35,274 nt of DNA, taken from the IMG/VR virus record IMGVR_UViG_3300042451_000749, positions 1 to 35,274 of that record, one strand, 5' to 3'. Below the pieces are notes generated by a model. It made no database searches. It was not told where the DNA came from and saw nothing but the letters and a program-made list of their open reading frames with translations. The position numbers were made by a program, and so were the translations under genes. The DNA comes from a virus. Position 1 is the first letter of the stretch; the number at the start of each line of letters is the position of its first letter. This document shows, piece by piece, positions 1 through 35,274 of the stretch.

Positions 1-111
1 TTCACTAATTGGAACAAAAACAGGTCCATTTCCTTCTGGTGATTTTCGGTTTGATGTACCATACACAAAAATATCAGTACAACTTTCTCCTATAACTAAT
101 ACTCTATTCAT
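1..111 (-). CDS. RfaE1/HldE-type sugar kinase (PfkB family), N-terminal fragment
   Basis: Only the first 37 codons are present; the gene runs off the left edge. The start is the ATG whose complement is at 109-111, overlapping the preceding gene by 8 nt. The N-terminus begins with a hydrophobic strand and Gly-Glu (VLVIGES), then an Asp at residue 13, FVYG, and a SPEG segment followed by PVFVP. This layout is that of D-glycero-beta-D-manno-heptose-7-phosphate kinases (first domain of HldE), whose N-terminus reads roughly VLVVGD-x4-D-x-YxYG-x-SPEAPVPV. By family, it would phosphorylate heptose 7-phosphate at C1 in the cytoplasm. It lies directly after an RfaE2-type nucleotidyltransferase and a heptosyltransferase-like gene, which fits ADP-heptose supply. 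The catalytic GxGD region lies outside the window, so another PfkB sugar kinase cannot be excluded. Confidence 0.72.
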   Translation of the reverse strand, partial: MNRVLVIGESCTDIFVYGTSNRKSPEGNGPVFVPISE

Positions 112-490
112 TATCTAAAAATTTTGTAGTACTAAGACCATCTATTCTATTAAAGAATTTTATTTCTTTTGCATGATTACCTCCGATAATAGGTTTATAC
201 ATATAATCATCACCAATTACAAATACATCAGGTTTGTAAGTTTCTAAATGGGTTCGTAAAGAATCATCACTATCAAACACAACAATTTTATCTACATCTC
301 GTATTTGCATCAAATTAAATACTCTCTGTTCTTCTGTATGGAAAGGTCTATCATCTCCCTTCATTTGTCTGATTCTTTCATCGGAATCAATACCTATCAC
401 TAAATTTCCTAAAGATTTTGCATAATCTATCAACTTAAAATGGCCATAATGTAGAACATCAAAACATCCATTTATCCAAACTTTTTTCAT
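104..490 (-). CDS. RfaE2-type sugar-phosphate nucleotidyltransferase (HldE C-terminal domain homologue)
   Basis: A 128-aa protein the size of a single cytidylyltransferase-like domain. It opens with NGCFDVLHYGHFKL, containing the HxGH nucleotide-binding motif (His14, His17), then a basic RQMKGDDRP loop around residue 44 and a C-terminal GLSTTKF segment around 118-124, all typical of RfaE2/TagD-type enzymes. RfaE2 transfers AMP from ATP to heptose 1-phosphate, giving ADP-heptose. Its start codon overlaps the stop of the upstream gene in a TAATG arrangement, so the two are probably translationally coupled, and its end overlaps the next kinase-like gene by 8 nt. In HldE the kinase precedes the transferase; here the order is reversed, so this is two genes and not a frameshifted HldE. 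A glycerol-3-phosphate or other sugar-phosphate substrate is the alternative. Confidence 0.85.
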   Translation of the reverse strand: MKKVWINGCFDVLHYGHFKLIDYAKSLGNLVIGIDSDERIRQMKGDDRPFHTEEQRVFNLMQIRDVDKIVVFDSDDSLRTHLETYKPDVFVIGDDYMYKPIIGGNHAKEIKFFNRIDGLSTTKFLDNE

Positions 491-1644
491 TATAAAAACT
501 TTTCTAACTCTTTGATTACCATTTCGGATGTAATACTTTTAGTACATTCAAATTGTCTTTCAGTACCTTTGTGGTCAGGACACCAATTCCAATCTCCTGC
601 ATTTAATCTTAATCTATTAAAACATCCTTCGCATTTTCCTTTTGGTGCTGTGATTCTTATACAATCTTGCATTTCTGCCCAATCGTATGAAAATCCACTT
701 ACTAAAACGGTAGGAGTATCTAATGCCCAACTCAACCAACTTAATCCGCTTCCAATACCTATAAATGCTTTAGATTTTTTTAATTCATCCATAACTAATT
801 CAATAGGACCGTTTGGATGTTTAATTATTCCAGTTGGTAATTTATTACCCATATAGTCATCATTCTCTTTAGATATCAATCTAACCGTATAACCTCTATC
901 ATTTAACCAATTTACAACATCCTGCCAACCAGTGGGGTTATTCCAAAATTTAGATTGAGCAGTTCCAAATACACCAATACAAATTTGATTTATTTTTTCT
1001 AATGATGGATTTTTTCTTTTTAGTTTAGGTTTTATTTCTTTGTATTCTAATCCTAAAATATCAGAACACATTTTTTGAAGTGTAACCGTTTTAGGGTCTA
1101 TTGGATTTTTAAAAAGATTTATAGAATCATCATCATTATAAAATAAACCTATACAATACATTGCATATAAATCAATTGCAGTATCGCCTGGTTTTATGAA
1201 TTCTATATTAGGATATTCGTTTGAAAAAAAATCATTCATAAAAGTTGATGCAACTAATTTACAATTATGTTTTTTTCTAAATTCTTCTAAATATGGAAAC
1301 CAAGCTAACGTATCACCCAAAGCTCTGGAATCCAAAGCTACATAAATTTTTTTATCGTTTGCATTATAATCATATTCTGCCCATTTCTTACCATTTTCGT
1401 ATATTAGAATTTTCCAATTTACAAAATACTCTATATTACATTTACACCAACAATTGTTTCCAATAGTTGAATTGAATAAAACTTTATTAGTTTCTTTATC
1501 AATAAATTCGACGAGATATTCCGCTTTTTTTTGTCCTTTAATTTCAACAAAAGGACCTTTTACAAAATGATAATGAACTTTATTTTCTATATCAATTTTA
1601 TTATTTTTATTTTTTACCAAATTATCGTATATCATTAACTCCAA
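490..1644 (-). CDS. TibC/Aah-like autotransporter O-heptosyltransferase homologue
   Basis: A 384-aa GT-B protein that I recognise as resembling the bacterial autotransporter heptosyltransferase (BAHT) family along its whole length. Landmarks: an N-terminal barrel-like part with HFVKGPFVEI (26-35); ALDSRALGDTLAWFPYLEEF (103-122); DPKTVTLQK followed by SDILGL (183-199); GTAQSKFWNNPTGWQ (227-241); IGIGSGLSWLSWAL (295-308); and a C-terminal four-cysteine cluster, C338-x2-C341-x13-C355-x11-C367, matching the iron-binding site of TibC. From memory, TibC uses Asp110 and Lys230; Asp111 and Lys232 here fit those positions. The family attaches heptose from ADP-D-glycero-D-manno-heptose to serines of beta-helical adhesins. 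It overlaps the upstream gene by 10 nt and the downstream one by 1 nt. A CWCKC cluster at 65-69 is unusual. The acceptor is inferred, not shown. Confidence 0.85.
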   Translation of the reverse strand: MELMIYDNLVKNKNNKIDIENKVHYHFVKGPFVEIKGQKKAEYLVEFIDKETNKVLFNSTIGNNCWCKCNIEYFVNWKILIYENGKKWAEYDYNANDKKIYVALDSRALGDTLAWFPYLEEFRKKHNCKLVASTFMNDFFSNEYPNIEFIKPGDTAIDLYAMYCIGLFYNDDDSINLFKNPIDPKTVTLQKMCSDILGLEYKEIKPKLKRKNPSLEKINQICIGVFGTAQSKFWNNPTGWQDVVNWLNDRGYTVRLISKENDDYMGNKLPTGIIKHPNGPIELVMDELKKSKAFIGIGSGLSWLSWALDTPTVLVSGFSYDWAEMQDCIRITAPKGKCEGCFNRLRLNAGDWNWCPDHKGTERQFECTKSITSEMVIKELEKFL

Positions 1645-3818
1645 GTTTTAACTGTTAAATCTAATAAGGAAAATCCTTCCGCCTGTTTTGAATACACCTT
1701 GTTAGTTGTATATCTATTTTTGGGGTGGTTATAAAACACATGATTAAACCAAAGGTCACCAACATCCCATCCACAATCTTTTATTCTATCTAACCACCAA
1801 CTTTTTGTTCGGTTTGGAATTAGATAGGCATGTGCTAAATCTTGATTATATGCGGTTTTAGAAAAATAATCATCTATTTTGTCTTTACCTCGTGATGGAT
1901 TATCTGCTAATGAGATATAATATACATCATCTAATTCAGATATAAAACATGCTTTATGTACTATATCAACAAATTCTTCTAATCCAGTATAGATAAATGC
2001 ATCTGCTTCGAATATTAAAGTATAATCAAAATTTTCAGTATCAATTGTTTCCAACGCACCTCTATGTGCTAAATAACATCCATAGTGCCTACCTGTCATC
2101 CAACCTAAACCAGCACCAGGATATAATTCACCAGGTTTATTATCTTTACTTATATGTTCTGGTCTTCTACAATTTTCAGCAGGTGCTAATCCTTCATATA
2201 CTTCATTAACAATTGGTTGATACACAATTCCGTATTTTTCTAATTGTTTAATAGATTGAATACTAACCCTCTCTCGCATATCATCGGGTCTGGTTAATAG
2301 ATGTTTTATTTGTATTCTTGGTTTCTTACGAATGAATGAACGAAATCCTTTTTGAACTTGTCCGTAAAAGAATTCATTTGCCGCTTTAGTAACACCAGGA
2401 AAAACAGGAATATCGAAATCATCTCCGGTTATATAACCACCTGGTTTTACTTTGTTATACCATATTTTTAAATCATCGGTTACGGATTCATAAGTGTGGC
2501 CGGCATCTATCATTATAAAATCAATACTACTATTTGCAAATTGATTAGCCGCATTTTTCGATGTATCTTTAATTATTTCAAACGTATTATAATTGTCTGA
2601 TAATACTGTGTTATCTATAAATTCATAGAATATATCTCCATTGAATGCTCCAACTATATTTTGATGTAATTCTTCATCATCAGTACCTTTCCAAGTATCG
2701 ATAGTTGTAAAATTTATTTTTTTATTAGATTCTTTAATTTTAGTTGCTAAATAATTTGTAGATTTACCAAACCAAGCACCCAACTCAACTACATTTGAAC
2801 CTTCAGGAACTTTTTCAACAACTTCATTATATAAATCAGTATATGAAAACCATCCAGGTATTTCATTAAATTCTGGTTGAAGTTTTTCTAAAATAATTCT
2901 TTTAGTTAATTTTAAATCATCATCAATATAAGTTACTAAATTATTACTATCGTATGTATCTAAATAAGTGTGTAATTTTCTGAATATAGATGGGAGTTTA
3001 TAACTCAATGCTTCTTTAACTGATAATGGATTTAATTCTAATTTAGAACTAAAATAAAACATATCACATGCTGCATAGAAAGTATCTACATCATTTCTCT
3101 CACCCCATACAACACAATTATCAGGTTTATGTTGCATAAGTGGTTTCCAATAATCTTCATAGTTCATAGCCTGATTTCCTACAAAGTGGAATTTTATTTT
3201 ATACTTTTCTAACTGTCTAGCTATTTGGAATATTTCTTGTTGATTTTTACCAGGTGAAAACAATCCAACATTAAGAACATGCTTCCAATCCAATTCAAGT
3301 CCTAATTGAGTTTTGGCATTTTCTTTATCAAACTGATATTCTTCTATTGGGTATTCCCATACATCTAAATCAACATGTAAATTAGCTTCCTCAAATTTTT
3401 GTTTACTCCACTCCGATACTAAAATATATTTATCTGCATGGTATCGTATTTCTTCCGGATTTGTAAATGAACCATGCGTTGTTGCGATTATGAAATAATT
3501 TCTTTCATCTACAAATATACTATCTAATACATTTGTGGGTAAATCAAACTCAGGTATTTCCTGAAAGTGGATAATATCAGGATTAAATCCTTTTATTATA
3601 TCTAATATTTTAGATTTATCACTATCCAATGTATGAATCGGTACTAATGATTTGATTCTATTTTTTTGAACTACATACGCATTCCCACCACTATTATTTA
3701 TTTCAATAACTTCAATTTCAAAATCATTGATAAAGTGTTTTATTTGCTTGTATGTGTATTGCGGTTGTCCACCCGTAGAAAGGTGTGGGCAGACATAAAG
3801 TAACTTTTTCTTTGCCAT
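1635..3818 (-). CDS. Three-domain sugar-modification enzyme: GT4 glycosyltransferase, SAM methyltransferase, GT25-like glycosyltransferase
   Basis: A 727-aa cytoplasmic protein with three visible parts. Residues 1-310 look like a GT-B fold family-4 glycosyltransferase: a Gly-rich N-terminal loop (STGGQPQ, 14-20), NVGLFSPGKN (183-192) and an E-x7-E pair (Glu261, Glu269) for the nucleotide-sugar. Residues 325-500 are a class I methyltransferase of the Methyltransf_24 kind: VVELGAWFGKS (343-353), Asp374 in TIDTW, IDAGHTYE (437-444), KPGGYITGDDF (458-468). Residues 570-727 resemble family-25 transferases: GRHYGCYLAHRGAL (576-589) and FEAD (603-606) in place of the usual EDD. It is the first gene of the sugar operon, directly behind a host-type promoter, and overlaps the heptosyltransferase-like gene by 10 nt. 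I infer that it extends or methylates the glycan. The domain calls are firm; the exact sugars are unknown. Confidence 0.8.
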   Translation of the reverse strand: MAKKKLLYVCPHLSTGGQPQYTYKQIKHFINDFEIEVIEINNSGGNAYVVQKNRIKSLVPIHTLDSDKSKILDIIKGFNPDIIHFQEIPEFDLPTNVLDSIFVDERNYFIIATTHGSFTNPEEIRYHADKYILVSEWSKQKFEEANLHVDLDVWEYPIEEYQFDKENAKTQLGLELDWKHVLNVGLFSPGKNQQEIFQIARQLEKYKIKFHFVGNQAMNYEDYWKPLMQHKPDNCVVWGERNDVDTFYAACDMFYFSSKLELNPLSVKEALSYKLPSIFRKLHTYLDTYDSNNLVTYIDDDLKLTKRIILEKLQPEFNEIPGWFSYTDLYNEVVEKVPEGSNVVELGAWFGKSTNYLATKIKESNKKINFTTIDTWKGTDDEELHQNIVGAFNGDIFYEFIDNTVLSDNYNTFEIIKDTSKNAANQFANSSIDFIMIDAGHTYESVTDDLKIWYNKVKPGGYITGDDFDIPVFPGVTKAANEFFYGQVQKGFRSFIRKKPRIQIKHLLTRPDDMRERVSIQSIKQLEKYGIVYQPIVNEVYEGLAPAENCRRPEHISKDNKPGELYPGAGLGWMTGRHYGCYLAHRGALETIDTENFDYTLIFEADAFIYTGLEEFVDIVHKACFISELDDVYYISLADNPSRGKDKIDDYFSKTAYNQDLAHAYLIPNRTKSWWLDRIKDCGWDVGDLWFNHVFYNHPKNRYTTNKVYSKQAEGFSLLDLTVKTWS

Positions 3819-3825
3819 ATTGTAA

Positions 3826-3857
3826 CAAATATACGAATTTATTTTTAGATTACCAAA
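3826..3857 (-). promoter_or_regulatory. Bacteroidetes-type promoter of the sugar-modification operon
   Basis: On the minus strand the sequence reads TTTG (3857-3854), a 20-nt spacer, then TATATTTG (3833-3826). This matches the Bacteroidetes housekeeping consensus, TTTG near -33 and TAnnTTTG near -7, at full identity for the fixed bases. The start codon of the 727-aa gene is 7 nt further on, so the leader would be very short. The 13-nt core TTCGTATATTTGT is repeated exactly upstream of the primase gene. Confidence 0.65.
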
Positions 3858-3863
3858 TTTATT

Positions 3864-4109
3864 TTAGAAAATCACAGTACCCTCAACTAAATCAATTTCT
3901 CCACTTGGATATTGTTTTTCCAAATCAGATAGTAATCCATTTAATTCTTTGTTTGTACTTTCAAATTCCGTTTCAACTACCGATAATAATACATTCATTT
4001 GTTTTATATCTAAATGTAATTGCCCAGCATTTATAATCAGTTCGTTTTTTCTAGTGTTAAGTTCTCTTAGTTTTTCTACCAATGAAACTTCTAATTTTTC
4101 AGTTGTCAT
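3864..4109 (-). CDS. Small coiled-coil protein downstream of the tail fibre
   Basis: An 81-aa hydrophilic protein with no signal peptide or membrane segment. Residues 5-65 are heptad-like and strongly helical (VSLVEKLRELNTRKNEL and following), and the last 16 residues (YPSGEIDLVEGTVIF) look like a short beta-hairpin tail. I do not recognise a named family. It lies between the giant tail fibre gene (33-nt gap) and the sugar operon (45-nt gap), with its own ATATTTAT box 17 nt upstream of the start codon, so it is probably made late with virion proteins. A fibre-associated or fibre-assembly role is suggested only by position. Alternatives include a general small virion or scaffold component. Confidence 0.6.
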   Translation of the reverse strand: MTTEKLEVSLVEKLRELNTRKNELIINAGQLHLDIKQMNVLLSVVETEFESTNKELNGLLSDLEKQYPSGEIDLVEGTVIF

Positions 4110-4126
4110 AATTTTATTGTTTGTAT

Positions 4127-4134
4127 ATAAATAT
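4127..4134 (-). promoter_or_regulatory. Candidate late promoter box (ATATTTAT) before the 81-aa gene
   Basis: The minus strand reads TATATATTTATATAC here, ending 17 nt before the ATG. It is one of six copies of the same 8-mer seen shortly upstream of start codons in this window. No clear TTTG -33 element accompanies it. Confidence 0.45.
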
Positions 4135-4142
4135 ATAAAAAT

Positions 4143-7100
4143 TTATAAAGAACCACTAATATAGGCCTCTAATGCTTCAACTTTATCCATTAATATTTGA
4201 ACGGTCTTAGTTAGTGGTACAATTATTTTATCATACGCTAATGAATCCACCGTAACAGCACTTCCACTAACACCATAAGAAACATACCTTCTCATTTCAG
4301 GATCTTCATCTAACCATTCTGCAATAAATCCACCTTGCTTACCAATATATTCTTTTGCGTTTGGCATTGGGTACATATCATCATAACTTTCTTCACCATT
4401 GGTTTCATAGGTTGTAGTATTGGCTATTTTTAATGGAGTATATAAAACAGGTCTTATTTTTCTAATACTCTCATACGCTGAATTTGGATACTCCTCTATA
4501 TTTGTTTTTACCCTTATAGTAGATGAGTCAAATATTAATTCTCTACCACCAATTCCAAATTTAGTTGTACCAGGTCTTAATCTTGCTGTTGCTACGTTAG
4601 CGGCCTGCGATGGCCAGTTAGCTCCCATAAGTACAGAGTTATTGCCAATTGTACCAAATCTAATTCCACCGGTTGTATTTTCAGTTCCAATATAACCACC
4701 ATTTACGATAAAGTTATTATTTGCACCAGATAATAGAATATCACCATCCAATACTTGAATTGCTCTACCGCTTGCATTCGTATTTGTAATTCTTAATCCG
4801 GGACCAGTATTACTAGTCTTTATATCAATCATTGGGTCCGATGTTGTTCTTTGGACCTTTACATAGTTATCTGCATTAGCAACAACTAATATACCATCTT
4901 GACCAATTTCAGTTTGTTGTAATGAACGATTAAATGTTTGAGATTGTGGATTTAAACTTCCTTGGAATTCAATTAGACCATCGACAATATATCCTTCAAC
5001 AACCACTTTTATATGCATATAATATGTACCAGCTTCTGCAAAATAAATAGAACTTTGAAACCCATCATTATAATTAACATACGCCTCATATCCTGCAGAA
5101 TACACACTACCGTTTGCTAATACAATACTATTTAGTTGTGTTCCTGATAAATCATCAGTTGTCCAAATTTCACCAATAACTTCTACACTTATATAACCAT
5201 CGAAATTAAAATCCGATTCTACTGTTAAACTATTATTAGAACCCCAATCTAAATTACCAGTTGTTGTGTATAATCCTTCAGCTGAAACGGAAAATCCTGA
5301 ATTATCAAATAACTGACCAATATTAGTATAGTTGTAATACCCCGCTCCCAATTGCTCTCCGGTAAAACCAAAACTAGATATTGGGTCTATTGTTACACCA
5401 GTACCTCCACTACCAGGAACAGAAATGGTACTCTGTTTAATAATAACTCGTTGTGTACCACTTTCACTTATAGATATAACTTTTGAATTTGCGTTTAATA
5501 TAATAGATGCATCTGAATCTTGGAAGTTACCTTCAACCACTCTCCAGTTACCTATTTCAGATACTAAACTATTATCAGTTTGTATTTTACCTTTAATACT
5601 TAAGGTGTTGTTATCCCAATTTATCGAAGGAAGTCCGGATGCTATTGTATTTCCAAAACGGAATTGTCCATCATTTGCCATATAGAATCCTGAAGTTCCA
5701 GCATCCAATCCAGTTGCACCGGATGAACGTATGAATCCACCCACAACTACGTTTCCAGCAAAGTTTCCGGTAGCCGCTGATATATCTCCTCTGAAAAATG
5801 CGTTACCGGCAGCATTAACCGAAAATCCTTGAGTTCTGATTGTACTACTTGCTAAATCTATAAACGTACCAGCATCAGAGAAATTACCAGCAGTATATGC
5901 GTAGTTGGTAGATGTAATAAGGTTCGTAGCAACTCGTGATGTTACAATAGCACCTGGCCCAATATATGTTATTGCATCATTTCCAGCATTAATCTTGCTG
6001 ATTGCAGCCATAGCTCCTAATGAACCACTAAACACAGTCAATGCAGTTTGTGCATTTGTTCCTGATGTTGCGATAGATGAAGTTCCAGCATTAGATGCAG
6101 CAGTATTTGCAAAATTTTGAGTTGCCGCATCACCGCCGGTTACTGTAATATCTCCTGCAATTTGTAAACTACTTCCATTCCATTTAAGGTATCTATTACC
6201 CGCGCCGTTTACAATTGAAAATCTTCCAGTAGTACCACCAGACCCAATTGGTTGTTCATATATACCTAAGAATATACCAGGTCTTTCGTAACCAATTACT
6301 GCTCCACCAGGATTTAAAGTTGTACCACTTGTTCCAGAAGTACCAATAGTTGCATTTTGTCCGATAGCAATATACGGGTCAGTTCTACCTCCAGCAATTA
6401 CAATATTTGCAAATGCACCAGTTCCATTTTTAGTACCAACATTAATTGTATTCTTAACATAAGATTCTTCAAATATTGCAATCTTAGCAGCAACGAAGAA
6501 TTCCTCTTGTCCTAAAAATTCCCAAAAATCAGGTTGTGTATCGGGTTGTTTTGCTCCAATTAAATTAAATCCAACAGGTGGAGAAGCACCAACATAGAAA
6601 GTAGAAGTTGATGGGTTTACATAAGTATTTGGTCCAGAACCACTAACCGATGCGTAATAGTTTGTAGCTCCTGGAGTTGCGTTGTAAATAACCGCATCTC
6701 TACGATTATTTGTAGTTTCTACTTGTCCTATATAATCAGTTTGATTACTCCACTCACCTCTCATAACAATACCAGGACCAACTGCTCCCTCAAATTGTAC
6801 TGAAAATGATTGTGTTTTAAATAAAGTAGTTCCTGGTCTTGATATACTTCCAGATACATACTCACAGTCTATTTGATATACAATTTCTCCGGTTAAATTA
6901 GTTTCGGGATAGTCCCAAGAAGTTATAGCCGGCATTGTTGCAGGATTTCCAGCCAATCTTGCGTTTGGTGTATTATATGGGGCGGGTAATCCTAAGTGAC
7001 TAGAATACGAAAGTATTGAAACTACATATTGTTCTTTATACCCATATTCATCATACGCATCCCACTGTCCACCGGTAAAACCACCTGGTTTATGGGTAAG

Positions 7101-10100
7101 TTGGGTATTACCCCTAGATGCTTTTATTATATTACCAGTTCCATTAAATTCTAATTCACCGGATACTCTATATACCACCGATGAATTTTCGTTCTGCATA
7201 TACGCATTGTATGGTGCAGGTGGTTCAAATTGTACCGATAATGATTGTGTTACAAATTGTGTTTGTCTATTATTTTCAAAATCTACTTTATAAATAATTT
7301 CTGCAGACTGTGAAACTGCCCACTTTCTCCAATCAGATAAATTTGGAGCTGCTGCAGGTGTTGTTGTAAATCTACTTATACTTTGTGTTACCCAATTTGA
7401 TTTAGAATGTATGGATGCGGATGAAAATCCTAAATTGCCAATTAAGTTACCCAAATAATCATAATCATCTGGGAATATAGGTGTTGGATATTGTCCTGTT
7501 GTTACATTTTGTAATTCAGTAGTGCCCTTAAATGTATTTAAAGTTATAGCCGTTTTACTTAAGTTTTTTGTCCAAAGGTCTCCTGTTATTGCTGCGTTTT
7601 CATTTGTACCAACTACTTTATATGCATCGGCTCCCGCTTTTACACCAGCAATTGTTAATTGACCTTCTGCTCTAACATCGGATGCTAATAAACTACCTAT
7701 TGATGGAGCTTTACCATCAGTAACTTTTACTTTCCATGTTTTATTTTGTCCAGGTCCAACTGCATCGGATGCATCAATTGATATAAATGCTTCTTTTGAA
7801 CCAGGAGATGTCTCTGCAATAGGACCATCGTAATAAGTTTCAGTACCGTCTTCTTCAATAAAGAAAAAGTAAAAATTAGGTCCAACTTGTCCCGCGCCAC
7901 CAGAAGAACCAGTTACATTAAATGCAGTTGCAGTTAAATCTATATTACCATCAGGAGATGTTTTATAGCCATCTCTATCGAAGTTAACTGTATATGTTGA
8001 TGCTTTAAAATCAACAGAACGAGCATTTGGTACTGATACATTTTTTGTAAATGTTTGAGTACGAGTAAAAATAGATGATGTATATTCATGCCCACTTCCT
8101 AGCGCAAATGGATATACTTGAATTGTATATAACGCACTAGCGGAAACGTATGGAAAATCAAATCTATTATAATTTATTGTTGCAGTACTTAGTGAAGAAG
8201 ATGATAATGAACCAGTTCTTATGTTCCAAATTGAACCACCTCTAGTTTCAATTGAATTAATTCTCCAAGTACCAGGTAATATAGATTGAGTTGTAAATCT
8301 TAAAAAGTCCTCCCCTTCTTTAACTTGTATAGTAGTATTTGCCGGTGCATATCCAACCGGAGTAATAAACCCAACTTCATCAGCTGTTAGTGTTGTGTTT
8401 GGCGGAGATATTAATATTTGAATTGGCGGTGGCCCTTCTAATACCTTTGTATATGGTTGAACTACACTTGCAGTATAAACCGATGATGTATAATATGGAC
8501 GTATTTCCAATGGATATGTAATACTACCACTTAAATTAATAAACCCAGAGGATGCACTAATAATTAACGATTCGGTATATGCATTATCAAAATAAACTAA
8601 ACCACCGGTTACATTTGATGCAGTTATAGATGATTGTGCGATGTGGAATGTACCAGGTTTTCTACTACCGGTAAACGCCAAATATCTACTACCTTGTTTT
8701 AATTTAATATCGGTAATAGATGGTTTAAAATCATTAACAACACCTCTCGAATTTGCAGCCAATGTTACCGCCGCTGGGTTTACTTCAAATACAATACTCT
8801 CATCTCCAGGCTTACCTTCGGGTACTATTGTAAATAATTTATCAACCGATACCGATGCCGAAGTCCAAGGTTCAGTATAAACAAAGCTTGTTATTAATTG
8901 CTTGCTTTGAGATACTGCCAATCCCAATGGGTAAGTTGCTGCATTTCCTCTAGATGGTATTATATTACCAAATTCATCGTATGCTATAACACTAATATCA
9001 GGATTACAACTATGAGTTATATAATTTACCCAATATTCAGGTACAAAATCTACATTGATTGACATCGATGGATATACTTCAATAGAACAACTTATTGGTT
9101 CATCAAATCTACCTCTACGGAAAAATGATGCTGTCGCGGATGAGAATACAGGTTTGAATTTTGTTTCTGTTCTTGGATTAATTGTAAATGTATCAGCATC
9201 ATATAATACAACACCAGCATCTAAACCATCCTGTAAATCAGTTAGAGTTAATACAGTCAATACCGATGCGGATGGGGTTGGTGAACCAGATGGTATTAGA
9301 TATAATGTTAATTGCCCTTCAATAGAATCTCTATTAAAAATTGCGTTATAATTTAATTGACCAGAACCAGTTGTACCAGGTTGTAACCCTTTTATAAATC
9401 CACTTGCACTTGCATCATTAAGTGTAAGATATTTTGAGCCGGATTGTACGTGAATTTGAGGTGCTGACCTTCCTGCCGGCAACCCAGCTCTAAGTTTAAT
9501 TTCGTTTACACCATCGATACGAATTGCCTGAACTTCTAATGAACCAGACGGGTCAGAGTTTCTTATAAATTGACCATTGTAAGGTCTTAATTCATAATTT
9601 ACACCACCCTTACCATCAATTACCCTTGTTATTATAATAGAATCTTCAACGCCCTCACATTCGGCAGTGTATTCTATATATTGTACAACAACTTCTTCTA
9701 AACCGGGGTCTCTAGAACCTGTAAAGTTTTGTACTGTCAATCTCACCGTATCTTTATCGATATCTAACAATTTACCAGGAAATTGCCAATGAGTAAACGG
9801 TGGTGATACTAAAGAACTACTCAATGGAGTTGTAGCCCAATACGAAGTATCATACATTGATGATGATAATTCAGTATTAAAAAAATCAAATGAACGGGAT
9901 GTAAATGTAACAGATCCTGTTAGGAAATTCTTAATAACATCTATAAAAATTGTAGTTGGATTTACAGGATTTCCATTACCGGAACCAGAATCAAATTGGA
10001 AATACAAAGATGATGGTACTAATTCTAAACTTTTATTAATACGATTTAAATTACCACCATCGAATGTTTTTGTTTCAGTTACAATTACCGGTATGTAATT

Positions 10101-11681
10101 ATTATTAATATCATAAAATTGAAATAAAAACTCAAATGTTTCTTTTGGCAATGTTCTTGGTATAGGTTGTATAAAAGAAATTTCATTTGGTGAAAATGAT
10201 GTTTCTTGCGATGCTCTCAAACTAATATCAGCTAAATGCCAACCAGCACCCTTTACTTCAACATATAATCTTGCATTCGAAAATTCTTGTGATTTAAAAT
10301 TAGCAGTAATGCTCGATTTTTGTAAAACACTATTATCAGATGTTACTTTTAATATTTCTTGAGATACACCAGATGATACACCATTATTTATTCTAGACCC
10401 ACTAATGTAGAACTTAATATAATTTCCTGGAGATAAGTTTTGTAAAAGTTTTACATTAAAATCTAAAGTGTATTCAGAATTTGTTCTTATATCAATTGAT
10501 TTTGATGTAAAGAATTGATGTGCATTTGCAGAGCTACCATTTAATCTAACCGAGTTGTATAGGAATGTTTGATTAAACTGCGTTGTTAATTCATTAGATG
10601 ATGTTATCCAATAATTTTTAAAATTAAACGGGTCAAATATACCGTAAAATTCTTCATTTTTTGTAGTTGATTCTAAATCTTTTAAAATCTCATTGGATTC
10701 TAATTGTATCTCCTGTATAAACTGATAATCCGCTAAATCTGATTGAGACCTTCTATATATTTTTACTCTGGCCACATCACCAACAAATGTATCTAAATCC
10801 GATATTAATATTTTTGCAAATGAACCTGTTAATGCGGTTTTAAGATTATCCAACCCCTCTACATAATTAAAAGATGCAGTATATCGTTGGTTTGAAAAAT
10901 CTTGAACAATACCATTTATAGTATATGGTGTTTTTACCGTTAAATCGGTTTTACTAATAACATCATCGGCTAAAGTAAATAACCCCAAATCCGTAAGTTC
11001 TATGGTAGTACCAACAACCGAACCAGTCCAAGCTCCACCATCGTTTATTTGTAGTAAATAATTTGTTGGTAAAGAATATTCGGATAATAGTTGTCCTTGC
11101 TCTGGAACTTGCGCAAAGCCATCCACTCTACCCTTTTGTGTAATAGGTGTTACTATATTTGAAAATATAGGTTTTACTATTTCAGTTATGGATACTTCAG
11201 GTCTACGATAAAATCTTACTTTATCTTCGTTTGAAAGTAATTTGTTTATTTGAAATTCCTTTTCCCATTTAACATTGTAAACATTTCTCCATTGTTCAGG
11301 TATATCTTGTACTATACCATTATCATCTACAAATGTTTTTAATTCACCTAATATAGTAATCTTAGCTTGTCCTATTGGAGTATCTTCATAAACATATACA
11401 GCAATCAATTTAGAAACACCTTCATAATATTCGGGAACACCATTACCAGGTTCATAATAAACAGGGTTTCCGTTTACATCTAATATTTCAATCTTAATTT
11501 CAGTAGTTTCCTTTAGATGTTGAGAACCTTCAATTAGGAAACCATTTTTACCACCAGTAAATGTATCTTTGAACTCGGTTACTCTAAAATATGTAGAATT
11601 TGGAGTTGTATCATTTATATATGTCTGAAATGTTGTTAAGTTTTGTGTTAAACTTTCCGGAAATTTCTTTATTATCGCCAT
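4143..11681 (-). CDS. Giant tail fibre with C-terminal S74 intramolecular chaperone
   Basis: A 2512-aa protein, the largest in the window. The N-terminus (about 1-170, with TGGKNGFLIEGS and YEPGNGVPEYYEG) looks like a virion-attachment domain. Residues of about 680-1250 contain several related beta-sandwich-like units sharing an I-x-V/L-x-x-G-x-x-x-L-x-F/L core. Residues of about 1740-2080 are rich in Gly, Ser, Thr and Ala and resemble a beta-solenoid shaft (TIGTSGTSGT, GDITVTGG). The last 129 residues are a peptidase S74 (endosialidase chaperone) domain: Ser2387-x-x-Arg2390-x-Lys2392 is the self-cleavage motif, followed by KIRPVLYTP, GGFIAEWLDEDPE and a terminal coiled coil. By family, the fibre trimerises and then cuts off this end before the serine. 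A candidate late box lies 22 nt upstream. The Ser/Thr-rich shaft is the best candidate acceptor for the downstream heptosyltransferase-like enzyme; that link is inference. Confidence 0.88.
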   Translation of the reverse strand: MAIIKKFPESLTQNLTTFQTYINDTTPNSTYFRVTEFKDTFTGGKNGFLIEGSQHLKETTEIKIEILDVNGNPVYYEPGNGVPEYYEGVSKLIAVYVYEDTPIGQAKITILGELKTFVDDNGIVQDIPEQWRNVYNVKWEKEFQINKLLSNEDKVRFYRRPEVSITEIVKPIFSNIVTPITQKGRVDGFAQVPEQGQLLSEYSLPTNYLLQINDGGAWTGSVVGTTIELTDLGLFTLADDVISKTDLTVKTPYTINGIVQDFSNQRYTASFNYVEGLDNLKTALTGSFAKILISDLDTFVGDVARVKIYRRSQSDLADYQFIQEIQLESNEILKDLESTTKNEEFYGIFDPFNFKNYWITSSNELTTQFNQTFLYNSVRLNGSSANAHQFFTSKSIDIRTNSEYTLDFNVKLLQNLSPGNYIKFYISGSRINNGVSSGVSQEILKVTSDNSVLQKSSITANFKSQEFSNARLYVEVKGAGWHLADISLRASQETSFSPNEISFIQPIPRTLPKETFEFLFQFYDINNNYIPVIVTETKTFDGGNLNRINKSLELVPSSLYFQFDSGSGNGNPVNPTTIFIDVIKNFLTGSVTFTSRSFDFFNTELSSSMYDTSYWATTPLSSSLVSPPFTHWQFPGKLLDIDKDTVRLTVQNFTGSRDPGLEEVVVQYIEYTAECEGVEDSIIITRVIDGKGGVNYELRPYNGQFIRNSDPSGSLEVQAIRIDGVNEIKLRAGLPAGRSAPQIHVQSGSKYLTLNDASASGFIKGLQPGTTGSGQLNYNAIFNRDSIEGQLTLYLIPSGSPTPSASVLTVLTLTDLQDGLDAGVVLYDADTFTINPRTETKFKPVFSSATASFFRRGRFDEPISCSIEVYPSMSINVDFVPEYWVNYITHSCNPDISVIAYDEFGNIIPSRGNAATYPLGLAVSQSKQLITSFVYTEPWTSASVSVDKLFTIVPEGKPGDESIVFEVNPAAVTLAANSRGVVNDFKPSITDIKLKQGSRYLAFTGSRKPGTFHIAQSSITASNVTGGLVYFDNAYTESLIISASSGFINLSGSITYPLEIRPYYTSSVYTASVVQPYTKVLEGPPPIQILISPPNTTLTADEVGFITPVGYAPANTTIQVKEGEDFLRFTTQSILPGTWRINSIETRGGSIWNIRTGSLSSSSLSTATINYNRFDFPYVSASALYTIQVYPFALGSGHEYTSSIFTRTQTFTKNVSVPNARSVDFKASTYTVNFDRDGYKTSPDGNIDLTATAFNVTGSSGGAGQVGPNFYFFFIEEDGTETYYDGPIAETSPGSKEAFISIDASDAVGPGQNKTWKVKVTDGKAPSIGSLLASDVRAEGQLTIAGVKAGADAYKVVGTNENAAITGDLWTKNLSKTAITLNTFKGTTELQNVTTGQYPTPIFPDDYDYLGNLIGNLGFSSASIHSKSNWVTQSISRFTTTPAAAPNLSDWRKWAVSQSAEIIYKVDFENNRQTQFVTQSLSVQFEPPAPYNAYMQNENSSVVYRVSGELEFNGTGNIIKASRGNTQLTHKPGGFTGGQWDAYDEYGYKEQYVVSILSYSSHLGLPAPYNTPNARLAGNPATMPAITSWDYPETNLTGEIVYQIDCEYVSGSISRPGTTLFKTQSFSVQFEGAVGPGIVMRGEWSNQTDYIGQVETTNNRRDAVIYNATPGATNYYASVSGSGPNTYVNPSTSTFYVGASPPVGFNLIGAKQPDTQPDFWEFLGQEEFFVAAKIAIFEESYVKNTINVGTKNGTGAFANIVIAGGRTDPYIAIGQNATIGTSGTSGTTLNPGGAVIGYERPGIFLGIYEQPIGSGGTTGRFSIVNGAGNRYLKWNGSSLQIAGDITVTGGDAATQNFANTAASNAGTSSIATSGTNAQTALTVFSGSLGAMAAISKINAGNDAITYIGPGAIVTSRVATNLITSTNYAYTAGNFSDAGTFIDLASSTIRTQGFSVNAAGNAFFRGDISAATGNFAGNVVVGGFIRSSGATGLDAGTSGFYMANDGQFRFGNTIASGLPSINWDNNTLSIKGKIQTDNSLVSEIGNWRVVEGNFQDSDASIILNANSKVISISESGTQRVIIKQSTISVPGSGGTGVTIDPISSFGFTGEQLGAGYYNYTNIGQLFDNSGFSVSAEGLYTTTGNLDWGSNNSLTVESDFNFDGYISVEVIGEIWTTDDLSGTQLNSIVLANGSVYSAGYEAYVNYNDGFQSSIYFAEAGTYYMHIKVVVEGYIVDGLIEFQGSLNPQSQTFNRSLQQTEIGQDGILVVANADNYVKVQRTTSDPMIDIKTSNTGPGLRITNTNASGRAIQVLDGDILLSGANNNFIVNGGYIGTENTTGGIRFGTIGNNSVLMGANWPSQAANVATARLRPGTTKFGIGGRELIFDSSTIRVKTNIEEYPNSAYESIRKIRPVLYTPLKIANTTTYETNGEESYDDMYPMPNAKEYIGKQGGFIAEWLDEDPEMRRYVSYGVSGSAVTVDSLAYDKIIVPLTKTVQILMDKVEALEAYISGSL

Positions 11682-11703
11682 AATTTGCTTGTATTATTCT
11701 ATG

Positions 11704-11711
11704 ATAAATAT
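11704..11711 (-). promoter_or_regulatory. Candidate late promoter box (ATATTTAT) before the tail fibre gene
   Basis: The minus strand reads GTAAATATTTATCATAG, 22 nt before the fibre ATG. It matches the box seen upstream of five other late genes. It lies in the 90-nt divergent gap shared with the plus-strand ribbon-helix-helix gene. Confidence 0.5.
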
Positions 11712-11713
11712 TT

Positions 11714-11730
11714 ACATAAATTTTTTATGT
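11714..11730. promoter_or_regulatory. 17-bp perfect inverted repeat in the divergent gap (candidate operator)
   Basis: The sequence is ACATAAA, a 3-nt TTT centre, then TTTATGT, a perfect palindrome around the centre. It sits next to the fibre's candidate late box and upstream of the ribbon-helix-helix gene. AT-rich DNA gives such palindromes by chance, so operator status is only a suggestion. Confidence 0.25.
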
Positions 11731-11749
11731 TTATAATTATATTAGAATT

Positions 11750-11767
11750 CTAAAGAAAACTAAAGAA
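11750..11767 (+). promoter_or_regulatory. Tandem CTAAAGAA repeats one helical turn apart (candidate operator)
   Basis: CTAAAGAA occurs at 11750-11757 and again at 11760-11767, exactly 10 bp apart. The second copy ends 4 nt before the ribbon-helix-helix start codon. Ribbon-helix-helix repressors commonly bind tandem sites spaced about one helical turn apart near their own start, so autoregulation is plausible. This is inference. Confidence 0.3.
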
Positions 11768-11771
11768 TGTT

Positions 11772-11945
11772 ATGAAAAAATACGCTATGATACAAATTGA
11801 TGCCGATGTACATCAATTATTAAAGGAGTTTTGTAAAGATAAAGGATATAAGATAAGCGGATTAATTGAAACCCTAGTAAAAGAAAAAGTGGAGTCTTCA
11901 AAGAAGACCCCACCTAAAAATGTATTACCGGTTACTAAAAATTAA
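11772..11945 (+). CDS. 57-aa ribbon-helix-helix (Arc/MetJ-like) DNA-binding protein
   Basis: This is the only convincing plus-strand gene. The protein starts MKKYAMIQIDADVHQLLKEF, goes on with CKDKGYKISGLIETLVKEKV, and ends in a Lys/Pro-rich tail of about 17 residues. The pattern (a short strand IQID, a helix VHQLLKEFCKDKG, a turn with Lys-Ile-Ser, and a second helix SGLIETLVKEKV) is that of the ribbon-helix-helix fold. Such proteins bind DNA as dimers and often repress their own gene. It diverges from the tail fibre gene across a 90-nt gap and converges on the SbcDC fusion, overlapping its end by 11 nt (11935-11945). An ATG at 11787 is possible, but the 11772 start keeps the full N-terminal strand. 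It could regulate the fibre, or the primase/SbcDC transcript, or only itself. The tail codons also encode a minus-strand terminator. Confidence 0.75.
   Translation: MKKYAMIQIDADVHQLLKEFCKDKGYKISGLIETLVKEKVESSKKTPPKNVLPVTKN
11877..11913 (-). terminator. Rho-independent terminator of the primase/SbcDC transcript, inside the ribbon-helix-helix coding region
   Basis: On the minus strand an 11-bp stem, GTGGGGTCTTC (11913-11903), a TTT loop (11902-11900) and GAAGACTCCAC (11899-11889) pairs fully with one G-U wobble. It is followed by TTTTTCTTTTAC (11888-11877), a U-rich run. It begins 22 nt after the SbcDC stop codon. On the plus strand the G-U becomes an A-C mismatch and no U-run follows, so it should act in one direction only. 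Confidence 0.7.
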
Positions 11946-14900
11946 TCTTAGAGAACCCATCTACTTTCTTAATTTCAATAAGTCCATCTACAATATCTCT
12001 CATTTGTTCTAAGTGAGAAATTACCCAAATAAAATCAAATTGAGTTTTAAGATATTGCATCATCATAAATAAGGATGATAGGTTATCCGCATCCAATGTT
12101 CCAAACCCCTCATCAATTACTAAGAAGTTAGGTCTGGGTAGGTTACAGATGTTAATTAGAGCCACTCTAATCGCTAGACCTGATATAAACTTCTCCATAC
12201 CACTACACATTTCTAGAGCCCACTCTTGGTCCTCGTAAACGATTCTAGCGTTGATGTTTTTACCATCGGTATCCATAGATATTGAAAAATCTACTACCTG
12301 TCCTAATATGTTGTTTACTTCGTTTTCAATTGCTGGGAGTGCTTTAGATATTAGTTCGTAAGGTACACCATCTTTCTTAACCGCATCTAAGTAGAATGTA
12401 TATAATTGGTTTTTAGTTTCCAATTCTTTTACTTCTTCCATCTTAGCTACCATATTATCAATGTAGGTTTTAGTTGCACCTACCTCTGACATCAATTTCA
12501 ACATAAGTTTATTTACATCCGATATTTGTTTTTCAATACCTTGTTTTAATCTACGAACATTTTGAATTTGTATATCTAATGCCTGATTTTTAATTATTGT
12601 TTCCTCATTATCGTTGTATCGTTGGATATCGGTGTTTACATTTTCTTTTTGAGTTTGTAATAATTCAATTTTAGAATCTGCAGTTCTGATATCACCTTCT
12701 AATCTTTCTATAACACTAATCAAACGTTTATATTCATCGGTCCACTCTTTCCATTCTTTGAATTGGTCTTCAACTCCATCTAAATTTCCCAATTGAGTTA
12801 TAAGTGCATCATTTAAAATCTTTAAAGTTTCTAATTGATTACTTTGTTCACTTAATTTCTTTTCAGTTTCTTTTGCATCCTTTACGAATACATTGTTTAT
12901 ACAAAAATTACAGTTAGGGTCATACTCATGTTCTGCTAAATGAGATAATTTTTCTTTATTGGAATTTATGGATTGTTCCAACAATTGAATTTGATGAGTT
13001 GTATCTTTAATCTGCCCTTTAACTAAATTCAATTCAATTTGAGCTTCACTAATATCAGTACCATTGATAATAACCTTTGATTGAACCATTTCGTTTGCCT
13101 CAAAAACCAATTGTTTAGCTTCAGTTAGTTTTATGGTTTTATCAAACTTAGTATTACCCCAATTTGTTAATTCACCATCAATCTTTTTAAGTTTGGCGTT
13201 TAAATCATCTATATTTAGGTTACCTTGAATCGGAATGATTTGTTGTGATAATGTTACAATTTGTTCTTCTAAATCACCTTTACGATTTTCTAATTCCGTT
13301 TTTTCAGAATCTAATTCACCATATTCAACTTTTTTGGTATCCAAGTCGGTTTCTTTTTGTGCCAATTCTGTCGAAAAATCCGTCCTTCTAAAATTTCTGA
13401 TAAGTGCGTTCACGTCCTTAATATCGTTTGTAGCGGTTTCGTACAACTTATCAAACATATCCAATCCCATAAATTGAGCAAGGAGGTCTTTCCTTTCGGA
13501 TTGTGATTTATCAATGAATAGTGCATTGTTTCCTTGTAAAGATAGAGCAGTCATTACGAAATCCTCATACCGTCCTACATAAGTTTCAATTACTTGGTTT
13601 GTATCCCTTCTCTCCGTACCATTTAGGGATTCTCTACCAATATCACCATCTCTCCAAAAGTCCACATCTACTTTTACATTTCTTCCCTTATTAATAGTTC
13701 TTCCCTCTCTACGAATATGATACATTACACCATCGATAGTAAAATCTAACTGGCAATGAAAATCTGATTTACGATTATTCATAATTGCCGCTGCTTTGTA
13801 TGCTCTACTGCACTTGTCAAACAAACAAAATGAAATTGCATCAAATAGAGATGATTTACCTTGAGCATTTGGTGCAAATAACCCCATTAATCCATTTACT
13901 TTGTCAAACTTAATGATATTGTTCTCCCCATAGCTGAACATATTAGAGAAGTCAAATTTTATTGGTTTCCAACTTATATTTCTTTGTAATTCAGATGGTT
14001 GTACTCTACTATTAATATCACGATTTATTTTCTCTATCCCAGCTAAGTCCTCCTTTGTCACGAAGGGTAGCATCCGTTCGATATACTCCCCTATTAAAGA
14101 GTTTTGATGGTTTATATCACTAACACTATCAACCTCCAACCTGGCCTCTCTATCGTTGGTTTTTTTAGCATTGAATGTATCAGTTCTAATGATTGTAAAA
14201 TCTTCCACACCATATTTTGCAGTAATATCAGCCATCATCCGTTTTGTATCTGCAGTATCAGTATTTTTTATTCTTACTCTTAATCGAGGATACTTTGGCA
14301 TATCGGTTACATCCGGTACAATACCACCATCAACATCTAATGTGTAGTATCCATAATCATTTTGGATATCAACTTCCTCATAGGTCATTGTATCTAAATC
14401 CCAAACTAAAAATCCGTGCTTATCTAAACTCTCACCAAAGTTTTGTTGTACTAAAGAACCAGCATACACCACCTTACATCCGCTTGGCGATACCATCTCT
14501 TGTCTTTTATGAATATCTCCTAATAATGCTAAATCATATCCATCAAATATTTCAGTTGTAAAGTGTCTACTACTAACCACATATCCTACATCGGTTGTAG
14601 AGTTATCAACAGGTCCATGAAACAATGCAATCTTTTTGTTTGCAAATAGAGTGTTTGCTTTAGGCCAGTTATCTTTATTATCAAATATACTAAATACTGC
14701 AAAATCAACATCCCCAATCCCATAAACTTGCGTATCTCTTAGGTATGTTAGGTTTGGTAGTTTTAATGCATCAACAATTGGAGTAAGTACATCTAATCTA
14801 TCCGCATTATTCATATTACAATCGTGGTTACCCGCAATCATAATAGTTTCACAATGATTTGTACATTCCGTCAATAACCAACTAATCTCTTTCACCAATT

Positions 14901-15081
14901 CCGGACTCATTTCCAATTTGGCGTGGGCAATATCCCCTGCTAAATAAATAATAGAATCTTCCGTTCCTCTTTTCTTAATCTCATCAAACATAGCATAGAA
15001 TACTTCTCTGAATTCTTTGTGTCTTTTGATGTTTCGGATGTGTATATCCGCAATGTGATAAATTCTTTTTAATTTACTCAT
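11935..15081 (-). CDS. Single-chain SbcD-SbcC (gp47-gp46, Mre11-Rad50) recombination nuclease fusion
   Basis: A 1048-aa fusion of two proteins that are normally separate. Residues 1-245 carry all Mre11/SbcD phosphoesterase motifs: DIH (12-14), GDIAH (49-53), GNHD (84-87), FHG with His155, and GDIH (188-191). An SMC-type ATPase follows: Walker A GLFAPNAQGKSS (400-411), a long coiled coil of about 560-890 with a zinc-hook CNFC (724-727) at its apex, a signature region CSGMEKFISGLA (959-970), Walker B FLVIDEGFGTLD (987-998) and a switch His in WVISHLE (1019-1025). By family, it is an ATP-dependent nuclease that processes DNA ends for recombination and recombination-dependent replication in the cytoplasm. 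The start overlaps the primase stop as ATGA, so the two are coupled. All catalytic residues appear intact. Confidence 0.93.
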   Translation of the reverse strand: MSKLKRIYHIADIHIRNIKRHKEFREVFYAMFDEIKKRGTEDSIIYLAGDIAHAKLEMSPELVKEISWLLTECTNHCETIMIAGNHDCNMNNADRLDVLTPIVDALKLPNLTYLRDTQVYGIGDVDFAVFSIFDNKDNWPKANTLFANKKIALFHGPVDNSTTDVGYVVSSRHFTTEIFDGYDLALLGDIHKRQEMVSPSGCKVVYAGSLVQQNFGESLDKHGFLVWDLDTMTYEEVDIQNDYGYYTLDVDGGIVPDVTDMPKYPRLRVRIKNTDTADTKRMMADITAKYGVEDFTIIRTDTFNAKKTNDREARLEVDSVSDINHQNSLIGEYIERMLPFVTKEDLAGIEKINRDINSRVQPSELQRNISWKPIKFDFSNMFSYGENNIIKFDKVNGLMGLFAPNAQGKSSLFDAISFCLFDKCSRAYKAAAIMNNRKSDFHCQLDFTIDGVMYHIRREGRTINKGRNVKVDVDFWRDGDIGRESLNGTERRDTNQVIETYVGRYEDFVMTALSLQGNNALFIDKSQSERKDLLAQFMGLDMFDKLYETATNDIKDVNALIRNFRRTDFSTELAQKETDLDTKKVEYGELDSEKTELENRKGDLEEQIVTLSQQIIPIQGNLNIDDLNAKLKKIDGELTNWGNTKFDKTIKLTEAKQLVFEANEMVQSKVIINGTDISEAQIELNLVKGQIKDTTHQIQLLEQSINSNKEKLSHLAEHEYDPNCNFCINNVFVKDAKETEKKLSEQSNQLETLKILNDALITQLGNLDGVEDQFKEWKEWTDEYKRLISVIERLEGDIRTADSKIELLQTQKENVNTDIQRYNDNEETIIKNQALDIQIQNVRRLKQGIEKQISDVNKLMLKLMSEVGATKTYIDNMVAKMEEVKELETKNQLYTFYLDAVKKDGVPYELISKALPAIENEVNNILGQVVDFSISMDTDGKNINARIVYEDQEWALEMCSGMEKFISGLAIRVALINICNLPRPNFLVIDEGFGTLDADNLSSLFMMMQYLKTQFDFIWVISHLEQMRDIVDGLIEIKKVDGFSKINF

Positions 15082-16013
15082 ATATTATTTAGTTTCGAAA
15101 GTACTAAGTCATCCCATCCGGTTTCTTTAGCTTCTTTCAATAGTTCATTTACTTTTTTAAATCCCATTTCACCAGCATCCTTATCGGTTGGTATAATATT
15201 CTTAACTTTTATTCCATTTTTTTGAAACCATTCGGTATGTTTAGTTGAATCATTTACGGCATCTGAATCTAACATAATTGTTATTTCTTTAACACCGTTT
15301 TCCATAATTTTGTTTTTTAATTTACTAAGTAAGAATTTACCTAATAACGGAATCACATTTCTTTTTACCGAAAATGAATCAAATACACCTTCGACTAGAG
15401 TAATAGGTTCGTTCCAATTTATTTGGTTTTCAAACACAATCACATCTCTACTAATTGGTGGATTCTTATATTTGTATGGTTCATCTTCGTAAAAAGAACG
15501 AGCCACAAAATAATTTAATTCTCCATCGGAATTATAAGAAGGTATAATAACTCTACCACCATACAACCCATCTTCACAATATCCTATATTATGCTTTACA
15601 ATATCGGCTTGAGTAATACCCCTTTGAGAAAGATAGTACATGGCTTGATTATAGTATGGATTTGTACGGGTTGGTTTAAAGTATAATTGTTTAAATTCTT
15701 TTGGTAATTGTAACTTAGCTACATATTCTTCTTTAGAATCGTATTCCGGTTCATCTCCATAAACATCTTTAACCCTATTCAGGTCTCTTATATCCACGTT
15801 TAATTTACGAAGAAGGGAATATATACTCCTACCTTTAGAATCACACACCCAGCAGTGCCATCGTTGTGTATCTAAATTAATTTGGAGCTTCTTTTTGTGA
15901 TGATTACAAAAAGGACAATGGTGAGCCTGTTCATTTCCTTTCAGAGATGAACCTACACCGAGTGTAGAATCTAATATTGTAATTATTTGTAATTTGTTCC
16001 TACCAGATAGCAT
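15078..16013 (-). CDS. DNA primase with CHC2-type zinc finger and TOPRIM domain
   Basis: A 311-aa protein, shorter than bacterial DnaG and without a helicase-binding tail. The N-terminal zinc ribbon has CPFC (Cys33, Cys36) and CWVC (Cys54, Cys57) flanked by HH and WH. The central part (QRGIT, residues 130-134, then GRVIIPSYNSDGELNYFVAR) is the DnaG-like catalytic N-lobe. The TOPRIM domain has LVEGVFDSFS (206-215, Glu208) and IMLDSDAVND (246-255, Asp249 and Asp251). It would lay RNA primers for lagging-strand synthesis. It is the first gene after a host-type promoter and shares ATGA with the downstream SbcDC fusion, forming a two-gene replication/recombination operon. The helicase must be encoded elsewhere. 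Confidence 0.9.
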   Translation of the reverse strand: MLSGRNKLQIITILDSTLGVGSSLKGNEQAHHCPFCNHHKKKLQINLDTQRWHCWVCDSKGRSIYSLLRKLNVDIRDLNRVKDVYGDEPEYDSKEEYVAKLQLPKEFKQLYFKPTRTNPYYNQAMYYLSQRGITQADIVKHNIGYCEDGLYGGRVIIPSYNSDGELNYFVARSFYEDEPYKYKNPPISRDVIVFENQINWNEPITLVEGVFDSFSVKRNVIPLLGKFLLSKLKNKIMENGVKEITIMLDSDAVNDSTKHTEWFQKNGIKVKNIIPTDKDAGEMGFKKVNELLKEAKETGWDDLVLSKLNNI

Positions 16014-16032
16014 GAATTGGATATTAATATCA

Positions 16033-16064
16033 CAAATATACGAAAATTATCTGATATAACCTAA
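16033..16064 (-). promoter_or_regulatory. Bacteroidetes-type promoter of the primase/SbcDC operon
   Basis: The minus strand has TATATTTG (16040-16033), a perfect TAnnTTTG. A TTAG (16064-16061, three of four matches to TTTG) lies 20 nt upstream, the same spacing as in the sugar operon promoter. The 13-nt core TTCGTATATTTGT is identical in both. The primase ATG is 19 nt downstream of the box. Confidence 0.55.
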
Positions 16065-16265
16065 TTAATGGTTAGAATTCTTACAATCCATTAGAAAATC
16101 TGCTAAAAATTGTAATTTATTAGAGATTTGTTCTCTTGGCATATTTTTGTCTACCATTCCTTTAAGGTCTACTAATGATGCTGCTGCTATTTTTAGTGCA
16201 TCATCTTTTGCGTTTAAGTAAGCTTCGGAGATTCCGTACTTCTTTGCAATTTCAGGTATTGTCAT
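16065..16265 (-). CDS. 66-aa protein with helix-turn-helix-like N-terminus
   Basis: A small, entirely helical-looking protein. Residues 1-18 (IPEIAKKYGISEAYLN) resemble the start of a helix-turn-helix such as those in small phage regulators and terminase-like proteins. The rest (about 22-62) is a hydrophobic-patterned helix pair ending NSNH. I do not recognise a specific family, and DNA binding is only suggested by the N-terminus. It starts 4 nt after the SegE-like gene ends and lies 51 nt before the primase, just upstream of the primase promoter, so it is probably cotranscribed with the SegE-like gene. It could be a regulator or simply a small conserved phage protein. Confidence 0.5.
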   Translation of the reverse strand: MTIPEIAKKYGISEAYLNAKDDALKIAAASLVDLKGMVDKNMPREQISNKLQFLADFLMDCKNSNH

Positions 16266-16269
16266 AACT

Positions 16270-16680
16270 TTAATTTATAATATCCCTACGGAAGAATTTT
16301 CCCATAAGGTTTTCGTTTATTGCTTGTTCGTTGGCAAGTACATCGTAATGAAACTGCCATTTAATTTCGTAATATGATAAGGATTTTTTGGAAAAGCAAA
16401 ACTGGATAATCTCTCTTTCAAAATCACCAGCTCTACCCTCTTTTACTTCGGACTTAATCCATTCGTTTGATGAATAGTATTTCTCCCAATCGGAAGCACT
16501 TCTAACAACTCTCTTTCTAGTCTTGCCCTTAAGGGGCTTCAATCTTCGAACTTGATTTAGGGACTTCTTCCCTATATAAAATCTACCAGTTGGGGTATGT
16601 ATCATTTTATATACAAACCCAACTGCACCTTCCGGTGTATTTTCCTCTGTAACTATATTTCCATTAAATTTCCAAGACAT
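16270..16680 (-). CDS. SegE-like GIY-YIG domain protein
   Basis: A 136-aa protein matching the phage family of putative SegE-type GIY-YIG endonucleases. The start MSWKFNG and the PEGAVGFVYKM segment (about 17-27) lead into RFYIGKKS (about 33-40). VGFVY and FYIG correspond to the GIY and YIG strands. Further on, SDWEKYYSSN (62-72), NFERE-like DFEREIIQFC (86-95), LSYYEIKWQF (100-109) and a terminal LMGKFFRRDI are characteristic. In T4, Seg proteins are free-standing homing endonucleases. This shorter version is common in large phages and may have a housekeeping role in DNA processing. Gaps to both neighbours are 3-4 nt, so it looks like a resident member of an operon and not a recent insertion. 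Activity is not proven by sequence. Confidence 0.78.
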   Translation of the reverse strand: MSWKFNGNIVTEENTPEGAVGFVYKMIHTPTGRFYIGKKSLNQVRRLKPLKGKTRKRVVRSASDWEKYYSSNEWIKSEVKEGRAGDFEREIIQFCFSKKSLSYYEIKWQFHYDVLANEQAINENLMGKFFRRDIIN

Positions 16681-16683
16681 TAA

Positions 16684-16872
16684 TTATCTTTTAATCGAAT
16701 CAGAATATTTCTTTGTATTCAAAGCACCACCTCTAGCTTTAGCTAAAGCTTTATCATCGGCTGATAAATCCAATCCACCATCTTTTTCAATTTTGGTTTT
16801 ATCTCCACCTTTTAAATCGGCTTTACCTGTTGTTGGTACTCCGTTTTTATAAATATCAATTATACTTGCCAT
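16684..16872 (-). CDS. 62-aa Lys/Gly/Asp-rich small protein, function unknown
   Basis: A small, highly hydrophilic protein beginning MASIIDIYKNGVPTTGKADL and ending NTKKYSDSIKR, with no membrane segment and little predicted order in the middle. No family is recognised. It starts a short operon (62-aa protein, SegE-like, 66-aa protein) with 3-4 nt gaps. An ATATTTAT box lies 22 nt upstream, in the 34-nt gap after a virion protein gene. The box suggests late expression, so a minor virion or assembly protein is possible. Confidence that the gene is real comes from tight packing and the promoter box, not from homology. Confidence 0.55.
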   Translation of the reverse strand: MASIIDIYKNGVPTTGKADLKGGDKTKIEKDGGLDLSADDKALAKARGGALNTKKYSDSIKR

Positions 16873-16894
16873 TTTTTAGTATTTGTTTGTTTAT

Positions 16895-16902
16895 ATAAAT
16901 AT
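16895..16902 (-). promoter_or_regulatory. Candidate late promoter box (ATATTTAT) before the 62-aa gene
   Basis: The minus strand reads GGTTATATTTATATAAAC, 22 nt upstream of the start. The 12-nt stretch GGTTATATTTAT is shared exactly with the copy at 19757-19764. Confidence 0.5.
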
Positions 16903-16906
16903 AACC

Positions 16907-17767
16907 TTATGTATCAAAACGAACAATGAAGTTCAACGGGTAATCTGGTAATGATTTTATTGGTTGTGGTAACTTAGCAACAGCTACCATATTTAAATCA
17001 TCATCATATAAACCGATTGTAGTAATATATGGGGCTAAATAAGAGCCAGTAGTGTCTAATGAACTACTATAATCATATTCACCAAATCCGCTAAAAACAT
17101 TAGGATTTACATTAGATTGAATGGAATGTAATTTAATTTTACCAAATGTACCATCGGCATCATAATCTACTGCTGTTGGGTTTTGTGAAACATTAAACTC
17201 CGATTCCAATACTGATAAAAGAATTTCATTTTCATAAATTGTTTTAGTAGAACGAAAGTTTAATGTATATTGAGATAACACGGACCCACTAACGATATCC
17301 CTTGTCAATATAACCAACCCTCTATCATAAAATATATTACCAGCTACATTACTTCCAGAATCTATAAGATTTGAGTACCCATCATCTTCGTATATTTTAC
17401 TACTTTGCTCATCTTCTAATCTTACACTACCAACTTTAACACCCTCTCCATAATATATCTGTGGGATTGATATTACAGCAAACTCATTACTTAAGTTTCT
17501 TTCATCCGTGGATGTATATGATTTTCGTAAACCAACTTCGGTTATTATTGATGCTGTATCTGCGTTTCTATAAAATTGTGATTTTACTGATTCATATAAA
17601 ACCTTTCTAACAAATCCGTGAGTTTTTTCATCAGAATTCACATCTATTAATGTATTATCTGGAGATTCTCCAAATAATGGATACACATCATTTTCATCCA
17701 ATGTCCATTCTTTATAAACTTTGATTGGTCTTGTAATTATATCAGATTTAGGAATTTCTTTAATCAT
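16907..17767 (-). CDS. Virion structural protein, paralogue of the next upstream gene
   Basis: A 286-aa protein with no signal or membrane segment. The C-terminal 100 residues match the preceding 412-aa protein: a Gln/Ser-Asn-Pro-Thr-x-x-D-x-D-A-D-G element (about 196-208), then YITTIGLYDDDLNMVAVAKL (about 248-267) with a Gln-Pro shortly after, and an alternating beta ending (LNFIVRF). An internal IFYDRGLVILTR (about 146-157) also parallels the other's LFYPDRGIIVLNAR. These elements recur in large T4-like phages in genes for virion proteins of unassigned position. It is the first gene after the terminator at 17803-17820 and has its own late-type box only 14 nt before the ATG, so it may be expressed separately from its paralogue. 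Confidence 0.7.
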   Translation of the reverse strand: MIKEIPKSDIITRPIKVYKEWTLDENDVYPLFGESPDNTLIDVNSDEKTHGFVRKVLYESVKSQFYRNADTASIITEVGLRKSYTSTDERNLSNEFAVISIPQIYYGEGVKVGSVRLEDEQSSKIYEDDGYSNLIDSGSNVAGNIFYDRGLVILTRDIVSGSVLSQYTLNFRSTKTIYENEILLSVLESEFNVSQNPTAVDYDADGTFGKIKLHSIQSNVNPNVFSGFGEYDYSSSLDTTGSYLAPYITTIGLYDDDLNMVAVAKLPQPIKSLPDYPLNFIVRFDT

Positions 17768-17781
17768 TTATTATTTTTTAT

Positions 17782-17789
17782 ATAAATAT
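17782..17789 (-). promoter_or_regulatory. Candidate late promoter box (ATATTTAT) right after a terminator
   Basis: The minus strand reads GAAATATTTATATAAAA, 14 nt from the start codon and 13 nt downstream of the terminator stem. The position between a terminator and a gene start is what a promoter requires. Confidence 0.5.
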
Positions 17790-17797
17790 TTCTTAAA

Positions 17798-17820
17798 CTA
17801 AAAACCCCCTTTCGGGGGTT
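17798..17820 (-). terminator. Rho-independent terminator after the 412-aa virion gene
   Basis: On the minus strand AACCCCC (17820-17814), a GAAA tetraloop (17813-17810) and GGGGGTT (17809-17803) are followed by TTTTAGTTT. It is a 7-bp, GC-rich stem in a very AT-rich setting, with a stable GNRA loop, 24 nt after the stop codon. It separates the 412-aa gene from its 286-aa paralogue. Confidence 0.9.
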
Positions 17821-17843
17821 CTTATATTGTGTTTATTTTTTAA

Positions 17844-19082
17844 TTAGAATGATAATTTAACTTTAATAAGTACTTCCTTATCAAACGATTTAACTACCGG
17901 TTGTGATGTTTTTGCAATAGCTATCAATTCGTTTGAATCATTATATAATCCAATTGTTGTTATATACGTTTGTGGGTCAGTTTCAAATGTAGATTCTACA
18001 AAGAAACCATCTGCATCGATATATGTAGGATTATTAGAGTAATTAAACTCTCTATTTGTTGCTCTTACAAAGAAGTGTTGAGTAGAAATGTTTTCAGTTC
18101 TACGTGCTTCAAAATCACCACCTCTTTGAATTGCCTGTAATAATCTATATTGATTAAACTGCTCTGATGTTTGAAGATGTGATGGAGATACACTACCACT
18201 TTGAATGATAGCACCATCTTTTGTGTAAATTGTTTGGTTTGCAATAGTACCCAAAGTAGAACCAATTGCTCTTGCATTAAGTACGATTATACCTCTATCA
18301 GGATAGAATAAACCATATCCTTCATTAGTAGCAGCATCAACTGTTGTGTTGATTGTAGCTTCGTTTTCAGTTCCTAAGTTCAATGAACCAGAAACTACTT
18401 TGAATACTCTACCACTTAAACCTAAGTCATCTCCAAATTTCTTACCACTATTATCAATAAAATGGAATGTACCATTTCCACCAGTCAATGTTAATGACCA
18501 GTTACCAGCATCCATTTTTTCTCTAAAACGGCTTCTAGCTACATTTATAATATAAATTGAATTTGCATCAACTTCAATACCAGATGCATTTTCAAAAGAG
18601 AACTTACTATCGGTTGGGTCTAATAACATTGAACGGTATTGTGCGTATGTTGCTTTTGTTGCAAGTAATGCAGAATCGTTAGTTGCTAAATTCATAGAAC
18701 CACTACCATTAACATGTCCGTATGCAACTGCAAATTGAACTTCTGCGGTATCAGAAAATGCTATTGGGTTATAATCGTACACATTAGTGTAATAATATCC
18801 GCTTGTTGCGGTAGTTTGAGCAGATGCTGTAAAGAATTGTGCTAAAGAACCAGAATCACCAGACCATAATCCGGTTGTTACTACTTCTATTTTAGCGTTT
18901 ACTTTATCAAAATCACCAAATCTCTTATAAATACCAGTAGCTACCCCAGCACCGGTTGAAATTTGTTGTCCAGCCGGTAATACAGAGTTAAGCAAAGTTA
19001 CTAACTGATTTGAATCAATCGTACCTGTATTTGCCAAATCTCTAATTTGGGCGGTTATATTTGGGTCATTAATTAGTGCCAT
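17844..19082 (-). CDS. Virion structural protein (beta-rich, 412 aa)
   Basis: A soluble, beta-rich protein. The N-terminus is helical (ITAQIRDLANTG, then QLVTLLNSVLPAGQ), followed by KRFGDFDKVNAKIEVVTTGLWSG. The middle is Ser/Thr/Gly-rich with many short strands. The C-terminus carries the NPTYIDADGF and YITTIGLYNDSNELIAIAK elements shared with the 286-aa neighbour, showing that the two are paralogous. I recognise this combination as a conserved virion protein of large myoviruses, but not its exact place in the particle. It begins 16 nt after the preceding gene, with no late-type box in that gap, so it is likely cotranscribed with it. A strong terminator follows. Function is inferred from context and family resemblance only. 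Confidence 0.7.
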   Translation of the reverse strand: MALINDPNITAQIRDLANTGTIDSNQLVTLLNSVLPAGQQISTGAGVATGIYKRFGDFDKVNAKIEVVTTGLWSGDSGSLAQFFTASAQTTATSGYYYTNVYDYNPIAFSDTAEVQFAVAYGHVNGSGSMNLATNDSALLATKATYAQYRSMLLDPTDSKFSFENASGIEVDANSIYIINVARSRFREKMDAGNWSLTLTGGNGTFHFIDNSGKKFGDDLGLSGRVFKVVSGSLNLGTENEATINTTVDAATNEGYGLFYPDRGIIVLNARAIGSTLGTIANQTIYTKDGAIIQSGSVSPSHLQTSEQFNQYRLLQAIQRGGDFEARRTENISTQHFFVRATNREFNYSNNPTYIDADGFFVESTFETDPQTYITTIGLYNDSNELIAIAKTSQPVVKSFDKEVLIKVKLSF

Positions 19083-19098
19083 TTTATATATCTATTTT

Positions 19099-19722
19099 TT
19101 ATGCTTTATAAGTTACAGCTACTGGAATTGTTTCTGAACCACCAGTTTCATTTCCGTATACCGTTATTGTTGTTGAAATATCAATTGTCAAGTTTGGATT
19201 TGGTGTGAATCTAAATTCTAAACCACTTACCACTTGTGCAGTTGTTGTAATTTCTTCTCCTAAGAAAACAGGAACACTTCCAACGTTGGTAGCTCCTCTA
19301 GTCACAGTAATAGTACCGGCTCTTTGGTCAGTTAATACTACGGTATATCCAGCGTTTGTATTTCCAGATGGAGATGTTGTTGGAGTTAATCCTACACCAC
19401 CTTCAGTTTGATTAACCGCAATACGTGGTACACCAAATCTAACAACAGGAATTTGAGTTGTTCCTTTTGGAAGGGTAACTAATTTATATCTTAATACTTG
19501 TGTTTCATCAGGCGATGCTTCCGTAATAGGAATAGCTCTAATCGCTGAATCATAATAAGCAGAACCTTTTGGATGCGCTGGTTCATAAAGCGTATAATCA
19601 ATCTCATCATCTCCCAAAGAAAACTTTGAAATGTTTAATGATTGACCGGATGCTAATTTTTGTCTTCCTTTTTTGGTAAGAATTGCATCTACTGTAATTT
19701 CGGTATTATCTAAATATGCCAT
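19099..19722 (-). CDS. Virion structural protein with conserved MAxLDN N-terminus (207 aa)
   Basis: I place the start at 19722, giving a protein beginning MAYLDNTEITVDAILTKKGR, and not at the 19770 ATG. That N-terminus, continuing through LASGQSLNISKFSLGDDEIDY, is a recurrent opening of virion proteins in large phages (usually MAFLDNxxxxxxDAxLTxxGRxRLA). The extra 16 residues of the longer form are Lys-rich and unrelated, and would overlap a candidate late box at 19757-19764. After the FGDDEI part come LRYKLVTLPKGTTQIPVVRFGVPRI and a C-terminal domain of about 100 residues that looks like an immunoglobulin-like sandwich (GYTVVLTDQRAGTITVTRGA onward). The exact virion role is unknown. It is followed after 16 nt by the 412-aa virion gene. 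Confidence 0.75.
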   Translation of the reverse strand: MAYLDNTEITVDAILTKKGRQKLASGQSLNISKFSLGDDEIDYTLYEPAHPKGSAYYDSAIRAIPITEASPDETQVLRYKLVTLPKGTTQIPVVRFGVPRIAVNQTEGGVGLTPTTSPSGNTNAGYTVVLTDQRAGTITVTRGATNVGSVPVFLGEEITTTAQVVSGLEFRFTPNPNLTIDISTTITVYGNETGGSETIPVAVTYKA

Positions 19723-19756
19723 TTGATATTGTTTTTTTAATTCTTTATTATCTAAA

Positions 19757-19764
19757 ATAAATAT
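19757..19764 (-). promoter_or_regulatory. Candidate late promoter box (ATATTTAT) before the MAxLDN virion gene
   Basis: The minus strand reads GGTTATATTTATTTTAG, 34 nt from the preferred start at 19722 but inside the coding frame if the 19770 start were used. It supports the shorter start. Confidence 0.45.
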
Positions 19765-19785
19765 AACCAATTAATATTTTCATTC

Positions 19786-22700
19786 TTAATCCACTTCAAG
19801 TATTGGTTCACCACTACCTCTACCCGTCTTAGCCACTCTAAGAATGTTAGGATTAGTACTAAATGTTTCAACCGGTGATAATCCGTCCGGTGTAGTTGCT
19901 ATTGTTTGATACGAACCTTTGAAATAAGAACGTTGTAATCCCTCTGATAAATTATTCTTAAATCGATAGTGTGTTGGTAGATATCCATTTATAGCCTGAA
20001 CCTCTACAACATCATTTCCAATTGCAACACTACCACTAAACGGTAAAACCGAAACTCTATATTTGTTTCTTATTACTGGTTGTTTTCTGTATTTTATTTG
20101 GTCACCAGGCTGATATCCTGCCACAGGATATCCAGATATTTGAACTTGCTCAAATTCCGTATATTGTTCTTTAACTAAGAACATAGATTTTCTACTTCCA
20201 GTTGTTTCTGAATTACCAAATACACCTTCCCAATATCTAACCAAACCATTACCTTTTTTAGCATACAATCCAAATCCAGCATTTGCCAATGAATCTCTTT
20301 CCATTCCTATTTGAGTAGATGAAAATACATCAACACTACCAAGTAAAGTTTCTCCAGTTGGACAGAATATATTAGCAGAGCCCGTATTTGGATATGTAGG
20401 AAATTCCGTATTTAAATTATTACTTAAATTATAAACTATACTACCATGATACGAAGGGTTTGTACCTTCTAATAATATATTATCGTTTGCTTCAACTATT
20501 GTATCATAGTTTGGTAAATCTACGTTAAATTCAGTTAAATCTTTTAAATCTAAAACAGAATTTTTAACCAAATATTCCAAATCTATTTTAGTATCATCCC
20601 TAGTATCCACCGTTGTATCATAATCATTTTTTAATGATTCTGCTTTTCTCCAACTAGTTTTACTTCTTTCTAAATAGTGAGGTTCGATTAATAATCCCTT
20701 TGATATCTTTGCTCTAGCAGGTGCTAAATCTGCCATAACATCAAATAGGGATTTATCAATATATTTTACTAAACGTATATATTCATAGATATCTCTATTC
20801 GCAAGTCTTTCAAAATAATATTCTCTTAAATCTTCTAATTTTTTATAACTATCTTTATATTCATCCGATGGGTCACCAATATAGTTATCAATATTAAAAT
20901 CACCAAACGCTTTTAAGATATCCATATTCAATTCTTTTGTTGGTGAAAAGAATAATCCTAAACGATTTGTATCTATTGGTGCCTGGTCAAATGCTTTTTT
21001 AGTTGCTCTAGTTTTGTATGATAAATCGGTAACCAATGATGCTGATTCAAATCTTATTTTATTAGAATATGTTAATCCCAACGATGGTACATTAGCTGTT
21101 ACCGTTCTATCGTATGGAGTGTATTGATATGGGTATGTTGGTGCAGACCACATATTACTTGCCGATGCAAATTGTTCTCCATAACTCTCATTGATTGCTA
21201 CGTTTTTAATATTAGGGTCTAAATTTCTATCTTTTGGGTATTCAAAATCCAAACGGAATACTAAATCTGCAGTAGATGCTGTAAATGAATTACCATTAAT
21301 TGCATCTGGAAATAGTGTGTGATTTTCAAACTTACTCCTTTGCAATGGCGTTTTCCATAAACGGAATTCATCTAAATTACCATCAAACCCATTACCACCA
21401 ATTTGTAAATAAGAACCAGTCTCCCATTGAGTATCATCGGTTGCTAAAGACATACTAACAAATGTAGTTATTCGACTTCCATTAGATGTAGCTAACCATA
21501 CCTCAAACCAAGAAGATGAGTCAGGACTATTATGTCTATTAATTAATACGTTTGTATAGTTTTCCGTTGATATAGGAAAATCTAAACTTCCTGTTTTTAA
21601 ATCAGGTCCATACGCGTATGGTTCATCATCTATATATGCTATATAGTATTCAGCAGTATTTGATATACTTTCGGAAAAATAAGTACTTGTTGATTGGTCA
21701 CCACCAAAATTTAATTCTAATTTTGCAAATGAACCAGTTGTTTTTACCAAATCTAAACTCCATTCACTTCCCGATATCAATGTATATATTGGGTTTGGCG
21801 TTGTTGTTGGCTTTATTCTAAACTCAACTGCATTTGGATAATCACCAAATCCAGATATTACTTTCCAAGGTATGTTTACCTTCGAGTTTTCTTTTAAATA
21901 AATTGCAGCAGTTCTATCATCAAACGTAAATTGCGTACTACCACCCTTTGTTGGGTCTTGTGGTCCTCCAAATTCCATTATAGTCAACATAGATTGTGGT
22001 ACACCATAACAAGCCATAATAGCTTTCATAGCTCTACCAGTTCCTTTATGCTTTAATAGATAAGGTAGGTTATTTAAAATTCTTCTCCATACTTCATTAT
22101 TAGCATCTTCTAAACTTCTTCCATATTTTTGAACACCTTCTTCATTAGTACCAAACGCATATTCCCAAAGGAATTGAGAATCAAATGCTCTCTTTCCTTT
22201 CCATCCCATAGCATCCAACATTTGATATACCATAGTATTTGTTATACCAACATCCTGTTTATGTTCTAAATTTTTATTAGCTTTTAATGCATTTATGTAA
22301 CACCATAAGATATCAAAGTGCTGACCAATCATATCTAAAAATAATAAGAAATCTGAATTCTGATAATCTTCTATCAAATATTCAGGCATATTATTTTTCA
22401 TAGAATTTGTATTACCCACATCATAAGTTCCTCCAGTATTGGTTGCATATTCAAACCAACTAACTGAATCATTATTATTCCAACTTTTTAACACTCTATA
22501 TGTTACTCCATTAGGTGCTAAATAATTTTGTTTTGGAAAAGCAAGTAAATGTTCAGTTTTATATAACCATTTTTCAAATCCATCAAATCCTTTTAATAAA
22601 TTATTTATTTTAGTTGCTAATCTTTGAATCTCACCGGTTTGAGAAAATCCTTTATCACCAGAATATACTTCCCAATTCAATGTATATAATGAATCTTCAG

Positions 22701-25026
22701 TAACTATATCATCACCACCGTCAGTTAATAATGCCGCTTGAATTTCTTCATAAGGTGGAGTAAATGTAGTAGCCAATAAAGCTTGATATTTAAATCTTAA
22801 ATCTTCTAATATTTTTATTTTATAATAAAAATTATTAACTCTTTCTTCGGCAGACCCAAAGTGTACAAAATTACTCCAACTATATTCCGAACCAATTACA
22901 TACTGAATGTTTAATTTTTCGGTATCAATCGCGTTTTGTTCAGCAAATTTATTTATTAAATCAGTCGAAGTATATGAACCACTTGCTATAAGTTCATCAT
23001 ATACTTTAAATCCAATACCATTATCAGGCTCTAAAGAAAAATTAGGCCCTTTTAGTGGTGGACAAAATGATGTATCAACTCCACTAATTGTTATAGTTTC
23101 AATTATCGGGTCAGCTTGTAATTTGGAAATCCAAACTTGTTGATTAGGCTGAATCGTTGTTGGTAATGGTTCGTATAATTTTAAAATTAAGGAACCCTGG
23201 CTACCTGTCCAAGTTGTAATTACTTTATTATCGCCATTTCCTAAATGTAATAAATGCGTAAGATACTTAGATGAATCTATTTGAAAAGGTCTATCATCAA
23301 ATTGATTTACAAATCCTTCTACCAATCTACTTATCGCAACTTCTCTTGGGATTGTTAAATCACCTTTATCGAAGTTTATAGTTATTACTTCCGTCTTACC
23401 AATAACAACTTCTTTACCACTTTCGTTATAAGGTACTAATTTTAAAATAATTGATATTTTATCAGTATCTTCAAACGTTTGAGATGAATCTAAATCTAAT
23501 AGTTGTTGAAAATTTAAAACAACATTTCCGCTAGCCGCAGCTTTAATAAACTTATCACTTCCAACTTTATATATTCTTACATAATCGGTACTTACTGAAT
23601 CGTATGATATGTTAAAATTTACATTAGTACCAACATAATCAGGACCAAATAATTCCGATGGATAACTTATATTTCTAATATCAGGTACCCCTACCCAAAT
23701 ATCTTTTGTTGCGTTAATTGTTAATTCTAAGGATTCACCATCACCTCTTGTATTGGATGGGACTATAATTATTTTATATACACCGATATCAGAAAACGCA
23801 TACGGTGGTAATGATATTACAAATTCATTTTCCGTTGGTACATTGTATTCTAATTCTTTTTGATTAACATAAACCTTTATAGATTGTATATTTGTTTCTT
23901 TTACCAAACCAATAGGAATTGGTGCACCAGAATTTAAATTATATAATCTTTTTGTTTCTGGATTACTTAATCTAAGGATTGCAACATCTTCTAAAATTGG
24001 TTCAATAACGGCTTCCGATGTAATGTTTATAATATCTCCCTCTACCGCATCAAACCTAAATAATAAACTTTCGTTTGATTGTGCAGTTAAATCCTGAACT
24101 ATTTCAGTATTTCGTATTAATTGTATAGATGTAATTCGATATAATGATTTATCCGCACTTCTTATTACACTAGGTCTATCTGATTTAATAGGAACTTCGG
24201 TAGTACCACTTGTAATTCTTTGTACACCATCACTAAGTGATATAGCTTTTTTATTTACAAATTCAATACTATTATCAATACCATTTAAATTTATTTTTAT
24301 TTTACTTTCAGATGGAATTGGGTCTACTGGAATTGGGTCTTCTTTTTTTACTACAAGTTCATTGAAATCTAATACCTGTATTTTATCCTCTATATTATAA
24401 TTAAATTCTTGTAATACATCGTTTTTATAGTATTCAATCTTTATAGTGAATAAAGGTGTAGATGAATATACCAAAGATGCATTTGATAAATCAAGTAATC
24501 CTCTGGTTGTATAATTTACTAAACTATCATAGGGATTTACATTTATTCCAAAATTGTAATTTGGATTTTGAACAACACTTACTACATATTTTTCATTTGA
24601 AGTATATCCTTCTTTTTGCAAAGTAACAATTGCAGATGATAATGAAAGTTCACTTATTGTTTTTCTAAATGTATGTGGAGTTGTTTTAAAAATGTTTTCA
24701 TTACTTATAAAAACAGATGCATTGGAAACATTAGATGATACTCTAAATGTATATGATGAATCACTATTAGCTAATCCAGGCTGACTTGTTATTGGTACAT
24801 ACGGCGTTTCTCCATTTTGTGATGGTTCACTTGGAGTAGTAATTGCATCACTTGGTACAGGTATAACAATCCCAGTAAATCCGTACTCATCAGCACCTCT
24901 GACACCAGATGAACCACCCGCACCAGCACCACCCCCATAGGATAGGCCAGATACAGGGTCCGAATCACTTAGTAAATAACTATTGTATTCGGAATTTGGG
25001 TTTTGTACATCAATTCTGTCTGCCAT
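19786..25026 (-). CDS. Large baseplate/tail protein with tail-protein-I-like and LamG-like regions (1746 aa)
   Basis: A multi-domain virion protein. The N-terminus has a flexible Gly/Ser stretch (about 29-42) followed by several beta domains to about residue 650. Residues of about 940-1020 contain LWEYAFG, then VWRRILNNLPYLLKHKGTGR and AIMACYGV. This helical pattern with Leu-Pro-Leu-Leu-x-Lys-x-Lys-Gly-Thr is typical of proteins related to the P2 tail protein I / baseplate wedge group, which link the baseplate to fibres. Residues of about 1030-1240 look like a concanavalin/LamG sandwich (VEFRIKPTTT, LNFGG, GNGFDGNLDEFRLW). The last 500 residues include ARAKISKGLLIEPHYLERSK. By context it could be the peripheral wedge to which fibres attach, with the LamG part binding sugar; that is inference. 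No membrane segment is seen. Confidence 0.72.
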   Translation of the reverse strand: MADRIDVQNPNSEYNSYLLSDSDPVSGLSYGGGAGAGGSSGVRGADEYGFTGIVIPVPSDAITTPSEPSQNGETPYVPITSQPGLANSDSSYTFRVSSNVSNASVFISNENIFKTTPHTFRKTISELSLSSAIVTLQKEGYTSNEKYVVSVVQNPNYNFGINVNPYDSLVNYTTRGLLDLSNASLVYSSTPLFTIKIEYYKNDVLQEFNYNIEDKIQVLDFNELVVKKEDPIPVDPIPSESKIKINLNGIDNSIEFVNKKAISLSDGVQRITSGTTEVPIKSDRPSVIRSADKSLYRITSIQLIRNTEIVQDLTAQSNESLLFRFDAVEGDIINITSEAVIEPILEDVAILRLSNPETKRLYNLNSGAPIPIGLVKETNIQSIKVYVNQKELEYNVPTENEFVISLPPYAFSDIGVYKIIIVPSNTRGDGESLELTINATKDIWVGVPDIRNISYPSELFGPDYVGTNVNFNISYDSVSTDYVRIYKVGSDKFIKAAASGNVVLNFQQLLDLDSSQTFEDTDKISIILKLVPYNESGKEVVIGKTEVITINFDKGDLTIPREVAISRLVEGFVNQFDDRPFQIDSSKYLTHLLHLGNGDNKVITTWTGSQGSLILKLYEPLPTTIQPNQQVWISKLQADPIIETITISGVDTSFCPPLKGPNFSLEPDNGIGFKVYDELIASGSYTSTDLINKFAEQNAIDTEKLNIQYVIGSEYSWSNFVHFGSAEERVNNFYYKIKILEDLRFKYQALLATTFTPPYEEIQAALLTDGGDDIVTEDSLYTLNWEVYSGDKGFSQTGEIQRLATKINNLLKGFDGFEKWLYKTEHLLAFPKQNYLAPNGVTYRVLKSWNNNDSVSWFEYATNTGGTYDVGNTNSMKNNMPEYLIEDYQNSDFLLFLDMIGQHFDILWCYINALKANKNLEHKQDVGITNTMVYQMLDAMGWKGKRAFDSQFLWEYAFGTNEEGVQKYGRSLEDANNEVWRRILNNLPYLLKHKGTGRAMKAIMACYGVPQSMLTIMEFGGPQDPTKGGSTQFTFDDRTAAIYLKENSKVNIPWKVISGFGDYPNAVEFRIKPTTTPNPIYTLISGSEWSLDLVKTTGSFAKLELNFGGDQSTSTYFSESISNTAEYYIAYIDDEPYAYGPDLKTGSLDFPISTENYTNVLINRHNSPDSSSWFEVWLATSNGSRITTFVSMSLATDDTQWETGSYLQIGGNGFDGNLDEFRLWKTPLQRSKFENHTLFPDAINGNSFTASTADLVFRLDFEYPKDRNLDPNIKNVAINESYGEQFASASNMWSAPTYPYQYTPYDRTVTANVPSLGLTYSNKIRFESASLVTDLSYKTRATKKAFDQAPIDTNRLGLFFSPTKELNMDILKAFGDFNIDNYIGDPSDEYKDSYKKLEDLREYYFERLANRDIYEYIRLVKYIDKSLFDVMADLAPARAKISKGLLIEPHYLERSKTSWRKAESLKNDYDTTVDTRDDTKIDLEYLVKNSVLDLKDLTEFNVDLPNYDTIVEANDNILLEGTNPSYHGSIVYNLSNNLNTEFPTYPNTGSANIFCPTGETLLGSVDVFSSTQIGMERDSLANAGFGLYAKKGNGLVRYWEGVFGNSETTGSRKSMFLVKEQYTEFEQVQISGYPVAGYQPGDQIKYRKQPVIRNKYRVSVLPFSGSVAIGNDVVEVQAINGYLPTHYRFKNNLSEGLQRSYFKGSYQTIATTPDGLSPVETFSTNPNILRVAKTGRGSGEPILEVD

Positions 25027-25038
25027 TTTTTATTACTT

Positions 25039-25046
25039 TATAAGTA
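25039..25046 (-). promoter_or_regulatory. Weak late-type box before the 1746-aa gene
   Basis: The minus strand reads AAATACTTATAAAG, one base off the AAATATTTATA form, 12 nt before the start in a 28-nt gap. Its position agrees with the other boxes but the match is imperfect. Confidence 0.25.
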
Positions 25047-25054
25047 TTTTTATT

Positions 25055-26317
25055 TTATCTATATTCTATTCGTTCTCTACCCATACCACCATCTGCTAAA
25101 TTAGGTCTACCAAACCCACCATCTTCAGGATTACCAATTGATGATGCACCACCACCAATAAATCCACCGCCACCACCTGAATATACTGGTGGTTCTGGTT
25201 CTGTGTATGGTGGGTCTCCAACAGGCGTTTCAATTGGTAACTTTGGTAATGATGGTTCATCCGGTGGAGGGGGTGGAATTTCTTTTTCTAATTCCTTTTC
25301 AAACACTAAAGTTTTTTCATCTATTACTTGTTTTTCTATTGTAACAATTTTTCTTTCAGGAGATTTGGTATCTATTAAAATATCAGTCTCATATCTCTGC
25401 ATAACTTTACCAACATCATCTAAACTTTCTTCAAGACCAACTCGTTGTGTAACATCTCTTTTTACATCTAATTGAGTTAAATAAAAATCTACTGATTTTG
25501 CTAATAATAATTTACAACTTTCTTTTATTTCGTTTTTAGATAAATCAAGTTTTGGCCTCGTAGTTAATGGCTTACCATAACTATTACTTCTTATATCAGA
25601 ATTTCTATTGGTAAAATAATATCCAGCTGATTCTATAAATTTAGTATGGATTTTAGCTATCAAAGATTCAAAATCCGTAATTTTGTATTCTGCTCTAAAT
25701 TTATCAAACCATTCTCTTGAATATTTATTTCTTATAAAATCCGATATCGATGTTGGTGTTATTTTATCTAAAAAAACAAATGCGGAGTTTATTAAATCAT
25801 CTCTGAATTGTTGGTTTTGGATAAACATACTATATCGCTTTTCCAATTCAGTATTTGTATATCCAGAATTTTTTATAGGAAATAATCTAACTTCTGTACG
25901 AGATGGTGATATTTCGGAAACCCATAATTTATCTTGCGGTTGTTCACTACCAACTCTTTTATTTAATAAGGTTATTTGTGTTTTAAATATACCATTATCA
26001 TATCCGGCTTCTCTCAATAATCTTTCCACATCTATAAAATATTCAGATGGGAATTGATTTTTTTCAAATAATGTACCTTCTGCTACTAAAAAATAATCTC
26101 TTATATTTTCAGTAGATAATGTTACATATCTAATCAACTTATCATCCTTTTGTGGTAATTGATTATCATTGATATCATATACAATAAATTCAATAGCATC
26201 TTTATCACCAAACCCAAAAAAAGATTGTAGATTTCCTTCCTCAAAAATTTTTCTATCTTTTGAGTTAATTCGGTATCCTTTATAATCTATAATATCTTTA
26301 AACTTCTTTACTGCCAT
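25055..26317 (-). CDS. Baseplate/tail-associated protein with Pro- and Gly-rich C-terminus (420 aa)
   Basis: A soluble protein with an ordered first 310 residues and a low-complexity end. The start MAVKKFKDIIDYKGYRIN is followed by a beta-rich part (AIEFIVYDINDNQL, YVTLSTENIRDYFLV, IFKTQITLLNKRVG) and a helical part (LEKRYSMFIQNQQFRDDLIN onward). The C-terminal 90 residues contain EIPPPPPDEPSLP, then a Gly run (YSGGGGGFIGGGASS) and a GFGRP/GGMGRERIEYR tail, probably a flexible tether. I recognise it only as a type found among baseplate genes of large myoviruses, between the wedge genes and the large tail proteins. It lies 28 nt before the 1746-aa gene, whose N-terminus is also Gly-rich, so the two may sit side by side in the baseplate. 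Function is otherwise unknown. Confidence 0.6.
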   Translation of the reverse strand: MAVKKFKDIIDYKGYRINSKDRKIFEEGNLQSFFGFGDKDAIEFIVYDINDNQLPQKDDKLIRYVTLSTENIRDYFLVAEGTLFEKNQFPSEYFIDVERLLREAGYDNGIFKTQITLLNKRVGSEQPQDKLWVSEISPSRTEVRLFPIKNSGYTNTELEKRYSMFIQNQQFRDDLINSAFVFLDKITPTSISDFIRNKYSREWFDKFRAEYKITDFESLIAKIHTKFIESAGYYFTNRNSDIRSNSYGKPLTTRPKLDLSKNEIKESCKLLLAKSVDFYLTQLDVKRDVTQRVGLEESLDDVGKVMQRYETDILIDTKSPERKIVTIEKQVIDEKTLVFEKELEKEIPPPPPDEPSLPKLPIETPVGDPPYTEPEPPVYSGGGGGFIGGGASSIGNPEDGGFGRPNLADGGMGRERIEYR

Positions 26318-26328
26318 TTTAATTTATT

Positions 26329-27345
26329 TTATCCACCCCATTGGTTTCCTCTTTGTTTTTGTAATGCCACCGGAAGATTAAGTGTACCCACTTCCGATTT
26401 TAAAATAAGATTTCCATTATACTCCGTATCTCCAGTAAATCCAAATCCGGCGTTTGGTTTATATCCATCAACCTTTTTATCGATTGTAGATACTTTAACG
26501 CCTTTATTTTCACCGGGTTTTAGAGTAAGTGGTGGTATTGGGTTGAATATACCGGCAATTGCACCATCTTGTGAAAATGTAATAGTAACGGGCTTTTTTG
26601 TAAAATTTGCAATCCTTAATTCAGGACCATTAACCCAAGTTCCCCTACCATCATCTTTTGCTCTACCTCTAAATGTTAAATCAGGATATTGTTTATCAGA
26701 AATATTTGCCACTTTAGCAGCAAAGTCATCAGATACTTTAAATCCTTCTTGTATTTTAGCAGCTTTACCAAATAATTCTTCTCTCAACTGGTCTACCTGC
26801 TTTTCTAATGTTTGATTTCTTGCAAATAAAGAAACTCTTTGAATTGATTCAGCGGTTGCTTTTTGTATTGAATTTTGAAGTTCAACTATTGTACCAGTAA
26901 CTTTAGCATTGGCTTGTTGTGTTTGGTTTTCGGCCGTTGCAACAACTAAATCTTTTCCATCAATTTGAACTATTAAACTTTGAGTAACTATTTCTAACTC
27001 TGTTACTTTTGCTCTTAAATCTAATATATCCGCATTTAATTGTGTTATTATAATATCTCTATTAGCAATTTCAACTAATGCTGCATCATAGATTGTTTTT
27101 AGAACCATTTCAGGTAAAACTGGAGCCTCTACTGGAATTAATTCTATAATTGTAGTATCTATGGATTTTAATAATTCCGATTCTTTGTATTTCGGTCTTG
27201 ATAATTTTCCAGAAACGATACCATCTTCCTCAACAGAACCACTAAACACATGGACACCAAACGAGTTTTTAGTGGTAAGTGCCAATGAACCACTAACTAA
27301 AATCTGCCCAACTTTTTTTTCGTTTTTTAATCCTGTTTTTACCAT
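26329..27345 (-). CDS. Coiled-coil tail protein with C-terminal beta domain (338 aa)
   Basis: The N-terminus (1-60) includes GQILVSGSLALTT and a VHVFSGSV strand pair. Residues of about 85-205 are an uninterrupted heptad-patterned coiled coil (ITQLNADILDLRAKVTELE, then ATAENQTQQANAK, then NQTLEKQVDQLREELFGKAA). Residues of about 225-335 form a beta-sandwich-like domain (LRIANFTKKPVTITF, PPLTLKPGENKGVKV, GNLILKSEVGTLNL). The architecture of head, long rod and sandwich is that of a short fibre or spacer, probably trimeric. No homologue is recognised by name. It begins 2 nt after the DNRLRE-like gene ends and is followed after 11 nt by the 420-aa gene, so it is expressed in the baseplate operon. 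A role as a connector or short tail fibre is inference. Confidence 0.6.
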   Translation of the reverse strand: MVKTGLKNEKKVGQILVSGSLALTTKNSFGVHVFSGSVEEDGIVSGKLSRPKYKESELLKSIDTTIIELIPVEAPVLPEMVLKTIYDAALVEIANRDIIITQLNADILDLRAKVTELEIVTQSLIVQIDGKDLVVATAENQTQQANAKVTGTIVELQNSIQKATAESIQRVSLFARNQTLEKQVDQLREELFGKAAKIQEGFKVSDDFAAKVANISDKQYPDLTFRGRAKDDGRGTWVNGPELRIANFTKKPVTITFSQDGAIAGIFNPIPPLTLKPGENKGVKVSTIDKKVDGYKPNAGFGFTGDTEYNGNLILKSEVGTLNLPVALQKQRGNQWGG

Positions 27346-27347
27346 TT

Positions 27348-28418
27348 TTAATCTTTTACAACATTGAAAGTTAATTCATTATCAAAATATTGAACATCAC
27401 CATCGTTATCAATTTTAAATTCAATCTTATAAACTCGTCCAGCTTCCCAATTTGAAAGATTTAGTTTTATATAATTTCCATTAGAATCACAATTTAATTT
27501 TGAGTAATTACTAAATGGTATTATAATATCATCGGAAGCAAAATCTTTAATTTGGTAGTATGATGTTTGTGGTAAATATTTTATATCAGTATATGCAAAT
27601 GTATTTGTAAAAGTTTTTAAAGGATATAACTCTCTAGCAAATATTCTCATAGTTGGAGTTGTTTCTGCTTTATATTCTTTTTTCAAATTAGTAATTCCTA
27701 CTTTAATATCAGATGCTACTAATTGAGTTAATGAGCCCGTTATGAAAGATTGGTCATCCCAACCAATTCTAATTTTTGGTTGATATATTGTATTTGTTTC
27801 TTTACTAAATAATTTTATAACACCATAATCCTGTGTATTATTTTCTAATGTATCATCAAATTTAATTATTAATCCATCGTTTGGTATAGAACCACTCATC
27901 CAACTTCTTAGTAATGGTTTTACATTCATTTCTAAATCGGCTGTTTGGTATTGGAAATCCTGAGTTATGCTTGTGGTTGTCCACCAAGTACCACCTTGTC
28001 CATTATTTGGATTACTATCACTATTAGGTGCTAACCCATTCTGCAACCAATCTAATTTAGTATCACCTTCTCTATAATTCCAAGTTACACCTTGAGTTGA
28101 TACATTATCAAATCGGGTACCAGTACCCATTTGCCAACTTTGAGATATTGGATACGCATATAATGTATATTCCAGTGGTAATTCTTCACTCTTTGTTTCT
28201 TTTAATATAAGAGTAGCTTCTTCTAACTTAATACTATTATTCACCAACGAGGAAGATAAGAATCCTACTTCAAATTTTAAAAGAGCACGTGACACATCTT
28301 TAATATTACCATAGTAAATTTTACTGATTTCTAATATTTCATCCAAACCGGTATTTTGATTTGGTTGTTGTAAATATATCGATGCATCTTTTGATGCTGT
28401 TAGGAAATAGTATGCCAT
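27348..28418 (-). CDS. DNRLRE/CBM96-like virion protein (356 aa)
   Basis: The first 220 residues resemble the DNRLRE/carbohydrate-binding family found in surface proteins: an opening strand with ASKDASIYL, an NTGLDEILEI element, SRALLKFEVGFL, an A-x-L-x-L strand (EATLILKET), SQSWQMGTG with VTWNYREG, and a terminal DGLIIKFDD. The VTWNYR element and the R-x-L-L-x-F strand are diagnostic of that group. Residues 230-356 form a second, beta-rich part. The start codon overlaps the stop of the gp6-like gene as TAATG, so the two are probably made in fixed ratio. Location next to gp6 suggests a baseplate-periphery protein, possibly one that contacts glycans on the cell. Sugar binding is inferred from the family and is not certain. 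Confidence 0.65.
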   Translation of the reverse strand: MAYYFLTASKDASIYLQQPNQNTGLDEILEISKIYYGNIKDVSRALLKFEVGFLSSSLVNNSIKLEEATLILKETKSEELPLEYTLYAYPISQSWQMGTGTRFDNVSTQGVTWNYREGDTKLDWLQNGLAPNSDSNPNNGQGGTWWTTTSITQDFQYQTADLEMNVKPLLRSWMSGSIPNDGLIIKFDDTLENNTQDYGVIKLFSKETNTIYQPKIRIGWDDQSFITGSLTQLVASDIKVGITNLKKEYKAETTPTMRIFARELYPLKTFTNTFAYTDIKYLPQTSYYQIKDFASDDIIIPFSNYSKLNCDSNGNYIKLNLSNWEAGRVYKIEFKIDNDGDVQYFDNELTFNVVKD

Positions 28419-30454
28419 TATCTTACTCTGCCTTTTATGTCCGAATCCGGATATTTAATTTCAAAAACCGATGGGTCTAAAGATGGATATACAATCTTAG
28501 CTTTAGTTGCCGCTTCTATATTATATGAATTTGGTGAATATTTTCCACCACATTTATTTGTTATTTTAAGTATAGGAACAGATGATACTCCCTCAACATT
28601 AGCTATTAACAATTCAACTTCACTTAAATTAATAGTTTGATTAAATGTCCAATTATCTACACTAAAATATTGTTTCAATTCATCTATACAACGTGTAACA
28701 ATCTCACTCTTATTATAATTTCCAAATGTAATTATTTCAAATTCAATTCCGATATTAATTACAAATCCATCTAACATATTAATTCCATCAGTTAGTAACC
28801 TATATTCATTCATATAAGTTTTTAAATTCTCTTTAACACCTCTACTCAATCCAGTTAAATGCCCATTAACATTATATCCTAACAAATATAAATTAATAGC
28901 AAATGGATTATTTTTTTCATTTTCATTTGATGTCTTACCAATTAAAAATCTAGTTATATCTTGCTTTACAGATTGTTCATTTGGTTCTTCACTATCAGGT
29001 TTATTTACAAAACTCATAACCAAATCGGTGAATTCTTGTAGGTGATTTGGGGATGCTAATATAGATGCAGGTGAATTGTTATCCAATGTTCCATCCGCTA
29101 CTGCAAATGCTTTGGCAACTGCTCCAAATTTAGAAGGCATTGATAAAGCTCTTACTTGGTAATCATTTGCAGTTACTGCTCTATTTTGAGAACCAAAATT
29201 TGCTAATGAATTTTGTCTTATTTCTTCTAAGCTTTCAGTACCTCTACCACCTGTACCAGGTATTTCATTATCAATAGCTACTGAATTTTTTATTTGAGAG
29301 TATATATTAAAATCCACTGCATTGAATGTATCGATATCTTCTTCAAATTCGATAGTATTGATTTTTGTTAATTCCCCAACAGCAATATTTGATTCCACAC
29401 CACCACCTACCATATACTTTACAATCATAGTAGTATTTGATGGAGATGTTCCGTATGACTTTGTTTTTAAGAAGTTTGTTGGGTCAAATGATTCTTCTAA
29501 TCTACTAATAGAATTTGGTAATCCTAACCCCACATTTTTAAGATTTGGAATTAATTGTTCATCCGATGCCGATGAATCACCAGCACCAAACTGAATACTA
29601 GTTGTATTGTTTTGATTTACCTTTGTTACAAATCGTCTTGCAGTTTTTATTGTTTTTAAAATAAATGGTACAGTTGATTTAAATTGATATAAATCAGGAT
29701 CGTTTATTTCGGTGTTTGGAGTATCTACAAAAACCATTTCTTGTCCAAGATATGGAACTTCATACCACTTATTACCATTTGAATCCCTAACATCATAAAT
29801 TTGAATTACATTAGTTTCATCCAAATCAATTTTTTGAAAAGGAACATAGTTTGTAAAATTTACTTCTTTTTCTCTTAATTCACCAGATAATGCTTGTACA
29901 TATTTTTTAACCAAATAAAACAAAGGTTCTCCAGTATTTGCATCTCTTTGATATATTGATATTTCTCTACCAATTTCATCTGAAAAATCAACTATATCGA
30001 TAGTTCTAAAAACAATATTATTGTTTGTCGAATTACTTAGTAATCCCTCTTTTATTCTTAGATAAAATTTTTCATCTGGTTTGTTATTAATACCAACTCC
30101 AATAGATGGTACTAATTGATATACACTTAATGTAGTTATTGCAGGAGATGTTACTTTTGGTTTGTATCCTAAATATTGAGCTAACGCTAATACACTTTGA
30201 GGGTCTTCCGCATAAGTCATTAAGGATTCCTTCAACGTATCATCAATATAATATGATAAAGAATCACCTATATATGATGCCATTTCTATAAACATCATAC
30301 CCGGTGATGATTCATTAAAATCAGAATATGTTTTGGGGAAATAAGTTTTTGCAAATTCAATTAAATTACCTCTAAATGATGCAAAATCTTTATTAAGATA
30401 TTTTATATCTTTTCCTTTATTTTTAAAATTTCTATTTGTTATTGTTATTGACAT
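28418..30454 (-). CDS. gp6: Baseplate wedge protein, T4 gp6-like (baseplate J family)
   Basis: A 678-aa protein close in length to T4 gp6 (660 aa). The N-terminal part (residues 16-80) is highly typical: IKYLNKDFASFRGNLIEFAK, TYFPKTYSDFNESSPGMMFIE, MASYIGDSLSYYIDD, then LALAQYLGYKP (about 89-99). The middle contains a beta domain with TSIQFGAGD (about 276-284), GGGVESN (about 341-347) and the conserved ESLEEIRQNSLANFGSQNRAV (about 398-418), which is a hallmark of gp6/J-like wedge proteins. The C-terminal part is the dimerisation/core bundle region. gp6 dimers form the inner ring of the baseplate. It follows gp25 after 11 nt, the gene pairing expected for this complex. No anomalies seen. Confidence 0.93.
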   Translation of the reverse strand: MSITITNRNFKNKGKDIKYLNKDFASFRGNLIEFAKTYFPKTYSDFNESSPGMMFIEMASYIGDSLSYYIDDTLKESLMTYAEDPQSVLALAQYLGYKPKVTSPAITTLSVYQLVPSIGVGINNKPDEKFYLRIKEGLLSNSTNNNIVFRTIDIVDFSDEIGREISIYQRDANTGEPLFYLVKKYVQALSGELREKEVNFTNYVPFQKIDLDETNVIQIYDVRDSNGNKWYEVPYLGQEMVFVDTPNTEINDPDLYQFKSTVPFILKTIKTARRFVTKVNQNNTTSIQFGAGDSSASDEQLIPNLKNVGLGLPNSISRLEESFDPTNFLKTKSYGTSPSNTTMIVKYMVGGGVESNIAVGELTKINTIEFEEDIDTFNAVDFNIYSQIKNSVAIDNEIPGTGGRGTESLEEIRQNSLANFGSQNRAVTANDYQVRALSMPSKFGAVAKAFAVADGTLDNNSPASILASPNHLQEFTDLVMSFVNKPDSEEPNEQSVKQDITRFLIGKTSNENEKNNPFAINLYLLGYNVNGHLTGLSRGVKENLKTYMNEYRLLTDGINMLDGFVINIGIEFEIITFGNYNKSEIVTRCIDELKQYFSVDNWTFNQTINLSEVELLIANVEGVSSVPILKITNKCGGKYSPNSYNIEAATKAKIVYPSLDPSVFEIKYPDSDIKGRVR

Positions 30455-30465
30455 ATTCTATATTA

Positions 30466-30894
30466 TTATGCGCCCAAATTAAAAGTTACAGTATTCAATT
30501 CCGGATTTCCAAAAATACTAAAATCAATTGATATCTTTACTGTGTTTGTATCTTTATCAAAATCTGATGCTTCTACATTAATTGTTTCAACAGTTATATA
30601 AGGTAACCAATTTGTTATGGCTTCGTTTATAGTTTCTTCTATTTTTTCAGCCAAAGTATCATCATTAAAATCAAAAAGTAATTCTTGCAGTCCACTTCCA
30701 AAATTAGGTTGCATCACTCTTTCACCTTTTTTTGTTAATAATAAATTTCTAATATTAGAACTAGCTTGCTCAATTGTTTTAAAACTTTGATTAAATGCAG
30801 TATTACCAATTTGAATTGGCAAGGTTATACCTATCGCAAAATCATCAAATTTTTTCGTATCTTGTACTAACTTCTGTCCTAATACAATTGCCAT
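30466..30894 (-). CDS. gp25: Baseplate wedge protein gp25
   Basis: A 142-aa protein of the GPW/gp25 family at the expected length. Visible landmarks are LPIQIGNTAFNQSFKTIEQA (25-44), IRNLLLTKKGERVMQPNFGS (48-67), GLQELLFDFND, and a C-terminal strand pair (TVKISIDFSIF, TVTFNL). The GERVMQPNFGSGL core is the family signature. gp25 clamps the sheath-initiating end of the baseplate wedge to gp6 and gp53-type proteins and is kept in nearly all contractile injection machines. It starts 2 nt after the preceding gene and ends 11 nt before the gp6-like gene. No lysozyme activity is expected despite the old name. Confidence 0.95.
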   Translation of the reverse strand: MAIVLGQKLVQDTKKFDDFAIGITLPIQIGNTAFNQSFKTIEQASSNIRNLLLTKKGERVMQPNFGSGLQELLFDFNDDTLAEKIEETINEAITNWLPYITVETINVEASDFDKDTNTVKISIDFSIFGNPELNTVTFNLGA

Positions 30895-30896
30895 TG

Positions 30897-31394
30897 TTAC
30901 TTCTTAAATCTTTTTACTAATTCAGAATAATCTCTGTTAAAAGCCTTATCTAATTCAGCCACTCCGGTATTTACACCCAATCCGGTTGGTTGAGGTCCTC
31001 TTGCCAAATCACCATAACCCATTTTTTCAGCAATTGCCGTTTTACCTACAATAGAACCCATGTCACCTTGTCCAAAATTCATTGTTCTAAACCCACTATC
31101 TCCTTGTGGAATTCCACCGCGTGTTTCATTAAGGATTTGATTAATTATTGGGTTTTTACTGAATTGTTTTTGTGGTACTAAGTTATTAGATACCGATTCT
31201 TCAATAAGCTCATCATCTAACATAGCTTTAGCCATTGATAATCCAGTAGTTTTTTCTTTAGCAGGTTGTTTACCCTCTGCTAACATTTTTTTCATCTCAG
31301 CCTTCACACCTTCCTTAATTAAAGCAGGTAATTGTTCTTTAAGTTCCTCTTTAATAAGAATCTGAATGGCTTTTAATAATTTGTCCGTATTCAT
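30897..31394 (-). CDS. Small helical virion-associated protein (165 aa)
   Basis: An amphipathic, charged protein. Residues 1-45 form a strong helix (TDKLLKAIQILIKEELKEQL, LIKEGVKAEMKKML). The middle is polar and Gly-rich (around 90-140, including RGGIPQGDSGFRTMNFGQGD). The end is a short helix (AELDKAFNRDYSELVKRFKK). This three-part layout, with an N-terminal helix, a disordered linker and a terminal NRDYSELVKRF motif, suggests a linker or chaperone binding two partners through its ends. I do not know a named family. It sits between the M15-type peptidase and gp25, with a candidate late box 21 nt upstream in a 50-nt gap, and is followed after 2 nt by gp25, so it is likely part of the baseplate operon. 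Confidence 0.6.
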   Translation of the reverse strand: MNTDKLLKAIQILIKEELKEQLPALIKEGVKAEMKKMLAEGKQPAKEKTTGLSMAKAMLDDELIEESVSNNLVPQKQFSKNPIINQILNETRGGIPQGDSGFRTMNFGQGDMGSIVGKTAIAEKMGYGDLARGPQPTGLGVNTGVAELDKAFNRDYSELVKRFKK

Positions 31395-31415
31395 ACTTTA
31401 TTATTTGTTATGTTT

Positions 31416-31423
31416 ATAAATAT
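31416..31423 (-). promoter_or_regulatory. Candidate late promoter box (ATATTTAT) before the 165-aa/gp25/gp6 operon
   Basis: The minus strand reads TCAAATATTTATAAACA, 21 nt before the start. It is the only box in the spike/baseplate block and would drive the downstream wedge genes, which have gaps of 0-11 nt. Confidence 0.5.
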
Positions 31424-31444
31424 TTGAATTGTTATTTTTGGGAT

Positions 31445-32389
31445 TTATTCATAGATAGATACGTGCATAGGGTCAAAGTTTCTTAACCAAGTCATACCTT
31501 TTGATTTAAAAATTTCTGCAACTTTTAAAAATCCCCTATCAAATTCATCAAAATCTCGCTTCTTAACCTTACCAACATAAATACCATCATCACCAAATTT
31601 ATACCCATACGGATATTTTATAGTATTCATATCTATCGCAGTTCCCCAAGCATGATTGGATAAACGGGTACCTCCAGTAACATTTCGTACAGCAAGCCCA
31701 CCTGCACAATTTTCAATATATTTTTGCAAACCTTGTTTTTTTATTTCATTAATTGCGGGCTGAACTATTGCTGCAAGGTCTTTATGTACTGTTATTTTTT
31801 TATCACCACTTTTTGTTGGAAATAATATTTGTGTACAATTTTGTTTTATGTACGCTGGATTTTGTTTATACCAAGTTCTAGACCCCTCCGTACTTGATAC
31901 TTCAAAATTTGGAGAAGGTCCTTCACCTAAAGCTGGCCAAAGTCCATTTCCAACTTTTTTATATAAAGCAGCATCACCTCCACCTCCACCTCCACCTCCA
32001 CCAGTACGAGTACCACCTGTATTAGTATCGTTTGTTAATTCTTTTTGTAGTTGTATAACTTCTGTTGGACTTTTTGGTGTACCAACCTCATCTTCATCAT
32101 TAAATTCGGATTCATAAATTTGGGCAGTCTTTGGATATTCTACAAGTATATCAGTTTGTATCGCCTTTGCTTCTTCCTCATCATCAGGTAAAAATTCATC
32201 TACCGATGGTTTCGCAAGTTGGACAGTATAACCAGACCAATTAGATATACCAGGACCTGGCGTATTTAATGGTGGGTATGTAGATACTGTATTTACAATA
32301 CCACTAACCGTATTTAGATGTTGTTGAGCATATCGTATAAACTCATCAATCAGTAGCTTATGATTTTTGGTTGGTTGTATAGCTCCCAT
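31445..32389 (-). CDS. M15-type cell-wall peptidase on a virion protein (L-Ala-D-Glu peptidase-like, 314 aa)
   Basis: The C-terminal half (about 195-314) is a zinc peptidase domain of the M15C kind: RLSNHAWGTAIDMN (242-255) supplies His246 and Asp253, and FDPMHVSIY (305-313) supplies Asp306 and His309. Such enzymes cut peptidoglycan cross-links. The N-terminal part (1-90) is a virion-type helical domain followed by an acidic linker with EFNDEDEVGTPK (95-106) and a Gly run (129-138) encoded by a repeated ACCTCC tract. With the neighbouring 424-aa gene it places two different wall peptidases in the baseplate block, in the place where T4 has the gp5 lysozyme. The role would be local wall digestion during infection. 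It could instead act in lysis, but no holin lies nearby. It begins 1 nt after the 424-aa gene ends. Confidence 0.8.
   Translation of the reverse strand: MGAIQPTKNHKLLIDEFIRYAQQHLNTVSGIVNTVSTYPPLNTPGPGISNWSGYTVQLAKPSVDEFLPDDEEEAKAIQTDILVEYPKTAQIYESEFNDEDEVGTPKSPTEVIQLQKELTNDTNTGGTRTGGGGGGGGGDAALYKKVGNGLWPALGEGPSPNFEVSSTEGSRTWYKQNPAYIKQNCTQILFPTKSGDKKITVHKDLAAIVQPAINEIKKQGLQKYIENCAGGLAVRNVTGGTRLSNHAWGTAIDMNTIKYPYGYKFGDDGIYVGKVKKRDFDEFDRGFLKVAEIFKSKGMTWLRNFDPMHVSIYE
31976..32002. repeat. ACCTCC tandem repeat encoding a poly-Gly linker
   Basis: The plus strand has 4.5 perfect copies of ACCTCC, read on the minus strand as GGT/GGA glycine codons. It separates the virion part from the peptidase domain. 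Perfect short repeats slip during replication, so linker length may vary between isolates. Confidence 0.8.
32085..32105 (-). repeat. Linker repeat copy 1 (FNDEDEVG-encoding), shared with the adjacent peptidase gene
   Basis: A 21-nt stretch identical to 33067-33087, within a longer region of near identity. It encodes the Asp/Glu-rich linker that precedes the peptidase part. The two genes otherwise have different sequences. Confidence 0.75.
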
Positions 32390-32390
32390 A

Positions 32391-33665
32391 TTACGATTGT
32401 CTTTGTTCTTTTGTTAATGTATAGAACCCCCAATATTCCCAATGCCAAGCTTCATCCATACCACCACCATCGGCTAATCTATATGGATTATACCATCCAT
32501 ATTTTGGCCCATTTGCAGCCAACCATTGATATATTTTGGAATTTTCACGTGTATATCTAGCAGGTGCGGGCGTTGCTCTACCAACTCCTAATGCTCTTGC
32601 ACGTGTTTGTTGCATACCGGCTATCTCACCAAAATCAGTTGATAACCCCCATCCGTGTGGAGACTTTCCGGGTGTAGCAGCACTACTTGAACCATACTTC
32701 TCAAAACACGCTACTTGTCCAGCATAATCTCTATATGTAGATGACACTCTCCACTTAACTCCTTCTTTTTTGGCCTGTGCTATCATTTTGTTATACATTC
32801 TTGCGGCCTCAATGTGTAATATACCTCCCCCATACGATGCGTCTATACTTCCTAGTTTATCTTTTGGTATTTTACCATTTCCAAAACTTGCTAAACCAGG
32901 TGGAGGTGGTGGTGCCGTTGCTCCCACATTTTTATATATTTTTGGAAGTGGTCTATTAGGGTCATCTTCGACAAAATCACTATTATCAACATCTTCACCA
33001 CCACTTACTGGAGTTGGTGGTTTTGGTGGTGGTGGTAGTATTGGGGTTGGTGGTTTTGGAGTACCTACCTCATCTTCATCATTAAATACCACTTCTTCAG
33101 GATTACTATTAAATGTTGAATTAGTTTCTTGTACTACTTGAGGGTCCTCCGATTCTTCATCTTGAGGAACTTCTCCTAATAATTCCTCAGTTTCACCAAT
33201 ATCAGTATCAGGCATATCATCATTTTCGGTTTCACCCTCTCTTAAATCAGGCTCACTTCCTCCTAATGTGGGCTGTTGCCACTGTCCACTATTGGTACAT
33301 ACGATAGATACAATTTGAATATTTTGAACTGCTCCAGTTGCTGGTGGTGTTGCGGGTGGTGATGGTACGGATGATGGGTCTAATTGTGCCCCTGCCCAAT
33401 AAGCTAAAACCCCCTTTCCCATCTCCCCAACCAAATCGTATGGTTCTTTTTGAGATACACCACTATCTAATGCAGATTTCATTAATAGTTTCAAAGATTG
33501 CACATTTCCTGTTTTCATCTTTGATTGAAACAAAATATCACTTCCTCTTTTTATAGCAGCATCATATTCAGTAGCATACAAATCAGCAATAGTATCCGTA
33601 GATTTTATTGATTCTGGGTTTGTTACAACTCTTAAAATATTTTCTCTAAAGGTTTCCCAAGACAT
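32391..33665 (-). CDS. Baseplate-linked D,D-carboxypeptidase-like protein (VanY/M15B, 424 aa)
   Basis: Residues 1-95 form a helical virion-type domain (SWETFRENILRVV, then TIADLYATEYDAAIKRG, then GEMGKGVLAYWAG). Residues 96-260 are a low-complexity linker rich in Pro, Glu and Asp, including VFNDEDEVGTPKPPT (193-207). Residues of about 275-415 are an M15B peptidase: WRVSSTYRDYAGQVACF (305-321), SPHGWGLSTDFGE (335-347) with zinc ligands His337 and Asp344, and EAWHWEYWG (405-413) with Glu405 and His408. VanY-type enzymes trim the terminal D-Ala of stem peptides. The gene follows the gp5-like spike after 3 nt. I infer a spike-tip or hub enzyme that opens the wall. It pairs with a second, unrelated-subfamily M15 enzyme directly downstream. 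Confidence 0.82.
   Translation of the reverse strand: MSWETFRENILRVVTNPESIKSTDTIADLYATEYDAAIKRGSDILFQSKMKTGNVQSLKLLMKSALDSGVSQKEPYDLVGEMGKGVLAYWAGAQLDPSSVPSPPATPPATGAVQNIQIVSIVCTNSGQWQQPTLGGSEPDLREGETENDDMPDTDIGETEELLGEVPQDEESEDPQVVQETNSTFNSNPEEVVFNDEDEVGTPKPPTPILPPPPKPPTPVSGGEDVDNSDFVEDDPNRPLPKIYKNVGATAPPPPPGLASFGNGKIPKDKLGSIDASYGGGILHIEAARMYNKMIAQAKKEGVKWRVSSTYRDYAGQVACFEKYGSSSAATPGKSPHGWGLSTDFGEIAGMQQTRARALGVGRATPAPARYTRENSKIYQWLAANGPKYGWYNPYRLADGGGMDEAWHWEYWGFYTLTKEQRQS
33067..33087 (-). repeat. Linker repeat copy 2 (FNDEDEVG-encoding)
   Basis: Identical over 21 nt to 32085-32105 in the next gene. Here it precedes a longer proline-rich linker. It marks a shared module or a recent recombination between the two peptidase genes. 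Confidence 0.75.
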
Positions 33666-33668
33666 TTT

Positions 33669-34916
33669 TTAAGAAGTTTTGTTTAATTCACTTAATACGG
33701 ATTTTAATTTAGATTTTATTGTATTAAATGTTGGTTTATTTACCGGTCCAGTTGCCGAAGGTCCTGATGGTGTTAGAAATTCTTGTGCCACTATTGCATC
33801 TATTAATTCTTCCATTAACTTAACCCAACTATCACCTTTTACCAATGGTTCTAACTTTGTATTACCCAAATTTATCTTGCCATTAGATGTATTGAAATTT
33901 ATATCTCTATCCGCCGCTGTTACATTTATATTATCTCCCACCGTTATATCAATTCCCAATTTATTATCAATTGACATCGCACCATCGGATATAAATCCAT
34001 AATTCTTTTTTGAAAAGAATATCATTTCAGCATTCTTTGATGAAATAATAACTCTACCAGAATTAATTAAAATTTGGTCTCCTATTAATTTAGATGGAAA
34101 AGCTTTAAACGTATTCGGTTTAGTTTCGAAATCAGATGAACCTTTATCTGATAATGTTCCGGGTTGAAATGGTAATTGATATTGATTGGAGCTTAATACA
34201 ATTACACTACCATCCGTATTTATGTTTTCTTCTGTTGGTAATTTTATTAGTTGTTTTTTTGATTCAGCGTTTTCACCATTTCTTAATATTATTGTAGGTG
34301 AAAATGTTTTTTCAGAATTATTAAATGCGGAAAATCGTATAGATTGACCGAAACGAGTTTCTACTAAACTATCACCTTCATACAATTTTAATTTATGAAC
34401 ACCAGGCTCCTCTACAAAATAATCACCATATTTGTTATATTTAGCTGATTCATCTACATTACTCATTGGAGTTCCTGTTTGTTCAACTGTTTTGTAATTT
34501 TTACTTTTATCTTCAGTTGTTGGTTCAGGTCTGAATAATTCGGATATTACTGTTTTTTTAGTATCTATGTTTGGTGTTCGCTCTGCACCAATTCTTCTAT
34601 AATAGGCAGTACCATTTGTTTGTACAATTTCTACCGATTCATTTATTACAGGTAGTGTTTTAAAATGCTTATCATAGGGAAATGCAATTGGTAATGATGC
34701 ATCATCTGTTGATGGTTGTCCTACAACCCTATACTGTACTGCACCGATATATGAAGATTCTCCCTTAGCTTCAATTTGCGCAGCATCAAGTGATTTTAAA
34801 TATGGATGGGTTTCATCTAAAATTACAGAATATACTACACCAAATCCAATTGGAGGTTTAGTACCACTATTTTGTACAGAATTTACTGCGCTTATTTGTG
34901 AATTTCCTAATGACAT
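33669..34916 (-). CDS. Baseplate central spike protein, gp5/VgrG-like without lysozyme domain
   Basis: A 415-aa protein. Residues of about 20-115 look like the OB-fold collar of gp5/VgrG spikes (GFGVVYSVIL, IGAVQYRVV, IAFPYDKHFKTLPVINESVE). A middle beta part includes DGSVIVLSSNQYQ (235-247) and DQILINSGRVIISSK (280-294). A short beta-prism-like stretch follows (LGIDITVGDNINVTAADRDI, then FNTSNGKINLG, about 320-351). The C-terminus (about 355-412) carries LEPLVKGDSWVKLMEELIDA and a conserved TPSGPSATGPVN element, recurrent in T4-like marine phage spikes. No lysozyme domain is inserted, unlike T4 gp5; the two M15 peptidases encoded next may replace it. The spike pierces the outer membrane at the tip of the tail tube. 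It starts 1 nt after the preceding gene. Confidence 0.72.
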   Translation of the reverse strand: MSLGNSQISAVNSVQNSGTKPPIGFGVVYSVILDETHPYLKSLDAAQIEAKGESSYIGAVQYRVVGQPSTDDASLPIAFPYDKHFKTLPVINESVEIVQTNGTAYYRRIGAERTPNIDTKKTVISELFRPEPTTEDKSKNYKTVEQTGTPMSNVDESAKYNKYGDYFVEEPGVHKLKLYEGDSLVETRFGQSIRFSAFNNSEKTFSPTIILRNGENAESKKQLIKLPTEENINTDGSVIVLSSNQYQLPFQPGTLSDKGSSDFETKPNTFKAFPSKLIGDQILINSGRVIISSKNAEMIFFSKKNYGFISDGAMSIDNKLGIDITVGDNINVTAADRDINFNTSNGKINLGNTKLEPLVKGDSWVKLMEELIDAIVAQEFLTPSGPSATGPVNKPTFNTIKSKLKSVLSELNKTS

Positions 34917-34917
34917 A

Positions 34918-35274
34918 TTACTTCATTTTCTTTTTTAAATCTTCTAATTCAAATTCTAAGTCATCCACTCTTTCAACTTCTGCTTTAGTATCTTCTAAAT
35001 CTTGCAATAATTGATTTTTTTCAAACTCGGTTAGGAAACCATCCTGTCCTTCTGCCTTTTTTTCCGATGCTATAATTTTAGTTGCGATTGTTGCTAATTT
35101 AACTAATTGGTCATCATTTTTTACCGAACTATCGATTAGTGAAGATAAAATAGGGCCCACACTTGCTACATCACCGGAGTGTTTAATCATCTTTTTAAGT
35201 TCTTCTATTAAAGCACTTATTTTTGATTTTTTTGATAATTGGTTGTTATATATATCCTCAAATAGAGAACTTAG
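34918..35274 (-). CDS. Partial coiled-coil protein upstream of the spike gene (5' end outside window)
   Basis: The frame stays open from the stop at 34918 to the right edge. The residues before the internal Met (35190) read LFEDIYNNQLKSKISALIEE, which is plausible protein, so the true start probably lies beyond 35274. The visible 119 residues are helical: an amphipathic part (ISALIEELKKMIKHSG), a hydrophobic segment (VGPILSSLIDSSVKNDDQLVKLATIATKI) that is not long enough for a clear membrane span, and a C-terminal coiled coil (FEKNQLLQDLEDTKAEVERV, LEFELEDLKKKMK). No family is recognised. It lies 1 nt before the spike gene, so a hub- or spike-associated role is suggested by position alone. 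Confidence 0.6.
   Translation of the reverse strand, partial: LSSLFEDIYNNQLSKKSKISALIEELKKMIKHSGDVASVGPILSSLIDSSVKNDDQLVKLATIATKIIASEKKAEGQDGFLTEFEKNQLLQDLEDTKAEVERVDDLEFELEDLKKKMK

What the first reader, a model, noticed from the sequence alone, without database searches (positions are those of the whole stretch)
1..3818. Phage-encoded protein-heptosylation cassette next to a giant tail fibre
One tightly overlapping operon encodes a TibC/Aah-like O-heptosyltransferase, an RfaE2-type nucleotidyltransferase, the start of an RfaE1-type kinase and a GT4-methyltransferase-GT25 fusion. The first three are the enzymes needed to activate heptose as the ADP-sugar and attach it to serines of beta-rich adhesins. 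TibC-family enzymes are known from bacteria that decorate autotransporters. Here the operon lies directly behind a 2512-aa Ser/Thr/Gly-rich beta-structured fibre. I infer that the phage glycosylates its own fibre, perhaps for folding, protease resistance or changed adhesion, with the fusion enzyme extending and methylating the glycan. I know of no described phage system of this kind. Alternatives are modification of host adhesins or surface sugars to block other phages.
Basis: partly seen in the sequence, partly recalled or inferred. Interest (0 to 1): 0.9.

Follow-up and report, generated by a model that had tools for sequence, protein, structure and literature searches.

The report
Phage enzymes that sugar-coat fibres
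A group of large lake-water phages carries the enzyme that bacteria use to attach heptose sugars to sticky surface proteins, and across many unrelated phages this enzyme occurs together with collagen-like fibre proteins rich in glycine, serine and threonine, which suggests that the phages sugar-coat their own fibres.

Summary
Window 1-3818 (minus strand) encodes a GT4-methyltransferase-GT25-like fusion, a true BAHT/TibC-family enzyme (TIGR04414 285 bits, cut-off 200; AlphaFold model TM 0.84 to TibC, 0.55 or less to LPS heptosyltransferases; catalytic Asp/Lys and four iron-finger Cys kept), an HldE2-like nucleotidyltransferase and the cut start of an HldE1-like kinase. A neighbour contig with identical TibC completes the kinase (246 aa). 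About 100 freshwater relatives keep fibre-fusion-TibC; 42 of 101 keep both activation genes and 44 keep neither. None of 12 records checked has gmhA. At least 580 viral stretches encode relatives, often fused to GT4 and/or methyltransferase domains. New result: TibC co-occurs with collagen-like (Gly-Ser/Thr-Ser/Thr)n genes. Of 28 large contigs chosen only by that repeat, 15 carry TibC; 0 of 32 without it do (Fisher p 7e-7). A general GT4 control shows no such link. Methanotroph and Polaromonas TibC homologues also sit beside secreted GTS-repeat proteins. Best reading: phage-encoded O-glycosylation of the phage's own fibres, started by a BAHT on collagen-like Ser/Thr triplets and extended and methylated by the fusion. 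Donor sugar and acceptor are inferred, not shown.

The parts
1..111 (-). start (37 aa) of HldE1/RfaE1-like heptose-7-phosphate kinase, cut by the record end
   Evidence: read from DNA; complete 246-aa homologue in L002:11525-12265, TIGR02198 96.5 bits (cut-off 345), best PDB hit HldA 4e84
104..490 (-). HldE2/RfaE2-like nucleotidyltransferase, 128 aa
   Evidence: TIGR02199 98.8 bits (cut-off 181.5), better than TagD-type 59.8; phrog_7878 131 bits
490..1635 (-). BAHT/TibC-family protein O-heptosyltransferase, 381 aa from ATG at 1635
   Evidence: TIGR04414 285.3 bits; 4RAP E 4e-56; AF2 pLDDT 90.8, TM 0.84-0.85 to TibC; D108, T225, K229, W300, C335, C338, C352, C364 conserved
1635..3818 (-). GT4 - methyltransferase (Methyltransf_24) - GT25-like fusion, 727 aa
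   Evidence: Pfam (GT4 and MT in 33/33 relatives, GT25 in 20/33); fold neighbours BshA-type GT4, MeT1, COLGALT1
3864..4109 (-). 81-aa protein between fibre and cassette; the same position in relatives holds an 81-103 aa coiled-coil protein
4143..11681 (-). 2512-aa beta-rich fibre, candidate acceptor
   Evidence: conserved directly upstream of the cassette in relatives
6318..6344 (-). codons for GTSGTSGTT (fibre aa 1780-1788), short Gly-Thr-Ser loop at a conserved site
   Evidence: 22 of 26 distinct loops have two or more G-[STA]-[STA] triplets

Best explanation
This is a phage-encoded protein O-glycosylation cassette. The TibC-type enzyme puts a first sugar, most likely ADP-activated D,D-heptose, on Ser/Thr of the phage's own fibre proteins, chiefly in collagen-like Gly-Ser/Thr-Ser/Thr segments. 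The GT4 and GT25-like domains of the fusion then extend the glycan and the methyltransferase domain caps it. Kinase and nucleotidyltransferase, where present, boost the ADP-heptose supply from host heptose-7-phosphate; phages lacking them take host ADP-heptose. Shown here: enzyme family, conserved active site, gene order, co-occurrence of TibC with GTS-repeat genes. Inferred: donor sugar, acceptor, order of steps and benefit (stiffness or protease resistance of long fibres, or altered adhesion).
For: Family and fold. Operon overlaps. Position behind a fibre gene kept in relatives and in the distant Microcystis phage Mel-JY01, in the same SbcC-fibre-TibC-NadR-terminase order. Partner: proteins matching the window's GT4 fusion turn up 213 times among the ORFs of the 285 loci, often in the same polypeptide as TibC. 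GTS link: 46 TibC groups (60% identity), 16 with a collagen-like S/T-rich ORF within two genes (null 8.5, p 0.001) and 21 within three (null 12.0, 0 of 2000). Terminase-picked records: 12/12 without TibC have 0 repeat hits; the one with TibC has 39. Repeat-picked: 15/28 have TibC. Random: 0/20. Fisher 15/28 v 0/32 p 7e-7. GT4 control: 3/13 in repeat-positive TibC-negative, 4/20 random, 3/11 terminase-picked. Window family genomes hold giant GTS proteins. Bacterial TibC homologues lie beside secreted GTS-repeat proteins.
Against: No biochemistry. Two TibC-positive records break the rule (W04 636 kb with 0 hits; G009 133 kb, possibly partial, with 1). 13 of 28 repeat-positive contigs show no TibC, many of them short. 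Records are not fully independent. Giant GTS genes of the window family lie about 40 kb from TibC; the adjacent fibre has only a short loop. The adenine-contact residue Arg286 of TibC is Val here, and kinase and nucleotidyltransferase score below their equivalog cut-offs, so ADP-heptose as donor is unproven. No gmhA in 12 records.
Confidence: 0.6

Rival explanations
1. The cassette modifies a host surface protein (an autotransporter-like or GTS-repeat adhesin or lipoprotein) during infection, to block superinfection or change adhesion.
For: Cellular homologues act on or sit beside host surface proteins (PMC4358343). Papers on aquatic phages usually read phage glycosyltransferases as modifying the host surface (PMC7029224).
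Against: The genes lie in the late structural region, next to the fibre and upstream of terminase and portal. TibC tracks GTS repeats encoded in the phage's own genome, which a host target would not predict.
Confidence: 0.15
2. The cassette alters host LPS or another glycan, as proposed for other phage glycosyltransferases.
For: GT4 and GT25 domains occur in LPS synthesis; rfaE-like genes in pelagimyophages were read that way (PMC7029224).
Against: The heptosyltransferase matches TibC (TM 0.84), not WaaC/WaaF (0.55 or less), and keeps the iron finger that TibC needs for ring assembly and for recognising its protein substrate (PMC4358343).
Confidence: 0.07
3. Virion fibres are glycosylated as proposed, but the first sugar is not heptose or the acceptor is not the GTS repeat; the repeats merely mark a phage type that also tends to carry TibC.
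For: Arg286 replaced by Val and Pro300 by Gly; equivalog cut-offs missed by the activation enzymes; two TibC-positive records with no or one repeat hit.
Against: The link spans phages of diverse TibC (down to about 35-40% identity) and some bacteria, and general GT4 genes do not show it.
Confidence: 0.18

Closest known systems
TibC / Aah bacterial autotransporter heptosyltransferases (BAHT, TIGR04414; eLife 2014 PMC4358343)
   Same: Same family by profile, fold and active-site residues; N-terminal beta domain; iron-finger cysteines
   Different: Encoded in phage structural regions, coupled or fused to GT4, methyltransferase and GT25-like domains; GTS collagen-like proteins in place of AIDA repeats as likely acceptors; Arg286 and Pro300 not kept
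Virion glycosylation in mycobacteriophages (Freeman et al. 2023, PMC10527164, known here through its citation in PMC12619734)
   Same: Phage glycosyltransferases that modify the phage's own capsid and tail proteins
   Different: As cited there, glycans on capsid and tail-tube subunits; no BAHT enzyme or collagen-like acceptor is mentioned in that citation
Glycosylated collagen-like proteins such as Bacillus BclA, and collagen glycosylation by COLGALT GT25 enzymes (from own knowledge; COLGALT1 appears among fold hits)
   Same: O-glycans on collagen-like G-X-Y repeats; GT25-type domain
   Different: Different first enzyme; hydroxylysine or GPT-triplet chemistry in place of GTS; no known link to heptose or phages
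HldE (RfaE) bifunctional kinase / adenylyltransferase
   Same: Both halves present as neighbouring short genes
   Different: Split into two genes, shorter kinase, below equivalog cut-offs, optional

Membership tests
BAHT / TibC (TIGR04414) | profile score over curated cut-off | tested here: met
   285.3 bits v 200
BAHT / TibC (TIGR04414) | catalytic base Asp110, Thr226, Lys230, Trp305 | tested here: met
   D108, T225, K229, W300
BAHT / TibC (TIGR04414) | Arg286 contacting adenine | tested here: not met
   Val in the window; Arg in 7 of 29 aligned rows. A donor-specificity residue, so it lowers the ADP claim rather than family membership
BAHT / TibC (TIGR04414) | iron finger with four Cys | tested here: met
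   C335, C338, C352, C364
BAHT / TibC (TIGR04414) | N-terminal beta-barrel domain | tested here: met
   model strands 19-89, TM 0.84 over 375 columns; Pfam TibC_1st below cut-off
BAHT / TibC (TIGR04414) | dodecameric ring | not testable with these tools
   needs protein
BAHT / TibC (TIGR04414) | acceptor is an autotransporter passenger | tested here: inconclusive
   no Pfam match in the fibre; GTS-repeat proteins associated instead
HldE2 adenylyltransferase (TIGR02199) | profile score over equivalog cut-off | tested here: not met
   98.8 v 181.5 bits; best model all the same
HldE1 kinase (TIGR02198) | profile score over equivalog cut-off | tested here: not met
   96.5 v 345 bits, shorter protein; best PDB hit HldA
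LPS heptosyltransferase (WaaC/WaaF) | best match by profile or fold | tested here: not met
   25.8 bits v cut-off 185; TM 0.55 or less

The most novel reading that the evidence does not exclude
BAHT enzymes in phages, and in a related clade of bacteria, are glycosyltransferases for collagen-like Gly-Ser/Thr-Ser/Thr repeats, so that many large aquatic phages carry long, heptose-glycosylated and methylated collagen fibres: a previously unrecognised type of virion glycosylation and a new acceptor class for the TibC family.
Probability: 0.5. Interest if true: 0.9.

Novelty: new variant of a known kind. Interest (0 to 1): 0.8.

Why it matters
Giant collagen-like fibres are conspicuous in large aquatic phages, and how these Ser/Thr-rich segments are modified is, as far as I found, not described. 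The co-occurrence points to a specific, testable enzyme-acceptor pair. It would explain part of the phage glycosyltransferases that are usually filed as DNA- or LPS-modifying, give the TibC family a second substrate class, and give enzymes that might glycosylate simple GTS repeat peptides. I found no paper describing it in the held library; subscription papers and preprints were not searched.

Tried and rejected
LPS heptosyltransferase: rejected by profile and fold. Self-contained heptose pathway: gmhA absent from 12 phage records; gmhB was not searched by profile, only read from gene order. AIDA-type acceptor repeats in the fibre: no Pfam match. General glycosyltransferase richness as the cause of the repeat link: rejected by the GT4 control. 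Search for BAHT in 369 class-mates of Methylobacter: only 2 over cut-off, so bacterial context could not be tested statistically. Bacteroidota-type promoter (TTTG-N20-TATATTTG) just before the fusion gene: the pattern is not enriched in the window (5 v 2.8 expected), so no host claim is made. The phage enzymes are not one clade apart from cellular ones: the tree shows mixing and the E. coli TibC branch is very long.

Full report
What is there. The window is a complete IMG/VR record of 35,274 bases, with T4-like genes such as baseplate wedge, SbcC/D-like nuclease and primase on the minus strand. At its left end four genes overlap tightly: a 727-aa fusion, a 381-aa TibC-like protein, a 128-aa nucleotidyltransferase and the first 37 aa of a kinase. 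The fibre of 2512 aa stands before them, separated by one 81-aa gene.

The enzymes. The TibC-like protein passes the curated cut-off of TIGR04414 (285 v 200 bits), aligns with solved TibC at E 4e-56, and its AlphaFold model (pLDDT 90.8) matches TibC with TM 0.84-0.85 for most chains against 0.55 or less for WaaC, WaaF and other GT9 structures. The catalytic base, donor-binding Thr, Lys and Trp and all four iron-finger Cys reported for TibC (PMC4358343) are kept; Arg286, which contacts adenine, is Val, and Pro300 is Gly. The fusion has GT4 and methyltransferase domains in 33 of 33 relatives and a GT25-like C-terminal domain, detected in 20 of 33; its fold neighbours include BshA, MeT1 and, weakly, the collagen galactosyltransferase COLGALT1. 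The nucleotidyltransferase is nearest to HldE2 but below the equivalog cut-off. A neighbour contig with identical TibC shows the whole kinase, nearest to HldE1 by profile and to HldA in the PDB, also below the cut-off.

Conservation. In the window's family the order fibre - small coiled-coil gene - fusion - TibC - [nucleotidyltransferase] - [kinase] - second coiled-coil gene - NadR-like gene - terminase - portal is stable. Of 101 loci with enough flank, 42 have both activation genes, 15 the nucleotidyltransferase alone, 44 neither and none the kinase alone. In distant phages the TibC domain is often fused to GT4 and/or methyltransferase domains, and proteins matching the window's fusion were found 213 times among the ORFs of 285 loci. 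Named relatives are Mel-JY01, whose 1226-aa protein annotated as FkbM methyltransferase ends in a TibC domain, and huge uncultured phages. None of 12 records searched has gmhA.

The acceptor. Reading distant loci showed collagen-like ORFs made of G-T-S and G-S-S triplets near TibC, both in phages and beside TibC homologues in Methylobacter, Methylomicrobium, Polaromonas and a gammaproteobacterial MAG, where they look secreted. Three tests followed. (1) Position: among 46 TibC groups, 16 have such an ORF within two genes (8.5 expected, p 0.001) and 21 within three (12.0 expected, 0 of 2000 permutations). (2) Records chosen by terminase alone: 12 without TibC have no repeat hit, the single one with TibC has 39; most large TibC records have 42 to 1,932 hits, with two exceptions, W04 (0) and G009 (1). 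(3) Records chosen by the repeat alone: 15 of 28 carry TibC (13 of 18 at 60 kb or more; one of the 15 lies just under the cut-off), against 0 of 20 records chosen by an arbitrary 14-mer, none of which has more than 5 repeat hits; 15/28 v 0/32 gives p 7e-7. A GT4 control is at background in repeat-positive, TibC-negative records (3/13 v 7/31). G393 and G398 look like the same phage, and fragments hide genes, so the counts are approximate.

In the window's own family, G010 and G011 carry two giant proteins each with long G-[ST]-[ST] runs, tens of kb from TibC (about 40 kb in G010). The adjacent fibre has a conserved loop with a few such triplets (GTSGTSGTT at aa 1780; 22 of 26 distinct loops have two or more). 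It is therefore open whether the adjacent fibre, the distant collagen-like proteins, or both are modified.

Mechanism. I infer that TibC starts O-glycans on Ser/Thr of collagen-like fibre segments using ADP-heptose from the host, topped up by the phage kinase and nucleotidyltransferase where present, and that the fusion extends and methylates them. The enzyme identity is well supported, a phage fibre as target is likely, the GTS triplet as acceptor is a statistical inference, and heptose as donor is plausible but weakened by the lost Arg286 and sub-cut-off activation enzymes.

Novelty. BAHT enzymes and virion glycosylation are each known; the combination, the coupling to GT4-MT-GT25 and the collagen-like acceptor are, as far as the held library shows, undescribed.

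Noticed in passing
window 3864-4109 and L013:12312-12695: Small coiled-coil proteins of one family flank the cassette on both sides in relatives (about 81-103 aa upstream of the fusion, about 110-142 aa downstream); function unknown, perhaps fibre assembly helpers. The window's 81-aa gene holds the upstream place.
   Followed up: partly
L082:4750-8430 (Mel-JY01, PP395634): The protein annotated as methyltransferase FkbM is a GT4...TibC fusion; the phage's terminase is about as close to the freshwater family as that of Flavobacterium phage immuto, so its stated Microcystis host deserves a check.
   Followed up: partly
L144:6935-7798, L146:6917-7798, L148:9133-9441, L149:9199-9900, L154:9291-9917: Secreted or lipoprotein-like GTS/GSS-repeat proteins next to TibC homologues in methanotrophs, Polaromonas and a gammaproteobacterial MAG, suggesting a bacterial version of the same enzyme-acceptor pair.
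   Followed up: partly
window 3826-3857 (-): TTTG-N20-TATATTTG, a Bacteroidota-type promoter match, lies immediately before the fusion gene; the pattern is not enriched in the window.
   Followed up: partly
L147: A Bacteroidetes MAG contig carries a 924-aa TibC fusion closely related to a phage one (L129); probably phage sequence binned with the MAG.
   Followed up: no
L013:12731-15763: About 1000-aa protein with an N-terminal NadR-like nucleotidyltransferase domain, very variable in length, always downstream of the cassette.
   Followed up: no
window 31445-32389: Endolysin-like protein with a Peptidase_M15_4 domain between tail genes.
   Followed up: no
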